From: Verrucomicrobiales bacterium
GTDB taxonomy: Bacteria > Verrucomicrobiota > Verrucomicrobiia > Verrucomicrobiales > DEV007
Length of the DNA: 64,000 bases
NCBI GenBank assembly: GCA_002698785.1
Contig: PAAG01000038.1
Span: 1-64,000, forward strand
Direction: 5' to 3'
In this document: in pieces, positions 1 to 64,000 of the stretch
Layout of the letters: the number at the start of each line of letters is the position of its first letter
Numbering within the stretch: position 1 is the first letter of the stretch
Notes under the pieces: generated by a model
The model's database searches: none
Told to the model about the DNA's origin: nothing
The model's input: only the letters and a program-made list of their open reading frames with translations
Position numbers and translations under genes: made by a program

Positions 1-98
1 TAGCAAAACAATCGTTGAATCAACGAGTTACACAAAAACTGGGCTGGATTTTGCCGGAAAAAAACGAAAAACCCCTCATTTCCGATCTCCTCCGGATT

Positions 99-878
99 TT
101 AGATGGCCAATTCGAGAGACGGCCGAACGGGCACCCCATGCTTCCCGAGATACTCCTTCACATCCGCAACGGTATACTCCCCAAAGTGAAAGATACTCGC
201 CGCGAGCACAGCATCCGCCTTGCCCTTGTCCAACACCTCCACCATATGATCGATATTTCCTGCACCACCACTGGCAATCACCGGAATAGCAACGGAGTCA
301 CTGATCGCTGCCGTCAGCTCGATATCGTAACCAGCCTTCGTTCCGTCAGCGTCCATGCTCGTCAAAAGAATCTCCCCGGCACCCCGATCATGTACCTCAC
401 GAGCCCATTCGATAGCGTCTCTTCCCGTCGGTGTCCGGCCACCATGGGTGAAAACTTCCCATCCTTTCCCATCATTTTTCCGCTTCGCATCGATCGCGAC
501 GACAATGCACTGCGCCCCGAATGCCTTCGATCCCGCAGAGACGACATCGGGATTGTTCACCGCAGCGGTATTCACCCCGACCTTGTCGGCACCGGCCAAC
601 AGCATCTCGCGCATATCCTCGACCGTGCGGATTCCACCACCAACAGTTACGGGCATGAAGCATCGCTCCGCCGTTTGCCGGACGACATCGACCATCGTCT
701 TTCTCTCGTCGGATGAGGCGGTTATGTCGAGAAACACTAATTCGTCCGCTCCCTGGCGATTGTATTCGACGGCGCAATCGACAGGATCACCGGCATCCCG
801 AAGATTTACAAAATTTGTGCCTTTCACGACACGACCATCCGTCACATCCAGACAGGGAATGATTCTCTTAGTTAACAT
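99..878 (-). CDS. hisF: Imidazole glycerol phosphate synthase cyclase subunit HisF
   Basis: HisF makes imidazole glycerol phosphate and AICAR from PRFAR, using ammonia delivered by HisH, in cytoplasmic histidine synthesis. The 259-residue product is a normal-length (beta/alpha)8 barrel. It begins [12 protein letters not shown], placing the catalytic Asp at residue 11, and has the second catalytic Asp in VVAIDAKR near residue 130. Phosphate-binding glycine loops TVGGGIR and ASGGAGN are both present. The ATG at 878 is preferred over an in-frame ATG at 893 because the family starts directly at the first strand. No other his gene is visible, so it is either separated from its pathway or linked to genes left of the window. 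Identification is firm. Confidence 0.97.
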
Positions 879-1011
879 GGGGAACCCATACAACCGGGAA
901 CCATTTTGTGAAAGTTGAGCAAAAGAAAAAAATTTAACGAATTTCTACAAAAGTTCTGGTAATTCAAAAAGATTAATGGTTAATTTAAGTTAATTATCTG
1001 CTGCTTGAACC

Positions 1012-1428
1012 ATGGAAGCCGTTGCTCTGACCAATTCTGACGATTCTGAACTGCTGTTTGAAGAATCCTTCACGGTGATACCAAGAAACTGCGACACAGC
1101 AGTGGTATACTGGAATCTCACCAGTGAACGCCAGCCACTCCACTCCAAGTGCCGACTCTGTCTTCAGATCAACGGACGGGAAACGGATGCGGAGGAACAG
1201 ATCATTCTTCATCGCGAATCGGGCCACTTCATCGTTCCTCTCCTCGCAGAAGATCGTGAATATCGAATCGCCCTCGGTTGGTCCGACGCCAACGGGTTCC
1301 GCGCCATCTCCGAGCAGACCGTTCATCTTCCCAATTACCCAAGCGATTCTCAGGGAGCCATGAGCTCTTCTCTCAGTTTCCGCGGATCGCACTTCTGGCC
1401 AAAGAGCTGCGGTTCGTCCGTAAACTGA
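1012..1428 (+). CDS. DUF4912-like small protein
   Basis: A 138-residue cytoplasmic protein without signal peptide or membrane segment. The order of conserved patches fits DUF4912: an aromatic strand around residues 24-35 (TAVVYWNL), a central strand with RLCLQING, then a segment near 80-95 with REYRIALGWSDANGF, and a closing proline-containing strand. DUF4912 proteins have no established biochemical role; in other phyla they often lie near envelope or sugar-polymer genes. It ends 10 bp before xerC on the same strand, so co-transcription is likely. The first 60 nt upstream are AT-rich and shared with divergent hisF. The family call is by pattern only and moderately certain. Confidence 0.6.
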   Translation: MEAVALTNSDDSELLFEESFTVIPRNCDTAVVYWNLTSERQPLHSKCRLCLQINGRETDAEEQIILHRESGHFIVPLLAEDREYRIALGWSDANGFRAISEQTVHLPNYPSDSQGAMSSSLSFRGSHFWPKSCGSSVN

Positions 1429-1438
1429 TTCTGTTTTT

Positions 1439-2344
1439 GTGAGTGATTCGTCTCCTAGTCAGGATGCCCTGCTTGAGGCATTTCTCGAATACTTGTCAGT
1501 CGAGAAAAACTGTTCTCATCGAACCCTGACAAATTATCATCAGGCGATCACGAAATTTCGGGAAACCGTACCTTCCTTTCCCGGATGGGCCTCCCTCGAT
1601 GCCGAAGATTTCCGCGATTACTTGTATGAGTGCATGAAGGACGAGTGGGCACGATCCACGATCCGGCTCCATTTCTCCGCGCTTCGCAGCTTCTACAAAT
1701 ATCTCAACCGTAGGGAAGGGTATACTCACAATCCAATTGCCGAAGTGCAACTCCCCAAGGCAGAGAAAAAACTTCCCGTCGTTCTCAGCCAGAAGCAGGT
1801 CATCGAGCTGATCGAGCTTCCCCTGAAAACGGAGCAATCCAAGCAGGCCCCCGACTGGTTGCCTCTACGGGACTCAGCCATCCTCGAACTTTTCTACAGC
1901 TCCGGAGTTCGTCTATCTGAGCTGGCAGCGCTCGACGTCGAAGACTTCGACCTGCACAACGAATGTGTGAAAGTCTTCGGTAAAGGCAGCAAAGAACGAG
2001 TCTGCCCGGTCGGAACGCCAGCCGCCGAAGCAATCCACAAATACCGAAACGCTGCCAAGGTGATGCAGGGGCCACTGTTTATCAGCAAGCTCCGCCGTCG
2101 TATGACCACGCGGGCGATCTCGGGGATGTTCAAAAAATACCACGCCCTCTCAGATATCCCGCTGAACGTGAGCCCCCACAAGCTTCGCCACAGCTTTGCC
2201 ACCCACCTGCTGGATCACGGCGCCGACCTGCGAAGTGTGCAGACACTGCTTGGCCACGCCAGCCTCTCGACCACCCAGATATACACGCACGTATCGATCG
2301 AGAGGATGAAGAAAGTTTATGATCAGGCTCATCCTCGCGCTTGA
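1439..2344 (+). CDS. xerC: Tyrosine recombinase XerC/XerD
   Basis: Site-specific recombinase of the Xer type, which resolves chromosome dimers at dif before division. The 301-residue protein has an N-terminal SAM-like core-binding domain (about 8-92) and a C-terminal catalytic domain (about 112-297). All catalytic residues are visible: Arg158 in GVRLSE, Lys182 in FGKGSKER, His247 and Arg250 in HKLRHSF, His273 in LLGHASL and nucleophile Tyr282 in TQIYTH. Translation starts with GTG; the next in-frame ATG is deep inside the domain. Chromosomal housekeeping neighbours and normal length argue against a phage or integron integrase. Whether it is XerC or XerD cannot be settled from one sequence. 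Confidence 0.93.
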   Translation: MSDSSPSQDALLEAFLEYLSVEKNCSHRTLTNYHQAITKFRETVPSFPGWASLDAEDFRDYLYECMKDEWARSTIRLHFSALRSFYKYLNRREGYTHNPIAEVQLPKAEKKLPVVLSQKQVIELIELPLKTEQSKQAPDWLPLRDSAILELFYSSGVRLSELAALDVEDFDLHNECVKVFGKGSKERVCPVGTPAAEAIHKYRNAAKVMQGPLFISKLRRRMTTRAISGMFKKYHALSDIPLNVSPHKLRHSFATHLLDHGADLRSVQTLLGHASLSTTQIYTHVSIERMKKVYDQAHPRA

Positions 2345-2381
2345 TATCGCCTTCGCTCGCCCGTAGTTGAGAAAAGAGCGG

Positions 2382-4154
2382 ATGGCCGAGACGGAGACAG
2401 AAGAGGAGCTACCAGAAGAAAGCGAATCGCGATCTTCGGCCGGATTTACTGAGCGAGTTCGATTTGTCGGTCACGTTCATCGTCAGCTGAATTTCTCCGT
2501 ATTCGGCCTGTCCCTACTGGCGATTCCCGTTGGAATTCTCTCTGCCTACGGAGCCTGGGGTTTCCTGCTGGCATTCAATTCCCTGGGCAGCTGGCTCCGA
2601 GATTTCGACTGGATCGAACCGCAATATTTCCAGTGGCTAGCCTTAATCGCCGGAGGCGTCATTTTTGGGATTATACTGCAGGTCGTGAAGTGGCAGCGAT
2701 TCACAGGTCCTGCCCATGTGATCGTAGCGGCGTCAGAAAACGGGGGGAAGCTGCGACTCCGTGACGGACTGATCTCCAGCTTTGCGGATGCGCTGTCGCT
2801 AGCGCTGGCCGCACCAGTCGGCCGATATGGCCCGGCGGTTCAGCTAGGAGCAACCATCGGCTCGGTATGCGCGCAGGCACTGCGGCTGGGAGAAACCAGC
2901 ATCCGAATTCTACTGGGATGCGGGGTAGCTGCTGCAATATCCGCCGCATTCAACGCACCGATTGCGGGAGTCATTTTCGCCCACGAGGTAATCCTGGGGC
3001 ACTTCAAGCTAAAGGCCTTCGCTCCCATCACTCTCGCTTCTGTCAGTTCGGTAGCGATTGCGCGGGCGCACAGCTTTGAATACGTCGCATTAAAATTGTG
3101 GAGCGCACCGCACGAAATCACGTTGGGGCACTATCCCGTCTATCTCGGCTTCGGCCTGTTGGCTGCACTGGTGGCGATGCTCTACATGTCGGGAGTCATG
3201 GCGATCTCGAAAACGGCGGAACGTGCTCACATTCCAAAGTGGATTCAGCCCGCGATCGGTGGAGCCGTAGCCGGGGCGATGGCACTCTGGATGCCGCTGA
3301 TTCTGGGTCTCGGAGACAACGTGCTACAAAACGTATTGGAACAGGATCTCGAAGATCCCAAATTTGGCCTGACCATGCTTCTCTCTCTGGGGCTCGCCAA
3401 GCTGGTGGCCAGTGCATTCTCTCTCGGCCTGCGTTATCCCGGAGGGACCTTCACACCTGCCATGTTCCTTGGGGCCATGTTAGGCGGTGTCTGTGGAATG
3501 CTGATCGATTCACTGGATTATCAAATCAGTGTGCTCGTCGGAATGGGTGCCGTGGTGGGTGCAGTTATCGGTGCGCCACTGACCGTGATATTGATCGTCT
3601 TTGAGCTAACGGAAAACTACGAAGCCGCCACAGCAGTGATGGTGGCCGTGGTCCTGGCGAACGCGGTGGTGACGCGCTACTTCGCCCGGTCACTGTTCCA
3701 TCGACAAATCCGTTACTGGGGGATCGAAATTGATCGGCCAGCAGAGCAGCGAATTCTTTCCCGTCGCCAAGTGGGAACCTTAATTCGAAGGCACTACACT
3801 CCAATACAAGCTGACGCTACAGTTCAGGAATTGCAGGAAGAACAGCAGAAAAACCCGGGCCGCGCCATCTACGTGGTCGATTCGCGGGGGGATCTGGTCG
3901 GCGAAGTTCCAGAGTTGAACTGGAATGACATAGACAGTGAACTCCCTTTAAAAGAGTTTTGTCAGGAACCCAAAGTCATCCTCGAGCAGGATGAATCTCT
4001 CTGGTCAGGTTTCGAAAAGTTCGAAGCCTCCGACGTCGATCTCGCACCGGTGGTGGAATCAGTAGATAGCCGCCGGCTGGTAGGGCTGGCACGTTTCCCC
4101 GATTTCCTTGCGGCCTACCGCCGGGCTGTCCAAGAGGGGAGAAAGCAGTCCTGA
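2382..4154 (+). CDS. ClC-family chloride channel-like protein with C-terminal CBS-like region
   Basis: A 590-residue membrane protein with the ClC fold over roughly residues 35-440 and a cytoplasmic tail with degenerate CBS-like sequence (about 470-590). The second selectivity motif reads GRYGPAVQLG at 147-156 and the third GGTFTPAMF. The gating glutamate of GREGP is therefore Tyr149. The residue matching the internal proton glutamate is Val203 in FAHEVIL, and the usual first motif GSGIP is replaced by TGPAH. Loss of both glutamates is typical of passive channels, not H+/Cl- exchangers; that function is inferred. I chose ATG 2382 over TTG 2367. The gene ends 1 bp before the convergent msrB stop. 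Confidence 0.9.
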   Translation: MAETETEEELPEESESRSSAGFTERVRFVGHVHRQLNFSVFGLSLLAIPVGILSAYGAWGFLLAFNSLGSWLRDFDWIEPQYFQWLALIAGGVIFGIILQVVKWQRFTGPAHVIVAASENGGKLRLRDGLISSFADALSLALAAPVGRYGPAVQLGATIGSVCAQALRLGETSIRILLGCGVAAAISAAFNAPIAGVIFAHEVILGHFKLKAFAPITLASVSSVAIARAHSFEYVALKLWSAPHEITLGHYPVYLGFGLLAALVAMLYMSGVMAISKTAERAHIPKWIQPAIGGAVAGAMALWMPLILGLGDNVLQNVLEQDLEDPKFGLTMLLSLGLAKLVASAFSLGLRYPGGTFTPAMFLGAMLGGVCGMLIDSLDYQISVLVGMGAVVGAVIGAPLTVILIVFELTENYEAATAVMVAVVLANAVVTRYFARSLFHRQIRYWGIEIDRPAEQRILSRRQVGTLIRRHYTPIQADATVQELQEEQQKNPGRAIYVVDSRGDLVGEVPELNWNDIDSELPLKEFCQEPKVILEQDESLWSGFEKFEASDVDLAPVVESVDSRRLVGLARFPDFLAAYRRAVQEGRKQS

Positions 4155-4155
4155 A

Positions 4156-4554
4156 TTATTCCTCCGACTCTTCAGCAGGAACAAACCGCAGCGCTGCCGA
4201 GTTGATGCAATATCTCAAACCGGTGGGAGCTGGCCCATCGGGAAAAACATGACCAAGGTGCGCGTCACCCGTTTTGGAGCGCACTTCGACTCTTCGCATT
4301 CCGTAGCTGGTATCTTCGATCTCGACAATTTCTTCAGGATCGATCGGTTCGAAAAAACTCGGCCAACCCGTTCCGCTGTCGAATTTCGCCTCCGAGGAAA
4401 AAAGCGGCTTCCCTGAAATCACATCCACATAGATGCCTGGCTCCTTGTGATTCCAGTATTCATTATCAAAAGGCGGCTCAGTGCCTCCGTTACAGGCTAC
4501 CTGATACTGGGTTTCACTCAGTCGATCTCGCAATTCCTCTTTGGATTCAGACAT
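4156..4554 (-). CDS. msrB: Peptide-methionine (R)-S-oxide reductase MsrB
   Basis: MsrB repairs methionine-R-sulfoxide in oxidised proteins. The 132-residue single-domain enzyme has the family signatures NGGTEPPF (22-29), GWPSFF (63-68), DAHLGHVF (97-104) and [11 protein letters not shown], where Cys116 is the catalytic residue. The two CxxC pairs that bind structural zinc in many MsrB proteins are absent: the segment before DAHLGH reads EVRSKTG. This is therefore the zinc-free form. Cys21 is the only other cysteine and could be resolving. There is no signal peptide, so it acts in the cytoplasm. It converges on the ClC gene with one intervening base. Confidence 0.95.
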
Positions 4555-4612
4555 GGCCCTACAATAGCGAAATCATCCAAATAGGACATTGAATATCCCT
4601 CTCCTCTGTTTC

Positions 4613-4641
4613 TTGACAATGGACCTGACATTTCTTACTTG
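4613..4641 (+). promoter_or_regulatory. Candidate sigma70-type promoter of the small secreted-protein gene
   Basis: TTGACA at 4613-4618 is a consensus -35 hexamer. It is followed after 17 bp by the weaker TACTTG at 4636-4641. A start point near 4648 would lie just before the ATG at 4656 and would exclude the GTG at 4641 as the translation start. Confidence 0.4.
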
Positions 4642-4655
4642 TGAGTCGTATTGTT

Positions 4656-5195
4656 ATGAAATTTCTCAAGTGTGCGATTTTTATTTGTTTGGGTATATTC
4701 CTTGGTAACGCACAGGGATTCGACGGTGATTTGGAGAAAATCGAAACGGTGAATGGAAGGTTGTATGAAAAAATCTTCATTCTTTCCGGTGACGAGACCG
4801 GCCTCACGTTTCGGCACGAAGCGGGAATCGCAAAGGTCGACTACTCCGAATTGCCGATGAACCTCCGAATGCTGTTTGAGCCGGCAGAAAAGGTAGACGC
4901 TCCAGAAGCGGACCCCCAAGAGGAAACGGAATTTATACCGCTTCTCGATTTTGCCCTCCAGTTTCGATATTCACCAGTCTATCGGCCGAAATTGATTCCT
5001 GCACCGGTCTGCCGGGACGTTGTCTGGAGATCCCATTGGCCCAGATACAACCCAGCACACCGTCTGGTTGATCCCTTTTGCCGAGAGCTGGCGTTGCGTG
5101 ATTTCCTCTACACGACCGGACTAGTCATGCCTCCGTGCGAGATTCATTCGATTCAAATCTCCTCGAACAAGTCTCCCAGACGCTATTTCTGGTAA
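4656..5195 (+). CDS. Small secreted protein of unknown function
   Basis: I do not recognise this family. The 179-residue product begins MKFLKCAIFICLG and has a typical signal peptide with likely cleavage after GNAQG. The mature N-terminal part (about 20-65) contains VNGRLYEKIFILSGDETGL and AKVDYSELP. This resembles the short beta-rich repeats found in exported proteins of this phylum, where a table of reactions to a key phrase is lacking, so no function follows. The C-terminal half is rich in Pro, Arg and aromatic residues and carries three Cys, possibly forming disulfides outside the cytoplasm. The ATG at 4656 is chosen over GTG 4641 because it gives the compact signal peptide and fits the promoter. 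Confidence 0.65.
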   Translation: MKFLKCAIFICLGIFLGNAQGFDGDLEKIETVNGRLYEKIFILSGDETGLTFRHEAGIAKVDYSELPMNLRMLFEPAEKVDAPEADPQEETEFIPLLDFALQFRYSPVYRPKLIPAPVCRDVVWRSHWPRYNPAHRLVDPFCRELALRDFLYTTGLVMPPCEIHSIQISSNKSPRRYFW

Positions 5196-5217
5196 AAAAT
5201 ATAGTGAAAGACCGGGA

Positions 5218-5246
5218 TTGGCTCAGAGATCCAAAGGCTGTATAAT
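5218..5246 (+). promoter_or_regulatory. Strong promoter, probably giving a leaderless mRNA
   Basis: TTGGCT (5218-5223), a 17-bp spacer and a perfect TATAAT (5241-5246) lie directly before the ATG codons at 5256 and 5259. Initiation about 7 nt after the -10 box would leave a leader of only a few bases, and no Shine-Dalgarno is present. Confidence 0.55.
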
Positions 5247-5255
5247 TCGCTCGAT

Positions 5256-6188
5256 ATGATGGGTCCAGACGATATTGGAGAAAAGAGGCAGGGGAGTAAC
5301 ACACCGTTTATTGCACTCGGTGTTGCGGTAATTCTTCTCCTGGTCGTGGTAGTAATCAGTCTGAATGACTTTCTTCGTTCCAGGCTGGAGAAAGAATACG
5401 AGGTGAAGGAGAAAGAGCTTTATTCCCGCTATGGCTATGTCCCCGAGGGAATGGTCCGCGACCCGGCAATGCAGGCAGGGCAGCCGGCGGCAAACCCTCA
5501 GGTGCTTCCCGGGCAAACGTCTGCCGGATCTCAAACACCAGCAAATGCTCAACCAGCTACCGGACAGGCTACTCAGGCTCCGGTCGTTAGTGGGGTAAAT
5601 CCTCAGCTGAATCGAGCGGCTGATCAGATGGGAATAGAGTCAACCTTACCAAGTCCGGAAGATCCAGAGTTGGAGGCGCTGCGGAGCACGCTGGATCAGG
5701 TGCGCGCAGAAGGGCAGAGAATCGAGGAGCAATACAACCGAATCAGCAAGGGCGAAGACAGCCGTCCGCTGAATTCCGAGATAGCGAATAACTCGAAAGA
5801 ACTGTCCACCGACGGCATTGGAGATCTGGAAGAAGAGCTTCCCGAGTTTCTGCGCGAAGCCTTGAAGAATCCTCCCGGTGGAAATCCCAGTGTTGAAGAG
5901 GAAATGGAGAGGTATCGAGTGCAGATTCGCAATGCACCCGCCTTGGCGAAGGTCATGAGTTATGACAAGGACTGGGGAGTCGTTACTTTCGACGCCGGGC
6001 CAAGCCAGGGAGTGCGAGTGAATCAGCGATTTGCCGTGAGGAGAGGCGAAAAGATTCTGGGTTGGATCAAGGTGGACGAAGTGAGCGATAGACACTCCTT
6101 TGGCACATTAACGACCAAGAACAAAAATATCGATACGGCAGCCAAGCCTGAAGTCGGGGACGACCTGATCGACTTCGAGATCTACTAG
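5256..6188 (+). CDS. Membrane-anchored protein with coiled coil and small C-terminal beta domain
   Basis: A 310-residue protein, family not recognised. Residues about 15-38 form one transmembrane anchor (VAVILLLVVVVISL) with a short cytoplasmic N-terminus. A Pro/Gln/Ala-rich linker follows (about 65-115), then a glutamate-rich helical stretch (about 130-215). The C-terminal domain (about 225-310) contains KVMSYDKDWGVVTFDAG, GVRVNQRFAVRRG and GWIKVDEV. This arrangement of short strands, in which something is repeated as resistant to 'what the protein knew', resembles the small barrels of MreC/FlgT-like envelope proteins, but that is only an analogy. Its stop codon interlocks with the convergent histidine kinase stop inside one CTAG. 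Confidence 0.7.
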   Translation: MMGPDDIGEKRQGSNTPFIALGVAVILLLVVVVISLNDFLRSRLEKEYEVKEKELYSRYGYVPEGMVRDPAMQAGQPAANPQVLPGQTSAGSQTPANAQPATGQATQAPVVSGVNPQLNRAADQMGIESTLPSPEDPELEALRSTLDQVRAEGQRIEEQYNRISKGEDSRPLNSEIANNSKELSTDGIGDLEEELPEFLREALKNPPGGNPSVEEEMERYRVQIRNAPALAKVMSYDKDWGVVTFDAGPSQGVRVNQRFAVRRGEKILGWIKVDEVSDRHSFGTLTTKNKNIDTAAKPEVGDDLIDFEIY

Positions 6189-8326
6189 GATTCTGTTCCG
6201 GCTTCCAGAAGTTGCCCCAGCATCTGGCGAAGGTTTTTCGTCTCATAGGGCTTCTGTAAGAAAGCGATCTGTGGCTGGTCCCCGAGATCGTGATCTTCGG
6301 GCCTCTCGTCGTAGCCACTTGTCAGGAGAATTCCGAGCTTCGGATGTTCCTTGTGAAGTTCTTTCGCAAGTTCCCAACCGGAAATTCCATCAGGCATCAC
6401 AATGTCAGAGATGACCAGAGAGACTTCATCTCTGATTTCAGGCCACAGATCGAGAGCTTTGCGCCCTGATGGAGCCTCCAGAACACGTACGCCAAGCATT
6501 TCGAGGAGGCGCTTAACAAGCTTTCGGACTGCCGACTCGTCTTCGACAAGAAGAATGGTCGAGCCTCTCAGGTTGTCCTTTTGGGCTTCGGGATTGCTTG
6601 GCTGGGCAGCCTTTGCTTCCGAGGCAAGTACGATAGGCAGAAACACTTCGAAACGTGTGCCAACTCCCACGGTGCTGGTCACATTCAGATAGCCTCCATG
6701 TTGGTCAATGATGGCTGAAACATTCGCTAGTCCCAGTCCCGTACCTTTGCCTTCTTCTTTTGTCGTATAAAATGGATCGAAGATTTTCTTCAGTTGCTCT
6801 TCGTCCATTCCACATCCGGTATCTTCGATAGCGAGGCAAGCGTAGTCGGCTTCATCTTCACCTTCTTTGGATGATTTTACTTTCGTCGTTTCGATTGTAA
6901 CGGTGCCCCCACCAGTCATGGCATCGCGAGCATTCACGATCAGGTTCATCAGAACCTGACCAATCATGGATTTGTCAGCCATGATCGGCAGATCATCAGA
7001 AAACAGGGAAAGATTGAATTCGAAATTTTCCTCCACAACCCGTCGCATCATTTTGACGAAATTGTGGATGACCACATTCAAGTCACAGCTTTCGATGTTC
7101 GCCTTATGCTGTCGGCTGATCAAAAGAAGCTGTTTTGCTAGATCCACAGCTTGCGTGGAAGCCTGTTTGATTAAATCCAGCGACTCTCTCGGATCGAAGC
7201 CTTGAGATTCACTCTCAAGTGATTCTTCGATGAGCGATGTATGGCCCTGAATGACGGTAAGCAGATTATTGAAGTCGTGCGCGACTCCGCTGACCATTTT
7301 ACCGAGGTCGGCTAGTTTCTGCGCCTGCCGAATCTGGTTTTCGGCGGCATGCAATTTTAAGGTCGCGCTATGACGTTTGAGCTCCAGACAAAGAGCAGCT
7401 CCAATGATCGACACAAACGAGCTTGCTATCGAACGCGATTCGAGGGAAGTGCCATCCCGAAAAAACGCGAAAAGAAAAGCGGCTGGTTCATCATTTTCGT
7501 CCGGTATGATGTGCCCGAAGACACTCCCGGTCAGAAACTCTCCCGATGAAATACTGAACGTGATAGGGCCTTTGCCAGAATGCGCTACATTGTTGTTTAG
7601 ATAGTCCTCAACTGACTCAGGTAATCTTTCCTCCAGTTGAGGCGTGAATACATCAGGCTGAAAACTGGCGGCAGATGTCTCTGTGAAATGAAATTCGGTG
7701 GAAAGTTTTACGAGAACGACTGCCTCGGCTTCGATGCTTGTGCGCAGTCTTTCGACCAGGAGCTGCACATCCTCCTGCCCCTGGATATTGCTCATCGCAT
7801 TTCCGACTTCGCTGGCACGAACTTCCAGGTGGTTCAGTCGCTGCTGCAGATGTTGCAGGTGAGTCAGGCTTTCATCTTCGGAAGGCAATCTCTCGATTAG
7901 TCCGGACAACGTGGGCTGCCTTTCGTCCTGATGCATGACCGCTGTGTGACGAATCATCTCGTAGTCACCGTGTGCATCAGGTTTGAACCGATAGTTGATG
8001 ACCTGTGGGCTGTCGACACTTGACCACTCCTTGTCGAGAAATGCAGAGAATCCCTCTTGATCTCTGGGATGAATTCTGGTCATCCAGTCCTCAAGTGAAG
8101 ATGCCTGGAAACTTCCATCTACCCTGAGTTCATTCGTCCGAGGCTTCCAGCGCCAGAAAGAAAACGTGCCTGCACAGAATAGGTTCAGAATGTCCGCAGG
8201 GAGCCCGCTGGAAAGGTTGGTGAAACGTAAAGTCTCTGATTCCGAATAGCCACTAAGGAGCGCGATCCCTCCCATATCAGAGGAATTTTCGTGACCGCGA
8301 GGGCTGGAATTTGAAGGAAAAGGCAC
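6185..8326 (-). CDS. Soluble hybrid sensor histidine kinase with PAS, GAF-like and receiver domains
   Basis: A 713-residue signalling protein without membrane segments. The order is a PAS-like domain (about 50-135), a coiled linker (150-185), a GAF-like domain (about 187-315), a HisKA domain with phospho-acceptor His350 in GVAHDFNNLL, and an ATPase domain. The latter shows N box NLIVNARDAM (461-470), G1 EDTGCGMD and G2 GKGTGLGL. A C-terminal receiver (588-712) has Glu595/Asp596, phospho-acceptor Asp641 in VISDIVMPD, and Lys692. HDFNN-type kinases with an attached receiver usually pass the phosphate inward or to a separate regulator. No partner regulator is adjacent, so the stimulus and target are unknown. 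Confidence 0.92.
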   Translation of the reverse strand: MPFPSNSSPRGHENSSDMGGIALLSGYSESETLRFTNLSSGLPADILNLFCAGTFSFWRWKPRTNELRVDGSFQASSLEDWMTRIHPRDQEGFSAFLDKEWSSVDSPQVINYRFKPDAHGDYEMIRHTAVMHQDERQPTLSGLIERLPSEDESLTHLQHLQQRLNHLEVRASEVGNAMSNIQGQEDVQLLVERLRTSIEAEAVVLVKLSTEFHFTETSAASFQPDVFTPQLEERLPESVEDYLNNNVAHSGKGPITFSISSGEFLTGSVFGHIIPDENDEPAAFLFAFFRDGTSLESRSIASSFVSIIGAALCLELKRHSATLKLHAAENQIRQAQKLADLGKMVSGVAHDFNNLLTVIQGHTSLIEESLESESQGFDPRESLDLIKQASTQAVDLAKQLLLISRQHKANIESCDLNVVIHNFVKMMRRVVEENFEFNLSLFSDDLPIMADKSMIGQVLMNLIVNARDAMTGGGTVTIETTKVKSSKEGEDEADYACLAIEDTGCGMDEEQLKKIFDPFYTTKEEGKGTGLGLANVSAIIDQHGGYLNVTSTVGVGTRFEVFLPIVLASEAKAAQPSNPEAQKDNLRGSTILLVEDESAVRKLVKRLLEMLGVRVLEAPSGRKALDLWPEIRDEVSLVISDIVMPDGISGWELAKELHKEHPKLGILLTSGYDERPEDHDLGDQPQIAFLQKPYETKNLRQMLGQLLEAGTES

Positions 8327-8433
8327 GACTCGAAAATATATTTCCCATAATAATAATAATTTTTATTGATTAAAGCAACCTGAAATATTTCGAAGGCGAA
8401 AAAATTGAAGGTGAATTCCGTTTCGCGAGGCAC

Positions 8434-8458
8434 AAAAAAACGGAGGGAAGCCCTCCGT
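8434..8458 (-). terminator. Rho-independent terminator of the gld/DUF4340 operon
   Basis: Read on the minus strand, ACGGAGGG (8458-8451), loop CTT and CCCTCCGT (8447-8440) form a perfect 8-bp stem followed by a seven-T run. It lies 38 nt after the DUF4340 stop codon. Confidence 0.9.
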
Positions 8459-8495
8459 TCTTAGGAATCTTGCTAGAAAGAGTGAAAAATGGCTG

Positions 8496-9914
8496 CTACT
8501 CCTCAGCTTTCGGCTGTGGGTCAGGGGTTGCTTTCGTTTTCGCTTTCGGAGCCGGTTTAGGATTGGAGTTTGCCTTTGGTTTGGGCTTCGAATCCTCCTT
8601 GGGGGTAACCTCTGGTTTTGGCTTCGCTTCTTCCTTGGGAGCAGCCTTTGGTGCTGCCTTGGGCTTTGGTTGCGCTTTAGGGGCAGCATTTGGCTGGGCT
8701 CCGGGAAGGCCGGGGAGACTTACTCCTGGAGCAATCTGACTTTCACCGGCGGCGGGAGCTCCCTCTTCTGTTTCTTCCGCCATGAGTTCAGAGCGATCTT
8801 TCTGGATCGGATCCACCAAGTAACTCCGAACTTTGAACACATGGCCCTCGAGTTTCTTCTCAGCGTTCAGCTTTTCTTTCAACTTGGTAAGGTTTTCCTC
8901 AAACTGCTTGTCGAGCCGCGTTTTCTCCTCGTCGCTTTCTTCTTCGCCAGGCTTACGCTTTTCTTCGAACTCGGCAGACACTTGGACAGTCAGGGGCAAT
9001 TCATTGAGATCATTCTTTTCACCCACCGCAATGATATAGGTGAACCCGTCGAAAGTAGAGACCGTGAAGGTCGCGGCTTCAGGTTGATTTTCTTTTGCGG
9101 CTTCCCCGACAAAAACATCCTCTATCTGCGGATTGGAGAATGCACTCTTCATCGACGCGGTTTTCGCTGCGTCGAGGTCTTCACCATCTTTCGCGTCTAC
9201 GAGGGTAAAGTTATCTTCCTGGGAATCCCGAGTCAGCTTCCAGTCCTGTTCAGGCGAGCCTGTATCGATTTCGATCGATTTGACGCCTTCGACTTTGAAG
9301 AAAGTCTTGTCGACCCATTCGGCAGGATCGGTGGCAACAGAACTGAATGTCTCGCCAACGAGAAAAACCGAATTGCTGCTACCCGTTTTCACATAGCGCC
9401 CGGCCTCTGAAGTCGCCATCCCTCCTCCGAAAGGGTTGGGGCGATTCTCTGAGCGCTCGTAGACTTTCCCAAGCCAGAGTGTTCCGAGATCCTTCTCTTC
9501 GGTGTTCTGAAACGTCAGGACTGTCGCCCCGTCTTCAGCGGATTTTGCGTCCTCGGGCGCAACCAGATTGAGGCGTGAGAACTGGCTCCTGCCGATAGTT
9601 ACTGGCTGTGCGATCTTGAGGTCCCAAATGTCCTTCAGGAGTTTCACAATTGGCTCCGTATCTGCAGGATAGCCTTCACGCTCCACGACTTCCCAGTTAT
9701 TCTCACCTTTCACAAGGGTGACGGAGGCATCCTTGGCTTCCACAGAGACTCGAGAAACCTCATTGATCGGGAAATCTTTAAATACCTTCCGTTTCGAATT
9801 TGCCTGTTCGACTTCAGATACCCCGCCGCCGGATCCGGTGAAGTGAAGGATCGCAGCGATGACTCCAATAACACCCAGTGCTATCAGCAAACGAATTAAT
9901 GTCTTCTGACCCAT
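8496..9914 (-). CDS. DUF4340 domain protein with long charged low-complexity tail
   Basis: Last gene of the Gld-type ABC operon. The 472-residue protein begins with one membrane anchor (about 7-27, LIALGVIGVIAAIL) and continues with a beta-rich DUF4340 region (about 40-380), including VSVEAKDASVTLVKG and FKVEGVKSIEIDTGS. The tail from about residue 405 is almost only Pro, Lys, Ala and Glu (repeats such as PKAAPKE), probably unstructured. DUF4340 proteins are regularly encoded next to GldG-type proteins, but their biochemical role is unsettled. The anchor and beta-rich body suggest that it sits outside the membrane beside the transporter. The gap to the upstream gene is 39 nt. Confidence 0.85.
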   Translation of the reverse strand: MGQKTLIRLLIALGVIGVIAAILHFTGSGGGVSEVEQANSKRKVFKDFPINEVSRVSVEAKDASVTLVKGENNWEVVEREGYPADTEPIVKLLKDIWDLKIAQPVTIGRSQFSRLNLVAPEDAKSAEDGATVLTFQNTEEKDLGTLWLGKVYERSENRPNPFGGGMATSEAGRYVKTGSSNSVFLVGETFSSVATDPAEWVDKTFFKVEGVKSIEIDTGSPEQDWKLTRDSQEDNFTLVDAKDGEDLDAAKTASMKSAFSNPQIEDVFVGEAAKENQPEAATFTVSTFDGFTYIIAVGEKNDLNELPLTVQVSAEFEEKRKPGEEESDEEKTRLDKQFEENLTKLKEKLNAEKKLEGHVFKVRSYLVDPIQKDRSELMAEETEEGAPAAGESQIAPGVSLPGLPGAQPNAAPKAQPKPKAAPKAAPKEEAKPKPEVTPKEDSKPKPKANSNPKPAPKAKTKATPDPQPKAEE

Positions 9915-9953
9915 GGTTACGTAGTAGTTAAGTTGGCTCGATCTTGGATTGAA

Positions 9954-12008
9954 TTATCTGGCTGCTGTTTTGCTCTTCCGGTAAATCGCCAGGCCGATTC
10001 CGAATAGAATCACGACTATCGGCATGAAGAGTGAGTTACCAAATTTGTAAGTCGCCAGCTTGCGGCGGAATTCTTTCGTGACTTCCTTCTGCAACTCTCG
10101 CTCACGGCGACGGAATTCGACTTCTTCCGAACGGAGTGTCTCCAGCTCCGCTTGCACTTCGGGCGAAAGCAGTGCCTGATCAATATTCTCTGGAGTCGAA
10201 GAGAGAATCTCGTTCAGGCGAGTCTCGGCAGACTTCGCCTTCTCACGGAAGTCAGCGACTTCTTTCGCGAACTTTTCCTGTGCTTCGCGATACCATTCGT
10301 TCTGGCGAGTGAAGGGGCGGCGAACAGAATTCCGGCTTCGGACATTGATCAGGTCCGGATCTCCCGACATTTGCTCAACAGCATTTTGAACGAGAGTCAG
10401 GTTTTCGTTCAGCATCTCAGGGATCACGATGTTGAGCCCCGGGATCTGACTCCGGCGAACAACATTCGCATCATAGATGAAATCGACGTCTGCGATAAGA
10501 AGCACTCGACCGGGAGCAGATGCGGTTTTCAGGGCAGTGTCTTCTTCAGCCTCGTCTGTCTTTTCCTCATCAGCGGCTGTCTCGTCGCTCTCATCAGCAT
10601 TGCTTTCGGCTTCGTCCTCGCCTTTTGAGGGATTGCCTTCAGGGAAAGCAGTTTTGAACTCCCCGCTCAAGCGAGCAACCAGAGACCGGCGTTTTCCATA
10701 CGATTCGAAGTCTTCACGGATGCGATCGGCACCGCCTTCTTGAGTTGGATCGGCGTCAAAAGATCCAACCAACTGGTTGGTGGGCGATGAAAGAACAAGG
10801 CGATCGACCTGTATGCCGGGTGTTGGCGTGATCTCAAACGCACCGGGAGTGAGCATATTCAGATGGTTCAGCATCTGTGTCATTGGATCCTTCAGCCCAG
10901 GGGAGTCTTCTCCGTCACCGAGAGCTTCTCGGTTCAGCGTAAGGAAGGTTGGTGAGAAGTTTCCACGGCGAATGATCTCAGAACCGAAGTTCAGATCGGC
11001 CAACACTTGATTGGCATCATACTTCACTCCCCAGTGCTTGAGAAGCTTGTCCAGATCAGAAGTCGGGGGCGGTCCACCTTGAGGAGGCATACCAGGCATC
11101 TGTTGTTGGCCCTGCGCGAGCGCACGAGCGTAGAAGAAGTTAGGATCGACCAGGGCGATCACATTACCGCCCTGAAGGAGGTACTGATCGACAGCAAACT
11201 GAGCTTCTTCTGTGATGTCATAGGGATGAATGATCATCAGCGTTGTGGTTCCCTCAGGAATCTCTGTGCTGGTGGCGGGAATCGTCTCCACTTCGTAATC
11301 TTTGCTCAACTGTTCGAAAAACATCCATGGCTGCTGCGGAGGAGCCTGGAAGTTTCCGGAAAAACCACCGCCGACGGAAAGCCCCGTCATGACAGTGATC
11401 TTTTTCTCCTCGCCTCCGTGGACATTGGAGATAGCACGGGCAAGATCGTATTCGAGCTGGGTCTCGGGGGTAGCAGGAAGGAAAGGAATCGTTTCTTTCT
11501 TATCAATGCACTCTACTGCGATTCCGAAATAGAGCTCGTTGTTCGTCTCGCCGGAGACTCCGGCTTGGAGTCCATCGATGATAGCAGCGTCTTCAGCGTC
11601 AGTGTTAGGCTCGGGGTTGAGCTTCTTCACTGTCAGCATCTTTACTTTCTTCTCTTCGAATTCGCCTTCGTCGTTCACGAGTTCGAGTTCTTTCGACGGG
11701 GCGCTCCGAACAAACTCACTCAGGAGGTCTTCCACGCGGCGTGCACGGGCACGTTCACTCGGGCTCATGACCTTGCTGTCGTCAGTGACGTAGTAGCGAA
11801 CGGTGACAGGAGTATCCAATTTGTTCAGGATGTTCCGAGTTCCCTCGGAAAGAGTGTAGACATTGTATTCTGTCAGGTCTGCACGGAGGTTGAACTTTCC
11901 AAAGAGGAAATTCACCGCCAGAGCCAGCACGAATGCGACTATCAAACCGAGGATGGCAACGGTGCCGCGGCTGAGCTTGGTTGAATGGGTTTCTTTCGAT
12001 TCACTCAT
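9954..12008 (-). CDS. gldG: GldG-family ABC transporter auxiliary membrane protein
   Basis: A 684-residue protein with an N-terminal transmembrane helix (about 14-36), a large extracytoplasmic region and a C-terminal helix (about 655-675, LFMPIVVILFGIGLAIY). The body carries the GldG/ABC_transp_aux features: LRADLTEYNVYTLSEGT near 42-58, KLDTPVTVRYYV, and a GATase-like segment with LLQGGNVIALVDPN. A very acidic insert (about 465-500, ESNADESDETAADEE) and a helical segment before the last membrane helix are also seen. In Bacteroidota GldG works with GldA and GldF and is linked to gliding; here motility is not implied, because many non-gliding bacteria carry the set. It is the third gene after gldA and gldF. 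Confidence 0.9.
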   Translation of the reverse strand: MSESKETHSTKLSRGTVAILGLIVAFVLALAVNFLFGKFNLRADLTEYNVYTLSEGTRNILNKLDTPVTVRYYVTDDSKVMSPSERARARRVEDLLSEFVRSAPSKELELVNDEGEFEEKKVKMLTVKKLNPEPNTDAEDAAIIDGLQAGVSGETNNELYFGIAVECIDKKETIPFLPATPETQLEYDLARAISNVHGGEEKKITVMTGLSVGGGFSGNFQAPPQQPWMFFEQLSKDYEVETIPATSTEIPEGTTTLMIIHPYDITEEAQFAVDQYLLQGGNVIALVDPNFFYARALAQGQQQMPGMPPQGGPPPTSDLDKLLKHWGVKYDANQVLADLNFGSEIIRRGNFSPTFLTLNREALGDGEDSPGLKDPMTQMLNHLNMLTPGAFEITPTPGIQVDRLVLSSPTNQLVGSFDADPTQEGGADRIREDFESYGKRRSLVARLSGEFKTAFPEGNPSKGEDEAESNADESDETAADEEKTDEAEEDTALKTASAPGRVLLIADVDFIYDANVVRRSQIPGLNIVIPEMLNENLTLVQNAVEQMSGDPDLINVRSRNSVRRPFTRQNEWYREAQEKFAKEVADFREKAKSAETRLNEILSSTPENIDQALLSPEVQAELETLRSEEVEFRRRERELQKEVTKEFRRKLATYKFGNSLFMPIVVILFGIGLAIYRKSKTAAR

Positions 12009-12047
12009 AGCTTTAGGGAGTCGATTAGGAATGGGTTTAAAATTTTG

Positions 12048-12887
12048 TCAGGCTCGCTTGAGTCGGATTACAACCGATGTTGCGAACAGGCAGAAGGCGA
12101 TAAATGTGACGAAGAAAACGATGTCGCGAAGACCGAGGACGCCCTTCGCAAGCTCCGTGAAGTGGGGCATCACGCCGAGAATATTAACAAGTTTCAGGAT
12201 CGGCCAGAAGATCAGCCAACCACCTTTGAGGCTCATGAGGAGCTCGCTCACATGCGGCAGTCCGCTGAGCCAGAGCATCATGCAGGCCGCGACTGATACC
12301 AGCAGGGCAACCATCTGGCTGCGCGTCATGGCGGAAATCACAGAAGTTACTGCGAGGAAACAGAGGGCGACCAGGAACGACGCAACGAAGCCAGCCATGA
12401 TCACCCCGTTGTCCGGGTCACCGAGGTAGTTGATCGTCCACACGATCGGGAACGACAGGACAAGCATCCCGAACAGAACGACTGCAGCGGCGAGGTATTT
12501 TCCAAGGATCGCCTGCCAGGGGGCCACGGGCATAGTGAGCAAAAGTTCCATCGTGCCAAGACGCTGCTCCTCTGACCAGAGTCGCATGCCGACCGCAGGA
12601 GCGATCAGAACCAGATACCATGGGAGGTATTGGAAGTAAGGTAGAAACAGGTCAGCCTCTCCACCCTCAAGAACTCCGGTGAAGAAGAAAGAAAGCGTGT
12701 TCGAGATTCCGAGGAACACGACGAATAGCACATACGCGATCGGCGAGGTGAAGTAGCTGGATAGCTCGCGCTTGAAAATGGTTCGGACTTCACGCGGAAG
12801 GACAAACAGCAGAATCGCTACGAAGATCGCCGCTACCACTACGGTCGGAATCGCAAAGTCAGTGAGCAAGTTTATAAAGGCATCCAT
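12048..12887 (-). CDS. gldF: ABC-2 type permease, GldF-like
   Basis: A 279-residue integral membrane protein with about seven hydrophobic segments. The core segment FKRELSSYFTSPIAYVLF (38-55) is the characteristic start of GldF/ABC-2 permeases. A further amphipathic coupling segment, LWSEEQRLGTMELLLTMPV, follows near residues 104-122. It should form the membrane channel for the GldA ATPase and interact with the GldG/DUF4340 proteins encoded downstream. The substrate is unknown. The first 30 residues form an additional hydrophobic helix preceding the canonical start. Gene gaps are 45 nt to gldA and 39 nt to gldG, which is consistent with one transcript. Confidence 0.92.
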   Translation of the reverse strand: MDAFINLLTDFAIPTVVVAAIFVAILLFVLPREVRTIFKRELSSYFTSPIAYVLFVVFLGISNTLSFFFTGVLEGGEADLFLPYFQYLPWYLVLIAPAVGMRLWSEEQRLGTMELLLTMPVAPWQAILGKYLAAAVVLFGMLVLSFPIVWTINYLGDPDNGVIMAGFVASFLVALCFLAVTSVISAMTRSQMVALLVSVAACMMLWLSGLPHVSELLMSLKGGWLIFWPILKLVNILGVMPHFTELAKGVLGLRDIVFFVTFIAFCLFATSVVIRLKRA

Positions 12888-12932
12888 GATGTCTTGATTC
12901 GATTCGGGTTATTTTTTCTGGCTCGGTGAGGG

Positions 12933-13883
12933 TTAATCTTCTGCGTCGGTCTTCGTGATTTCACGAAAGAGGTCGTCAAGGCGACCTTCTTCGACTCGAA
13001 GTTCTTCGATCGTCAGGTTCTTCTCTTTGCAGAGCGAATAAATAGCAGTGCTGAGGTTTTCCTTCTTTCCTTTGGCGGGATAAACCATCGCGGTGATGCC
13101 TTCGTCGTCGCTTTCGATGACCTCGACTTTTTCGGACTCACCCATCTTATCGAGTTCTTTCTCGATTCCGGTTCCCGCGAGACCTTTTGCCCGTAGAAGG
13201 ACAGCGCCTGCCTTCGCGGCACGAGCTTTCAATTCATCCGGAGTCCCGTCAGCGATAACGCGTCCGCGGTCGATGATAATGGCGCGGGTGCAGGCTGCTT
13301 CCACCTCCTCGAGGATGTGGGTGGAGAAAATGATCGCCTTTTCTTTCCCCATGCGGCGGATCAACTGGCGAATCTCGTGCTTCTGATTCGGATCGAGACC
13401 GTCAGTCGGTTCGTCGAGAATCAGGATCTCCGGATCGTGAATGATCGACTGAGCGAAGCATGTGCGGTGCCGGTAACCTTTCGAAAGAGTATCGATACTC
13501 TGGTGGCGAACGGGTTCCAGGAAAGTGGTCTTGATCGCATTGTCCACTGCCGCGTCGAGTTCTCCGGACGGAACGCCTCGCATTTCAGCCGAAAAGCGAA
13601 GAAATCCCTCTACTGTCATATCCGAGTAGAGAGGGGCCGCCTCTGGCAAATATCCGATCCGGGCTTTCGCGGCAATTTCGTCATCTTCGATATCCACTCC
13701 GTCGATGGAGATTTTTCCGTCCGTTGGAGGCAGGTATCCGGTTACCATGCGCATTGTGGTCGACTTTCCGGCCCCGTTGGGTCCCAGGAAGCCGAGCACT
13801 TCGCCTTTGTTCACCGTGAATGAAACACCGTCGACGGCGACCTTCGTTCCGAAATGCTTCTGCAGGTTTTCGACTTCGATCAT
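12933..13883 (-). CDS. gldA: ABC transporter ATP-binding protein, GldA-like
   Basis: A 316-residue ATPase. Walker A GPNGAGKST lies near residue 34-42, the Q-loop is in GYLPEAAPLY near 93, the signature is the modified LSKGY near 134, Walker B is ILILDEPTDGLD near 153-164, and the switch His is in FSTHILEEVEA. The C-terminal extension (about 215-316), rich in Lys/Glu, matches the accessory domain of GldA/CcmA-type ATPases. It is first in the operon with gldF, gldG and the DUF4340 gene, so it powers that complex. The divergent upstream region shared with xthA is about 215 bp. Confidence 0.94.
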   Translation of the reverse strand: MIEVENLQKHFGTKVAVDGVSFTVNKGEVLGFLGPNGAGKSTTMRMVTGYLPPTDGKISIDGVDIEDDEIAAKARIGYLPEAAPLYSDMTVEGFLRFSAEMRGVPSGELDAAVDNAIKTTFLEPVRHQSIDTLSKGYRHRTCFAQSIIHDPEILILDEPTDGLDPNQKHEIRQLIRRMGKEKAIIFSTHILEEVEAACTRAIIIDRGRVIADGTPDELKARAAKAGAVLLRAKGLAGTGIEKELDKMGESEKVEVIESDDEGITAMVYPAKGKKENLSTAIYSLCKEKNLTIEELRVEEGRLDDLFREITKTDAED

Positions 13884-14033
13884 TTCTGATTGCGGTTAAG
13901 TTTTTACGCGTGGGTAAGCGGAGTCCTTCCGCTCGTTTGTTTCAAAAAATCGCGCCATTTTTGGGGTTTTTGCCGAGTGGCAAGGGGCGGCGCCCTTTGT
14001 ATTTCCGTGCATGTGTAAGTATCGCAAGGGAAA

Positions 14034-14048
14034 TTTTACATTGTAAAA
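14034..14048. promoter_or_regulatory. 15-bp palindrome, possible operator upstream of xthA
   Basis: TTTTACA-T-TGTAAAA is a perfect 7-1-7 inverted repeat, 51 bp before the xthA start codon, in the divergent gldA/xthA region. The size and spacing fit a dimeric repressor site; no specific regulator can be named. Confidence 0.4.
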
Positions 14049-14099
14049 CCCGCGAATAGGGTCCCTCAATTCGGAAGCAAAACGCAGGAGCAATTGAAT

Positions 14100-14858
14100 A
14101 TGAAGGTAATTAGCTGGAACGTGAATGGAATCCGGGCCGTACTGAAGAAAGGGTTTGAAGACTTTCTGGCCGAACATCAACCCGATATCGTCATGCTCCA
14201 GGAGGTGAAGGCCACTCGGGACCAGGTTGATCTCGACTTCGAGGGCTTGGGCTGGCACGTGGAATGGAATCCTGCCGTGAAAAAAGGCTACTCTGGTGTA
14301 GCCACTTTCAGCCGTATTCCCGTGCTCTCAGCTAAACATGGAATCGATAGGGAAGAACACGACCAGGAAGGGCGAGTGCTGACTCTGGAATATGACGATT
14401 TCTATATCGTAAATGTCTATACTCCGAATGCGCAGAACGAGTTGCGCCGGCTTCCCTACCGCATGGAGTGGAACGCTGCTTTCCTGGACGCGATGAAAGA
14501 ACTGGAGAAGGAAAAGCCAGTCATTTTTGCGGGTGACCTAAACGTTGCTCATACCGAGATCGACCTTGCTCGCCCGAAAGCCAATCGCAAGAATGCGGGT
14601 TTCTCTGACGAAGAGCGGGCTGGGTTCGACGACATCGTGGCGGCAGGGTTCGTCGACACATTCCGCCATTTCCACCCGGAAGAGACCGACCACTACACTT
14701 GGTGGAGTTACCGTGGGGGAGCTCGCGCCAAGAACGTGGGTTGGCGCATCGACTATTTCTGCGCGTCCGAATCTCTCATGCCCCGTGTGAAAACCTCCAA
14801 AATACTTCCCGAAGTCATGGGTTCCGACCACTGCCCTATCGTGCTTGAACTGGAGTAG
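14100..14858 (+). CDS. xthA: Exodeoxyribonuclease III / AP endonuclease
   Basis: Base-excision repair enzyme that cuts DNA at abasic sites and has 3'-5' exonuclease activity, metal-dependent. The 252-residue protein is of normal length. It shows the endonuclease/exonuclease/phosphatase family motifs: MKVISWNVNGIRA (1-13), MLQEVKA with metal-binding Glu (about 35), FAGDLNVAH (about 143-151) and terminal GSDHCPI with the catalytic Asp-His. ATG 14100 follows AGGAG at 14086-14090 with 9-nt spacing, so it is preferred over TTG 14094. A perfect palindrome lies upstream. It converges with rdgB, another nucleotide-quality gene, with 12 bp between them. Confidence 0.97.
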   Translation: MKVISWNVNGIRAVLKKGFEDFLAEHQPDIVMLQEVKATRDQVDLDFEGLGWHVEWNPAVKKGYSGVATFSRIPVLSAKHGIDREEHDQEGRVLTLEYDDFYIVNVYTPNAQNELRRLPYRMEWNAAFLDAMKELEKEKPVIFAGDLNVAHTEIDLARPKANRKNAGFSDEERAGFDDIVAAGFVDTFRHFHPEETDHYTWWSYRGGARAKNVGWRIDYFCASESLMPRVKTSKILPEVMGSDHCPIVLELE

Positions 14859-14870
14859 ACCTCTGTGGTT

Positions 14871-15476
14871 CTACGATTTTTTCTCCCACCACTCGCGAAA
14901 GCCCTCCAGCGCCCGTCCTCGGTGGCTCATCCCATTCTTCACTTCTTCCGAAAGCTCGCCGAACGACCTCTCATATCCCTCGGGCACAAATAGCGGATCG
15001 TATCCAAAACCACCTTCTCCCGTCGTCGAAGCTGCGATGGTCCCTTCGACCGTTCCATCGAACTGACTCAGCACCTCTCCATTCTGTGCCACGGTGACTA
15101 CACACCGAAAACGCGCCGTCCGTTGTTTCTCGGCATTCTCTTTCTTCGCTAACTCCTCCAGCAATTTCTCCCGGTTCGAAGCATCCGTTGCGTCTTCCCC
15201 TGAATAGCGGGAAGAATAAATCCCCGGAGCCCCGCCGAGCGCATCGACTTCGAGACCGGAGTCGTCGGCCAGAACGAAGGCATCTGGCTGCTCCTGACTT
15301 GCTGCCAGTGCCTTGATCGCTGAATTTTCTGCAAAGGTCTCGCCATCCTCTACGGGTGGTTCCAATCCCGGTATTGCTGTCAGATCTACGATCTCGTCAA
15401 AAAGATCGCCTAGAATGGCGCGCATCTCTTCGGTTTTGTGGGCATTGTGGGTGGCTACAATCAGGGTTCCTGCCAT
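14871..15476 (-). CDS. rdgB: XTP/dITP pyrophosphatase RdgB (HAM1 family)
   Basis: Hydrolyses dITP, XTP and similar deaminated purine triphosphates to monophosphates, keeping them out of DNA and RNA. The 201-residue protein is of normal length with the motifs IVATHNAHKTEEM (6-18), LADDSGLEVDALGGAPG (69-85), FGYDPLFVPEG (about 157-167) and MSHRGRAL (about 184-191). It is intact and starts at ATG 15476. Its first 98 bases and 49 bases upstream are duplicated almost identically 2.8 kb away, next to a broken second copy of the gene. Confidence 0.97.
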   Translation of the reverse strand: MAGTLIVATHNAHKTEEMRAILGDLFDEIVDLTAIPGLEPPVEDGETFAENSAIKALAASQEQPDAFVLADDSGLEVDALGGAPGIYSSRYSGEDATDASNREKLLEELAKKENAEKQRTARFRCVVTVAQNGEVLSQFDGTVEGTIAASTTGEGGFGYDPLFVPEGYERSFGELSEEVKNGMSHRGRALEGFREWWEKKS

Positions 15477-15525
15477 GGGAAAACGATGGCAGCCCGGAGA
15501 GGTGTTTCAAATGCTTTCGAACGCG
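15379..15525. repeat. 147-bp direct repeat, left copy
   Basis: Covers the first codons of rdgB and its 5' region. It matches 18204-18350 at 144 of 147 positions. The three differences are all C here and T in the right copy, one of them in the start-codon trinucleotide. Confidence 0.95.
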
Positions 15526-15757
15526 CAACTGAACGAACCCTGCACCCCTCAAGTGAATTCCTCCTAATTCCTCACCGTTTTCGTGGGCGCAGACCGAGCC
15601 ACATTGTTCTTGAGTTGGACTAGTGCCATAAAGGGTTTTTGCCATCAGACGAGAATGGGAGCCTACTCACTACCGTGAAGAGACTATTCTGCCACATTTC
15701 CGAATCCATATTAGAAATCCTGCCCACGATTTCCTTTTTCAAAAAGGAACCTAGGCT

Positions 15758-17830
15758 ATGTTCGAAGACGAAAACCGCTCAATGCCCGAAACTGTAGGCC
15801 AACACACCATTGAAAGAACCTTAGGCACCGGGGGAATGGGAACGGTATATGCCGTTCGCAATTCTGTGGGGCGCGTTTTCGCTCTCAAAGTTCTTCACGA
15901 AGAATTCGCCAAACAAGAACGATTCCAGTCTCGCTTCCAGAACGAAGCCCGGATGATGAGCGAACTCGGTGAGGGACATCCGAATATCCTAGAAGTCGAC
16001 GATTTTCGCCAGGAAGACAACGGTGTTCTTTGGATGCGGATGCCTCTGATTGAGGGGATTCCTGCAAATGTATCAGGCAAACGTTGGATTACTCTTCGCG
16101 ATAGAATGGACGACGAGGGACAACTCCCCATGTCCGTCATCTACGAAGTTGTGGATCAGTTGCTCGACGCAGTCAGTTATGCCCACGAGCGAGGTATTCT
16201 TCATCGGGACCTCAAGCCGGCGAATATACTTTTCAGCGAGAACGGAATTCTTGTTGGTGATTTTGGGTTGGCCAAGGCACTAAAAAATGACGAATTTCGG
16301 CAACTTTTCCATCTGTTCCTGCTCGATACGAACGTCTCGGCGTCCAGCGCTCCAGCGTTAGAAGAAATGGAGGGAGATCTTGCAAATTTTGGACACACGT
16401 TACCTGAAGCAAAAAGTAGTCGTTCTGAGGCCAGGATTGGGACACTTCAGTATTTGGCGCCTGAGCTTCGGTCACCGGATGGAGATGATCACTCGGTCCA
16501 ATCTGATGTATACGCGATTGGCCTGATAGTATACCAAATGCTCACTGGCGAGGCTGAACCTGGAATTGGTGAAATGCCGTCAAGTTATTGTGACGTATCT
16601 CATGAAATGGATGAATGGATGAGTGTTGCGATGGCAAGGAGAGCCGAAAAGCGATTCCAATCAGTAAATAGGATGCTGAAAGAGTGGCGAGATCTTCCAG
16701 ATTTTCAAAAGACGAACGAATCAGACGAACTGAGCTATTCTAAAGGCATAGAAGATATCCAGTCGCAAACAGAGTCGGAGAATGTTTCTGAGACAATTCA
16801 TGCGGACGGAAAAAGAGCGGTTCAAACTCAGAGCAAGGATGACCCTTCGGAGAAAAGTTTTTTCAACCAAGAAACTAATACATTATCAGATAATGCAGAC
16901 TCGGGCTCCGTGGAAGGAACTTATGAGGGGGAAGAGCGGAAATTTGGGGGAATTGATTTTGTTTGGTGTCCTCCAGGAGAATTTGTAATGGGCAGTCCGG
17001 CTGGTGAAGTTGGTAGGAATGCCGGAGAGACCCAGCACAAAGTAACTTTCACTCAAGGATTCTGGCTTGCTAAGAATGAATGTAGTCAGTCTGACTGGAT
17101 CAGTGTGGCGGGAATCAATCCGAGCTTTTTCAAGGGAGAGGACCTTCCTGTGGAACGTGTGACTTGGTACGGTACGCAGAAGTGGCTGAAGAAGATGAAT
17201 GAGGATGTTCCGTTAGTTGAGGGCTGGAAATGGGCTCTGCCGACGGAGTCGCAATGGGAGTACGCTTGCCGCGCGGGGATGCAAACAGCAATGGCATTTG
17301 GGAATACATTGAGTAGTCGACAGGCGAACTTTAAAGGGGATTCACCGTACCGAAGTGATGAACAGGGACCTTATTACAGAGCGACGGTAAAAGGTGGAAC
17401 ATACGAAGAGAACAGGTGGGGGCTGTGTGACATGCACGGGAATCTCTGGGAGTGGTGTGCAGATGGATATGGAGATTATCCAGAATACGAGAGTATTAAT
17501 CCTCTAGGATCTTTTGACGCATTATATCGAGTGTGCCGAGGTGGCGGTTGGCGTAGTGAGGGGCACTTATGCCGATGCGCAACCCGTTTGAGAGGCGCTC
17601 CTGATGGCCAGTTCAAAGACGTCGGGTTCCGCCCAGCAATTCGTTTTGAAACAAATGATGTTTGGGAAAGTTTCGATAAGCAAATTACTCACGAAATTGC
17701 CAAATCGAGTTATGGAAAGATTGACAAGGAAGGTCGGAAGCGAAGGGAAGGATCCTTTAACTTCGGAATCGCTTTAGTAGTTGTCATAATAATCGCCGGC
17801 ACAATCCTAGTGCTGTTGCATCAATGGTAA
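15758..17830 (+). CDS. Membrane-anchored serine/threonine protein kinase with FGE-sulfatase domain
   Basis: A 690-residue fusion protein. The N-terminal Hanks-type kinase (about 15-310) has glycine loop GTGGMGTV (23-30), Lys44 in FALKVL, HRDLKPAN with catalytic Asp151, Asp168 of DFG, and APE at 234-236. The activation segment is unusually long, about 60 residues between DFG and GTLQYLAPE. An acidic linker leads to an FGE-sulfatase domain (about 393-632: PPGEFVMGSP, WALPTESQWEYACRAG, GNLWEWCADGYG, VCRGGGWR). A final hydrophobic helix (about 668-687) anchors it. The kinase is probably cytoplasmic; the target is unknown. The gene is visibly more AT-rich than its neighbours and sits between two rdgB copies, suggesting acquisition. 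Confidence 0.9.
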   Translation: MFEDENRSMPETVGQHTIERTLGTGGMGTVYAVRNSVGRVFALKVLHEEFAKQERFQSRFQNEARMMSELGEGHPNILEVDDFRQEDNGVLWMRMPLIEGIPANVSGKRWITLRDRMDDEGQLPMSVIYEVVDQLLDAVSYAHERGILHRDLKPANILFSENGILVGDFGLAKALKNDEFRQLFHLFLLDTNVSASSAPALEEMEGDLANFGHTLPEAKSSRSEARIGTLQYLAPELRSPDGDDHSVQSDVYAIGLIVYQMLTGEAEPGIGEMPSSYCDVSHEMDEWMSVAMARRAEKRFQSVNRMLKEWRDLPDFQKTNESDELSYSKGIEDIQSQTESENVSETIHADGKRAVQTQSKDDPSEKSFFNQETNTLSDNADSGSVEGTYEGEERKFGGIDFVWCPPGEFVMGSPAGEVGRNAGETQHKVTFTQGFWLAKNECSQSDWISVAGINPSFFKGEDLPVERVTWYGTQKWLKKMNEDVPLVEGWKWALPTESQWEYACRAGMQTAMAFGNTLSSRQANFKGDSPYRSDEQGPYYRATVKGGTYEENRWGLCDMHGNLWEWCADGYGDYPEYESINPLGSFDALYRVCRGGGWRSEGHLCRCATRLRGAPDGQFKDVGFRPAIRFETNDVWESFDKQITHEIAKSSYGKIDKEGRKRREGSFNFGIALVVVIIIAGTILVLLHQW

Positions 17831-17983
17831 GGTGCTTTCTGCGCATGGAACAAAGCGAATAAGTTTTGGTAAAATCGAAACTTCTAGTAGGAGTAAATTC
17901 CTGCTTCTGTGGACGAATTCCAGATACTTCGACGAGATGGCGCTCCAGTGATGTTCGCTCGCACAGAGCCCAAGCCTTTTTAA

Positions 17984-18301
17984 ACACAACTCTCGAAAGC
18001 CTTCCAGCGCCCGCCACCGTTTGGGTCATCTCATTCTTCGCCACTGTGACCAAACATCGAAACCGTGTCGTATGCTCTTTCTTTGGTGCTCATCCATCAA
18101 CTCTTCCCAGTTCGAAGCATCTGTCGCATCTTTATCGGAGCAGCGGGATGAAAAGATCACAGGTGCTCCATTCTTTACGGGTGGCACCAGGTCGAGAATC
18201 GCAGTCAGATCTACGATTTCGTCAAAAAGATCGCCTAGAATGGCGCGCATCTCTTCGGTTTTGTGGGCATTGTGGGTGGCTACAATCAGGGTTCCTGCTA
18301 T
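17984..18301 (-). pseudogene. Decayed partial second copy of rdgB
   Basis: Read on the minus strand, the DNA follows rdgB from its first codon, but the start trinucleotide is ATA (TAT at 18299-18301). Translation gives MRAILGDLFDEIVDLTAI, diverging to LVPPVKNGAP. About 40 codons containing LADDSGLEVDALGG are then missing, followed by SSRCSDKDATDASNW (compare SSRYSGEDATDASNR in the intact protein). A second deletion removes the FGYDPLF region. The 3' end near 17990-18040 still matches the codons for MSHRGRALEGFR. Without start codon, substrate-binding loop and catalytic region it cannot encode an active pyrophosphatase. Confidence 0.88.
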
Positions 18302-18350
18302 GGGAAAACGATGGCAGTCCGGAGAGGTGTTTCAAATGCTTTCGAACGCG
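18204..18350. repeat. 147-bp direct repeat, right copy
   Basis: Near-identical to 15379-15525 (three C-to-T differences). It contains the dead start of the second rdgB copy and ends 20 bp before the U32 gene start, so the U32 gene has an rdgB-type upstream region. Confidence 0.95.
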
Positions 18351-18370
18351 GATGTGATACCGTTGAGGCA

Positions 18371-20830
18371 ATGGCATCTGAAAGCACGCGCACCCATCTG
18401 ACCGAACTTCTGGCTCCTGCAGGGAACTGGGAGTGCGCCCGTGCCGCCGTCGCCAACGGGGCTGATGCCATCTATTTCGGAATGCCGCAGTTCAATGCTC
18501 GAATCCGTGCGGATAACTTCACTCCCGACGATCTCCCGGATTTGATGGAGTTTCTGCACGCTCATGGGGTGAAAGGGTTCGTCGCCTTCAATACTCTCAT
18601 TTTTACCTCCGAACTCGAAGCTGCCGCCAACCAACTCCGGCTTCTCAGCCGATCCGGTGTGGACGCCATCATCGTTCAGGACATCGGCCTCGCCACCATG
18701 GCGAGGAAACTGGTTCCGGATCTCGACGTGCACGCCTCTACCCAGATGACGATCACTTCTCCGGAGGCACTTGCGTTTGCTCATGACCTCCTCGATCTAG
18801 ATCGTGCTGTCATCGCTAGGGAGAACTCCCTGCGGGAAATCCGTCTTTTCCATCCTCTCGAGCCAGGAGCAGTCGAACTGGAAACCTTTGTCCATGGCGC
18901 TCTCTGCGTCGCTTATTCCGGGCAGTGCCTCACCAGTGAATCCCTCGGGCAGCGCAGTGCCAATCGCGGAGAATGTGCCCAGGCTTGCCGCATGCCCTAC
19001 GAACTCGTCGTCGACGGCGAAACAAGGGACATGGGAGACAAAAAATACCTCCTTTCCCCTCAGGATCTCGCGGGGATCGACCAGGTTCCCGAGCTGATCC
19101 GCCTAGGTGTCACGAGCTTCAAAATCGAAGGGCGTCTGAAAACCCCTGAATATGTTGCAGCTGTCACCCGGACCTACCGCAAAGCCATCGACGCAGCGCT
19201 TGATGGGATTGACGAACCAGCAGCACCCGAAGAGAAATACGAACTGGAAATGGCATTCTCCCGAGGCCTTCACTCAGGATGGTTGAACGGCATCGACAAC
19301 AAAAAACTCGTCCACGCTCGTTTCGGAAAAAAGAGAGGGGCTTTTGTAGGCAAGGTGAAACAGGTGGGAAAAGACTGGGTCGAGGTCTCGGGTGATACCC
19401 CGCTTCGTAACGGCGATGGCATCGTTTTCGACACTGGTGGAAATACCGAGTATGAGCAGGGTGGGCGGATCTACGAGGTGAAAGGCCGTCGACTCTTCCT
19501 GAAGCGGGGAAAGGTCGATTTCTCCAAGGTCCGGTCAGGTGACAGAGTATGGAAAACAGACGACCCCGCTCTCAATTCCGCTCTGAGACAAACCTGGAAG
19601 GGCGAGAACCTTCCCAAACGCACCATTCCGCTCCATTGGAGTGTATCGGCCGAATCGGGAAAACCCCTCAAGCTCACGGATCTCACGTCGGGTATCACGG
19701 TAGAGTCGGCTTCTTCGCTGGAGGCCGCCCGAAACCGACCTGCAACCGCGGAAATGCTCGAGAATCAATTGAGCCGTCTCGGGGGAACGGTTTACGAGCT
19801 TGCATCACTTTCTGCAGAGATATCTGGAGATCCCATGGTTCCGGCGAGCGAACTGAACCGTCTGCGTCGCGCGCTTGTCGATCGGCTGGAGGAGGAGCGC
19901 TTGGATGGTTTCTCCAAACGGAGAGAAACAAGCGTAACTGTAGAAGAGCTGCTCCCCGATCAGAAGGCTATCGAGTTTCCAGCTCCGGAGTTGCGGGTGC
20001 TCTGTCGCACAGAGGAGCAGGTATCGGCAGTTTTGGAGGCGGGCCTTGAAACCATCTACATAGACCTGGAAGATGTGAGGCGTTATCGCTCGGTGGTGGC
20101 TCGGATACGGGACGAGAGTCCTTCCACGCGTATATTCCTCGCCACACCGCGAATCCAGAAAGCGGGAGAGTCCGGCCTGTTCCGAGTCGTGGAAAAGGCA
20201 AAACCAGATGGCGTCCTTGTCCGAAATCTGGGAGGAGCCCGCCATTTTCGTGAGCTTGACCAGATGGCCGTGATTGGAGATTTCTCACTGAATGTGGCGA
20301 ACCCAATCACTGCACGTCGTTTCATCGAACAGGGGTTTGAGAATCTCACCATTTCATATGATCTCAATATCGGACAGGTTTTGGATCTTCTAGGGAGCGC
20401 CCCTCCAGAGTGGTTTGAAATTACCCTGCACCAGCACATGCCCATGTTTCATATGGAGCATTGTGTCTTCTGTAGCTTTCTATCAGAAGGAACGGATTTC
20501 ACCAATTGCGGTCGGCCTTGTGATACTCACATGGTCGAGTTAAAAGATCGCGTCGGCCAGCTGCACCCGTTATCGGCAGATGTGGGTTGTCGAAATACCC
20601 TGTTCAACGGTAGAGCCCAGACTGGAGCCCGATTTTTCGGGTCTCTTCGTGACGCAGGATTGCACCGCTACAGGGTAGAATTCCTGCGGGAAAGCCGGTC
20701 GGAAGCTGCCAGGCTCATCGGGACCTACCGAGGCTTGTTTTCTGGAACTGGTGAAGAAAACCGGCTCTGGGAAGAACTACAGGCTGATTCCCGTCTGGGA
20801 GTGGTGGAAGGCACGTTGGCAGGTGGGTAG
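18371..20830 (+). CDS. U32 family protein (RlhA/YdcP-like, DUF3656-containing)
   Basis: An 819-residue cytoplasmic protein. The N-terminal U32 barrel begins LTELLAPAGNWECARAAVAN and contains GADAIYFG, DAIIVQDIGL and HASTQMTITS. The U32 cysteine cluster is in ALCVAYSGQC and GECAQACRMPYE (about 175-215), followed by KYLLSPQDLAGI and SFKIEGRLKTPEYV. A DUF3656-like middle domain and a second barrel-like region with CVFCSFLSEGTDF and NCGRPC near 700-720 complete it. Family members such as E. coli RlhA hydroxylate C2501 of 23S rRNA; the peptidase name is historical. The ATG at 18371 is chosen: upstream in-frame ATGs lie in the duplicated rdgB segment. Confidence 0.88.
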   Translation: MASESTRTHLTELLAPAGNWECARAAVANGADAIYFGMPQFNARIRADNFTPDDLPDLMEFLHAHGVKGFVAFNTLIFTSELEAAANQLRLLSRSGVDAIIVQDIGLATMARKLVPDLDVHASTQMTITSPEALAFAHDLLDLDRAVIARENSLREIRLFHPLEPGAVELETFVHGALCVAYSGQCLTSESLGQRSANRGECAQACRMPYELVVDGETRDMGDKKYLLSPQDLAGIDQVPELIRLGVTSFKIEGRLKTPEYVAAVTRTYRKAIDAALDGIDEPAAPEEKYELEMAFSRGLHSGWLNGIDNKKLVHARFGKKRGAFVGKVKQVGKDWVEVSGDTPLRNGDGIVFDTGGNTEYEQGGRIYEVKGRRLFLKRGKVDFSKVRSGDRVWKTDDPALNSALRQTWKGENLPKRTIPLHWSVSAESGKPLKLTDLTSGITVESASSLEAARNRPATAEMLENQLSRLGGTVYELASLSAEISGDPMVPASELNRLRRALVDRLEEERLDGFSKRRETSVTVEELLPDQKAIEFPAPELRVLCRTEEQVSAVLEAGLETIYIDLEDVRRYRSVVARIRDESPSTRIFLATPRIQKAGESGLFRVVEKAKPDGVLVRNLGGARHFRELDQMAVIGDFSLNVANPITARRFIEQGFENLTISYDLNIGQVLDLLGSAPPEWFEITLHQHMPMFHMEHCVFCSFLSEGTDFTNCGRPCDTHMVELKDRVGQLHPLSADVGCRNTLFNGRAQTGARFFGSLRDAGLHRYRVEFLRESRSEAARLIGTYRGLFSGTGEENRLWEELQADSRLGVVEGTLAGG

Positions 20831-21000
20831 TTTATGCTGTTCTATTGCAATAATTATCGGTGAAATTCGCATTGGCACTTTTCTTGTTTCGCCTCTAACG
20901 TCCGCGATCGAACCCTTTCAGGTTCTGAACTCCGAGGTTATTGTTACGCCCTTTTTTACCTCTCCTGCTGTTTTGAAAGAATACGTATTTCACCGTTTAG

Positions 21001-22488
21001 ATGATGGTCGCGGAGCCCAGTAACGGTTACGCGGTTATCGTTCCAGTGCTGGAAACGGACGTCGACTCAATCTACTCGACCCAGAATTACTGGAGCGAGG
21101 CCTGTCCCCCGTGCTCTTCTGGGAACGAGGGGAAAGTGGATTTGGTTTACTTCTTCAACTGTGCTCCTTCAGCAAGACTGGAAGATGTCGTTACGAAAAT
21201 ATCCATGCGAACAGGTATGGATAAAGTATTCCGGGCTGTTCGATGTGAATTTGCCGACCTCGATCCCGAAATTGACCTCTATATCCGGGAAAAAGCCGGT
21301 ATTCCTCCCACTGGCCAGGGCTTCTTGTCGGGACCGAATGAAATGTTCTTCCGATTGATGGAGACAGTCGGAAAGGAATATGAAGCGGGTTTCCAGATGG
21401 AGATCGACTGTGTGCCGGTGAAAGCCGGATGGTGCGACCGCTTCGTCGAAGTGGTGGAAGAGTCGCATGATTTCTGGATGATGGGGAGCCGATACCATGG
21501 ATGGAGCTGGTTGCCCATACCGATTCAGAACCACATCAATGGGAATTCAATCTACCGATTCAGTGATCCGGCTTTTCAATCGTTTGTGGAGGAAGTCTGG
21601 AAACCGAGAGCCGAAGAGATGGTCCATTGGGGCTATGCCGACCTCGCATACGATTGTTTCCCGGCGTACTACGAAAATCTAAATAGAGGTCCCCTGACTC
21701 GGCCTGACATCCGAAGCGAGATGGCCCGAATGTTCGGTCGTTTTTGCGAAACGCCCTTCATCGTAAATCTAGGCGGGGCCGAAGACGAAGAAAAGCTCTA
21801 CGGGGATTTCGAAACGCTGAAGAAAGAGTTTCGCGACGCATGGATCATACACGGCTCCTGGTTGGCCGCGAATGTGATACCCCGTTTGTCAGATCCAGAG
21901 TTTGAACTCGCGGAGAAACAGGGGCCGGATACTGACAAACCGGAGAGCGATCGGCAAAGGCCGGACCATTTTGTGAAGTTTGTCTGGGTTTCGGAGGAGT
22001 CCTGGATGTTCGGGAATCGATTTTCTTTGTGCCGAAACAATGGAAAGATTTTTGTGGGTGCTTTGATAGACACGGAAAGGGTGGGTTCGATCAAGCTGAC
22101 GGTAAAGGCCGACCATGATGCGGAGGTTCTTGCGAGAAAGTGGTCGGAAACCGTGCCTTCCGGATTTCTCATTGGTGGGCTTCTGGTGAAGTTAGGGAAA
22201 AAGCTCGGGTTGGCGCGTGGGCTAGGCTTGGAGCGTTTTCTGCAGATGATTCGTGAGAGCTTTAGTCATGTCGAACGGGCGACCGGTCTCGGAGCTGCCC
22301 TGCAGCAGATTCGAATCTGGTTTCATCAAATGAAAGGGAGAAAGTTGGGGCGCTCTTTGAATCAATTGGAGATAGATTCGCGTAGAATACCTCGCGGTGG
22401 AGTATGTTTCGAGATCAGAGGAATGGAAAAAGTGGATGTTAAGGGTGAGTTTGTCCTTACAGTAGAAGCAGCTGCCTCAAAAGAGTGA
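21001..22488 (+). CDS. Possible glycosyltransferase-like protein next to polysaccharide exporter
   Basis: A 495-residue protein not firmly recognised. No signal peptide is seen. The N-terminal half (about 8-290) has an alternating strand/helix pattern: NGYAVIVPVLETDVDS, KVDLVYFFNCAPS, FQMEIDCVPVKAGWCDRFVE, DFWMMGSRYHG, PIQNHINGNSIYRF and YADLAYDCFPAYYENLN. These, particularly MEIDCVPVK and HINGNSIYRF, are the kind of segments seen in GT-A type transferases working on surface glycans. The C-terminal part contains VWVSEESWMFGNRFSL and a basic helical stretch. It is followed after 52 bp by the ABC exporter genes, supporting a surface-polysaccharide role. The in-frame second ATG at 21004 could also be the start. 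Confidence 0.55.
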   Translation: MMVAEPSNGYAVIVPVLETDVDSIYSTQNYWSEACPPCSSGNEGKVDLVYFFNCAPSARLEDVVTKISMRTGMDKVFRAVRCEFADLDPEIDLYIREKAGIPPTGQGFLSGPNEMFFRLMETVGKEYEAGFQMEIDCVPVKAGWCDRFVEVVEESHDFWMMGSRYHGWSWLPIPIQNHINGNSIYRFSDPAFQSFVEEVWKPRAEEMVHWGYADLAYDCFPAYYENLNRGPLTRPDIRSEMARMFGRFCETPFIVNLGGAEDEEKLYGDFETLKKEFRDAWIIHGSWLAANVIPRLSDPEFELAEKQGPDTDKPESDRQRPDHFVKFVWVSEESWMFGNRFSLCRNNGKIFVGALIDTERVGSIKLTVKADHDAEVLARKWSETVPSGFLIGGLLVKLGKKLGLARGLGLERFLQMIRESFSHVERATGLGAALQQIRIWFHQMKGRKLGRSLNQLEIDSRRIPRGGVCFEIRGMEKVDVKGEFVLTVEAAASKE

Positions 22489-22540
22489 GACTGCCAACCC
22501 TCAACTTGAACCCCTCAACTTTCGAATTCGATCTGTGCGA

Positions 22541-23335
22541 ATGGAGTCGCTGATACAGAGCGCGAACCAGAACCTTGCAATGGCCTTCCGGCGCATCCCG
22601 GTTGCCTGGATGCTTGCGAAGAAGTCGATTCAATTTCGATACAGGCGCTCTATCATTGGGCCTTTCTGGATCACTCTTTCGCAGGCGGTCTACGTGTTGG
22701 TGTTAGGGATTGTTTTTGCCACTGTGTTCAAGCAGAAGGGTGCCGAGATGATTCCCTTTGTCACCTGCGGGGCGCTTACGTTGAGCTTCATCAGCTCAGT
22801 CCTCCAGGAGTCGAGCAACGTTCTCATCGAAAAAGGCCAGGCCATCCGTGATGGCGATCAGTATTTCCTGACACATGTCCTTGAGACAGTTTTCCACGGT
22901 GCATTAATCTTTGCTCACCATACCGTGATTCTGATCGTCGTGGTCGTTGTTTGCAAGGTTCCCATGCATTGGTATGATGTGCCTGCGGCAATCGGTGGGT
23001 TACTGTTGATTTGCGTGAACCTGATTGGGTTTGGATTTCTCTTTTCACTCCTGACACCGCGCTATCGCGATCTGGGCCCACTGATAGCCAGCGCCTTGCG
23101 CACACTGTTCTTCCTCACACCCATTATGTGGAAGCCCGAGTTCCTGGGGGATAAGGAATACCTGGTAGCGTACAATCCGCTTCACCACTGGTTGAATTTG
23201 GTTCGAGAGCCATTGATCGGTGGGGAATATCAAGTGCACAGCCTCTGGGTTACAGTGGTGACTTGCATCGTCGGTTGGGCGCTGGCATACGTCGTTTTCA
23301 TTTTCTGTCACCGGAAATTGCCGACCTGGATATAG
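22541..23335 (+). CDS. Polysaccharide ABC exporter permease (Wzm/KpsM-like)
   Basis: A 264-residue membrane subunit of an ABC-2 type exporter for O-antigen, capsule or teichoic-type polymers. It has six predicted membrane helices, preceded by the cytoplasmic amphipathic segment QFRYRRSIIGPFWITLSQ (about 29-46), a strong signature of the Wzm/KpsM/TagG group. The later LLTPRYRDLGPLIASALR and FFLTPIMWKPE are equally typical. ATG 22541 is used in place of GTG 22535. The ATPase partner starts three bases after its stop. The substrate is presumably the glycan assembled by the upstream protein (inference). Confidence 0.93.
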   Translation: MESLIQSANQNLAMAFRRIPVAWMLAKKSIQFRYRRSIIGPFWITLSQAVYVLVLGIVFATVFKQKGAEMIPFVTCGALTLSFISSVLQESSNVLIEKGQAIRDGDQYFLTHVLETVFHGALIFAHHTVILIVVVVVCKVPMHWYDVPAAIGGLLLICVNLIGFGFLFSLLTPRYRDLGPLIASALRTLFFLTPIMWKPEFLGDKEYLVAYNPLHHWLNLVREPLIGGEYQVHSLWVTVVTCIVGWALAYVVFIFCHRKLPTWI

Positions 23336-23338
23336 TCG

Positions 23339-24136
23339 ATGAGCATCTTGCCTGACAAAGCTACAAGTGATGAAGAGCTGAGTATTGAGCTTGAAGATGT
23401 CGTGCTGGACCTGCCTATTTTTGGCAGAAACGCGAAGAACTTGCGTTCTGTACTGCTCAATCCGTTCTTTCGAAAGACTGACCATGCAGTCGGGGACTCT
23501 CCGATCGTGCGAGCACTCGACGGGATCAACATGTCTCTCAAACACGGAGACCGCGTTGGGCTGGTCGGGCACAATGGTGCCGGAAAGTCGAGCCTGTTGC
23601 GTTTGCTCGCGGGTATCTACTGGCCCACCAGCGGAATATACCGAAAGCGCGGTACTACTCGTTGCCTGTTTGGCCTGGGCCGCGGCGTAGAGCCGGAGGC
23701 TTCTGGATTTGAAAACATCGAGATTCTTTCTCAGCTGTTCGGCTATCCCCGTTCGGCAATCAAAGACATCACCGAAGACGTGGCGGAATTTTGTGAGCTG
23801 GGCGATGCCTTGGCCCGTCCGGTCAGAACCTATTCCGAGGGAATGCGCCTGAGGCTATGCTTTGGCGTCGTCACGGCCTGGCCATCTGACATATTGCTGA
23901 TCGACGAGGTCATTGGTGTCAGCGATCGTTCGTTCAAGGAAAAGGCGAATCAGCGGATGAAAGACTTCACTCGGCAGTCAGGCATCCTAGTTCTCGCCTC
24001 ACATGATGAGCAGATCCTCAGCGGTTTCTGTCATGAATGTTTGCGCCTCGACCACGGCAAAATCATATCGCGAACTCCGATCGAAGACGAAGTGGATCAG
24101 GAGGGTGAAGCAGCTCAAGAAGGCGACGCCGAGTGA
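23339..24136 (+). CDS. Polysaccharide ABC exporter ATP-binding protein (Wzt/KpsT/TagH-like)
   Basis: A 265-residue ATPase powering the permease encoded immediately upstream. Residues about 15-45 contain DVVLDLPIFGRNAKNLRS, an N-terminal stretch typical of this subgroup. Walker A GHNGAGKSS lies near 79-87, the signature is YSEGMRLRL (about 162-170), Walker B is ILLIDEVIGVSD (about 184-195), and LASHDEQIL contains the switch His. It lacks the C-terminal carbohydrate-binding domain of long Wzt proteins, so substrate selection by a terminal sugar cap is not expected. Its last 22 bases overlap the convergent trpF gene. Confidence 0.94.
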   Translation: MSILPDKATSDEELSIELEDVVLDLPIFGRNAKNLRSVLLNPFFRKTDHAVGDSPIVRALDGINMSLKHGDRVGLVGHNGAGKSSLLRLLAGIYWPTSGIYRKRGTTRCLFGLGRGVEPEASGFENIEILSQLFGYPRSAIKDITEDVAEFCELGDALARPVRTYSEGMRLRLCFGVVTAWPSDILLIDEVIGVSDRSFKEKANQRMKDFTRQSGILVLASHDEQILSGFCHECLRLDHGKIISRTPIEDEVDQEGEAAQEGDAE

Positions 24137-24789
24137 GTTGCTTCGAGGAAGCGTTTCACAAGAGCCAAGTCTTTGACACCCGGTGCAGATTCCACACCGC
24201 TCGCTACATCGACTGCAGCTGGATGAACCTGCTCGATGGCCTCTGCCACATTTTCGGGTTTCAATCCTCCGGCAAGAATCACTTGCCTCTCAGGCCAAAG
24301 AGAGACGGCTTCTGCCCCGAGCGCCCAGTCCATCGTGTGTCCGCTGCCGCCATACTCTGACGGAGCATACGCATCGAGTAGTAGCGAACTCCCCGGAAAT
24401 TCCGCTGAAGCGACCAATGTATCCCTGTCCCGAACGCCAATGGCCTTAAACACGGGCAACCCTTTCTCCAGCAGACTGGCCACTCTCTCTGCAGTTTCGT
24501 CACCGTGAAGCTGCAGCCAGTCGAGGCCGCCCGACTCATACAGGGCGAGCAGCTCATCATCCGTGGCATTCACAGTAACCGCGACTCTGGGAAGAACTCC
24601 CTTCAGTTCGTTCAACCAGGGGAGGGCATCTTCGAAAGAAATGTACCGTTTCGACCGTGGCCAGAAATTGATACCGATCGCATCAGCACCTGCCTCAGCA
24701 ATGGCGCTTGCCTGATCTCCGGAAGTAATGCCGCAAATCTTGACCGCAACGCGCCCGGTGTCCCGAGGGAAAACGGTACGCGCGGTCAT
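24115..24789 (-). CDS. trpF: Phosphoribosylanthranilate isomerase TrpF
   Basis: Catalyses the Amadori rearrangement of phosphoribosylanthranilate in tryptophan synthesis. The 224-residue (beta/alpha)8 protein has catalytic Cys in VKICGIT near residue 18, GINFWPRSKRYI (39-50), LQLHGDETAERV (about 93-104), catalytic Asp in LLLDAY (about 136-141), and the phosphate-binding ILAGGLKPENV (about 170-180) and VDVASGVESAPGVKD. All active-site parts are intact. No other trp gene is in the window. Upstream by 15 bp is a class V aminotransferase gene on the same strand, so the two may share a transcript. The 3' end overlaps the exporter ATPase gene. Confidence 0.96.
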   Translation of the reverse strand: MTARTVFPRDTGRVAVKICGITSGDQASAIAEAGADAIGINFWPRSKRYISFEDALPWLNELKGVLPRVAVTVNATDDELLALYESGGLDWLQLHGDETAERVASLLEKGLPVFKAIGVRDRDTLVASAEFPGSSLLLDAYAPSEYGGSGHTMDWALGAEAVSLWPERQVILAGGLKPENVAEAIEQVHPAAVDVASGVESAPGVKDLALVKRFLEATHSASPS

Positions 24790-24804
24790 TGGATGAAAGA
24801 TCGA

Positions 24805-25884
24805 TTAAAGGCGAGCGAGAGACTTGTCGAGAGCATCGAGCAGATTCCCAATGGTCTCCTCCGTCTCGTCACCCATGTTGGAAAGACGGAAAGTCGTTCC
24901 CTTGATCTGGCCGTATCCTCCGTCGAGCTGTATCTTGTGGTCGTCTCGCATCAATTTCTGGAGGGCGGCTACATCGATCTCCTTATTGTTCTTAATGCAG
25001 GTCAAAGACTTCGAGCGAAAACCTTCCGGAGCGAAAAACTCAAAACCATTCGCCTCGACCCACTCAGCCACCATGTTGTTGAGCTTGTTGTGTCGAGCAT
25101 AGCGATTTTGCAGGCCTTCTTCAAAGATGACGTCGAGCTGATGGCGCAGTCCGTAAATCGTAGAAATACACGGCGTGCTCGGTGTCATCGACTTCTCCTG
25201 GTTCTTCTTGAACTCGTGAAAGTCAAAATAGTAGCCGCGGTCTTCGATACCGGCAGAGCGCTCGAACGCCGCTTCCGATACAGTGAACAGCGCAAGTCCC
25301 GGAGGCAACGCAAGCGCCTTCTGGCTTCCCGTGAGAAGCACGTCTACGCCCAGTTCGTCAACATTGATTGGCACAACCGAGAAGCTCGAGACCGTGTCCG
25401 TAACGAGCAGAACATCGTCATACTTGTTCACCACTGCAGCAACTTCCTCCAGCGGGTTCATTACCCCTGTTGACGTTTCGTTGTGGATGAAAGTCACCGT
25501 GTCGAATTCACCGGTTGCCAGCTTCGCATCAATATCTGCCGGATCGATCGGTACGCCCCAGTCATACTGGAGGGCTTCTGCTTCCTTGCCGCAGCGTTTG
25601 GCAACATCGACCCACTTGTCAGAAAAGGCGCCTGAGCAGCAGCACAGCACCTTCTTGGCAACGAGATTACGAAGGGAGCCTTCCATTACACCCCACGCCG
25701 AGGAGGTGGAAAGGAAAACAGGCTGCTTCGTGCCCATCATCTCCTGGAGGCGAGGATGTACGTCGTCGTAAAGTGCCACGAAGTCCTTGCTGCGATGCCC
25801 AATCATTGGGGTCGCCATAGCTTCGTATGTAGCCGGAGAAATTTCTACCGGCCCCGGGATGTGCAGTCGAATGTGATCGCTCAT
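24805..25884 (-). CDS. Class V aminotransferase (alanine-glyoxylate / serine-pyruvate type)
   Basis: A 359-residue PLP enzyme of the small class V family. It opens IRLHIPGPVEISPATYEAM and MIGHRSKDFVALYDDV. STSSAWGVMEGSLRN binds the cofactor phosphate region, VTDTVSSFSVVPIN carries the PLP-ring Asp, and LTGSQKALALPPG holds the Schiff-base Lys. The closing THR-type loop FRLSNMGDETEET is present. Related enzymes act as alanine-glyoxylate transaminase, serine-glyoxylate transaminase or phosphoserine aminotransferase-like enzymes; the sequence alone does not decide. Start at ATG 25884: the ORF extends further, but the family N-terminus begins here. It precedes trpF by 15 bp. Confidence 0.9.
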   Translation of the reverse strand: MSDHIRLHIPGPVEISPATYEAMATPMIGHRSKDFVALYDDVHPRLQEMMGTKQPVFLSTSSAWGVMEGSLRNLVAKKVLCCCSGAFSDKWVDVAKRCGKEAEALQYDWGVPIDPADIDAKLATGEFDTVTFIHNETSTGVMNPLEEVAAVVNKYDDVLLVTDTVSSFSVVPINVDELGVDVLLTGSQKALALPPGLALFTVSEAAFERSAGIEDRGYYFDFHEFKKNQEKSMTPSTPCISTIYGLRHQLDVIFEEGLQNRYARHNKLNNMVAEWVEANGFEFFAPEGFRSKSLTCIKNNKEIDVAALQKLMRDDHKIQLDGGYGQIKGTTFRLSNMGDETEETIGNLLDALDKSLARL

Positions 25885-25965
25885 GATTGCGCGCAATAAG
25901 AACGCCGATTGGAAAATCACAAACCGATTTTTATATCAGGCCGGGATAATCCGATGTCGGCAATT

Positions 25966-26412
25966 TCAATTACGAGCGTCTGTCGGGAGCTGCAGTGACT
26001 CTTTTTCGGCCCTGCGACGAATCCAGTCGATCGCTTTGTAAACCGGTTTTCGGCTGATCAGCCAGATTTCAAATCTCCTCTTTCCGGGAAAGTCCATCAA
26101 TAAGAGTCCAATCACCATGGTTAGCAGACCTTGGCCTGGGGTTATCAGCATCAGGATGCCCCCTATCAGTAGTATCCCACCAATCAGGTTCTTGAAGATC
26201 AAAAAGAAAATACGAAGGAAAGGGTGACTTTTTCGCAGTTCCTCCGTCTCCTCGCCTTTCTCCAGAAAATAGTCCGAAGGAATCCGCCTCACCACAATCG
26301 GCACAGCAATAGCGCTCGCAACCAGCGTAAACAGCGAAGTCCCGGCGATCCAGGCTGCCAGGGTTTCTCTTTCCTGAAACCACTGCGAAAGTTCATGAAA
26401 CCAGTCCGTCAT
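25966..26412 (-). CDS. PGPGW-like small membrane protein
   Basis: A 148-residue protein with a membrane helix at about 24-43 and a hydrophobic hairpin at about 75-105 (LIGGILLIGGILMLITPGQGLLTMVIGLLLMDFPGK). The PGQG turn between the two halves of the hairpin resembles the PGPGW family of putative transmembrane proteins. The C-terminus is basic and cytoplasmic, WIRRRAEKES. No activity is known. It lies 33 bases after nuoC on the same strand; a longer ORF starting at 26448 would overlap nuoC by four bases, and I prefer the ATG at 26412. Confidence 0.7.
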   Translation of the reverse strand: MTDWFHELSQWFQERETLAAWIAGTSLFTLVASAIAVPIVVRRIPSDYFLEKGEETEELRKSHPFLRIFFLIFKNLIGGILLIGGILMLITPGQGLLTMVIGLLLMDFPGKRRFEIWLISRKPVYKAIDWIRRRAEKESLQLPTDARN

Positions 26413-26444
26413 GGTCCCGGCTTCGTGCCCGGAGAGGCATTGAA

Positions 26445-27008
26445 TCAATCGATTTCACGCGAGCGAGGTTCACGGTGCACCGTGCTCGCCGAGGTAGGAG
26501 ACGTCACGAATGGACCACCCGCGAGCGGTGCCCGTTCTGTGAAGGCGACGTCAGGCATCTCACTGGGACGTCCGGCAAGAGGGAAGTCTTTCCGCAGAGG
26601 AAAGAAAGGATACCCCTCCCACATCAGGATCCGGCGATGGTCGGCGAGACCTTCGAACTCGATGCCCATCATGTCGTAGACCTCGCGCTCGTGCCATTCT
26701 GCCGTCGCCCAGAGGTCGGAGACAGAATCGATCTTCTCGTTCTCGGCCGCCTTACACTTGATTCGCAAGTGGTGATACTGCCCGTTTCCGAGAGTATACA
26801 GCTCGTAGACCATCTCCCAGCGGGGCTCCTCTCCAAAGTGGTCGAGGCTGCTGATATCGATCAAGTAATCGTAACCGAGCTCGTCCCGGCAGAATTGGAG
26901 GATCTCGTGCGCTTTCGCCTTTTCGACGATGGCGGTTTCTTCGCCACGAAATTCGACCGTGCTGAGGATGGCCTCACCAAATTTTTCCTGAAGAGTTGCG
27001 ATGCTCAT
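26445..27008 (-). CDS. nuoC: NADH-quinone oxidoreductase subunit C
   Basis: The 30-kDa peripheral-arm subunit of respiratory complex I, helping to bridge NuoB/NuoD. The 187-residue product has the core fold (about 5-160). It includes FCRDELGYDYLIDISSLDH (38-56), MVYELYTLGNGQYHHLRIKC and the family signature WHEREVYDMMGIEFEGL (about 108-124) with DHRRILMWEGYPFFPLRKD. The C-terminal 30 residues are less conserved. It follows nuoB after 20 bp and is co-transcribed. nuoD, expected next in usual complex I operons, is not downstream. Confidence 0.96.
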   Translation of the reverse strand: MSIATLQEKFGEAILSTVEFRGEETAIVEKAKAHEILQFCRDELGYDYLIDISSLDHFGEEPRWEMVYELYTLGNGQYHHLRIKCKAAENEKIDSVSDLWATAEWHEREVYDMMGIEFEGLADHRRILMWEGYPFFPLRKDFPLAGRPSEMPDVAFTERAPLAGGPFVTSPTSASTVHREPRSREID

Positions 27009-27028
27009 AGTTCCGTAAATCAGTCGTG

Positions 27029-27553
27029 TCAGGCGGACTTCTCGGATTTGAAGTGAGCGACCGAAGATTCCTCTTTCGTAATCTTGTCCTGCAGCTTCAT
27101 CAGTCCTTCGAGAAGGGCCTCAGGGCGGGGAGGACATCCAGAAATGTAAACATCAACAGGGATCAGGTTGTCGATTCCCTGGAGAACGGCGTAGCTCCGA
27201 TACATTCCACCAGAGGAAGCACACGCACCCATGGCGATACACCACTTTGGCTCAGGCATCTGGTCCCAGATTCGCTTCACCGCCAGGGCCATTTTGTAAG
27301 TCACCGTGCCCGCGACAATCATCACATCACTCTGGCGGGGAGAAAAGCGCATCACCTCCGCACCGAACCGGGAAATATCGAAACGAGAAGAAGCAGAACC
27401 CATCAGCTCAATCGCGCAGCAGGCCAGTCCCATAGGCATGGGCCACAACGAATTCTTCCGCATCCAGTTGATGGCGGCATCCGATTTGGTGAAAATGACA
27501 TTGCCTTCGATCTTCGAATCGTAGGCGGCGTGGGTCTGATTGGCTTCGGACAT
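27029..27553 (-). CDS. nuoB: NADH-quinone oxidoreductase subunit B
   Basis: Subunit carrying the terminal [4Fe-4S] cluster N2 of complex I. The protein (174 residues from ATG 27553) shows the four cluster cysteines: adjacent pair in [10 protein letters not shown], one in [10 protein letters not shown] and one in [16 protein letters not shown]. The start at 27553 ([12 protein letters not shown]) is chosen because the upstream in-frame extension to 27625 has no family similarity. The upstream neighbour, an S10 peptidase gene, is divergent, so nuoA is not immediately before it. Confidence 0.97.
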
Positions 27554-27707
27554 GACTGTTTGAGCGCTTTCAGCAAAGGTTACGTGCGCCAAAAGCGTGA
27601 TCAACCCGTTTGTGAAAAATTTCACAAGCTCCGATTCCGCCCGAAACGACGTCCAAATTCCATCCCGCGCGCTTGTTTTCAGGCTCCTGCGCGAGTAGCT
27701 GTACCGT

Positions 27708-29234
27708 ATGCAATTCCCCCGTTTTCTTTTGATCTTCCTATATTTCCTGACCTTTTCTCTTGGTCATAGCCAGGAAAAGGCTGCCGAAAAAGCCGACCCA
27801 CAGAAGAAAGAGGAGAAAAAGGAGCCGCTCAAAGATCAACTCGTCGAGACCGAACACTCCGGCACCTTCGGTGGCGAGAAGATGGAATACACTGCTACTG
27901 CAGGCACCATGGTCATCTCAAAAAAGGAGGAAGAACCGAAAGCATCGGTCTTTTTCGTCGCCTACGAAAAGAAAGGGATCGAGGACCCCGCCACTCGACC
28001 CATCGTATTTTGCTTCAACGGAGGCCCGGGCTCCTCTGCTGTCTGGCTCCATCTCGGTGGATTCGGCCCCAGGCGGGTTGCTATGAATCCCGACGGAACC
28101 ATGCCGTCCCCACCGTTTCGGTTGAAAGAAAATCCCGATTCCATCCTCAAAGTCGCCGATCTTGTGTTCATCGATCCCGTCAGCACAGGATACAGCCGGG
28201 CTCAGGACGAAAAGAAAGCCGGGGAATTTCATGGGCTGAAAGGAGATCTCGAATCCATGGCCGAGTTCATCCGCCTCTACACAACGCGATATGAACGTTG
28301 GCTCTCGCCAAAATTTCTCGCCGGAGAAAGCTACGGCTCCTTTCGCGCCGCCGGTCTGGCTCATCGATTGCACGATTCCTACGGGCTATATCTGAACGGA
28401 GTTATACTCGTATCGGGAGTGCTGAGTTTCGATACCCTCTGGGGAAGCGATCTTTCATACGTCACTTTTCTCCCGGCAATGTCCGATGTGGCAGCCTATC
28501 ATCAGCGCCTCGAACCCGACCTTTTGGAAAACGACGAAGCCCGTAGGGCAGAAGTAGAACAATTTGCCTTCGGTGAATACGCATCGGCCCTTCTCAAGGG
28601 AACCCGCCTTACCGAGGCAGAGATGGACGACCTCGCTGCCAGTATCTCTCGCTACACCGGTCTTGAGGTGGAAGAAATCAAACGTCGAGAACTCCGGATT
28701 TCCTCCTCCTTCTTCCGAGAAGAACTACTGCGCGACGAGGGCGTCATGCTTGGGCGTTTCGACGCACGGATCAAAGGGGCCGATGGCGATCTCGCAGGAG
28801 ATTCCCCCGGATACGACCCGAGTTATCAGGCTGTCTATGGTCCATTTTCCGCCGCCCTCAATGACTACGTCCGTCGAGACCTCAAATTCGAGAGCGACCT
28901 CGTCTACGAAATCCTCACCAGCCGGGTGCGACCGTGGAAATATGGCGACGAATACGTGGGGCAGCCGGTAAATGTCCTCGACGAACTCGCCACCGCGCTT
29001 CTTGAGAATCCCTCGCTCGAGATTCTGGTGAACTGCGGCTACGAAGATCTCGCTACGCCCTACCACGCCATTCGGCACAGCATCGACCACCTCAACGTGC
29101 CTCCGGGAACGCTCGACCGGGTTTCCTACACCCACTACACCGGCGGACACATGATGTATACCATCGAGGATTCCAACACTGCCTGGAACGCCGATGTTGA
29201 AACCTTCATTCTCAAGAACGACGGAATTGACTAA
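27708..29234 (+). CDS. Secreted serine carboxypeptidase, peptidase family S10
   Basis: A 508-residue exported enzyme. Residues 1-21 form a signal peptide ([16 protein letters not shown]), followed by a highly charged linker rich in Lys/Glu (23-45). The S10 alpha/beta-hydrolase core starts near 50. It contains oxyanion-hole motif FNGGPGSS (103-110), [12 protein letters not shown] (152-163), nucleophile Ser208 in AGESYGS, catalytic Asp in [10 protein letters not shown] (about 445-454), and catalytic His in TGGHMMYT (about 481-488). S10 enzymes remove C-terminal amino acids from peptides, usually at acid pH. Likely role: digestion of external protein. It is divergent from nuoB and stands alone. 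Confidence 0.93.
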
Positions 29235-29285
29235 TTTTTCTCATTAAAAGTTGCATGCCTTTCGCGGTGGCTCGTCCATATCCAC

Positions 29286-29789
29286 ATGAACGCCGCTTGT
29301 TTCCCCACAATCGTTCGTAGGAGCCTTGCAACCCTTGCAGTGGTAGCCACTGCTGCTGGGCTGAATGCAACGCTGGAAGCCGCCACCCCGCTCCCTGGTA
29401 AATACAGCGGGAAAACCGGGACCACCGGTCGTATCTCCTTCAAGGTGAACAAACGTGGGAATAAAATTCAGAAACTGAACTGCAGTATCTTCGCCCTTGG
29501 TCAGGATGACTACGGCAACTTCACCACATTCCAGGTCATCGCCTCCAATACCGATGGCAAGAATTTCCGGCTGAAGAGGTCTGGTCGTTTCACAGCTTCG
29601 GGAATCGATAGAAACGGCATCCGCTACAAGGTATCCGGAAAGCTCAAAGGGAAGAGAAAGTTCAAAGGAACGGTCGAGATGAGTTGGTACCACTTCAGCT
29701 ATTTCGATTACAATGTCATCACTGGGTTCTTCGATATCCCAATCTACGAACTCGTCTCCGGTAGCCGACCCTACACAGCCAAGCGCTGA
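29286..29789 (+). CDS. Small secreted beta-rich protein
   Basis: Family not recognised. The 167-residue protein has a signal peptide (about 1-33, with ATLAVVATAAGLNATLEAA and a likely cleavage after LEAA). The mature part is rich in Lys, Gly, Thr and Phe, with alternating short strands such as GKYSGKTGTTGRISFKVN and SGKLKGKRKFKGTVEMSW, suggesting a single small beta sandwich or barrel outside the cytoplasm. ATG 29286 is 51 bp after the S10 peptidase stop, so it could be co-expressed with it. A strong intrinsic terminator follows 25 bp after its stop. Confidence 0.65.
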   Translation: MNAACFPTIVRRSLATLAVVATAAGLNATLEAATPLPGKYSGKTGTTGRISFKVNKRGNKIQKLNCSIFALGQDDYGNFTTFQVIASNTDGKNFRLKRSGRFTASGIDRNGIRYKVSGKLKGKRKFKGTVEMSWYHFSYFDYNVITGFFDIPIYELVSGSRPYTAKR

Positions 29790-29814
29790 CAAATCCAATT
29801 TTATCAGGTTCAGG

Positions 29815-29845
29815 AAAAGGCGGGTGGGCAACCATTCGCCTTTTT
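29815..29845 (+). terminator. Rho-independent terminator
   Basis: AAAAGGCG (29815-29822) and CGCCTTTT (29837-29844) form an 8-bp stem ending in a T run. It serves the secreted-protein gene, and the A-rich left arm also allows some termination of minus-strand transcripts from the converging operon. Confidence 0.85.
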
Positions 29846-29873
29846 CGTTCTAACCTGACTACGCCGTGCTCAC

Positions 29874-30452
29874 TCAAGAGTTTCGCGTCTGGCTTCTGAC
29901 ATCGGGCCTCTGGTCTCTACCTCTGTTCCGCCCAAGACGTTCGAGCGACGCCAACACCCTCCTCGCTTTCGACCGAAAACCCGCCTTCGTTCCCGTAGGC
30001 AGCTGATGCTCGATCGAGAGACGCAGTTCTTCCGCCAGCGCTGGCTCACGAATACAGAGGCTTTCCAGCACCGACATCGAGTGCACCTTCACTGCGACCG
30101 TCTCATCAGGAGAACCCAGGAGCCGGAACGCAATGTCCGCAGCAAGGCCTGACAGCTCATCGGGCAGCGCCAACTCCGCAGCTACCTTCATCGTGTTGCG
30201 TTTCACACCGTCATGAAGGTCGGGGCGTTGGAGATTGCCGAGAAGTCGATCGAGGTAAGGCTGCACCATATCAGGATGCTCTTCCGCACAGCAGGCAACC
30301 ACCCAAGCCGCCCTGCGAGCTAGGTCCATATCCTCTCCCAAAACGAACGAAAGGAGTTCTTCGAAGCGTTCCCGGGAATCCCCAATCTCCTTCGCGATCA
30401 GAATCGTCTGCGCTTTGGAATGTTTGGATTTGAGGGAGGTCTGGAGGTTCAT
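29874..30452 (-). CDS. Helical-repeat (HEAT-like) protein, fifth gene of metal-GTPase operon
   Basis: A 192-residue soluble, all-helical protein. The helices alternate in a pattern typical of HEAT/ARM repeats: SRERFEELLSFVLGEDMDL, ARRAAWVVACCAEEHPDMV, QPYLDRLLGNLQ, VKRNTMKVAAELALPDE, TVAVKVHSMSVLESLC and EELRLSIEHQLPTGTKAGF. The final 20 residues are strongly basic. Such repeats mediate protein binding; no catalytic motif is visible. It is separated by 59 bp from the second CobW-type gene and may be read from the operon promoter at 33.9 kb. It could scaffold a GTPase or target protein (inference). Confidence 0.65.
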   Translation of the reverse strand: MNLQTSLKSKHSKAQTILIAKEIGDSRERFEELLSFVLGEDMDLARRAAWVVACCAEEHPDMVQPYLDRLLGNLQRPDLHDGVKRNTMKVAAELALPDELSGLAADIAFRLLGSPDETVAVKVHSMSVLESLCIREPALAEELRLSIEHQLPTGTKAGFRSKARRVLASLERLGRNRGRDQRPDVRSQTRNS

Positions 30453-30511
30453 CGGGCAATCTCTTTGCGAAGGTGATATCCGAAAAAAGAATACTACACA
30501 ACGAGAGGGGA

Positions 30512-31507
30512 CTACGAAGAATGCATAGAATAGAAACCATCTCGTCCTACGTCTTCCCCAAAGAATTCCTCGATTTGTTCCTTAATTACGTCAGGTGCTA
30601 AGCAAGCACCGATGCAGACCAATGATGGCGACACTTTTGTGATATTTGGGACCGGTAGGGGCGGAGGGAGTGGATCTTTGCCTGACCGTTGAAACAGCCA
30701 GCGGGATCCGGGGTGTTCGACAAGTTTTACAAGAGCCTTCGCACGAACTACCCAGTCAGGAAGTGTGGTAAGGAGAGCTTCAACAGAGTGCCTTCTCACA
30801 CGAGGAGGGAGTGGGAATTGAACTCCGGAGAATCGGTGAGAGAGCAGGTGGACCGGATCGTCTTCAGTTCTACCGACTGCGTGCAAAGATTCAAAAACGT
30901 CGGTTGCGATTGTTTTTGAATGCTGGGCGCATACCATCCCTTCTAGCGCCTCGAGCAACTCTTTTGATGAAGTTCTCACTGCATACCTCGCACAAGACCT
31001 GACGCTTCCTGCGACTTCATCGATCCGATCCTGCCCAACATAGTCTGTGTGGGAAAGCACCCAATACCCTGCGGTTTCGAGTTGCCGTATCTCGAGGGGA
31101 TTCCAGTCTCCTCGCTTCACCCAGTGCCGAGCATCGACCAATCCTACTTGGATGCGGGGAAAGAAAGGCAATCGGCTTTCAACTAACGTGAATGCCTCCA
31201 GGAGGGAGAGGGGATCTGCAGTGCCATTGAGTTCGATTAATAGTACGTCGCTTGAACTTTCGCTGGCAGCTGTGCAGAGAGAAACCAACTCGTCGAGGCT
31301 CTCACAGCAGGCACAGCTTGCTGCTATCGGCACGATGCTGGCGGCATCCTCACCGAGCGTAGCCGCATCGAGTTCAGCGTTGGAGAAATCATTGAGAATG
31401 ACATCTGCTGTTAGATTTCGTTTCTTCAGTCCAACGACGAGAGACCTGAGGAGGGTGGTTTTTCCGGAACCAAAGAACCCGGTGAGAAAGAGGAGCGGTT
31501 TGGCCAT
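30512..31507 (-). CDS. COG0523/CobW-type GTPase with altered G4 motif
   Basis: A 331-residue G3E-family protein. Walker A is LTGFFGSGKTTLL (8-20), NDFSNAELDAATLG (39-52) is the switch region, and the metal-binding C-x-C-C motif is present as SCACCES (64-70). The segment LIELNGTADPLSLLE matches the Walker B/ESTG area. The usual guanine-specificity motif NKxD appears as SHTD in YWVLSHTDYVG, so nucleotide preference could be changed. Compared with the first CobW-type protein of the operon the C-terminal domain is shorter. Family members deliver zinc, cobalt or iron to client enzymes; the client here is unknown. Confidence 0.85.
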   Translation of the reverse strand: MAKPLLFLTGFFGSGKTTLLRSLVVGLKKRNLTADVILNDFSNAELDAATLGEDAASIVPIAASCACCESLDELVSLCTAASESSSDVLLIELNGTADPLSLLEAFTLVESRLPFFPRIQVGLVDARHWVKRGDWNPLEIRQLETAGYWVLSHTDYVGQDRIDEVAGSVRSCARYAVRTSSKELLEALEGMVCAQHSKTIATDVFESLHAVGRTEDDPVHLLSHRFSGVQFPLPPRVRRHSVEALLTTLPDWVVRAKALVKLVEHPGSRWLFQRSGKDPLPPPLPVPNITKVSPSLVCIGACLAPDVIKEQIEEFFGEDVGRDGFYSMHSS

Positions 31508-31522
31508 TGATAAATAGTAATC

Positions 31523-31993
31523 TCAGCAAATGCCGAGTCTTCTTTCCAACTCAGTTAGGCAGATCCTCCAGCAGGCCGAGTCCATTTGGGTATGGCTGCT
31601 GCCTTCGGTTCGAGAAAGACCAGCAATGAACTCGCATCCCGCCACTTCGAGTAGTTCATTGAAAAGTGATGTGCGAAGAAACGTGGCAGTTGGGTCGAAG
31701 GCTTTAAGGTAGATCCGATAATCTCCGCCGACCGACTCGGTGTGCAGAGCGAGAAGGACGATTTGAATCGCTTCGGCGTCCAACGGGCAACCGACCCGCT
31801 GAGCACAGGAACAGTAATCGTTCACAATGGATGTGAGCCGGGCAACGACTCGCTCGATATCACCAGCCAGGTTTTGATTGGTCTGGGGCACTGCTGGCTT
31901 TCTTAAAGAAGAGAAGTCGAGCCGAGGAATCTCGAAACCTTGCCGAAGAAAGCGGTGGAAAGCCGGGATGTTCTTGCCGGCATTGTCACTCAT
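31523..31993 (-). CDS. Cysteine-rich protein of unknown function in metal-GTPase operon
   Basis: Not recognised. A 156-residue soluble protein encoded 6 bp after one CobW-type gene and 15 bp before the other. It has seven Cys, of which CSCAQRVGC (about 62-70) is suggestive of metal binding. The segment AIQIVLLALHTESVGGDYRIYLKAFDP (about 75-101), split by conserved-looking His and Glu residues, and CWRICLTELERRL near the C-terminus are other notable parts. No signal peptide or membrane segment is seen. Being locked between two metallochaperone genes suggests that it is a client, adaptor or metal-sensing partner of them (inference). Confidence 0.65.
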   Translation of the reverse strand: MSDNAGKNIPAFHRFLRQGFEIPRLDFSSLRKPAVPQTNQNLAGDIERVVARLTSIVNDYCSCAQRVGCPLDAEAIQIVLLALHTESVGGDYRIYLKAFDPTATFLRTSLFNELLEVAGCEFIAGLSRTEGSSHTQMDSACWRICLTELERRLGIC

Positions 31994-31999
31994 ATTGAA

Positions 32000-33262
32000 T
32001 CAGGCAGTCAGAGTTTCGGTCACAGTTCCTTGAGCAGTATCCATGGCATCGATAGCCATATTCCAATCCGGAAAAGGATCGGATAACTGGTCCTTCCACT
32101 CCTGTTGATCCATGGCGAGTTCTGCATCTGTCAGGAGAGCGCTGTCGAGCATGGCAGTGAGTTTCTCCTGATCCATCCCGGAACCAATGAGGACGAGCTC
32201 TTGGCGGCAGTCGCCATTCGGGCCGGCAGAAGATTTCTCGATCTCAGCAAGCTCAGCGGGGGCGGTCGGCCAGTATTCTTTCGGAACCGCCGCCCAGAAA
32301 TATCCGAGGCATTGATTCTGGCACATTGCCCCGGCCTGCGACCAGTAACCGGCGAGTTGAAGCCGCGTAGCCAGCCAGAAGATGCCCTTGGATCGAATCA
32401 CTCCCGGCCATTCCTTCTGGAACAATGCGTAAAGACGCTCGGGGTGAAAAGGGATGCGTCTCTGATAAACGAAATTGGAAATGCCATACTCTTCCGTTTC
32501 AGGTGTGTATTCGACGAGCGAGTCGAGCCAGCCGGGTGTTTCCTCGGCTTCGGAAAGTTGAAACAGTCCGGTTCCCATCACAGTGTGGAGAGGGACGTTG
32601 GAGTTTCGTGTTTCGTGGACCATGGCCTTCGGATTCAGCGCCCGGATCATGGAGTGTATGCGAGTCCGTTGCTCGTCATTTACGAGATCGATCTTATTGA
32701 TCAGGATCACGTTGGCGAATTCGATCTGGTCGACTAGCAGATTCACGATACTGCGTTCGTCGCCATCTCCCGCAGTTTCGCCCCGATCGCTGAGTTGGTC
32801 GGCGCTTTCGTAATCGCGGAGAAAGTTGAGAGCATCCACCACGGTAACCATCGTGTCGATCTCTGCCACATCCCCAAGTGATCGTCCTTCCTCATCTCGG
32901 AAGGTGAAAGTTTCTGCGACCGGCATGGGTTCGCTAATCCCGGTGGACTCGATTAGCAGGTGGTCAAATCGGCCCTCCCGAGCCAGCTTGCCGACTTCGA
33001 GCAGCAGGTCTTCTCTCAGAGTGCAGCAGATACACCCATTGGACATCTCGACCATTTTTTCCTCTGCATGTGAGAGGGAAGCATCGCCAGAGCGGACAAG
33101 GGAGGCATCGATATTGACTTCGCTCATGTCGTTCACGATAACGGCGACCCTCTTCCCTTCTCGATTGCGAAGGATGTGCTCAAGCAGGGTTGTCTTTCCT
33201 GCTCCAAGGAAGCCGGAGAGAACAGTAACGGGGAGTTTGTCAGGAATGTTGTGGGTATTCAT
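32000..33262 (-). CDS. COG0523/CobW-type metallochaperone GTPase (ZigA-like)
   Basis: A 420-residue G3E-family GTPase with Walker [14 protein letters not shown] (15-27), [13 protein letters not shown] (44-56), metal motif GCICCT with Cys77, Cys79 and Cys80, [15 protein letters not shown], and a normal NKID guanine motif in [11 protein letters not shown]. The C-terminal CobW_C domain (about 270-415) contains [11 protein letters not shown] and KGIFWLATR. Length and organisation match the long ZigA-type subgroup that supplies zinc to enzymes during zinc starvation. The start codon overlaps the upstream stop as TAATG, indicating translational coupling. Tandem Fur-like operators precede the operon. 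Confidence 0.92.
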
Positions 33263-33870
33263 TACGTTGTTGGAAATGAGGTTCTCTGCCACTCACGAAT
33301 CCGTCGGAGCGACTCGGGTGAAGTCTGGTATTCTCTTAGCCACTTCAGCGATTCATCGCGAGGAAGGATCGCGCGCGACGTGGGGAGTTTCTTGAAAGCC
33401 CGGTAGTTCGCCTCTCTGTGACCGGAGCCGACAGTCGATTCGATCCATTCTTCGTAGGCGAGCCACCAGTTCAGGAATCGGCACGAAACGTGGTAAAGTG
33501 AGAAAACAGGCCCCGAGGAGAGAAGGTCTTCGGCATAGAATCCCGGGATAGGCGGTTCGCTTCCCCTGTATAAAAAGCAACGCCGGCGATTTCGAATAAA
33601 CAGGAAGCCCGGGAGAAAATTGGAAGAGTAGGACCCAACGCAGGCACCATGGAGTTCGACCGCGCCTTCGGATGATTGCGTTCGGTAGCAACTGGTCCCG
33701 TTGAGTCCCTCTGAGGATCTGCGATCAAATCCATAGAGGGTCAGGAGATTTCCTTCGGGGTGGACCACGTCTCTTCCCCAGAAATACATCTGCTGGGTGA
33801 GGAGCGAGGTGAAATCCCGGATCAGCCCTCTAAGCCTGCTGTTTTGAAGTTGGTCAATTCCACTCGGCAT
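33262..33870 (-). CDS. Unrecognised first gene of the putative zinc-responsive operon
   Basis: A 202-residue soluble protein that I cannot place in a family. It is rich in Trp, Tyr, Phe and Arg. Notable segments are [20 protein letters not shown] (28-47), GTSCYRTQ (about 58-65), [10 protein letters not shown] (73-82), [16 protein letters not shown] (about 88-103) and [13 protein letters not shown] (about 131-143). Several Cys and His (His37, His75, Cys61, Cys78, Cys99) could bind a metal, but this is only a possibility. The ATG at 33870 directly touches the operator palindrome and has no Shine-Dalgarno, suggesting a leaderless mRNA. Its stop overlaps the next start (TAATG). Confidence 0.7.
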
Positions 33871-33891
33871 TAATGCAATCTATTTGCATTA
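33871..33891. promoter_or_regulatory. Fur/Zur-like operator box 1
   Basis: TAATGCAA-TCTAT-TTGCATTA: a perfect 8-bp inverted repeat around 5 bp, touching the start codon of the first operon gene and covering the -10 region. Confidence 0.75.
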
Positions 33892-33904
33892 ATTGCTAAT
33901 GCAA
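33877..33904 (-). promoter_or_regulatory. Promoter of the five-gene metal-GTPase operon
   Basis: On the minus strand TTGCAT (33904-33899), a 16-bp spacer and TAGATT (33882-33877) lie with the -10 end six bases before the ATG. The start point would then be at or beside the first codon, giving a leaderless mRNA. Both hexamers lie inside the palindromic boxes, so a bound repressor would block them. Confidence 0.55.
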
Positions 33905-33917
33905 GGGAATTGCAATA
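33897..33917. promoter_or_regulatory. Fur/Zur-like operator box 2
   Basis: TAATGCAA-GGGAA-TTGCAATA: the same architecture as box 1, with two mismatches in the right arm. The 26-bp centre-to-centre spacing places the two boxes slightly more than two helical turns apart. It overlaps the -35 hexamer. Confidence 0.7.
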
Positions 33918-34117
33918 AAGCTAGATGTGAGGCTCTCTATTTCGGCTTGTAATCGAATTAGAAGTCGAAAATACGGACGGATCTACCAATGTGAATAACC
34001 CGTGGAACGCGCGTGGAATGGCGATTTGGGGCAAAAAAGACGTTTTTTTCGGAAAAAGTGCATTTTTTTCTCATAAAAGTTTTCCTGAGCCGTCTTTCAA
34101 GTAGCAGAGGAGGTGAG

Positions 34118-34144
34118 ATGCCCTTTGCGAAAATTTTTTACTAG
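34118..34144 (+). CDS. Eight-codon ORF with perfect Shine-Dalgarno
   Basis: An AGGAGGTGAG Shine-Dalgarno (34108-34117) directly precedes ATG 34118. The ORF encodes the peptide MPFAKIFY and stops at TAG 34142-34144, ten bases before an intrinsic terminator. Its codons at 34121-34130 can pair with 34147-34156, which overlap the first bases of the terminator stem. It could be a leader peptide controlling the gene at 34309 or a peptide-coding small RNA. Expression is unproven. Confidence 0.45.
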   Translation: MPFAKIFY

Positions 34145-34153
34145 GATTGCGAA

Positions 34154-34188
34154 GGGGCGAATGGGAATTCCATTCGCCCCTTTTCTTT
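34154..34188 (+). terminator. Strong Rho-independent terminator without an obvious gene in front
   Basis: GGGGCGAATGG (34154-34164), loop GAATT and CCATTCGCCCC (34170-34180) form a perfect 11-bp stem followed by TTTTCTTTT. No sizeable plus-strand gene lies before it back to 29789, only the eight-codon ORF. The interval 33918-34100 between the operators and that ORF holds AT-rich DNA with T-runs but no gene I can support. Confidence 0.9.
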
Positions 34189-34308
34189 TGTGGGGAGAGA
34201 CCCGGAGGACAGCTGGGCTTGGTGACAGTTTGTTCCTTTCTTTCATAGGGTGGGTGTGCTTTTTTCGACTCCGGATAAAGAGGGGCAGGAACTCTTCTTG
34301 TTTCAAAA

Positions 34309-34713
34309 ATGACGACGCTTGAACGGATGTGTGCCGCGATTGAGACGGAAGAAGAACCAGACGATGAGCTCGATACTCTCGCGGACGCCCTGCTGGCTGA
34401 GTGGGGAGAACCGGGAATCGCGGATCGAGTGATGAAGGAGGCGCCGGGTGAAGTCAAATGGCGCACGCTGGCGGATGTGCTCTCTGTTTTGATCTGGTCA
34501 ACTTCGGACAATGGACACGGCATCGCTCGCGCAGCGGAGAGCTGGTTGCGACAGGGCGAAGATGGGCGCAAGGCGCACGTGGCTCTTCACTTGGATGTAT
34601 ATCCGTTTGTGGACAGGGAAGAGCGGGAGCAGGTGCTTACTACGATTGGAGCAAAATTTCCGCAATTGGCAGAGAGGTGCCGGAAAATCCTTACCGACAG
34701 CGCACGCCGCTGA
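34309..34713 (+). CDS. Small acidic helical protein of unknown function
   Basis: A 134-residue soluble protein, not recognised. The N-terminal 30 residues are strongly acidic (IETEEEPDDELDTLADALL). The rest is mainly helical, with WRTLADVLSVLIWS, HGIARAAESWLRQGEDG, HVALHLDVYPFVDREERE and FPQLAERCRKI. No signal peptide, membrane segment or metal cluster is seen. It lies downstream of the stand-alone terminator and eight-codon ORF, which may form its regulatory leader. No good Shine-Dalgarno precedes the ATG. It converges with dapL across a 463-bp region holding repeats. Confidence 0.55.
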   Translation: MTTLERMCAAIETEEEPDDELDTLADALLAEWGEPGIADRVMKEAPGEVKWRTLADVLSVLIWSTSDNGHGIARAAESWLRQGEDGRKAHVALHLDVYPFVDREEREQVLTTIGAKFPQLAERCRKILTDSARR

Positions 34714-34956
34714 AGGTTTGTCAGGAATGGACCTCCGCTCCACGGGAGCACTCATTTCGCTCCTGCCTGGAGACTCGAACCGGAGTTCTCCGAATTGAAT
34801 CGACTTTGAATTGTTGTTTTGTTAGCATGAGTTTGAATCTCCCTTAGGACGCTCAGTGATGGAATACGCCATTTTCAGCAACAACGGCTCATTTGCGGCA
34901 GTAGAGTTGCCTCTTTGCACTGCAATGTTCATTCGCCCGGGTTCCCGGGAAAACGG

Positions 34957-35165
34957 AAAATCCTATCATTACCTATCATTTTCCCGGAACCGCTCAATCC
35001 CGGGAAACCTGAAACCACCATCATTTCCCATCATTTCGGAAAGTGCCCGGTTACGCTGCCAGGACCTGTCCTGCGTGGTGGTTCAATTTTGGGCGATGAA
35101 AGTGGAACGTAAATCCGCTATCATTCTCCATCATTTTCCACGGAACTGCTCACCTCCTGAGAACC
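34957..35165. repeat. Three ATCATT-N4-ATCATT hairpin repeats
   Basis: The cores are at 34965-34980, 35020-35035 and 35120-35135, with spacers ACCT, TCCC and CTCC. Cores 1 and 3 sit inside short inverted repeats (GGAAAAT/ATTTTCC and GTGGAA/TTCCAC). The 50 bases following core 1 and core 3 remain similar (CGGAAC, GCTCA, GAAACCTGAA-type matches). They lie in the 3' region between convergent genes, where REP-like elements are usually found. The first half of the 463-bp gap (34714-34950) contains no supported feature besides a CCCGGG-TT-CCCGGG palindrome at about 34937-34950. Confidence 0.7.
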
Positions 35166-35176
35166 TGAATCTCTTC

Positions 35177-36409
35177 TTATCCCAGGTTTTCTTCGATGCG
35201 GCGGCAGACTTCTTCAACGTTCTCGCGGCTGTTGAAAGCCGAGATGCGGAAGTAGCCCTCGCCAGCAGCGCCGAATCCGGAACCGGGGGTGATCACCACA
35301 TTGGCCTGCTCAAGCATACGGTCGAACATATCCCACGAAGTGATTCCTTCAGGGCAACCAACCCAGACGTAAGGTGCGTTGACTCCACCGAAGACGGGAA
35401 GACCGATTTTCTGGCAGGCTTCGCGCAGAAGAGTGGCGTTGCCCATGTATCCCTCGATGAGGGCTGCGACCTGCGCTTTTCCTTCTTCCGAGAAAACAGC
35501 AGCTGCTCCGCGCTGAACGGGATAGCTGGCTCCATTGAATTTGGTGCTGTGACGGCGGGACCACAGTCCATGCAGCGGATGAGTGGAGCCGTCCTCTGCA
35601 TAGCCAACGAGATCCTTGGGAATCACGGTGTAGGCGCAGCGAGTTCCAGTAAAACCGCCGTTTTTCGAGAAGCTCTGGAATTCGATGGCACACTCGCGAG
35701 CACCGTCGATTTCGAAGATGGAACGAGGCACATCGTCTTCCTGGATGAAGGCCGAGTAGGCTGCATCGTAAAGAATGATGGAATTGTTCTCCTTGGCGTA
35801 GTTCACCCAGGCCGTCAGCTGCTCGCGAGTCGCGGTGGCACCGGTTGGGTTATTGGGATAGCAGAGGTAGATGATGTCGACTTTCTCCTCAGGGATCGCG
35901 GGGACAAAGTCATTCTCCGCCGTGCAGGGGAGGTAGACGAGGCCTTCGTAGGCTCCGTTTTCGTCGGCTTCACCCGTGTTACCGATCATGACGTTGGTAT
36001 CAACGTAGACGGGATATACTGGGTCGGTGATGGCGATGGTGTTTCCAGGATCGAAGATGTCGAGGATGTTACCCGAGTCGCACTTGGAGCCATCGGAAAT
36101 AAAGATCTCGTCGGCGGAGATCGGAAGGTCGGCGTAGGTATTGTCTGCGATCGCATCGCGAAGAAAGTCATACCCCTGCTCAGGACCGTAGCCACGGAAA
36201 GTCTTGGAATCGCCCTGCTCGTCGACGGCGTCGTGCATGGCCTTGCGGCAAGCTTCGGGGAGTGGCTCGGTGACGTCTCCGATCCCGCAGCGAATAAGTC
36301 GGGCTGCGGCTTCGGGATTTGCTTCGGTAAATGCTTTTACTCGACGTCCGATTTCAGGGAAGAGGTAGCCAGCTTTGAGCTTAAGAAAGTTGTCGTTGAT
36401 GCGTGCCAT
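35177..36409 (-). CDS. dapL: LL-diaminopimelate aminotransferase DapL
   Basis: Converts tetrahydrodipicolinate directly to LL-diaminopimelate, the short lysine/peptidoglycan branch used by plants, Chlamydiota and related bacteria. The 410-residue product is normal in length. It begins [20 protein letters not shown], followed by [15 protein letters not shown] (substrate loop), [42 protein letters not shown], and the Schiff-base Lys in [12 protein letters not shown]-terminal [17 protein letters not shown] binds the substrate carboxylate. The specific loop and sequence order separate it from general aspartate aminotransferases. It is monocistronic as seen here. Confidence 0.97.
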
Positions 36410-36452
36410 GGTCCGTAGTTTTGGGTTATTTTGTGCTTTATAGAGAGTAGAG

Positions 36453-37001
36453 ATGACGGGAGAGCAACGGTTTTTTCCAAGAGTGGCGTATTTGGGGGCA
36501 ATTTTCCTGCTGGTTTGTTCCGTATTTCAGGACGTTTTGGGAGAGGAAGTTGAAGTCGCCGAGGGGCGAATTTCGCTGAATGTGCCGCTCGGGTGGGAAA
36601 AATCGGATCTAAATCAGGGCGAAGTATTGGCTGGCTGGGCGACAGCAGACAGTCGGAGTTCCGTGTTTCTCCGGGAAATGAATGCGAGTTCGGGTGGTTC
36701 GATGGATGACCTCTTGCGCAATACGGTAAACAATTACGAGAAGATTTTTGATGTGAAAGATGTGGGAGAGTTCAGGACGGGGCAGGTGAATGGGCCAGAG
36801 AAGAAGTGGCCTGCGATCTTCTCAATGGTCGAGGCGGATGTCGACAAAGGTGAAAAGACCCACGAGATGCGGTTCTATCTGATGATCTTCGACACGGGCT
36901 CCAGCTTATATTTTTTTCAAGGCAGCACCACGATTCCGGTAAGCTCCGGAAGAGAAAATGACGTCATGGGAATGATGCGTTCGATCGTTGCCAAGTCGTG
37001 A
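36453..37001 (+). CDS. Exported protein of unknown function
   Basis: A 182-residue protein with a signal peptide (about 1-30, including [13 protein letters not shown] and a cleavage site near VLGEE). The mature domain has strands [36 protein letters not shown], then a helix [15 protein letters not shown], and [21 protein letters not shown] near the end. This strand order resembles the PsbP/DUF1795 type of small periplasmic domain, but the resemblance is weak. GAGAG-like bases near 36444 may be the ribosome site. It precedes the IF-1-like gene by 31 bp and might belong to that transcript. Confidence 0.6.
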
Positions 37002-37032
37002 AACTCTGACAGACTGAAACTACTGTAATTCT

Positions 37033-37257
37033 ATGTCCGAACGCCCTCCAATTCGATCAACCGGCCTGATCACCAAGATCTATGAAGAGGGGCGTCTTTT
37101 TGAAGTGACGATGGAAAACGGCTACCGCGCCTACGCAGTGTTGGAGCGCAAAGGGCCTCAACCCGAGAATCCCGTTGTAGCGGGGGAGTCTCGAGCGATT
37201 CTTCACTTTTCGCCCTTCGATATGTCGCGCTGCAAAATAGCGGAGTGGGAGAATTGA
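37033..37257 (+). CDS. Divergent translation initiation factor IF-1-like S1-domain protein
   Basis: A 74-residue single OB-fold protein. The order GLITKIYEEGRLFEVTMENG (10-29), AYAVLERKGP, VVAGESRAILHFSPFDMSRCKI corresponds segment by segment to the IF-1 pattern, in which G-V-V, F-R-V-x-L-E-N-G, G-D-x-V-x-V-E-L-S-P-Y-D-L and G-R-I occur. Two features differ from normal IF-1: the usual AHISGKMR loop is replaced by AVLERKGPQP and the last basic residues are lacking. I read it as a paralogue, with the true infA probably elsewhere. A one-base gap separates it from oppD. Confidence 0.75.
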   Translation: MSERPPIRSTGLITKIYEEGRLFEVTMENGYRAYAVLERKGPQPENPVVAGESRAILHFSPFDMSRCKIAEWEN

Positions 37258-37258
37258 G

Positions 37259-38239
37259 ATGGCATTGCTGGAGGTAAAGAACCTGACGACGAGCTTCCAC
37301 ACCCGTGACGGGGTGGTGAAAGCGGTGGACGGCGTGTCCTTCTCAGTCGAGGCGGGCGAGACCGTAGGCATCGTCGGAGAGTCTGGTTCAGGGAAGTCAG
37401 TGACGTGCTACTCGCTTCTGAAGCTGATCCCGATGCCGCCCGGCAAGATCGAGGCGGGGCAGGCATTGTTTGATGGGATGGACCTGCTGCAATTACCGGA
37501 AGCGAAGATGCGCGGAGTTCGAGGGAAACGGATCGGGCTGATCTTCCAGGATCCGATGACATCGCTGAATCCCTATTTGAAGATTTCGACTCAACTCATC
37601 GAGCCTCTCCTGATTCATGAGGGAATTTCGAAATCGGAAGCTCTGTCCCGGGCGATCGCGGAAATGGATGCGGTCGGAATTCCCGATGCGAAAAATCGCA
37701 TTCACAGTTATCCCCACGAATTCTCGGGCGGAATGCGGCAGCGCGTCATGATCGCAATGGCGTTGATCACGCGCCCGGACATTCTGATCGCCGACGAGCC
37801 GACGACGGCACTCGATGTGACGATTCAGAGGCAAGTCCTCGATTTGATCAAGACACGGCAGAAGGAACTCGGGACAGCCGTGGTTTTCATCACACACGAT
37901 CTGGCGGTGGTTTCTGAAGTCTGTGATTATGTGAATGTGATGTATGCGGGCCGGTTCGTCGAACGGGCTGGAGTGGATACTCTTTTTACAAAACCCAGGC
38001 ACGCCTACACACGTGCGCTCCAGCGGTCGATCCCTGCCCTGCAGAAGAAAAACGAAGTGCTCTACACCATCCCCGGCCTACCGCCCAATTTGGCAACCGA
38101 GATACCGGGATGCGCTTTCGCCCCACGTTGTCCCGACTCGAACGGAGAAGCCCATGCAAAGACTCGTCCGGAGTTGGTAGAACTGGAAAGTAAACACTGG
38201 GTGCAGAATTGCCCCGGGTGTCTGAGCGCTGGAATCTGA
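37259..38239 (+). CDS. oppD: Oligopeptide/dipeptide ABC transporter ATP-binding protein OppD/DppD
   Basis: A 326-residue ATPase of the peptide/nickel importer class. Walker A is [10 protein letters not shown] (about 38-47), the signature [15 protein letters not shown] (about 157-171), Walker [14 protein letters not shown] (about 176-188), and the switch His is in FITHDLAVV. The C-terminal oligo_HPY extension includes [14 protein letters not shown] and the cluster-type sequence CAFAPRCP. Substrates are presumably peptides. The matching permeases (OppB/OppC) and binding protein are not in the window, so the complex is completed by genes elsewhere. The ATG is chosen because the family begins [11 protein letters not shown]. 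The gene ahead is separated by one base. Confidence 0.92.
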
Positions 38240-38247
38240 TTGTTACG

Positions 38248-39045
38248 ATGGCCTACCTCGAACTGGAAAATCTGACGAAGCACTTCACAAAGCGGAAGGG
38301 ACTGTTCACTTCTGAGCTGCAGACCGTGCGAGCGGTTGATGGTGTTTCGCTGTCGATCGAGAAGGGTGAAATTCTCGGATTGGTTGGGGAGAGTGGCTGC
38401 GGAAAATCGACCCTCTCACGGTTGATTATGCAGTTGTTGAGACCGACTTCGGGCAGCGTGGTTTTGGAAGGGGAGCGGCTGGCTGATCTACCCGCGAGTG
38501 AAATTCGGAAACGGCGGCGGGATTTTCAGATGATTTTCCAGGATCCATACGCATCGCTGAATCCAAGGATGACGGTCTTCAGCGCGCTGGCGGAGTCAAT
38601 AACGACTCGGCATCCCGGATTGATAAACAACCGAAGTGCACTGGAAGAAGCAGTGGCAGAGTTGATGGAGAGAGTGGGGCTCGACGCGCGGTATATAAGA
38701 AAGTATCCACACGAATTCTCCGGTGGTCAGCGGCAACGGATCGCGATTGCACGAGCCTTGGGAACGGAGCCCAAGCTTGTCCTCGCAGATGAACCGGTGT
38801 CGGCACTCGATGTATCGATTCAATCACAGATTTTGAATCTTCTGAGGAAGCTAAGGGACGAACTCGACCTTACGATGATCTTCATTTCTCACGATCTCTC
38901 TGTCGTCCGCTACATTGCCGATCGCATCGCGGTGATGGATGAAGGGAAAATTGTGGAAGTGAACGAAGCCGATCGTCTCTTTGAAGAGCCGCAGTCAGAT
39001 GCGACGAAGATGCTGTTGAGCGCGATTCCGCAGGTGCGATTCTGA
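38248..39045 (+). CDS. oppF: Oligopeptide/dipeptide ABC transporter ATP-binding protein OppF/DppF
   Basis: The second ATPase of the peptide importer, 265 residues. It starts MAYLELENLTKHFTKRKG; the ATG at 38248 is preferred over 38209 because this is the usual family opening. Walker A is [12 protein letters not shown] (about 42-53), FQDPYASLNPRMTV contains the Q loop, the signature is FSGGQRQRIAIARAL (about 154-168), Walker B LVLADEPVSALDV and the switch His FISHDLSVV. It ends a few residues after the MLLSAIP motif and thus carries little of the oligo_HPY extension found in OppD. It is cotranscribed with oppD, starting 8 bp after its stop. Confidence 0.92.
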   Translation: MAYLELENLTKHFTKRKGLFTSELQTVRAVDGVSLSIEKGEILGLVGESGCGKSTLSRLIMQLLRPTSGSVVLEGERLADLPASEIRKRRRDFQMIFQDPYASLNPRMTVFSALAESITTRHPGLINNRSALEEAVAELMERVGLDARYIRKYPHEFSGGQRQRIAIARALGTEPKLVLADEPVSALDVSIQSQILNLLRKLRDELDLTMIFISHDLSVVRYIADRIAVMDEGKIVEVNEADRLFEEPQSDATKMLLSAIPQVRF

Positions 39046-39096
39046 CTTCATTACGCCCTTGGCGAGAAAGAACTTAATGTGAGATACCATCAGACG

Positions 39097-39783
39097 ATGA
39101 AGTGGTTTTCTATTTTGCTGGTTGCTGTGTTCGTCACGTCTCTCCGTGCGGGTGATGTGGAAGTCTTGTTCGATGGTTCGGACCTCGATCAGTGGGATTT
39201 CGCCGAAGGTAGCTGGGAGATTGCGGACGATGGTTCGGTGACCTGCAACATGGAAGAGGTGACGACAAAGTCTGGAGAGAAGAAGCTCAAGGGGATGGGC
39301 GACCTCTGGACAAAGAAGGAATACGGCGACTTCGAACTCTCACTTTCCTACAAATTGTCAGAAGGCGCCAACAGCGGAGTGTTCTATCGGGCAAAGAAAG
39401 AGAATCACATTCATCAAGGCTTTGAGGTGCAACTGATGGACAATGTTGGGTTCCAGAAAACCCACGGAGAAAAAGACGCGCGAAAGCTGAATGGATCTTT
39501 CTACGACGCGAAAGCTCCCTCAGCGAATCCTGCGAATCCGGTTGGAGAGTGGGACAAGCTGGTTTTGAAATGCGTTGGTCCGAGAATCACTTGCAGCATC
39601 AACGGTGTGCAGGTCTTCGATGTCGATGTGAATGACTGGCCAGAGGTGGGAAAGAACCCGGACGGTACGACCAACAAGTTTAAGACTGCAATCAAAGACA
39701 AGCCGCGCAAAGGCTACATCGGTCTCCAGAACCACGGCCAGGTAGTGTGGTTCAAAGATGTCTCGATCAAGTCGTTGGACTAA
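39097..39783 (+). CDS. Secreted DUF1080 (3-keto-disaccharide hydrolase type) protein
   Basis: A 228-residue exported protein with signal peptide MKWFSILLVAVFVTSLRAG. The single concanavalin-like DUF1080 domain begins VEVLFDGSDLDQWDF. It contains GDLWTKKEYGDFELSLSYKL, the surface loop GANSGVFYRAK, GFEVQLMDN, and GEWDKLVLKCVGPRITCSING, then GYIGLQNHGQVVWFKDVSIK. The domain is common in Planctomycetota and Verrucomicrobiota and includes enzymes cleaving 3-keto-glycosides. Substrate and activity remain unknown here. The ATG at 39097 gives a clean signal peptide. Its stop codon interlocks with the stop of the convergent YugP-like gene. Confidence 0.88.
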   Translation: MKWFSILLVAVFVTSLRAGDVEVLFDGSDLDQWDFAEGSWEIADDGSVTCNMEEVTTKSGEKKLKGMGDLWTKKEYGDFELSLSYKLSEGANSGVFYRAKKENHIHQGFEVQLMDNVGFQKTHGEKDARKLNGSFYDAKAPSANPANPVGEWDKLVLKCVGPRITCSINGVQVFDVDVNDWPEVGKNPDGTTNKFKTAIKDKPRKGYIGLQNHGQVVWFKDVSIKSLD

Positions 39784-40478
39784 GCCTCTTCTTCCGGGCC
39801 CATCTTTTTGCGTGCCCATGGGAGTAGCGTGCGTGCCGCCCACGAACCGAGTGTGTAAAAGCCGTCAATGTAAGCGGTGCTGGAAGCACCCATCACCCGC
39901 TCGACTCCGACGCGTTCGTCGAGGTTCTTGAAGATTCGGAGATCTTCGAGTTGGCGCTTGGCGCGTTCTCCTGCGTCGAGCTCGGTAGGAATGGTGATGA
40001 TGTTCCAAATCGCAACCAGCGACCAACCTAGAAGTATCAAAGGAAAGATCGTCTTGTTCATTCCCAGGATCAGGGCAAAGGCCGCGAGAATCACGAGAGG
40101 GAGGCTGAGGAAAACGGTCCAGCGAATCGATGTCACGCGCCAAAGGAGTGGCCGGTGGCCTTCGAAGTGTTGGATCGCCTTGCCTGCCTGCTGAGAAGCG
40201 ATGGCGAGGGAGGAAAAGTCAGTTCCCGAGTAGTGGTGTGGGCTGAGACTGATCCTCTTGTTTTCGGGGGAATAAAAATCATCGAGAAGCCCGCGGGACT
40301 GAATGATGTCTACGCCTTCGACCCCTCGTTTTTCCAGGATACGCCTCGCGATGGAGGCACCTGTGATGTTTGCAGCGAGAGTATTCTCCTCTTCCTGCTG
40401 ATAAATCTTCCGATAGCGACCTCGCCCCCACATAGTGGCGGCGAGAGCAATCATGAAAAGGATAAGGAAAATCTGCAT
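39780..40478 (-). CDS. YugP-family membrane protein lacking the HEXXH zinc site
   Basis: A 232-residue protein resembling the YugP (Zn-dependent protease, Peptidase_U61-type) family. It has an N-terminal membrane helix (about 2-18), the AxxILExxGV segment ARRILEKRGVEGVDI, DDFYSPENKRISLS, and two later helices (about 122-165). The position where the family has AxHExGHAIQH reads IASQQAGKAIQHFEGHRP (about 92-109), so HEXXH has become QQAGK. Downstream LRNIITIPTELDAGERAK-like sequence keeps the ExDA pattern TELDAGERAK. Zinc-dependent proteolysis is therefore unlikely; a non-catalytic or altered role is inferred. Confidence 0.75.
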   Translation of the reverse strand: MQIFLILFMIALAATMWGRGRYRKIYQQEEENTLAANITGASIARRILEKRGVEGVDIIQSRGLLDDFYSPENKRISLSPHHYSGTDFSSLAIASQQAGKAIQHFEGHRPLLWRVTSIRWTVFLSLPLVILAAFALILGMNKTIFPLILLGWSLVAIWNIITIPTELDAGERAKRQLEDLRIFKNLDERVGVERVMGASSTAYIDGFYTLGSWAARTLLPWARKKMGPEEEA

Positions 40479-40560
40479 GCGTATCGAATGATCGCACGAT
40501 CTGGAGCCGCGGCAACAGGCGCTCGCGCGCCTGCTTCAACACGTCCTGTCTTTGGTGGGC

Positions 40561-40986
40561 TTACTGGCCCAGAGGGATCGGCTCGGTGGCGCCATCCACA
40601 TTGAGTTCCCATGTGGTGTACTGCCACTGGGAAGTGCCCGGAGATTTGGTTCCGATCACATGGATTTCACCGGAACCTTTTGGTCCGGAAACCGGAATAC
40701 GGAAATCGGCACTTCCTTCACCATTATTGATGCTGATGTTTCCCTGAGGCATAAAACCCGGTTCGATTGGTTCGCCAAGCGCATCGATAGCAGCCGGATT
40801 CGATTCGACTGCGGCGATCGAGTCCTTGTAGGCGTCGCTCGACTTCAGCATTTTCACGACTCCGAAGAAAGCGAAGGCGATGATGGCAACGATCACGAGA
40901 CCGATACCAAGACACCCGCACCCTATGAAGCCGATAATTTTGCCAGTGGAAGACTTTTTCTCTGTTGGTACATTGGCAGCGGTCAT
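40561..40986 (-). CDS. Membrane-anchored Coa1-like protein
   Basis: A 141-residue protein with one transmembrane helix (about 17-45, GKIIGFIGCGCLGIGLVIVAIIAF, described in shorter parts here as GFIGCGCLGIGLVIVA). The C-terminal domain (about 53-138) matches the cytochrome oxidase complex assembly protein 1/Tim21 pattern: AYKDSIAAVESNPAAIDALG, EPIEPGF, GSADFRIPVSGPKGSGEIHV, and WQYTTWELNVDG. In mitochondria Coa1 helps cytochrome oxidase assembly; the bacterial function is not established and no oxidase gene is nearby. The gene stands alone between the YugP-like gene and the divergent NYN gene. Confidence 0.7.
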   Translation of the reverse strand: MTAANVPTEKKSSTGKIIGFIGCGCLGIGLVIVAIIAFAFFGVVKMLKSSDAYKDSIAAVESNPAAIDALGEPIEPGFMPQGNISINNGEGSADFRIPVSGPKGSGEIHVIGTKSPGTSQWQYTTWELNVDGATEPIPLGQ

Positions 40987-41097
40987 GAAAACATCCTAAC
41001 GTGGATACTGGTCCCAACACAATGCAAAATGCTAACGTTATCGTGACGCAGGGCCTCAAGGTTTGCTTTTGGGCAATCTGGCAGCGAGAATCGAAAG

Positions 41098-41880
41098 ATG
41101 TCGAGTGATACAAAAACCGCCAATATGGCAATCTTTGCCGATTTTGAGAATGTCGCAATCGGTGCAGATCAGGCGAAATACGAACCATTCAGCATTGGAA
41201 AAGTTTTAGAGCGAGTGCTGGTGAGGGGGAACGTGGTGGTGAGAAAGGCGTATTGTGACTGGAGCCGGTATGAGAAATTCAAACGCTCGATGCATGAGGC
41301 CAATTTCGAATTGATCGATATTCCTCACGTAAGGCAGTCAGGGAAGAACTCGGCCGATATCCGGATGGTCGTCGACGCTCTCGACTTGTGTTACACGAAG
41401 CCGCACATCGATACTTTTGTGATCATCAGTGGTGATTCTGATTTTTCTCCTCTGGTGAGCAAACTACGCGAGAACAACAAGGACGTCGTTGGTGTGGGGG
41501 TGAAGCAATCGACATCCGATCTGTTCCTGGCCAATTGTGATGAATTCATCTTCTACGACGATCTCGTGAGGAAAAAGAAAACCTCTCGCCCACCTCAAAA
41601 GAAGACAACAAACACGCAAGGGAGGACATCAAAACAAGACGAGGCGTTGGATTTGGTCCTTGAGACGATCGAAACGCTTTTTGAGACGCGAGGAGAGGAC
41701 GAGTTGCTTTGGGGATCCATGGTAAAACAGGCGATCAAGCGTCGGAATCCGGGTTTCAACGAGAACTACTATGGATTTCGCGGGTTCAACTCTGTGCTCG
41801 AAGAGTTGCAGAAGCGGGGAACTATCTCGCTGAAGCCTGATGAAAAGTCGGGTGGATATGTCATTCGGTCGGTAAGTTAA
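41098..41880 (+). CDS. NYN-domain putative RNase with OST-HTH/LOTUS domain
   Basis: A 260-residue cytoplasmic protein of the LabA/DUF88 group. The PIN-like NYN domain (about 9-160) shows the acidic metal-binding residues: FADFENVAIG (14-23), NSADIRMVVDALDL (about 82-95), and FVIISGDSDFSPLV (about 104-117). After a basic linker (KKKTSRPPQKKTT) a C-terminal winged-helix OST-HTH/LOTUS-type domain (about 180-258) includes GSMVKQAIKRRNPGFNE and GFNSVLEELQKRGTI. This two-domain arrangement is known from predicted RNA-cleaving or RNA-binding proteins. Substrate unknown. It precedes pstS by about 195 bp on the same strand but is probably independent. Confidence 0.85.
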   Translation: MSSDTKTANMAIFADFENVAIGADQAKYEPFSIGKVLERVLVRGNVVVRKAYCDWSRYEKFKRSMHEANFELIDIPHVRQSGKNSADIRMVVDALDLCYTKPHIDTFVIISGDSDFSPLVSKLRENNKDVVGVGVKQSTSDLFLANCDEFIFYDDLVRKKKTSRPPQKKTTNTQGRTSKQDEALDLVLETIETLFETRGEDELLWGSMVKQAIKRRNPGFNENYYGFRGFNSVLEELQKRGTISLKPDEKSGGYVIRSVS

Positions 41881-42075
41881 GTGGCTGGTGCAGAGCGTAT
41901 TGATCAGCAAAATTCAGGCTTTTTGGCCAAGGTGAGCGTCTCGTCGCAACTGGCTGAATGTTACAAGATTGGTACGCGGGGCAGTTTGAAGGAGTGGGGG
42001 CGTTCAGCCAACGTCACACGTGGCCGGAAAAAAAGCCGGCCCAACAACACAAACCCAACTCTGAACGAAGTTTAC

Positions 42076-42882
42076 ATGAAAAAAACACTCGCAATTCTTG
42101 CCGCAGCTTCTCTCCTCGCAGGAGCAAATGCTGACGAGATCGTAATTAAGGGCTCCGATACTCTCGGTGCAAAGATGGTTCCTCAGCTTGCTGAAGCTTA
42201 CAAGGAAGCTGGAAACGACGAATCATTCGAAATCGCTGCTGAAGGTTCTTCCAGTGCTTTCACTAACCTCCTTGCCGGAACTGCTGACATCGGTATGTCC
42301 AGCCGTAACATCAAGGATTCAGAAACTGAAGAATTCACTGCAAAGGGAATGGCAATCAAGGACTGGACTGCTGCTTACGACATGATCGGCGTGATCGTGA
42401 ACGAAAAGAGCGGTGTTGAAGGTCTTACTACCGAGCAGATCGAAGGCATCTTCACTGGTGACATCACTGACTGGAGTGAAGTTGGTGGCGACGCTGGTCC
42501 AATCTCTGTTTACACACGGAACACTTCTTCCGGAACTTACAAGTCATTCCAGGAAATGGCTATGAACAAGCGCGACTACGGTGCTGACACTCAGAAGATG
42601 GCTGGTAACGAGCAGATCGCTGAGGAAGTTGCTAAGAACGCAAACGGAATCGGATACGTTGGTCTTGCATACACTGACAAAGACGGAATCAAGGCTATCG
42701 CTGTGAACGACATCGAGCTCAAGCCAGAGAACGCAAAGGACTATCCTATCGCTCGTAGCCTCCACTACTACACTATCGAAGGAAAGCTTTCCGACGCAGC
42801 TGCCAAGTTCCTTGCTTGGGCAACTACTGACGAGAAGGCAATGGAAGTTGTGGAGCGCGTAGGCTTCATTCCTGCTAAGTAA
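42076..42882 (+). CDS. pstS: Phosphate ABC transporter substrate-binding protein PstS
   Basis: A 268-residue periplasmic phosphate-binding protein, first gene of pstSCAB. Signal peptide MKKTLAILAAASLLAGANA precedes the start of the mature domain DEIVIKGSDTLG. The phosphate-binding segments GSDTLG (near 24-29), AEGSSSAFTNLLAGTADIG (about 55-73), SRNIKDSE and NTSSGTYKSFQ (about 141-151) are visible, and RSLHYYTIEG is close to the C-terminus. Codon use is strikingly uniform (GCT, CTT, GGA, AAG preferred), as expected for a very highly expressed gene. ATG 42076 is chosen over the far upstream GTG. A terminator-like hairpin follows. Confidence 0.96.
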   Translation: MKKTLAILAAASLLAGANADEIVIKGSDTLGAKMVPQLAEAYKEAGNDESFEIAAEGSSSAFTNLLAGTADIGMSSRNIKDSETEEFTAKGMAIKDWTAAYDMIGVIVNEKSGVEGLTTEQIEGIFTGDITDWSEVGGDAGPISVYTRNTSSGTYKSFQEMAMNKRDYGADTQKMAGNEQIAEEVAKNANGIGYVGLAYTDKDGIKAIAVNDIELKPENAKDYPIARSLHYYTIEGKLSDAAAKFLAWATTDEKAMEVVERVGFIPAK

Positions 42883-42931
42883 TTCTCACTCCCTGGATCC
42901 GGGACGCGGGGCGTCGCGGATCACTCGTGAA

Positions 42932-42963
42932 AGGCTCGGTGGGAAATCCTACCGGGCTTTTTT
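42932..42963 (+). terminator. Hairpin after pstS, probably limiting read-through into pstC
   Basis: GCTCGGTGGG (42934-42943) and CCTACCGGGC (42948-42957) pair with two G-U pairs and a 4-base loop, followed by six T. It lies between pstS and pstC, as expected if PstS is needed in excess over the membrane components. Confidence 0.8.
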
Positions 42964-43097
42964 CGTCAACCGCCAGACGTTAAAAATGCGGAATTTTGGG
43001 GTTACCGAAACGTCACGTTTTTTCCCCGGCAATTTCTCGACGCAAGTTTACACATAGTCCTAACCAGAACACGCTGAGCGTGACGTTTCCTGCTGAA

Positions 43098-45251
43098 ATG
43101 AGCGACACAAACAAACAGAAATCCGGAGGCAAGAAGTCGAAAGTTGCGGAGTCTTTCCGCAAGAAGGGCTTCCAAATTTTTGGCCTTGGGGCGCAAGACT
43201 TCATTCGTTTTTTCTTTGGTGGTAACGCTAGTCTTGCGATCATTATCTTGATTCTGATCTGTGTCTTTCTTGCTCGTGAGGGGATTATGTTTTTCCCTGA
43301 TCACCACAAAGGGTTGAAATCTTACCGCCTTGCTGGACAGGAGTTGGTCGATTACGTGGGTGAGGAAATTGATGCCCACACCTCTCTCTACAGCGCAGCG
43401 AACGTGGCCTACTACGCAGAGGTCAATCGCACGTCACAGGAGGAAGACACGATTCTCCGCGCATACCGCTCGGTTCTTGCGAACGTCGAGAACATGACCA
43501 AAAAGACCTGGGGGCGACTCGAAGCTTGGCAGGAAGAAAAAGAGGATCTCGAAGACGAGCTTGAGGACCTGCTTGAAGACAAGGAGAAGCTCACCGAAGC
43601 GGCAGCGGCTCCGGCGGCGGCAGCGAATGACGCGAATGCCGATCAGGCTGCGGACACTAACGAATCAGAAGATTCTGCAGCCAAGCTTGCTGAAGTAAAT
43701 AAAGAGATCGCCGCTGTTGAGGCTCGTATGAAGGAACTCGATGCGGAGATAGAGCTGTTGAGTGAGAAGCTGAAAAAGGAAGTCAATGTAGCAATTGCTT
43801 CTGACGAAGCTTGGGATTTGGGAGTCGGGGCTGACCAGCCGCCCGCTGATTCAATCGATGAGATCAAGGAAGCGGTTCTCTTTGAGGCTCACCCTGACGC
43901 AGATGAGGAGCATGCTTTTATTGTTGAGGTCAAGGAGCGAAGCAAAGAGAAGAAAGCAAAGGCGGCTGAGGAGCTGACTGGTTTCAAAGACACGGTCAAA
44001 GGTATTCAAGCTGCGGTTCGCCCAATTCGTTCTTACCACAGCGACCTGAAGAAAATCGCTGTCGAGAATAAGCGGGAGATTGAGAAATTCTCAACTGCAC
44101 CCGAACGTCGAAAAGCTTTGCTTGAGGGAGCTGAAAACACCGAGGATCCCGAAGATAAGCAGGAGATGCTCGATCGGGCGAACGCCGTCGATATCACCGA
44201 GCCTGAGTATGACAAGATTAATGCGCCGATTTACGAGCGGGTTCCCGAACATGAGAAGCTTGCGGCCGATCTGAAGGCTGAAACCGAAAAGCTCTATGCT
44301 GCACTTCCTGAGGTAAGCGAACTGGAGACGAAGAGTGCCAGAGAATCGTTCGGCCGCGCTGAAGTTTATAATGAACGATTCCAAAACCGTGTCGAAGAAA
44401 ATACGGAAAAGGTCAAAGAGTGGCGTCACGATAAGAACCTCTCAATTTTTGAGTCTGCTACTGCATTCATTTTTGGAAAGAACTGGATCACGAACAGCTC
44501 CTGGCATGATTTTTACGGATTGTTGCCGCTGTTGTCTGGATCACTGCTGATTTCTATCATCGCACTTGTTGTCGCAGTTCCTTTCGCTGTGGCGGCTGCC
44601 GTCTACGTAAATCAGGTAGCTCCTTACGGTGAGCAGAACTTCGTTAAGCCGGCGATTGAGTTCATCGAGGCAATTCCGTCTGTTGTTCTTGGATTCTTTG
44701 GGATTCTCGTCTTCGGCGAAACCCTTCGGAACGTCAGTCAGGTCGAATGGCTGTCATGGGTGCCTGGTTTCCCAATGGCAGAGCGACTCACGATTCTCAA
44801 TGCCGGATTGCTTCTCGCGTTCATGGCGATCCCGACGATTTTTACCTTGGCAGAGGATGCTTTGAACAACGTCCCAGGTGCGTTGACGGAGAACTCGCTG
44901 GCGATGGGGGCATCGAAACTGCAGACTGTTTTCCGAGTCATCGTTCCGACGGCTCTTTCAGGAATTATTGCAGCAGTTCTCCTTGGATTCGGACGAATCG
45001 TGGGGGAGACGATGGTTGTTCTACTTGTTGCGGGTAACAAGATCAAGATACCGGATTTCACTGAGGGGCTCGGAGTGGTAGCGCAGCCAGCGCATACTAT
45101 GACGGGGATTATTGCCCAGGAACTCGGCGAGGTTGATGAAGGGTCGCTTCACTGGAGGGCGCTTTTCATTGTGGGTATGGTCTTGTTCTGTATTTCCCTC
45201 GCCGTAAACTTTACGGCGCAGAAAGTGCTCAAGAAGTTCCAAAAGATCTAA
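43098..45251 (+). CDS. pstC: Phosphate ABC transporter permease PstC with giant non-cytoplasmic insertion
   Basis: A 717-residue protein, more than twice the usual PstC length. A first membrane helix (about 44-65) is followed by an inserted, highly charged, helical region of about 390 residues (about 70-460). It has coiled-coil stretches such as LEDELEDLLEDKEKL and AVEARMKELDAEIELL separated by an Ala/Asp-rich linker. The standard permease core follows: WHDFYGLLPLLSGSLLISI, EFIEAIPSVVLGFFGI, EDALNNVPGALTENSLAMGASK with the ATPase-contact loop, and GFGRIVGETMVVLLVAG. ATG 43098 is chosen over the upstream 42996 as the family N-terminus begins near here. The insertion would project into the periplasm. 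Confidence 0.93.
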   Translation: MSDTNKQKSGGKKSKVAESFRKKGFQIFGLGAQDFIRFFFGGNASLAIIILILICVFLAREGIMFFPDHHKGLKSYRLAGQELVDYVGEEIDAHTSLYSAANVAYYAEVNRTSQEEDTILRAYRSVLANVENMTKKTWGRLEAWQEEKEDLEDELEDLLEDKEKLTEAAAAPAAAANDANADQAADTNESEDSAAKLAEVNKEIAAVEARMKELDAEIELLSEKLKKEVNVAIASDEAWDLGVGADQPPADSIDEIKEAVLFEAHPDADEEHAFIVEVKERSKEKKAKAAEELTGFKDTVKGIQAAVRPIRSYHSDLKKIAVENKREIEKFSTAPERRKALLEGAENTEDPEDKQEMLDRANAVDITEPEYDKINAPIYERVPEHEKLAADLKAETEKLYAALPEVSELETKSARESFGRAEVYNERFQNRVEENTEKVKEWRHDKNLSIFESATAFIFGKNWITNSSWHDFYGLLPLLSGSLLISIIALVVAVPFAVAAAVYVNQVAPYGEQNFVKPAIEFIEAIPSVVLGFFGILVFGETLRNVSQVEWLSWVPGFPMAERLTILNAGLLLAFMAIPTIFTLAEDALNNVPGALTENSLAMGASKLQTVFRVIVPTALSGIIAAVLLGFGRIVGETMVVLLVAGNKIKIPDFTEGLGVVAQPAHTMTGIIAQELGEVDEGSLHWRALFIVGMVLFCISLAVNFTAQKVLKKFQKI

Positions 45252-45290
45252 CGACGGGCGACCAAGACTTCACTTTTTACTTTTTTCACC

Positions 45291-46442
45291 ATGCACGATT
45301 TAGCCAAAGACAAGCCTGTCGAAAAGTCCCTGAATCCTTTTTCAACCAAGGATTTTGCATTGAAAAGAAGGGATGGTTTTATCCGGACTTTATTGCGTCT
45401 GGCGACCTATTTCATCCTTGCGTGTGCCGGCTTCATTTTCGCTGACATCATCATCAAAGGGGCGCCGGTCGTTTTCGAGAGTTCGTTCCCTTTTGTGAAC
45501 ACCAAGTTTTTCACTGAGAGTCCTGAGACTCTGGTCGTCTTCGATACGGCTGACGGAGAAAGTCACCAGTTGGATTTCTCGGATTACTCGCAGTTCAAGC
45601 GTGATAATCCGGACATGAAGATCATCGAGGAGCATACCCACTCTTACTCCGGAGGTGGTATCCTCGGGCCGTTGGTTGGAACGGCACTGCTCACTCTCAT
45701 ATGTATTGTGGTGGCTTTGTTTATCGGTCTGACGACTTCGATATATTTGAACGAGTATTCATCGAAGGGCAGATTTATGGACATGGTCCGCCTGGCGATC
45801 ATGAACCTGGCTGGTGTGCCTTCGATTGTGTATGGTCTATTCGGTCTGGGGCTCTTCTGCCTTGTTGCTCCTGTGATTGTCGATGCTCCGAATGATCGCG
45901 CGCTTTTCTCGTTCCCGATTCTCCCTGGTAAGTATTTGTCTTTCGAAGGGTGGGGAACCTGTATGATGGCAGGTGGCTTCACTCTGGCGGTGATGATTCT
46001 CCCAGTGATCATCGCTGCGTGTGAGGAGTCACTGAAGGCAATTCCCATGGGATTTCGGGAGGCCTCTCTTGCTCTTGGTGCTACCAAGTGGCAGACCATC
46101 TCGAAAGCAGTTCTTCCTTACGCTTTTCCAGGAATGCTTACGGCTTCAATTCTGGGTATCACACGCGTTGCGGGTGAAACGGCCCCGATCATGTTCACGG
46201 CTGCTCTCGCTCACAAGGATGTATTGCCGTGGGAAGGAGCAAACTCTCTTGGGGGATTTTTCTCTCAATCGGTTCAGGCGATGCCATATCACATTTATAC
46301 GGTGGCTGCCCGAATCCCTCAGTCGGAGTACACGAAACCGATGCAGTATGGTTCGGTGTTCGTGTTCATGATCTTGGTGATGTGCTTTGCGGCACTCTCA
46401 ATTTGGATGCGAATTCACTATCGTAAGAAGGTGAAATGGTGA
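45291..46442 (+). CDS. pstA: Phosphate ABC transporter permease PstA
   Basis: The second permease subunit of the PstSCAB importer, 383 residues with six predicted helices. Helix 1 is around 30-55 (LATYFILACAGFIFADIII), and a modest non-cytoplasmic insertion (about 57-118, with FFTESPETLVVFDTADG) precedes the conserved core. The core contains GGGILGPLVGTALLTLIC, YLNEYSSKGRFMDMVRLAIMNLAGVPSIVYGLFGL-type sequence (read in shorter pieces), EESLKAIPMGFREASLALGATKWQ with the ATPase loop, and GITRVAGETAPIMFTA. Usual PstA proteins are nearer 290 residues, so this is extended like the adjoining PstC. It lies 39 bp after pstC. Confidence 0.93.
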   Translation: MHDLAKDKPVEKSLNPFSTKDFALKRRDGFIRTLLRLATYFILACAGFIFADIIIKGAPVVFESSFPFVNTKFFTESPETLVVFDTADGESHQLDFSDYSQFKRDNPDMKIIEEHTHSYSGGGILGPLVGTALLTLICIVVALFIGLTTSIYLNEYSSKGRFMDMVRLAIMNLAGVPSIVYGLFGLGLFCLVAPVIVDAPNDRALFSFPILPGKYLSFEGWGTCMMAGGFTLAVMILPVIIAACEESLKAIPMGFREASLALGATKWQTISKAVLPYAFPGMLTASILGITRVAGETAPIMFTAALAHKDVLPWEGANSLGGFFSQSVQAMPYHIYTVAARIPQSEYTKPMQYGSVFVFMILVMCFAALSIWMRIHYRKKVKW

Positions 46443-46505
46443 TAAAAAAAGGGTCCGGTTTCTTGCCAGGGTCCCAACAAACACAAAACGACAAGTAATT
46501 TACTG

Positions 46506-47357
46506 ATGAGCACAGTTATGTCAGAACAAGAAAAGGAGACCCAAATTCCTGAAGGCACTCAATCCTCGAGTTCCTCTTCGGAAAACCAGGAGGCTTCGAA
46601 TGTCGTAATCGAGGTGGATGACGTGAATTTCGCTTATGTGAAAGGAAAAGACGTCCTCAGAAACATCTCCATGGAGGTCAATCGTGGCGAAGTCACGGCT
46701 TTCATCGGGCCCAGCGGTTGCGGAAAGTCCACGCTACTTCGCTGTTTCAACAGGATGAATGACCTCATCCCTACTGCTGCTATCACCAACGGGGAGATTC
46801 GCATCCTGGGAACGGACATTTACGACCCTAATGTGGACGTGATCGAATTACGGAAGCACGTCGGGATGGTTTTCCAGAAGTACAATCCTTTTCCAAAGAG
46901 CATCTACGAAAACGTTGCTTACGGTCTCCGGATTCAGGGTGTCGCCAAAAAATCTGTTCTCGACGACACAGTTGAGGAAAGTCTGAGGCTTGCCGGTCTC
47001 TGGGAAGAGGTGAAGGATCGCCTCGATGCGAGCGGGCTTGGTCTTTCCGGCGGTCAGCAGCAACGTCTCTGTATTGCACGGACAATTGCGGTAAAGCCCA
47101 AGATCATCCTGATGGATGAGCCTTGTTCTGCTCTCGACCCGATTTCTACGACGACTGTTGAGGAACTGATCACTCAGTTGAAGGATGATTTCACGATTGT
47201 AATCGTTACTCACAATATGCAGCAGGCGACACGTGTCTCGGATCGCACGGCATTTTTCTATCTCGGAAATCTGATCGAGATGGATGAGACGACCAAGATC
47301 TTCAATAATCCTTCGAAGAAGGAAACGGAAGACTACATCTCCGGTCGTTTCGGATAA
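46506..47357 (+). CDS. pstB: Phosphate ABC transporter ATP-binding protein PstB
   Basis: The ATPase of the PstSCAB phosphate importer, 283 residues, cytoplasmic. A flexible Ser/Glu-rich N-terminus (about 1-32) precedes [19 protein letters not shown]. Walker [14 protein letters not shown] lies near 62-74, [18 protein letters not shown] and [21 protein letters not shown] are PstB signatures, [16 protein letters not shown] is the ABC signature, Walker B is [15 protein letters not shown] and the switch His is in VTHNMQQA. No phoU gene follows; the next gene converges. Confidence 0.97.
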
Positions 47358-47371
47358 GCTCTCCTTTGTTG

Positions 47372-47398
47372 GCCGTTTCGGGAATTTCCCGAAACGGC
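47372..47398. terminator. Near-perfect inverted repeat between convergent genes
   Basis: GCCGTTTCGGGAA (47372-47384) and TTCCCGAAACGGC (47386-47398) form a 13-bp stem with a 1-base offset at the centre. It has no T run but sits between pstB and the convergent FHA-cyclase gene, so it may stabilise or end both transcripts. Confidence 0.6.
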
Positions 47399-47402
47399 AT
47401 GC

Positions 47403-48320
47403 TCAGCCGGGTTGCTCGGGAAAAGAGGTCACACCAAAGACCTCGACCCCTTGTGCCCGGCCTTTTACTTTGTGGACTCCCAGGCTGGTGGTGTGCTCCC
47501 GAGAATCTGGGAGGGCACGAGCCATTTCACCTGAGAGTAAGACGTCGTAGTTCAGGCTGCGGGTGAGAGTCTCAAGGCGGAAAGTGAGATTTACAGGATC
47601 TCCGACGAGGGTGAATTCTCCCTGGCCCATGCCGCCGTAAGCTACTTTACCGGTGTGGAGTGCAATGCCGATTTCCAGCTTCTGGGTGATTTTGTCAAAG
47701 ATATCGGGCCGATCCTGGTAGATCCGCTTGCTACTGGCGAGCAGTGCTTCTGCGGATCGGAGTGAGGCATTGAGAGTGGTTTCATCGACTTTTGTCCAGT
47801 ATGCGAGGACGCAGTCGCCGATGAATTTGTCGACTGTGCCACCAGCACTTGTGATGATGTTTTCACAGTCGGAATACCAAGTCCCGATGATTTGAGCCAA
47901 GTCGTCGGCTTCCAGCGCTTCGGAGAGTGCTGTGTATGCCTTTATGTCGCTGACGAGAATGATAACGGGGGTTGAGCGAATCAATGCGATGGTCGATCCT
48001 CCCATTTGGTCCATCGTGCCTTCCTCGATTTTCGATTCTCCCTCCTTGGTAAACTGGAATTCGTGCTCGGCGAATGTGAGAACGTCTCCGTTTCTCAACT
48101 GGCGCGCAGCGGTGACTCGAGAACCGTTTAAGTAACTTCCATTAAAGCTGCCGAGATCGAAGAGGTAATGGCCGCCATCCTGTATCCGGATCATCGCGTG
48201 GCGTCGAGAGACGCGAGGGTCGGCGACAACGATCTGGCATTCGGAACTTCTTCCGATCATGGCGACGTTCGACAGTTCGGAAGATTCTCCTGTTTCAGTG
48301 CGAATGAGATTTGCTTTCAA
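47403..48320 (-). CDS. FHA domain-containing class III adenylate/guanylate cyclase
   Basis: A 305-residue soluble signalling enzyme. The N-terminal FHA domain (about 10-95) has MIGRSSECQIVVADPRVSRR with the phosphothreonine-binding Arg/Ser pattern, and FDLGSFNGSYLNGSRV. The C-terminal cyclase domain (about 115-295) has VSDIKAYTALSE with a metal Asp, VDKFIGDCVLAYW with the second metal Asp, AYGGMGQGEFTLVGDPVNL and LTRSLNYDVLLSGE. It makes cAMP or cGMP; the base-selecting residues cannot be assigned with confidence. FHA suggests control by a Ser/Thr kinase, for which the kinase at 15.8 kb is a possible but unproven partner. Confidence 0.9.
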   Translation of the reverse strand: MKANLIRTETGESSELSNVAMIGRSSECQIVVADPRVSRRHAMIRIQDGGHYLFDLGSFNGSYLNGSRVTAARQLRNGDVLTFAEHEFQFTKEGESKIEEGTMDQMGGSTIALIRSTPVIILVSDIKAYTALSEALEADDLAQIIGTWYSDCENIITSAGGTVDKFIGDCVLAYWTKVDETTLNASLRSAEALLASSKRIYQDRPDIFDKITQKLEIGIALHTGKVAYGGMGQGEFTLVGDPVNLTFRLETLTRSLNYDVLLSGEMARALPDSREHTTSLGVHKVKGRAQGVEVFGVTSFPEQPG

Positions 48321-48351
48321 GGTCGGTGCGGAAAATGGTGCAAACTGTGAT

Positions 48352-50199
48352 TCAGGGTAGTCCTTTCACAATGGTTTCGGAATACCGGAATTCACCGGTG
48401 AGCCCGTCGTAAAACTGGAAAACCACCTGTGGGTGCGGATAAGCAAACCAGCGGTTTCCGTTCCTTTCGACAGGATTATTGAAGACATTGTTCACTCGGA
48501 CCACACAGAAATGCGGAAACGTACGATTGGCTCGGGGAATATCTTCCATCGCATAGCTGGACCAGCGAATTTCGCACTCTCGCGGGCCGTATTTGAATTT
48601 TCCGTTCACGGGTCGTCCGCCCTCGTCGACCATGGGGGCGTGGTTGATGGAGTTATGGGGGCCGCTGGCGAATTCAAATACGTTGTCGGTGATTCGAATG
48701 GCGAAGGAATTGTGGAGATCTCCGGTGAGGACGAAAACGGGTTGGTCCAACTTATCGCAGAGGTCGATCAGTTCTTCCCGTTCTTCAAGAAACACGGTCC
48801 AGGCATCATCCTTTTTGATGGTGGCCTGTTTGTCGTCACCGCCGCCGCTCCCCACATGCGGAACCATGAAGTTTACGGAGGAAACTACGAAAAGAAAATC
48901 GGCATTGCTGTTTGTGATTTCCTCTTTCAACCAATTGAACTGCTGCTTGCCAAGCATGGATGTGCCGGGTTTGTCTGGATTGTCGACATCGTGGAGATCG
49001 CGGTGAGAACGCGTGTCGAGGAGAAAGAAATCGCAGTTGGATACGGAGAATTTCCCATAGCATCGGCGCCCGATGGAATAGGCTGCGGTGCCGTCTGCTT
49101 TGGCCGGAGGGGAGATGCGAATCTCTGTTGGGCTTACTACTTCGAGGATCTCGTAGACGGCTGAATTGGGATCTCCTGATTCAGCATCTAGGGCCGCGTC
49201 TTTCACTCCATCGGTAGGTGTGCCCCAGTGCACGTGGAGATTTGCCATGGCTTCGAGATCGAGTTTGGTGAAATCGGCGTCAGGATCGGTGAGAACGTCA
49301 CTGCCTTCCTTGAATTCCCCTCTGCTGAACCAGGCGGTGTTTTTGAACTCAACGGGATTTGCCCAGGCGAGATAGTCGAACCATGCGCGAACGGCGGTGT
49401 CGCGAAACACGGCCCGGCGATTCACGTATCCGGTTTCGGCGGTGCCGTAGATGTCGTTCAGCAGTTCGTGATCGTCGGCTGTGTAAAATGAGGGGATGTG
49501 GCGATGCCATTCACTGAGGTTGCGACCGCGCTGGAGGTAGATTTTGTAATTCTCCCAGACGCCAGAAATCGCAGGGGCGATGTCGACGATGTCGGGACTC
49601 TGGTCTGGTGTGATGCCGACTTGGTGGAGCCATTCGGAGGCTTGATATTCTCTACGGTCTTCGTAGAGCCAGTCTCCGTTCAGGATGGCGAAGTGGACTT
49701 TGTCCCGCCACTCGTTGTTCAATATGTCGTAAACGGGGACGGTGGGGCCGTTGCTGTCTCCTGATCCTTTCTGGTTGTTTCCGCAGGCGAACTCGAAGCT
49801 GAAGTTGAAAAGTCCTTCCGGGTTGGATTCTGGGTTCCGGAATTGGTCGGGGTCGGGCAGTGTTCGGAAAGAACCCGAGAGTTGGTGGTCCTCGATGCGG
49901 TAGTAGTAGCGGGTATTGGGCTCAAGTCCTTCAATGGTGGTGAAACCGGTATTGTCATCCTCCAGCTTGGTCTGGATCGGGGGAGCGATTTGATCGAGTG
50001 TGTCTTCTTCCGTTCCGTAGAAGACGCGGACTTCACCAGTTTTGTCTGTGCGAGCCCAGATCGACATGGAATTAGCGGTAGGTTTCCCCAGCATTGGGCC
50101 GTGGGTGACGCGAATGGCGGTGGTTTGTTCTTCCTGCCCTAGGAGGGAGAGGCAGGGATACACGACGGAAAGAAAAAGTATCAACAAGGGGGATTTCAT
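48352..50199 (-). CDS. Secreted PhoD-like metallophosphatase
   Basis: A 615-residue exported protein, with signal peptide MKSPLLILFLSVVYPCLSLLG, then an N-terminal fibronectin-like domain (about 28-115, HGPMLGKPTANSMSIWAR). The metallophosphatase domain shows FEFACGNNQ, HFAILNGDWLYEDRREYQ with the metal-binding Asp, FYTADDHELLNDIYG, RCYGKFSVSNCDFFLLDTRSH, GKQQFNWLKEEI and PVFVLTGDLHNSFAIRI. Compared with standard PhoD an additional segment lies between the DDHE motif and FFLLDTR. It probably releases phosphate from diesters outside the cell. Proximity to pstSCAB (1 kb away) supports a role in phosphate acquisition. Confidence 0.9.
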   Translation of the reverse strand: MKSPLLILFLSVVYPCLSLLGQEEQTTAIRVTHGPMLGKPTANSMSIWARTDKTGEVRVFYGTEEDTLDQIAPPIQTKLEDDNTGFTTIEGLEPNTRYYYRIEDHQLSGSFRTLPDPDQFRNPESNPEGLFNFSFEFACGNNQKGSGDSNGPTVPVYDILNNEWRDKVHFAILNGDWLYEDRREYQASEWLHQVGITPDQSPDIVDIAPAISGVWENYKIYLQRGRNLSEWHRHIPSFYTADDHELLNDIYGTAETGYVNRRAVFRDTAVRAWFDYLAWANPVEFKNTAWFSRGEFKEGSDVLTDPDADFTKLDLEAMANLHVHWGTPTDGVKDAALDAESGDPNSAVYEILEVVSPTEIRISPPAKADGTAAYSIGRRCYGKFSVSNCDFFLLDTRSHRDLHDVDNPDKPGTSMLGKQQFNWLKEEITNSNADFLFVVSSVNFMVPHVGSGGGDDKQATIKKDDAWTVFLEEREELIDLCDKLDQPVFVLTGDLHNSFAIRITDNVFEFASGPHNSINHAPMVDEGGRPVNGKFKYGPRECEIRWSSYAMEDIPRANRTFPHFCVVRVNNVFNNPVERNGNRWFAYPHPQVVFQFYDGLTGEFRYSETIVKGLP

Positions 50200-50238
50200 G
50201 ATTGGCGGTTTGCTGGGGGTGTCTTATACCGTGTTCGG

Positions 50239-51693
50239 ATGAGCGACGCACGCCCAAACATCATTTTCATCATCACTGACCAGCAGCGCTACGATACCAT
50301 CGCGGCATTGGGGTATCCTCACATGGACACGCCAAATCTCGATAAGTTGGTAAATGAGGGAGTCTCTTTTTCCCATTGTTATATCACTGCTGCCAGTTGT
50401 GCACCAGCGCGGGCCAGTTTGTTTACGGGGCACTATCCTCACACAACAGGAATTCTGAAGAATGCGGATGAATGGACGCACAGCTGGGTGGAAAATCTCA
50501 GTGAATCCGGATATTTGAGTGTCAATGTTGGGAAGATGCACACGTGGCCGTTTACGGTTCCCTGTGGATTTCACCAGAGATATGTGGTGGAGAATAAGGA
50601 TAGATATCTGGAGGGCCGGTATTTTTTTGACGAGTGGGACAAGGCTCTTGCGGCGAGGGGATTGGTAAAACAGCAGCGGGAGCTCTATCGGGAACGTTCT
50701 GACTATCGAGAAGCTCTGGGAAGTTTCACTTGGGACCTCCCGGAAGATATGCAGTCCGATAATTTCGTCGGAGGCATGGCAAAATGGTGGATTCGTCAGT
50801 ATCCGCCGAAGCAGCCTCTCTTTTTGCAGATCGGATTCCCGGGACCACATCCTCCCTACGATCCTACACCGGATGCTCTTGCCGAGTATGCGGACCGAGA
50901 TGTGCCGATTGATCCCATCGAAGAGTCCGACCTTGAGAACCAGCCGACCGCATACAGAGAAATGCGGGTGCATAACAATGAGGTGGACCATGACTCTGTG
51001 GTACTGGATCTCGATCCTTCGGAGGAACAGAGGCTCCGCCAACGCAGGCACTATTGTGCGAATGTAAGTATGATCGACAAGCAGATCGGGGACATTTTCG
51101 ATGCTCTGGAAGAAGGCGGATATCTCGACAATTCGATCGTGATTTTCACCGGGGATCATGGGGATTGCTTGACGGATCATGGGCATTCGCAGAAGTGGAC
51201 GATGTATGAGCAAGTCGTCAGGGTGCCTTTGATCGTCTGGACAAAGGATGGACGTTTTGGAAAAGGACGATCTGTGGATGAGCTGGTTTCTCTTTTTGAT
51301 CTCGGGCCGACGATTCTGGAAATGGCAGAGTGCGAGGTGCCTGCTGATTACACGGCCGAGACATTGATGCCGGCGCTGAAGGAAGAGCGGGAATGGAAGG
51401 GGCGTAAGGCGGTTTTTGCGGAACAGCCGAGAGACGGGAATTTCACGGCTGCGGATTATCAGGTAATGGTGCGCACGGAGAAGTGGAAATTGGTCGAGAT
51501 CTACGGAGCGGATCAGGCACCGGGTGGACGGGAAGGATTGCTTTTTGATCTAGAGAACGATTCTCTGGAAAAGCAAAACCTGTGGGATGATCAGGCCCAT
51601 CGAGAGGTCCGACAGGAACTACGAGATGCGATTTTGGATTGGAGAATCGAGACAGGGCATCGAGCGTCTAAGGCCTTTGCGAAATGGCGATGA
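50239..51693 (+). CDS. Type I sulfatase
   Basis: A 484-residue sulfatase of the alkaline-phosphatase superfamily. RPNIIFIITDQQRYD (5-19) binds calcium through Asp14. The catalytic signature is CAPARASLFTG (54-64), with Cys54 to be converted to formylglycine. GKMHTWPF, HPPYDPTP, FTGDHGDCLTDHG and QKWTMYEQVVRVPL supply the remaining metal- and sulfate-binding residues. No signal peptide is seen, which is atypical for polysaccharide sulfatases, so it may act inside the cell or leave by another route. The substrate is unknown. Its stop codon overlaps the transporter gene that follows by 10 bases. Confidence 0.93.
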   Translation: MSDARPNIIFIITDQQRYDTIAALGYPHMDTPNLDKLVNEGVSFSHCYITAASCAPARASLFTGHYPHTTGILKNADEWTHSWVENLSESGYLSVNVGKMHTWPFTVPCGFHQRYVVENKDRYLEGRYFFDEWDKALAARGLVKQQRELYRERSDYREALGSFTWDLPEDMQSDNFVGGMAKWWIRQYPPKQPLFLQIGFPGPHPPYDPTPDALAEYADRDVPIDPIEESDLENQPTAYREMRVHNNEVDHDSVVLDLDPSEEQRLRQRRHYCANVSMIDKQIGDIFDALEEGGYLDNSIVIFTGDHGDCLTDHGHSQKWTMYEQVVRVPLIVWTKDGRFGKGRSVDELVSLFDLGPTILEMAECEVPADYTAETLMPALKEEREWKGRKAVFAEQPRDGNFTAADYQVMVRTEKWKLVEIYGADQAPGGREGLLFDLENDSLEKQNLWDDQAHREVRQELRDAILDWRIETGHRASKAFAKWR

Positions 51694-53051
51694 GTGGTGA
51701 GGAACAAAATCCTCCGCATTCAATGGGTGGGATTGTTAGATCCCTTGGCCCCGGGTTAATCATCGCGGCATCGATTGTGGGGTCAGGCGAATTGATTGCG
51801 ACGACTCGAACTGGGGCAGAGGCGGGTTTCTCCCTGCTCTGGCTAATCCTCTTGGGCTGTGTGATCAAGGTGTTCACTCAAATCGAGATCTGTCGGCATT
51901 GCATCACGGCCGGAGAAACTACGGTCACGGCGCTGAACCGGATTCCCCATGCCGGGCCTTTGATCGCCTGGTTCTGGTTTATCACATTTCTGACGGGGTT
52001 GGGGCAGCTCGGTGGAATCGTGGGAGGCGTAGGTCAGGCGATCGCAATTTTTCTCCCAGTGATGGGGGATAAGTCGGATGTCCTCTGGGCTGGAGTCATT
52101 ACTGTGATGACGGTTGTGATGTTGCTCCGGGGAGGGTTCCAATTCATCGAGATCTTCTGCACTGCACTCGTAGCTTCGTTTACTCTGATAACTGTCGGAA
52201 ATTTGTTAGCCCTGCAGTCTCAGCCGGATTGGGCGATTGGAACCAAGGATTTGGTTGAGGGGCTTTCGTTAGGGTTGCCGGAAGCGGATGGCGCTCTATT
52301 GACGGCACTGGCTGCGTTCGGGATCATTGGTATCGGAGCTGCGGAACTGGTGGCGTATCCGTATTGGTGTCTTGAGAAGGGATATGGCAAATGGATCGGA
52401 CCGTATCGGGACACGGACGATTGGCGAAGTCGTGCAAGGGGATGGATTCGCGTGCTGCAGTGGGATGCCTGGGGATCAATGATTGTTTACACGCTCAGCA
52501 CTGTGGCGTTTTATCTACTCGGTGCTGCCATCCTGCATCGGAAGGGACTCGTTCCCGAGGGGACAAAGATGATTTCCACTCTTGTGGAAATCTACGGCCC
52601 TGTATTCGGAGAGGCTGGAAAGGTCATTCTTCTGATAGGAGCCTTTGCGGTCCTGTTCTCGACGTTCTTTGTCTCGAATGCTACCAAGGCTCGACTGATG
52701 ACTGACGCACTCCATGTGTTTCGGTTGCGCAGATTGACTGGAGAAAAGGCCCGAAAACAATCAGTCCGATTCTTCAGCGCGGCCTTTCCTTTGTTGTGTT
52801 TTGTGATCTATGTCGCGATTCCGAAACCGGTGGTGTTGATCCTATTGTCGGGGTTGATGCAGGCAGTTCTTCTTCCGATGCTCGGGATTGCAGCACTGTA
52901 TTTCCGCTATCGTACAATTGAACCGGGGTTGCGTCCCGGTCGAGCGTGGGACGTTTGCCTGTGGCTTTCGATGTGCGCCTTCCTTGTCGTTGGCGGAACC
53001 GTGGGATGGACGAAGGGCGTTGAGTTGTGGGGAAGTTTGGCAAGCCGGTGA
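51684..53051 (+). CDS. Nramp-related membrane transporter lacking the DPGN motif
   Basis: A 455-residue protein with about 11 transmembrane helices and the overall Nramp sequence pattern. The first helix reads SLGPGLIIAASIVGSGELIA (residues 21-40), where metal-transporting Nramp proteins have the DPGN metal motif; here it is SIVGSG. Helix 6 has FGIIGIGAAELVAYPYW in place of the MPH motif. Mn/Fe binding by the canonical residues is therefore not expected. Several such proteins in this phylum share the pattern. Overlap with the sulfatase gene suggests coupled translation and a transported product or substrate of sulfatase action (inference). ATG 51690 is an alternative start. Confidence 0.85.
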   Translation: MAMSGEEQNPPHSMGGIVRSLGPGLIIAASIVGSGELIATTRTGAEAGFSLLWLILLGCVIKVFTQIEICRHCITAGETTVTALNRIPHAGPLIAWFWFITFLTGLGQLGGIVGGVGQAIAIFLPVMGDKSDVLWAGVITVMTVVMLLRGGFQFIEIFCTALVASFTLITVGNLLALQSQPDWAIGTKDLVEGLSLGLPEADGALLTALAAFGIIGIGAAELVAYPYWCLEKGYGKWIGPYRDTDDWRSRARGWIRVLQWDAWGSMIVYTLSTVAFYLLGAAILHRKGLVPEGTKMISTLVEIYGPVFGEAGKVILLIGAFAVLFSTFFVSNATKARLMTDALHVFRLRRLTGEKARKQSVRFFSAAFPLLCFVIYVAIPKPVVLILLSGLMQAVLLPMLGIAALYFRYRTIEPGLRPGRAWDVCLWLSMCAFLVVGGTVGWTKGVELWGSLASR

Positions 53052-53090
53052 ATCAGCTGGAAATTGGACAGGAAAGAGGTAACTTTTCCG

Positions 53091-53514
53091 CTGAAACAAT
53101 CCGGAGACGATCACTGGTCCTTTCGGGGATTAGAGGAAAGTCCGGACACCATACGGCAGTATGCCCGGTGAAAATCGGGGAGCTTGGTTGTAATGGCCGA
53201 GTGACGGAAAGTGTCGCAGAAAATAAACCGCCTCGCATTTGTGAGGTAAGGGTGAAATGGCGAGGTAAGAGCTCACCGCCCCGGAGGTAACGACGGGGGC
53301 AGGAAAAACCCCATGCGGTGCAAGACAGAACAGGACAAACGGGTTGCCGGCCCGGTGTCGTGGCTTCGGTCACGGTATAAGTCCGGGTATTAGTCGCATC
53401 CTGTGTATGCAGGAGAGGTCGGGTCCTATGAGGAACCGGTTTCAGATAAATGATCGTCCGCTGCAGTCGAATACGGCTCAGTGAACAGAATCCGGCTTAC
53501 GGGGATTGTTTCAG
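53091..53514 (+). ncRNA. rnpB: RNase P RNA (bacterial type A)
   Basis: RNA subunit of the ribozyme that matures tRNA 5' ends. The hallmark sequence AGAGGAAAGTCCGGAC lies at 53131-53146. ACAGAACAGG is near 53325 and the 3' P4 partner ACAGAATCCGGCTTAC at 53485-53500. The ends pair perfectly as P1: CTGAAACAATCC (53091-53102) with GGATTGTTTCAG (53503-53514). Total length is about 424 nt. A strong terminator follows. Exact ends are estimates based on P1. Confidence 0.95.
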
Positions 53515-53525
53515 AATTAACAAAT

Positions 53526-53565
53526 CGCGGCCGAATCCAGAAATGGATTCGGCCGCGTCTTTTTT
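53526..53565 (+). terminator. Rho-independent terminator of rnpB
   Basis: CGCGGCCGAATCC (53526-53538) and GGATTCGGCCGCG (53545-53557) form a perfect 13-bp stem, followed by TCTTTTTT. Confidence 0.95.
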
Positions 53566-53635
53566 AGTAGGTTCAGCAAATTGCTAAATTTTATTGAATA
53601 TTAAAAAATTATAATTATTATGAGGAGATTGTCTT

Positions 53636-54994
53636 ATGGATCTCTCCTCCTCTCCTTTTCCTGCGACTCGCTCCTCATTGGCACTGCTATTCATCGGGCT
53701 GGCACTCTTGGTGGTTAGTTCGTTGAGAGTGGAAGCGAATGGTGTTAATCGCGTGGGGATAGGTGCGAAGAGCATGGGTGCAGGGGGCACTGCAGTGGCA
53801 AGCCCTGATGATTCTTATGCCGGAATGGCGGTGAATCCCGCTCTATTGGGGTATCTGGAGGATTCCGACTTCTCGCTTACGGTAGTTGGTGTGGTTGCAG
53901 ATGGCGCGTATACCAATCGATTTGGAGGTCGTGGAGGCCTTGATGAAAATACGGGGATGTTTCCTGAACTGGTCATTCGGGCTCCCTTAAAGAATGGAAT
54001 CGGGCTCGGCTTTTCGATCATTCCCGAGCAAACGAGAATGGCTGACTGGGTATATGGGGACGTCCCAGGCGGGGTGGACGGAGGTACTTCCTACGGCTTG
54101 AGACATCACCGTTCACGGCTTGAGGGCATTAGGACTGCGGTCGGCGTCGGTGTCGAGATATCGGATACGCTGAGCCTGGGGGCGTCGGTGGGAGCTGTGT
54201 ACAATCGTAATGAGTTGGTGGCGCCATATATTTTTCAGAGTCATCCCGCGCTGAAGGGATTTAAAACTCTCCTTGCGATGGAGACTGAGGGGTGGGGAGT
54301 GAATGGCGACCTTGGACTGACGTGGAAACCGGATGAAAGTCTGATTCTGGGATTTGCCTATCGAACTCCCACAGTAGTCGACTCCACAGGGACAGCCCGC
54401 GGCGACATTGGTGCGCAGTTGCGATCATTAGGGCTTCGAGGCGTCGAATCGGAGTTCGTTTATGATTCTCTGGTAAAAAACGAATTTCCAGACCAACTGA
54501 CTTTTGGTGGGTCTTTGCGGATGTCGGACCGCGCTGTTCTTTCGGCTGAAGCAGAATGGATTCGGTGGAGTAATGGTTTCGATGACCTCACCGTCGATCT
54601 AACAAAGGGAAGTAACACAGCGATTAACGACCTTCTTGGAAGTAATGGAATTGTTGACACCATTCCACTCCGCTGGAGGGATACCATGGTGTATCGAATG
54701 GGTGTCGACTACACCCTCACCAAGGAGCTGATGGTCAGGGCTGGGTATCAATACGGAGAGAGTCCAGTCCCTAATTCTTCCCTCTCTCCCATGACGGGAG
54801 CAATTTCTGAACATACCGTCACTTGTGGACTTACTTGGGCTCGAGAGCCGTATGAGTTATCGTTGGCGTATCAGCAGGACCTTCCATCGACGAGAACGAT
54901 CAATGGCAGTCGGCTTGCTGGTGGAGAGTATGCAGGTGGGACTGTCGACCTGACGACTCACTGGATAGGTTTGTCCGTGCGTTATGAATTTTGA
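53636..54994 (+). CDS. FadL/OmpP1-type outer-membrane transport protein
   Basis: A 452-residue outer-membrane beta-barrel protein related to FadL/TodX, which let hydrophobic compounds cross the outer membrane. The signal peptide (about 1-35, LALLFIGLALLVVSSLRVEA) is followed by the hatch motif NGVNRVGIGAKSMGAGGTAVA, and DDSYAGMAVNPALLGYL matches the family's AxxNPAGL region. Multiple amphipathic strands follow, ending in WIGLSVRYEF with a terminal Phe, the mark of outer-membrane insertion. The ATG at 53636 follows GAGG (53622-53625). The last 11 bases overlap the histidine kinase gene. Confidence 0.87.
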   Translation: MDLSSSPFPATRSSLALLFIGLALLVVSSLRVEANGVNRVGIGAKSMGAGGTAVASPDDSYAGMAVNPALLGYLEDSDFSLTVVGVVADGAYTNRFGGRGGLDENTGMFPELVIRAPLKNGIGLGFSIIPEQTRMADWVYGDVPGGVDGGTSYGLRHHRSRLEGIRTAVGVGVEISDTLSLGASVGAVYNRNELVAPYIFQSHPALKGFKTLLAMETEGWGVNGDLGLTWKPDESLILGFAYRTPTVVDSTGTARGDIGAQLRSLGLRGVESEFVYDSLVKNEFPDQLTFGGSLRMSDRAVLSAEAEWIRWSNGFDDLTVDLTKGSNTAINDLLGSNGIVDTIPLRWRDTMVYRMGVDYTLTKELMVRAGYQYGESPVPNSSLSPMTGAISEHTVTCGLTWAREPYELSLAYQQDLPSTRTINGSRLAGGEYAGGTVDLTTHWIGLSVRYEF

Positions 54995-56468
54995 AGGAAA
55001 TGGGAAAAAGGGATCGGATCATCTGATCCTTCCTGATAATTCGTTGAAAGCCGTCTCTTTTGTTTCGGCAAGGATGGATCGTCTGATTCCGACGGATTTT
55101 GAGGACCATCCAGATCTAATTCGTCGTTCTCGGCTACTCATTCGGTTCGGATTTCTGGGGGGCAGTTTTGGACTGGCCTATGCGCTTTTCTATTTCCTTA
55201 TTTCGCATATTCCTGGGGCGTCGATTATTTCCCTGTGCAGCCTCGTTTTTGCCACGCTGCCATTTGTATTGAAGGGGACGGGGAATTTGCTTCTCGCGGG
55301 GAATCTGTATACCGCGACCCTGACAGCGGGCTTCTCTGGACTGTGCGTTGTCGAAGGAGGAATGCATGGCCACGCTGTTGCATGGCTATCATGCATCCCA
55401 CTTTTTGCGCTCTTGATCACTACCCGTGACAACGCATTCAAATGGTCGGTGGTTGCCGTCTCTATTGCCTTGGTGTTTGGCGTCTGTCATTTGATTGGTA
55501 TCCGCTTTCCGGAAACATTTGATCCGAAATGGCTGCCAGCCGTGGATGTTGCCGGTTATGCTGGGCTGGTTCCTTTCATGGCCCTGCTCGGGATGATTTT
55601 TGAAAACACCCGTCGTCGAGCCTTCGAGCAGTTGGAAGAAGCTGTAGGTGAGTTGAAGAAAGCGAATGATCGATTGACTCGATTGAACCAGGAGAAAAAC
55701 GAGTTTTTAAATATCGCCGCGCATGATTTGAAGAATCCTCTCGGAGTGGTTTCCGGGTTTGCTGATCTGATGAAAGGCTTCCGAGATCTTAAGAAAGAGG
55801 ACTATCAGACATTTGCGGGAGAGATAAGCAATGCCGCTACGCGAATGTTCGACATCGTGACGAATCTTCTCGATGTGCGTGCCATTGAGGATGGAAAGAT
55901 GACGTTCGACGTGAAGGAGTGTTCCGTGGAAGAACTTCTGAAACGAGTCGTGAACGACTTTCGGGATATGGGAGGTCGAAAGAATATGGGAATCGTTTTC
56001 GACCTCGAGGAGGACCTTCCTTCGATCGCCTGTGACAAAGGGGCAATGTCTCAGATCCTCGATAATCTTGTCTCGAACGCGATCAAGTATTCGCCCCATG
56101 GTTCAATTGTCCGTATTGAGGCAAAGGTAGAAGGCGAAAATTGTCGTCTTGAGATTATCGATAAAGGCCCCGGCTTGAGTGAAGAAGATCAGGCAAAGCT
56201 GTTTGGAAAATTCCAACGGCTTTCACCGCAGCCGACAGGAGGAGAGAGTTCAAATGGGCTCGGGCTTTGGATTGTGGATCGCATGGCTCGTTCGATGGGG
56301 GGCGAGGTCTACTGCCGAAGTAAGTTGGGGGAAGGGTCCACGTTTGGGATAAAAGTGCCGTTGTGGGAAGATGATCTTGTTCTATCGGAACCGCAGATTG
56401 CCCGTGGAGGAAAAAGCTTTCTGAATGAGTCAGATTCAAGTGAGCCGATAGACGGGCTGATGCGCTAG
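54984..56468 (+). CDS. Membrane sensor histidine kinase
   Basis: A 494-residue kinase. Residues about 50-205 hold six membrane helices with no large outside loop, so it may sense a membrane or internal signal. A coiled linker (208-240) leads to the HisKA domain with His247 in NIAAHDLKNPLG, and the ATPase domain with N box ILDNLVSNAIKYS (about 352-364), G1 IIDKGPGLSEED, F box LFGKFQRL and G2 GESSNGLGLWI. There is no receiver domain or adjacent response regulator. The start overlaps the porin gene, so the pair may be translationally coupled and the kinase might respond to imported compounds (inference). Confidence 0.91.
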   Translation: MNFEGNGKKGSDHLILPDNSLKAVSFVSARMDRLIPTDFEDHPDLIRRSRLLIRFGFLGGSFGLAYALFYFLISHIPGASIISLCSLVFATLPFVLKGTGNLLLAGNLYTATLTAGFSGLCVVEGGMHGHAVAWLSCIPLFALLITTRDNAFKWSVVAVSIALVFGVCHLIGIRFPETFDPKWLPAVDVAGYAGLVPFMALLGMIFENTRRRAFEQLEEAVGELKKANDRLTRLNQEKNEFLNIAAHDLKNPLGVVSGFADLMKGFRDLKKEDYQTFAGEISNAATRMFDIVTNLLDVRAIEDGKMTFDVKECSVEELLKRVVNDFRDMGGRKNMGIVFDLEEDLPSIACDKGAMSQILDNLVSNAIKYSPHGSIVRIEAKVEGENCRLEIIDKGPGLSEEDQAKLFGKFQRLSPQPTGGESSNGLGLWIVDRMARSMGGEVYCRSKLGEGSTFGIKVPLWEDDLVLSEPQIARGGKSFLNESDSSEPIDGLMR

Positions 56469-56582
56469 TGGTGAGGGGGATTGCCTCTTTTCGGGCTTTT
56501 CTTTGAGAGTTCTTTAACTTCAATGGCCTGTAAGCGTCCTTGCAGAAGGTCCTGCTTTGTTTGACAAAGGGGGCCACACAAA

Positions 56583-58304
56583 ATGCGAGGTTCTGTATCG
56601 GATAGGAAGTCGCCTTCTAGGTTTGCGACAGGTGTATGGCGGCAATGGTTTTTGTCGCTCGTCGCCCTGTGTGTAGTTTTCCTGACTTCGTGCTCGCCGC
56701 AGATGTATCACACAAGGGCGGACCGGGAGACATATTCCATCCTCTTCCAGAAAACTCCTACGGTGGAAAATGTCAGTGAAGGTGACGTAGATATCTCGGC
56801 TCCAGACCCTCTGGATCTTTCAAAATTCCGCAAGAGTGGAGGCGGAGACAGTTTCCTCGGGCGGGTAGCCATGAAAGAGAGGGGGGCTACCGTGCTGAGT
56901 CTTTCCGAGGCTCTGGAAACTGGCATCACGCACGGGAGGGATTATCTGGATGAGAAGGAGCGTGTCTTTCTGAATGCGCTGGACCTCACTCTGGCCCGCC
57001 ACCGATTGTCGCCGATTTTCTTTGCCAACGGCTCAGGAACCCGTGCCATCGATAGCCGCAGTGCTCGACTTGAGGAGGGGATGACTGAATTGGTGTCGAC
57101 GAACACATTTTCACGAACTCAGAGCGCAGGGTTCAACTGGTTGTATAAGACCGGAGCCCGGATATCGACCGACTTTACTCAGGATTTTCTCAGGTTCTTG
57201 ACGGGAGACCGTTCGCTGAATGATTCCGATCTGGCGTTTTCTGTCGTGCAGCCTCTTTTGCAGGGTGGCGGCACCACGGTGACTCTCGAGGCTCTTACAC
57301 AGGAAGAGCGAAATCTCCTCTATGACCTTCGTGATTTTGCCGATTTCCGACGATTTTTTGTCGTCGATCTGGTGAGCGATTACTATGGCGTTCTGCGGGC
57401 TAAAGACCGTGTCAGAAACAACTATATTGCGTATCAGGGGTTCCTGAAGACAATCGAAAGAGAGGAAGCTCTGGCGGAAGAAGATCGCCGAACACAGACG
57501 CAATTAGGCCAGTTACGGCAGGCGACACTGCAATCGGAGAGTCGATGGATTGATTCGGTCCGAACCTACGAGACACTGCTCGACAACTACAAAATCTTTC
57601 TCGGGTTACCAGTCGATAAGCCCATTATCCTGGACGATAGTGAACTCTCAAAGCTGAGAATCGAAGACCCCGGAATCAGTCGCGAGCAAGCTGTGAAAAT
57701 TGCACTTGTCACACGCCCTGATCTCGCGACCGCCAGTGATCAGGTGGACGATGCGGCACGACAGATTAAAGTCGCGGAAAACGGATTGCTTCCGGGACTG
57801 GACGTTTCGCTGGATTACAATGCGGTCAGTGATCCGGACGATACAACGCCAGCTATCAACTGGGATAGAAGAAGATGGGCGGGTGGAGTTGACGTCGACT
57901 TGCCGCTGGATCGAAAGGCGGAAAGGAATATTTACCGCTCGGCGATTGTTTTTCTGGAGCGTGCGGAGAGGAGCAAGGATTTGGCTTGCGACCGAGCGAA
58001 ACTACAGATTTTCGATGCGTGGAGAGCTCTCGATCAGGCGAGTCGCAGCTTTGAGATTGCTGAGCAGGGAGTAGATCTGGCTGCCCGCCGACTGGAGGAA
58101 CAATTGCTGCTCGCGGAACTCGGAAAAGGGGAAGCCAGGGATTTGATCGATGCGCAGAATGATTTGGTAAATGCTCAGAATCAACGCACTTCGACAGTCA
58201 TAGATCACAGTTTAGCGCGGTTGCGCCTTTGGAGGGACATGGGGATCCTGTATGTTAGTAGAGACGGTTCTTGGGTAAAGAAACTCGAGAACGAGCCTCG
58301 CTAG
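56583..58304 (+). CDS. TolC-family outer-membrane efflux lipoprotein
   Basis: A 573-residue outer-membrane channel protein. The N-terminus has a lipoprotein signal, VALCVVFLTSC, with lipobox Cys37. Two related halves of TolC type follow, with long alpha-helical segments such as LALAEAL-like stretches RGATVLSLSEALETGI and EDRRTQTQLGQLRQATLQSE, and DAWRALDQASRSFEIAEQGV near the end. It opens the four-gene tripartite efflux operon with the adaptor gene 3 bp downstream. The compound exported is unknown. Start ATG 56583 gives a basic n-region before the hydrophobic core. Confidence 0.86.
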   Translation: MRGSVSDRKSPSRFATGVWRQWFLSLVALCVVFLTSCSPQMYHTRADRETYSILFQKTPTVENVSEGDVDISAPDPLDLSKFRKSGGGDSFLGRVAMKERGATVLSLSEALETGITHGRDYLDEKERVFLNALDLTLARHRLSPIFFANGSGTRAIDSRSARLEEGMTELVSTNTFSRTQSAGFNWLYKTGARISTDFTQDFLRFLTGDRSLNDSDLAFSVVQPLLQGGGTTVTLEALTQEERNLLYDLRDFADFRRFFVVDLVSDYYGVLRAKDRVRNNYIAYQGFLKTIEREEALAEEDRRTQTQLGQLRQATLQSESRWIDSVRTYETLLDNYKIFLGLPVDKPIILDDSELSKLRIEDPGISREQAVKIALVTRPDLATASDQVDDAARQIKVAENGLLPGLDVSLDYNAVSDPDDTTPAINWDRRRWAGGVDVDLPLDRKAERNIYRSAIVFLERAERSKDLACDRAKLQIFDAWRALDQASRSFEIAEQGVDLAARRLEEQLLLAELGKGEARDLIDAQNDLVNAQNQRTSTVIDHSLARLRLWRDMGILYVSRDGSWVKKLENEPR

Positions 58305-58307
58305 CAA

Positions 58308-60143
58308 ATGAAGAAGTGGGTCATCATAGGAGCAATTGCAGCGGCGCTGAGCGTCGTGGGATTTTTCGTGTTCGGATCGAAGTCCAATGGGAATTCGAAT
58401 GAGCAGATCCCTGTCGCCAATGTCCAAAAGGGAGATTTGGTGATTGATGTTCTGGAGGGAGGCAACATCCAGGCGCTGAACTATCTGGAGTTCCGGAACG
58501 AGGTCAGAGCCAAAGCGGGTGTGAAGATTCTCGAAATTATTGAAGAAGGATACTTCGTGACCGAAGAAGATGTGGCGAACGGTAAAGTTTTGGTTCGCCT
58601 CGACCAGTCGGAGTTGGAGGAAGAGATTGTTGATCACGATGTCCAGTTCCAGCAGACTGAAGCGGCTTACGCTGAAGCGAAACAGAATATTGAGATCGAA
58701 GAAAGTGAGGCTTTAAGCGAGATCAAAGGCGAACGTCAGAAGCTGAGATTCGCATTGCTGGACTTTCAGAAATTTGTCGGGGCTCAGGCGGCAGAGCAAA
58801 CGCTGCGGAAATTGAAGCTGCCTTTTGATACATTGACACTGCAAGCGTACGAAGACGAGGCGACCGATCTGATTGTGAAAGCTTTCGACTCCAAGAAGCT
58901 TGCCGAAACTACTGAGAATGATCTGGGGAGCCCGTTCGATCTGGGTGATGAAAAAGAAAGTCTCTCTTCCAATGTGAATTTTGGATCATTCCTGAAGAAT
59001 GAATTGCTTGGAGACGGTGAAGCGGAGCAGACCATTCGACGCATGCGAGATGAAGCTCTTGTTGCGGCGTCTCAGTTGGCCGTGGTGGAAGAGTCTGTGG
59101 AGGGTGCGAAGCGCCTGCACAAAAGAGATTTCATCACAAAGCAAACGCTGGATAACGAGTTGGTCAGTCTGGATAAGGCACGCCTCGCCTTGCAGCGGTC
59201 GGAGACCGAACTCGAACTTTTCCAAGACTACGAGTTTCCGAAAGAAGCAGAGAAAATGCTCTCAAATTATGAAGAAGCGTTGCTTTCTTTGATTCGGACC
59301 AAGCGCGAAAGTATGGCGAAGATGTCGCAGATTTATGCGAAGTATCGGTCCGCCAAGCGACGCTACGAGCTGGAATTGAAGAAGCGCACGAATCTCGAAG
59401 AGCAGATGGCGAGCTGTATCATTCGCGCGGAGAAGCCCGGTCTTGTTGCCTACGGTGGTGCGAACGACAACTACTACACCTCTCGTTACTATGACGGTAT
59501 CGCTGCCGGGGCGACCTTGAAGAACGGACAGCCCATCATTACCATTCCCGACATGTCCAAGCTCGGCGTGGAGGTGAATATCCACGAGTCTCACATCAAG
59601 AAAATTGAGTTGGGGCAGAAAGTCTACATCACTGCAGAGTCTGTTCCTGACAAAACTCTGGTAGGGCGAGTTTCGAAAGTTGCTGTGCTGCCCGATTCGA
59701 ATGCTTCTCGCTACAACCCGTCGTTGAAGGTTTATCCTGCCACGGTGGAGATCGAGGGCACCCACGAGTTCCTTAAGCCTGGAATGAGTGCAAAGGTAGA
59801 GATTATCGTAGAGGAGTTGGCCGATGTGAATTACGTGCCTGTTCAGTCTGTTTTCGTGGAGAATGACCAGCACTACGTGTTCCGTAAGACATTGGGAGGT
59901 TACGAGCCTACACCTGTCGTCATTGGGGCCCACAACAACGAATTTATCGAAATTCGTGAGGGTCTTGGTAATGGTGACGAAGTTTACCTGAAGATGCCTG
60001 ATGATTATGAGCCTTCTCCACTGCAGATTGCTGACCGCGCCAATGAGCGTAAGATCGAGTCGGGTGAGAAGGAGAGTGACGAGGAGAAAGCGACCGCTTC
60101 CCAGGAGGTCGATGAGGAATTGAAGGATAAGGAAAATGCCTGA
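58308..60143 (+). CDS. HlyD/MacA-like periplasmic adaptor protein, large
   Basis: A 611-residue membrane-fusion protein, almost twice the size of common MacA proteins. The membrane anchor is at about 4-24 (VIIGAIAAALSVVGFFVFGS). The lipoyl half-motif VAKGDLV-type sequence NVQKGDLVIDVLEGGNI is near 37-53. A long alpha-helical hairpin runs from about 105 to 365 with an unusual interruption around 135-230, then IRAEKPGLVAYGGAND, a beta-barrel segment VNIHESHIKKIELGQKVYI, and AKVEIIVEELADVNYVP. The Glu/Lys-rich tail is likely disordered. It bridges the inner-membrane MacB-like pump to the TolC-like protein. Its end overlaps the ATPase gene by 8 bases. Confidence 0.9.
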   Translation: MKKWVIIGAIAAALSVVGFFVFGSKSNGNSNEQIPVANVQKGDLVIDVLEGGNIQALNYLEFRNEVRAKAGVKILEIIEEGYFVTEEDVANGKVLVRLDQSELEEEIVDHDVQFQQTEAAYAEAKQNIEIEESEALSEIKGERQKLRFALLDFQKFVGAQAAEQTLRKLKLPFDTLTLQAYEDEATDLIVKAFDSKKLAETTENDLGSPFDLGDEKESLSSNVNFGSFLKNELLGDGEAEQTIRRMRDEALVAASQLAVVEESVEGAKRLHKRDFITKQTLDNELVSLDKARLALQRSETELELFQDYEFPKEAEKMLSNYEEALLSLIRTKRESMAKMSQIYAKYRSAKRRYELELKKRTNLEEQMASCIIRAEKPGLVAYGGANDNYYTSRYYDGIAAGATLKNGQPIITIPDMSKLGVEVNIHESHIKKIELGQKVYITAESVPDKTLVGRVSKVAVLPDSNASRYNPSLKVYPATVEIEGTHEFLKPGMSAKVEIIVEELADVNYVPVQSVFVENDQHYVFRKTLGGYEPTPVVIGAHNNEFIEIREGLGNGDEVYLKMPDDYEPSPLQIADRANERKIESGEKESDEEKATASQEVDEELKDKENA

Positions 60144-60879
60144 AACGCAATCGGCTCCGTCGGTTGATCCTTCGTCAGCCAAGGTAGGCGATCCAGTGAT
60201 CGAGTTGCGTGGTGTTGAAAAACACTACCAAATGGGTTCCGTGTTAGTGAAAGCTTTGCGTGGGGTCGATCTGAAGATTTTTGCTGGCGACTACATCTCC
60301 ATTCTTGGGCCCTCGGGGTGCGGGAAATCGACTATGCTGAATATTCTGGGTTGCCTTGACCAGCCGTCCGTCGGCCACTATTTCCTCGGGGGGCAGGATG
60401 TTTCTCACCTTTCTGACGATGATCTCTCTCAGGTTAGAGGGAAAAAGTTGGGGTTTATCTTCCAGAGCTACAATCTGATCCAGCAACTGTCCGTCGTCGA
60501 AAATATTGAGGTTCCGCTCTACTACCAAGGTGTGTCGGAGAAAGAAAGCCGTGAGATCGCCGTCGAACTGGCCACCAAGGTAGGGTTGGGGAAGAGGCTG
60601 GACCACAAACCGACAGAGCTGTCTGGTGGTCAGCAGCAGAGGGTCGCAATCGCAAGGGCGTTGTCGAACGACCCTGCTGTGATTTTCGCAGATGAGGCCA
60701 CTGGTAACCTCGATTCCAAATCAGGTGGCGATATCCTTGAGATTTTTGATCAATTGAACGCGGATGGGAAAACTCTCGTAATGATCACTCACGATGAGGG
60801 AATGGCGGATCGAACACCGCGAGTAATTCGCCTGAAAGACGGCCAGATCGCGTTCGACACCTACAGCGAAACCAAATAG
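60136..60879 (+). CDS. MacB/LolD-type ABC ATP-binding protein
   Basis: A 247-residue cytoplasmic ATPase. IELRGVEKHYQMGSVLVKAL (about 22-41) precedes Walker [13 protein letters not shown] (about 59-70). Next come FIFQSYNLIQQLSVVENIEVPL with the Q-loop, signature [15 protein letters not shown] (about 158-172), Walker B VIFADEATGNLDSK (about 178-191), and switch His VMITHDEGMA. These match the MacB/LolD group, here split from the permease. It overlaps the adaptor gene and precedes the permease by 17 bp, so all three should act in one machine. Confidence 0.94.
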   Translation: MPETQSAPSVDPSSAKVGDPVIELRGVEKHYQMGSVLVKALRGVDLKIFAGDYISILGPSGCGKSTMLNILGCLDQPSVGHYFLGGQDVSHLSDDDLSQVRGKKLGFIFQSYNLIQQLSVVENIEVPLYYQGVSEKESREIAVELATKVGLGKRLDHKPTELSGGQQQRVAIARALSNDPAVIFADEATGNLDSKSGGDILEIFDQLNADGKTLVMITHDEGMADRTPRVIRLKDGQIAFDTYSETK

Positions 60880-60896
60880 CATTTGTTGTGATTGGC

Positions 60897-62204
60897 ATGG
60901 AAATCATTCGCGGACTTTCCCTTTTCCGCCTGAAGCGATCCGTTATCCTCGGGATTAAGAGTCTCTGGATGCACAAGCTTCGTTCCCTTCTTACAGCGTT
61001 GGGAATCGTTTTCGGTGTTTGCTCTGTGATCGCCATGCTTGCAATCGGCGAAGGGGCCAGTTACGAGGCGCAACAGCAGATTAAAGAGCTTGGTAGTCAG
61101 AACATCATCCTCTCGTCGGTCAAGCCTACCAATAACACCACGGCAGGGGAGCAGGAGCGATCATTGATTCTCGAATACGGGCTGAACTACAAGGATATGG
61201 CCCAGATCCAGGCAACAGTTCCGGGAGTCCGAGTGGTCGTGCCGGCCAGAGAGATGAAGGACTTTCTATGGAATAATTCCCAGAGTGTCGATGGCCTTGT
61301 CCTGGGCTCGGTTTCCTGGTTTCCAGAAATGAGGAACCGCGATATGATGCGAGGGCGATTTTTTACCGAGATCGAAATGTCTAATCGATCCGCCGTATGT
61401 GTGCTTACACAAAGCCTCGCGCGCCAACTATTTCCTCTGGATGAACCGATCGGGCAGACGGTGCGAGTGCAGACCAGTTATTTTCGTGTCATTGGAATTA
61501 TCGAAGACGACCCGGCTGTGGCCGCTTCGGAGGCGGAGTTGGAGGGATCTTCTGAGTCGGGAGAGGGGATGGAAATGATGATTCCTATTACCACCTTGAA
61601 AGACCATTTCGGAGACGTTCTTTTTAAGTATCGCTCCGGGAGTTTTGAGGCGGAAAAGGTGGAGCTTCACGAAGTTACCGTCCGTATCGATACGCCGGAG
61701 CGAGTGATGCCTGCGGCGCTTGCTATTCAGCATATCCTCGAGCGCAATCACAAAGAAGTGGATTACAAGATGACTGTTCCTCTAGATCTATTAAGACGTG
61801 CGGAGAGGACGAAGCAAATTTTCAATATCGTGTTAGGGTCTATTGCCGCAATTTCGCTTCTTGTGGGGGGCATCGGCATTATGAATATCATGCTGGCGAC
61901 TGTGACGGAGAGGACCAGGGAGATTGGTATCAGGCGTGCATTGGGGGCAAAGAAAAAGGACATCGTTATGCAGTTTCTCATCGAGACTGTGATGTTGTCA
62001 GGCGCTGGTGGATTTCTGGGAGTGGTTCTGGGGCTGGCGATTCCTATTTTGATCAGTCATTTCGCTGAGATGAAAACGATCATCGAATTCTGGGCTCCCA
62101 CGCTGGCATTCACGATCTCTGTTGTGATCGGTGTTTTGTTCGGTATTTACCCTGCCTTCCGTGCTGCCGATATGAACCCCGTTGAAGCGTTGCGGCACGA
62201 GTAA
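60897..62204 (+). CDS. MacB/FtsX-type ABC permease
   Basis: A 435-residue permease with four membrane helices: one N-terminal (about 27-48, LLTALGIVFGVCSVIAML) and three in the C-terminal FtsX domain (about 310-430). The first part matches the MacB_PCD region: GEGASYEAQQQIKELGSQNI, GLNYKDMAQI, and a large periplasmic domain (50-305). The FtsX core contains VGGIGIMNIMLATVTERTRE, GIRRALGAKKKDIVMQFL, and GVLFGIYPAFRAADMNPVEA. ATG 60897 is used; GTG 60888 is possible. It completes the tripartite operon and is closed by a terminator. Confidence 0.94.
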   Translation: MEIIRGLSLFRLKRSVILGIKSLWMHKLRSLLTALGIVFGVCSVIAMLAIGEGASYEAQQQIKELGSQNIILSSVKPTNNTTAGEQERSLILEYGLNYKDMAQIQATVPGVRVVVPAREMKDFLWNNSQSVDGLVLGSVSWFPEMRNRDMMRGRFFTEIEMSNRSAVCVLTQSLARQLFPLDEPIGQTVRVQTSYFRVIGIIEDDPAVAASEAELEGSSESGEGMEMMIPITTLKDHFGDVLFKYRSGSFEAEKVELHEVTVRIDTPERVMPAALAIQHILERNHKEVDYKMTVPLDLLRRAERTKQIFNIVLGSIAAISLLVGGIGIMNIMLATVTERTREIGIRRALGAKKKDIVMQFLIETVMLSGAGGFLGVVLGLAIPILISHFAEMKTIIEFWAPTLAFTISVVIGVLFGIYPAFRAADMNPVEALRHE

Positions 62205-62209
62205 ACAAA

Positions 62210-62236
62210 AAACCCGGCGAGGATATCGCCGGGTTT
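62210..62236 (+). terminator. Terminator of the tripartite efflux operon
   Basis: AAACCCGGCGA (62210-62220), loop GGATA and TCGCCGGGTTT (62226-62236) form an 11-bp stem six bases after the permease stop; the symmetric A/T flanks could also serve the converging EF-hand gene. Confidence 0.9.
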
Positions 62237-62267
62237 CTGTATGTTCGGGGTGGTGTTGAGGAAATGG

Positions 62268-63206
62268 TTAGGCCTTTGTATCTGAGTCGCTCTCAGATTT
62301 TTCCATTTCGGGGCGCTTCTTCTCCGGTGGTGCAGAATATTTTCGCATTTCGCCGTAAACTTTTTCGAGTTCGGATTTGCTCACAAGCCCGTCTGCATCG
62401 GTATCGGCTTTGCGGAGTTTGCTCCACATTTCGCCGGGGACTTCGCTTTCGGCCAATTTGCCGTCCTTGTCTTCGTCGTAGCGAGAAAAGATTGCGACTG
62501 GTCCGCCTGATGTAGCTCCCGCTCTGCCTCCGGGGCCTTTGCCACCTTCGCCGCGCATTCCTCTCATTGCCGCAAAACCTGCTGCCATTTCTTCTTTTGT
62601 CAGGACTCCGTCGTTATCTTTGTCCATGCGGCTCATTCGCTCCCATGCCTGTTCGGGGACTTCATCTTTGGAAATGTCACCGTCACCGTTCTTATCTGCG
62701 CGTTTCAGGAAATCTGCACCTTTGCCTTTCCCTTTTCCGGGACCCTCTGCGGAACCGGGGCGACCTTCCGGACGGCCTGCAGCGACTTCTTCTTTGGTTA
62801 CTGCGCCGTCCTTATCGGAGTCGAGACGGGAAATGCGCGACCATACTTCGGCGGGCAACTCGTCTTCAGTGAGTTTTCCGTCGCTGTTCTTATCGGCGCG
62901 CTGAAAAAGTTCTCCGGGATTTCCTTTTGGACCACCTGGTCCCTTGCCTTTGCCGCCACCGGGTCGACCTGCCATCAATTCCTGTGGGCTGATCATGCCG
63001 TCGTTGTCTTTGTCGAGGCGGCTCATTCGTTCCCAACGTTCTCCTGCCTCTTCTTTGGAGATGGACTTGTCGTCGTTGGTGTCGAGTTGTTTGAAAAAGG
63101 AACCGTCTCCTTTTCCTCTGCCAGGTTTGCCTGCGCCCTCGTCAGCTGCCCAAGTGGGGGAGATGAGAGCGAGAGATGCAGATATCGTGAGTGCGATGTG
63201 CTTCAT
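62268..63206 (-). CDS. Secreted protein with eight EF-hand motifs
   Basis: A 312-residue exported protein. The signal peptide KHIALTISASLALISPTWAA is followed by eight calcium-binding loops: DTNDDKSISKEE, DKDNDGMISPQE, DKNSDGKLTEDE, DSDKDGAVTKEE, DKNGDGDISKDE, DKDNDGVLTKEE, DEDKDGKLAESE and DTDADGLVSKSE. The loops are arranged in pairs and separated by Gly/Pro/Lys-rich linkers (GKGKGPGGPKG, GRPEGRPGSAEG). It should bind several calcium ions outside the cytoplasm, possibly as a structural or surface protein. Repeat structure suggests expansion by duplication of an EF-hand pair plus linker. Confidence 0.93.
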   Translation of the reverse strand: MKHIALTISASLALISPTWAADEGAGKPGRGKGDGSFFKQLDTNDDKSISKEEAGERWERMSRLDKDNDGMISPQELMAGRPGGGKGKGPGGPKGNPGELFQRADKNSDGKLTEDELPAEVWSRISRLDSDKDGAVTKEEVAAGRPEGRPGSAEGPGKGKGKGADFLKRADKNGDGDISKDEVPEQAWERMSRMDKDNDGVLTKEEMAAGFAAMRGMRGEGGKGPGGRAGATSGGPVAIFSRYDEDKDGKLAESEVPGEMWSKLRKADTDADGLVSKSELEKVYGEMRKYSAPPEKKRPEMEKSESDSDTKA

Positions 63207-63281
63207 AACTAGATCGTTTGATTCGATCCATGTAACACCGCGATTGAAAGCAAGTTTCGTTTTCTGAGGAAAAGTGTTTTT

Positions 63282-64000
63282 CTACGCTCTCTTTCGACGT
63301 GTGACTACGTGCTTCGCCACGACGTCTCCGACAGCTCCGGTGAGGATTACGGCTCCAATGATTGCGAACTCGATGTTCTGTGGAATCTCGTCCACCAGGG
63401 TAATCATATTCCGAAGCAGTTGAATGAGCGCTGCTCCTATGACAACTCCCAGGATAGTGCCCGAGCCTCCGCGCAGACTGCAGCCGCCCAGGACTGCCGC
63501 AGCAATGGCGAATAGTTCGTAGAAATTGCCGAAGTCATTCGGTTGGCCGGAATTGGAATCGAGTACGAACAAAAGCCCTCCAAATCCCGCAAGCATTGCA
63601 GAAATGACATAGGCAGAAACAATCACTTTGTTAGTGTTGATGCCGCTGTAGCGGGCGGCGTCTTCGTTGTTTCCCAATGCCAGAAGATGGCGTCCAAAAA
63701 CGGTTCGATTCAGCAGGATTGCAGCGAGGATTGCTATCACGAACAGGATGAGAAAAGGAATGGGAATTCCGAATTCTGAAGTGATTGGGATTTCTCCGTT
63801 GGCTAGCCACTTCAGCCACTGCAGTTCGTCTCCCAGTCCGGCGGTCTGATCGTGGGTGAAACCGCGAGTGATTCCCCGGTACATGAGTAGCCCGCACAGG
63901 GTCACGATGAAAGGTTGCAACTTTAGCCCTGTGATGAGCAACCCGTGGAACAGACCGATGAGGAGAATGACCACAATGGTTACCGGAAGAACAATCCACA
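63282..64000 (-). CDS. Sugar ABC transporter permease (RbsC-like), partial
   Basis: The C-terminal part of a ribose-type (BPD_transp_2) permease, read from the window's right edge to the stop at 63282. The visible product has about six membrane helices and the family pattern LKLQPFIVTLCGLLMYRGIT, GLGDELQWL, FGRHLLALGNNEDAARYSGI with the ATPase contact loop, and GGCSLRGGSGTILGVVIGA. The reading frame stays open to the edge (WIVLPVTIVV before the first internal start), so the true start is outside the window. Neighbouring ATPase or binding-protein genes would be expected to the right. Substrate probably a monosaccharide or similar. Confidence 0.9.
   Translation of the reverse strand, partial: WIVLPVTIVVILLIGLFHGLLITGLKLQPFIVTLCGLLMYRGITRGFTHDQTAGLGDELQWLKWLANGEIPITSEFGIPIPFLILFVIAILAAILLNRTVFGRHLLALGNNEDAARYSGINTNKVIVSAYVISAMLAGFGGLLFVLDSNSGQPNDFGNFYELFAIAAAVLGGCSLRGGSGTILGVVIGAALIQLLRNMITLVDEIPQNIEFAIIGAVILTGAVGDVVAKHVVTRRKRA

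Follow-up and report, generated by a model that had tools for sequence, protein, structure and literature searches.

Tandem predicted Zur-type operators upstream of a zigA operon and a candidate zinc-starvation regulon in the Verrucomicrobiales

Which protein reads a closely spaced pair of inverted repeats that lies directly in front of genes for COG0523 GTPases is the question raised by a contig of a Verrucomicrobiales bacterium (PAAG01000038.1), of which we analyzed the first 64,000 nucleotides (hereinafter, the window). The proximal repeat (predicted Zur-type operator 1; 33871..33891) reads TAATGCAATCTATTTGCATTA on the plus strand and is a perfect inverted repeat of the form TAATGCAA-N5-TTGCATTA, with no mismatch to the inverted-repeat consensus; the distal repeat (predicted Zur-type operator 2; 33897..33917) reads TAATGCAAGGGAATTGCAATA on the plus strand and, as TAATGCAA-N5-TTGCAATA, has a single mismatch to that consensus. 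Neither is assigned a strand. Both are intergenic, roughly symmetric, and of dimer-site size, with the arm symmetry that is expected for dimer binding, and their centers (33881 and 33907) are 26 bp apart. With up to three mismatches allowed, these are the 2 matches in the 64-kb window, against 0.14 expected, and 2 matches were reached in 1 of 100 shuffles. The sequences, coordinates, and 26-bp spacing given in a preliminary description of the locus proved exact, but its additional statement that the sites overlap both promoter hexamers was not confirmed. A scan of 33700-34100 for sigma-70-like consensus hexamers retrieved a single pair (33995-33968; 9/12), which lies upstream of the operators, and the best pair within the operators, TTGCAA at 33915-33910 with ATTAAT at 33893-33888, reaches 8/12, under the scanner cut-off of 9.

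The genes behind the operators are on the minus strand. The first gene of the operon, whose ATG abuts operator 1, codes for a 202-aa protein (33262..33870) for which searches of Pfam and NCBIfam retrieved no match. This protein is 52 to 55% identical to five orthologs and 27% identical to the sixth sequence compared (locus L092), and in several relatives, e.g., at loci L082 and L090, members of its family are encoded divergently from ZigA across common operators. The second gene is zigA (32000..33292), which codes for a COG0523 GTPase with PF02492 and PF07683 domains and is recognized as the zinc metallochaperone ZigA by the model NF038288 (614 bits against a cut-off of 600). Translation likely begins at the ATG at 33262, within a TAATG sequence that also contains the stop codon (TAA) of the 202-aa gene. 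The closest relatives of this ZigA in named genomes come from verrucomicrobial MAGs, the best being 85% identical (Akkermansiaceae bacterium UBA2381). The third and fourth genes of the presumed operon encode a 156-aa protein without a family match (31523..31993) and a second COG0523-type GTPase (30512..31507; PF02492, 7.1e-27); in one relative (G007, locus L170), a separate site is found 96 bp before a CobW-family homolog of the latter. Judged purely by spacing, a gene coding for a 192-aa protein without a Pfam match (29874..30452), which follows after a gap of approximately 60 bp, is possibly the last member of the operon.

In the window and at loci L082, L084, and L090, the ATG of the 202-aa family, taken as the start of the longest frame, is immediately adjacent to the operator and leaves no separate ribosome-binding site, and the transcripts of these four orthologs are possibly leaderless, to go by the sequence. 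An abutting ATG is also found at other sites (13 listed, on either side, among 69). The start of the 202-aa gene lies 15 bp from the operator at L080 and 116 bp from it at L083, and some of the relatives may use an internal start.

We scanned the entire assembly (7,015,219 bases, 95.9% complete) for the motif. With up to three mismatches, there are 20 sites against 8 for a control pattern, i.e., matches of this quality do arise by chance in the genome, and with up to two mismatches, 4 remain, compared with 1 match of the reversed pattern that served as the control. Those four are the two in the window, one before the genes for a porin-like protein and a ZnuA-family protein on contig C10, and one before a second ZnuA gene on contig C27. 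A position weight matrix (PWM) constructed from 69 nonredundant sites from this genome and its relatives, including the four best sites of this genome, yielded a sharp motif, part of this sharpness being attributable to the preselection of the sites at up to two mismatches and the symmetrization of the matrix with reverse complements. The top five scores among the 20 genome sites are the window sites (30.9 for operator 1, which is itself included in the matrix, and 25.5 for operator 2), a pair on C10 (27.7 and 24.5), and the C27 site (24.9); the next score, 19.9, belongs to a site near an NMT1-like binding protein, which is not an obvious zinc gene. Similarly, the pattern TAWYGCAA-N5-TTGCRWTA retrieves 14 genome sites at up to two mismatches (6 for the control) and, at zero or one mismatch, only the same five, namely, two in the window, two on C10, and one on C27.

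The C10 pair, beside which a third, weaker site is found (score 17.8), precedes a gene whose 446-aa product is rich in His and begins with a signal-like sequence; this gene is in turn followed by the gene for the ZnuA-family binding protein (PF01297, 9e-53). We term the 446-aa protein porin-like from its look; no Pfam family exceeded the cut-off. The best NCBIfam matches of the C10 ZnuA are zinc types, all of them under the cut-off (AztC, 109 bits; ZnuA, 106 bits), with the manganese types at no more than 69 bits. The gene for the porin-like protein has a motif-bearing promoter region in common with a divergent gene for a 99-aa HMA protein (L020:6992-8739; PF00403, 9.3e-9), which matches the MerP model at 31 bits, below the cut-off of that model. 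On C27, the site is 7 bp upstream of the ATG of a gene for a second ZnuA-like lipoprotein, the N-terminal part of which (PF01297, 4.2e-18, positions 1-98) continues through a His-rich repeat until the contig breaks off. One end of contig C51 carries the C-terminal part of a ZnuA (PF01297, 1.3e-25, positions 123-242), with genes for an ABC ATPase and an ABC-3 permease behind it, and the His-rich repeat unit of the C27 end is also present there, read in another frame. The two ends, which are not joined in the assembly, probably form one znuACB operon.

The preliminary description had proposed that a genome-wide scan would favor Zur if it found the motif before znuABC, zinc-free ribosomal protein paralogs, or other COG0523 genes. 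The matches before the porin-like/ZnuA gene pair and before the N-terminal part of the second ZnuA at the contig end agree with that expectation. The ribosomal part of the proposal is hardly applicable here because only one L31 gene, with no paralog, was found in the genome and because, as far as the table in PMC3087516 goes, Verrucomicrobiae are entered with cysteine-free forms alone for eight ribosomal proteins.

Comparison with relatives revealed that the motif is conserved across the order. At up to two mismatches, 39 of 56 genomes, including this one, have sites (111 in total against 11 for the control pattern). The exact TAWYGCAA-N5-TTGCRWTA pattern occurs 63 times in 40 of the 141 genomes of the order (4 times in the present genome), against 0 for the control, and 101 of the 141 have no copy of this strict pattern. 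Upstream of verrucomicrobial ZigA genes, a site is present in 14, 16, and 19 of 20 loci at up to two, three, and four mismatches, respectively (0%, 0.1%, and 1.2% in Markov-resampled sequence), a count that excludes two loci for which there was no upstream sequence (L093 and L094). The corresponding figures for other ZigA loci are 0, 3, and 10 of 58 (0.03%, 0.17%, and 2.4% in resampled sequence). Six of the 20 verrucomicrobial loci thus have no site at up to two mismatches, and one of them, L116, has none even at up to four. L116 is titled Planctomycetota and was counted in the verrucomicrobial set rather than among the 17 planctomycete loci, which were chosen by record title. The ZigA encoded there is 78% identical to that of the window, within the verrucomicrobial range, and a binning or naming error is possible in this case.

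When the PWM was run over 621 kb of sequence from the fetched loci, which include repeats and were partly chosen for carrying the motif, it gave 135 hits, not freed of repeats, against 2 in Markov-resampled sequence. The notion that the window sites are chance palindromes in an AT-rich intergenic stretch could appeal to the three-mismatch matches that the control pattern also produces, but it is refuted by the 63-to-0 and 135-to-2 contrasts and by the counts upstream of ZigA, and we give it practically no credence.

The genes behind the sites code for ZigA, the 202-aa family, a Pyr_redox_3 oxidoreductase, a HisI paralog, MerC, the MerP-like HMA protein, the porin-like protein, ZnuA, an ABC ATPase, the second COG0523 GTPase, several unnamed proteins, and, in one genome, a Fur-family protein. 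Of 49 loci around sites, which do not correspond to 49 distinct genomes, 43 carry at least one gene from the set of families considered, a set drawn up in part from those very loci, and by our own count 24 hold ZigA, ZnuA, the second GTPase, or HisI. The porin-like and HMA gene pair with a common promoter region recurs in many relatives. The genome with the most sites among the 56 (12 sites; G024) carries a cluster on contig C269 (L155:3945-10541) that includes HMA, Fur-family, porin-like, MerC, and ZigA genes, with at least one motif copy in each promoter region. Its porin-like protein is 45% identical to that of C10 in the present genome, and two sites are found in the promoter region common to its Fur-family and porin-like genes, one of them overlapping the start of the longest reading frame of the Fur-family gene. 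We detected no MerC in the present genome at an E value of 0.001, so the assignment of MerC to the regulon draws on the relatives.

The recurrence of the motif before zinc-uptake genes, both here and in relatives, makes it very probable that these are sites for a zinc repressor, and we regard the window pair, with a high degree of confidence for a reading from sequence, as a tandem operator for Zur, a repressor of the Fur family, in its zinc-loaded form. The earlier assignment to the Fur superfamily, and to Zur in particular, is thereby strengthened: the best sites lie at ZnuA and ZigA loci, and in relatives the motif is conserved before zinc genes, namely, those for ZnuA, ZigA, the second COG0523 GTPase, and the HisI paralog. 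The best explanation of these observations would be that the operators belong to a verrucomicrobial zinc-starvation regulon with a box that departs from that of the Escherichia coli Zur but retains AATG...CATT in register. We infer a Fur-family protein as the binder and, for this protein, both a repressor role and a response to zinc. When zinc is sufficient, one Zur dimer would occupy each 21-bp inverted repeat, and the bound protein would block the minus-strand operon coding for the 202-aa protein, ZigA, the 156-aa protein, and the second GTPase. Upon zinc starvation, Zur would lose its zinc and leave the operators, and the operon would then be expressed together with the porin-like/ZnuA genes of C10 and the ZnuA gene of C27 (probably znuACB). 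Such a regulon offers a zinc box and a set of predicted zinc-starvation genes that can be tested, none having been found for the phylum in the literature searched, and it picks out several little-known families, namely, the 202-aa family and those of the HMA, porin-like, and MerC genes, as likely to take part in zinc starvation.

Among 41 pairs of neighboring sites in the fetched loci, a spacing of 26 bp is the commonest (11 pairs), followed by 37 bp (7 pairs), and the window pair, being 26 bp apart, therefore falls in the commonest class. In our own comparison, the 26-bp pairs are mostly at the promoters of ZigA, the 202-aa family, the oxidoreductase, or MerC, and the 37-bp pairs are mostly at HMA/porin-like promoters. 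Both spacings are near half turns, and all 41 pairs, which include nonindependent orthologous promoters, give an R of 0.56 at 10.5 bp. An opposite-face arrangement of the paired sites is suggestive but not independent of descent; helical phasing is not claimed, as the 15 distinct spacings give a P of 0.11.

The E. coli box, GAAATGTTATA-N-TATAACATTTC as described in PMC4219657, is the one published Zur box that we compared by hand. It shares with the window box the AATG...CATT elements, with AATG at -9 to -6 from the center, but its inner arm is TTATA-N-TATAA, as opposed to CAA-N5-TTG here. Further, according to the same source, the E. coli Zur dimers bind two overlapping sites in one element, in contrast to the separate 21-bp units of the present motif, which are mostly 26 or 37 bp apart. 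Promoters with two or more Zur boxes have been described, including those of Streptomyces coelicolor znuA and Bacillus subtilis yciC (PMC6103462). More broadly, inverted repeats before znu-type and COG0523 genes are a feature of the Zur regulons of E. coli, Bacillus, actinobacteria, cyanobacteria, and alpha-, beta-, and gammaproteobacteria, from which the present case differs in that the host belongs to the Verrucomicrobiota.

Zur sites before COG0523 genes are described in PMC2770081, and the location of ZigA (NF038288) downstream of a repressor box is like that of the Zur-linked COG0523 subfamily treated there; the HisI paralog, which is among the targets here, also figures in that source's list of paralogs for which induction is predicted when zinc is depleted. 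Its predicted sites are from Bacilli, proteobacteria, and cyanobacteria, going by the file description, and the string "Verrucomicrobi" occurs 0 times in its main text. PMC3087516 gives actinobacterial, clostridial, and proteobacterial genomes, and not Verrucomicrobia, as those searched for Zur sites. We found no description of a Zur regulon of this kind in Verrucomicrobiota or Planctomycetota in the literature searched.

The Streptomyces Nur box, tTGCaa-N5-ttGCAA (PMC3919588), has the same TGCAA-N5-TTGCA core as the window sites in the same register. A Fur-family sensor of another metal, e.g., the nickel-sensing Nur, might accordingly be thought to bind them, especially as a box alone cannot name the metal. 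Nur targets in Streptomyces, as named in titles and text of the literature searched, are nickel transport and superoxide dismutase genes, and one of seven exact core sites in the present genome (C22:241220) does adjoin a gene for a Cu/Zn superoxide dismutase (PF00080, 6.9e-40). However, that core lies inside the neighboring gene for a 474-aa protein, downstream of the dismutase coding sequence, and hence not in the dismutase promoter; for the remaining exact cores outside the operators, the neighboring genes were inspected visually. The window-type sites also differ from the Nur box in their extended outer arms, TAA/TTA, and the high-scoring ones in this genome are before zinc-chaperone and zinc-uptake genes, i.e., those for ZigA and ZnuA. 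Judged from the genes beside these sites, a sensor of another metal seems highly improbable.

Beyond the verrucomicrobial set, the core is perfect in 9 of the 58 other ZigA upstream regions: seven from planctomycetes (L126, L128, L129, L141, L145, L147, and L154), plus L099 and L104. In the 17 planctomycete loci, it is perfect in 7 and within one mismatch in 11, against 0.1% and 2.1%, respectively, of 1,020 resampled sequences. This occurrence of the core upstream of planctomycete ZigA genes indicates that this form of box extends beyond the order and places the core of the Streptomyces nickel box before zinc genes in both Verrucomicrobiota and Planctomycetota, which opens the split between DNA specificity and metal specificity among Fur-family proteins to direct test. 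A broader proposal, which we advance tentatively and would not yet favor over its negation, is that in Verrucomicrobiales a single Zur-type box governs not only ZnuABC and ZigA but also an undescribed Mer-like route of zinc import and that this zinc box is shared with planctomycetes and built on the core of the actinobacterial Nur box. In such a route, zinc would be passed inward by the His-rich outer-membrane porin and the secreted MerP-like HMA protein, joined in some relatives by the MerC-family membrane protein. If this is true, the same TGCAA-N5-TTGCA core serves zinc and nickel in two bacterial groups.

With Zur as the preferred reader of the window operators, the next issue is which protein of this genome fills the role. 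The genome codes for four Fur-family proteins, on contigs C10, C52, C54, and C24; the C10 gene adjoins a gene for a KatG-like peroxidase (PF00141), and the C54 gene adjoins SUF genes (SufBD core). We collected 57 Fur-family proteins from 20 genomes and sorted them by best match, the type counts over the 20 genomes being 4 for C10 (one of them divergent), 15 for C52, 18 for C24, and 20 for C54. The C24 type is present in all 16 genomes outside genus g4 and in none of the 4 within it, and the strict motif is absent from all 23 genomes of g4, as it is from 101 of the 141 genomes overall (a site with two mismatches, at L046, is present in one of six g4 genomes). In the four g4 genomes, which are smaller and belong to family f2 (G042, G048, G051, and G054), the only Fur-family gene found is of the C54 type, and its product, which is SUF linked in the present genome, has lost its CxxC pairs there.

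These distributions bear on the possibility that, instead of a dedicated Zur, an iron-sensing Fur-like C52 paralog or the peroxidase-linked PerR-like C10 paralog binds the sites. The absence of the C24 type from the four g4 genomes does not separate it from the C52 type, which is missing from them as well, and the sequence ranking of the C24 protein itself favors Fur. On the other hand, the site-richest genome, G024, shows no C52-type protein in a 94% complete assembly but encodes a protein of the C24 type as well as the Fur-like one of the zinc cluster, the latter being closest to the C24 type. The C10 type is confined to 4 of the 20 genomes, one by the divergent assignment, and the C54 type occurs in all 20, including the g4 genomes that lack the strict motif. 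Binding by one of these paralogs thus appears unlikely, if less so than binding by a sensor of another metal, and we suggest that the C24 paralog is likely to be the Zur of this genome.

The C24 protein (L024:5585-6136) contains a PF01475 domain, Fur-family chains top the fold list of its structural model (pLDDT, 79.8), and no NCBIfam model reaches its cut-off. Across the 18 sequences of the C24 group, the CxxC...CxxC structural zinc site (C137, C140, C178, and C181) is invariant, as are H131, C150, E156, and H170. The regulatory site of E. coli Zur comprises His77, Cys88, His96, and Glu111, as stated in PMC4219657; in an alignment by eye, C150 is not at the position of Cys88, and part of the C24 group has a Cys near there. 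The best PDB match is Campylobacter Fur (1.2e-11, or 1.2e-23 with a profile of the 18 sequences). In the single-sequence ranking, 7ne9, which we took as a cyanobacterial zinc sensor from its title, is third (1.1e-10) and Mycobacterium tuberculosis FurB is eighth (3.2e-9; 7.6e-19 against the profile), and in the fold comparison Zur chains rank under Fur and PerR chains, neither ranking singling the protein out as a Zur.

In a tree, the C24 group joins planctomycete proteins encoded near ZigA, with 56% support. A Fur-family gene is close to ZigA in 4 of the 17 planctomycete loci (L108, L128, L129, and L150), three of which have the core at up to one mismatch, with none within three mismatches at L150. 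In all, such a gene is near ZigA in 18 of the 58 nonverrucomicrobial loci, 14 of them not planctomycete, and in 0 of the 20 named verrucomicrobial ones within the stretch fetched. The last count, together with the fact that a palindrome does not identify its reader, leaves some room for a regulator outside the Fur superfamily, e.g., of the MarR, TetR, or ArsR type. Against this stand the Fur-family genes in the motif-bearing zinc cluster of G024 and near some of the planctomycete ZigA genes, as well as a half-site spacing that is in register with both Zur and Nur boxes, and we regard such a regulator as a very poor candidate.

Separately from the operators, several short repeats of the form CTATCATT...CCATCATTT were seen by eye at 34960-35140 of the window, before the end of a minus-strand gene at 35177.
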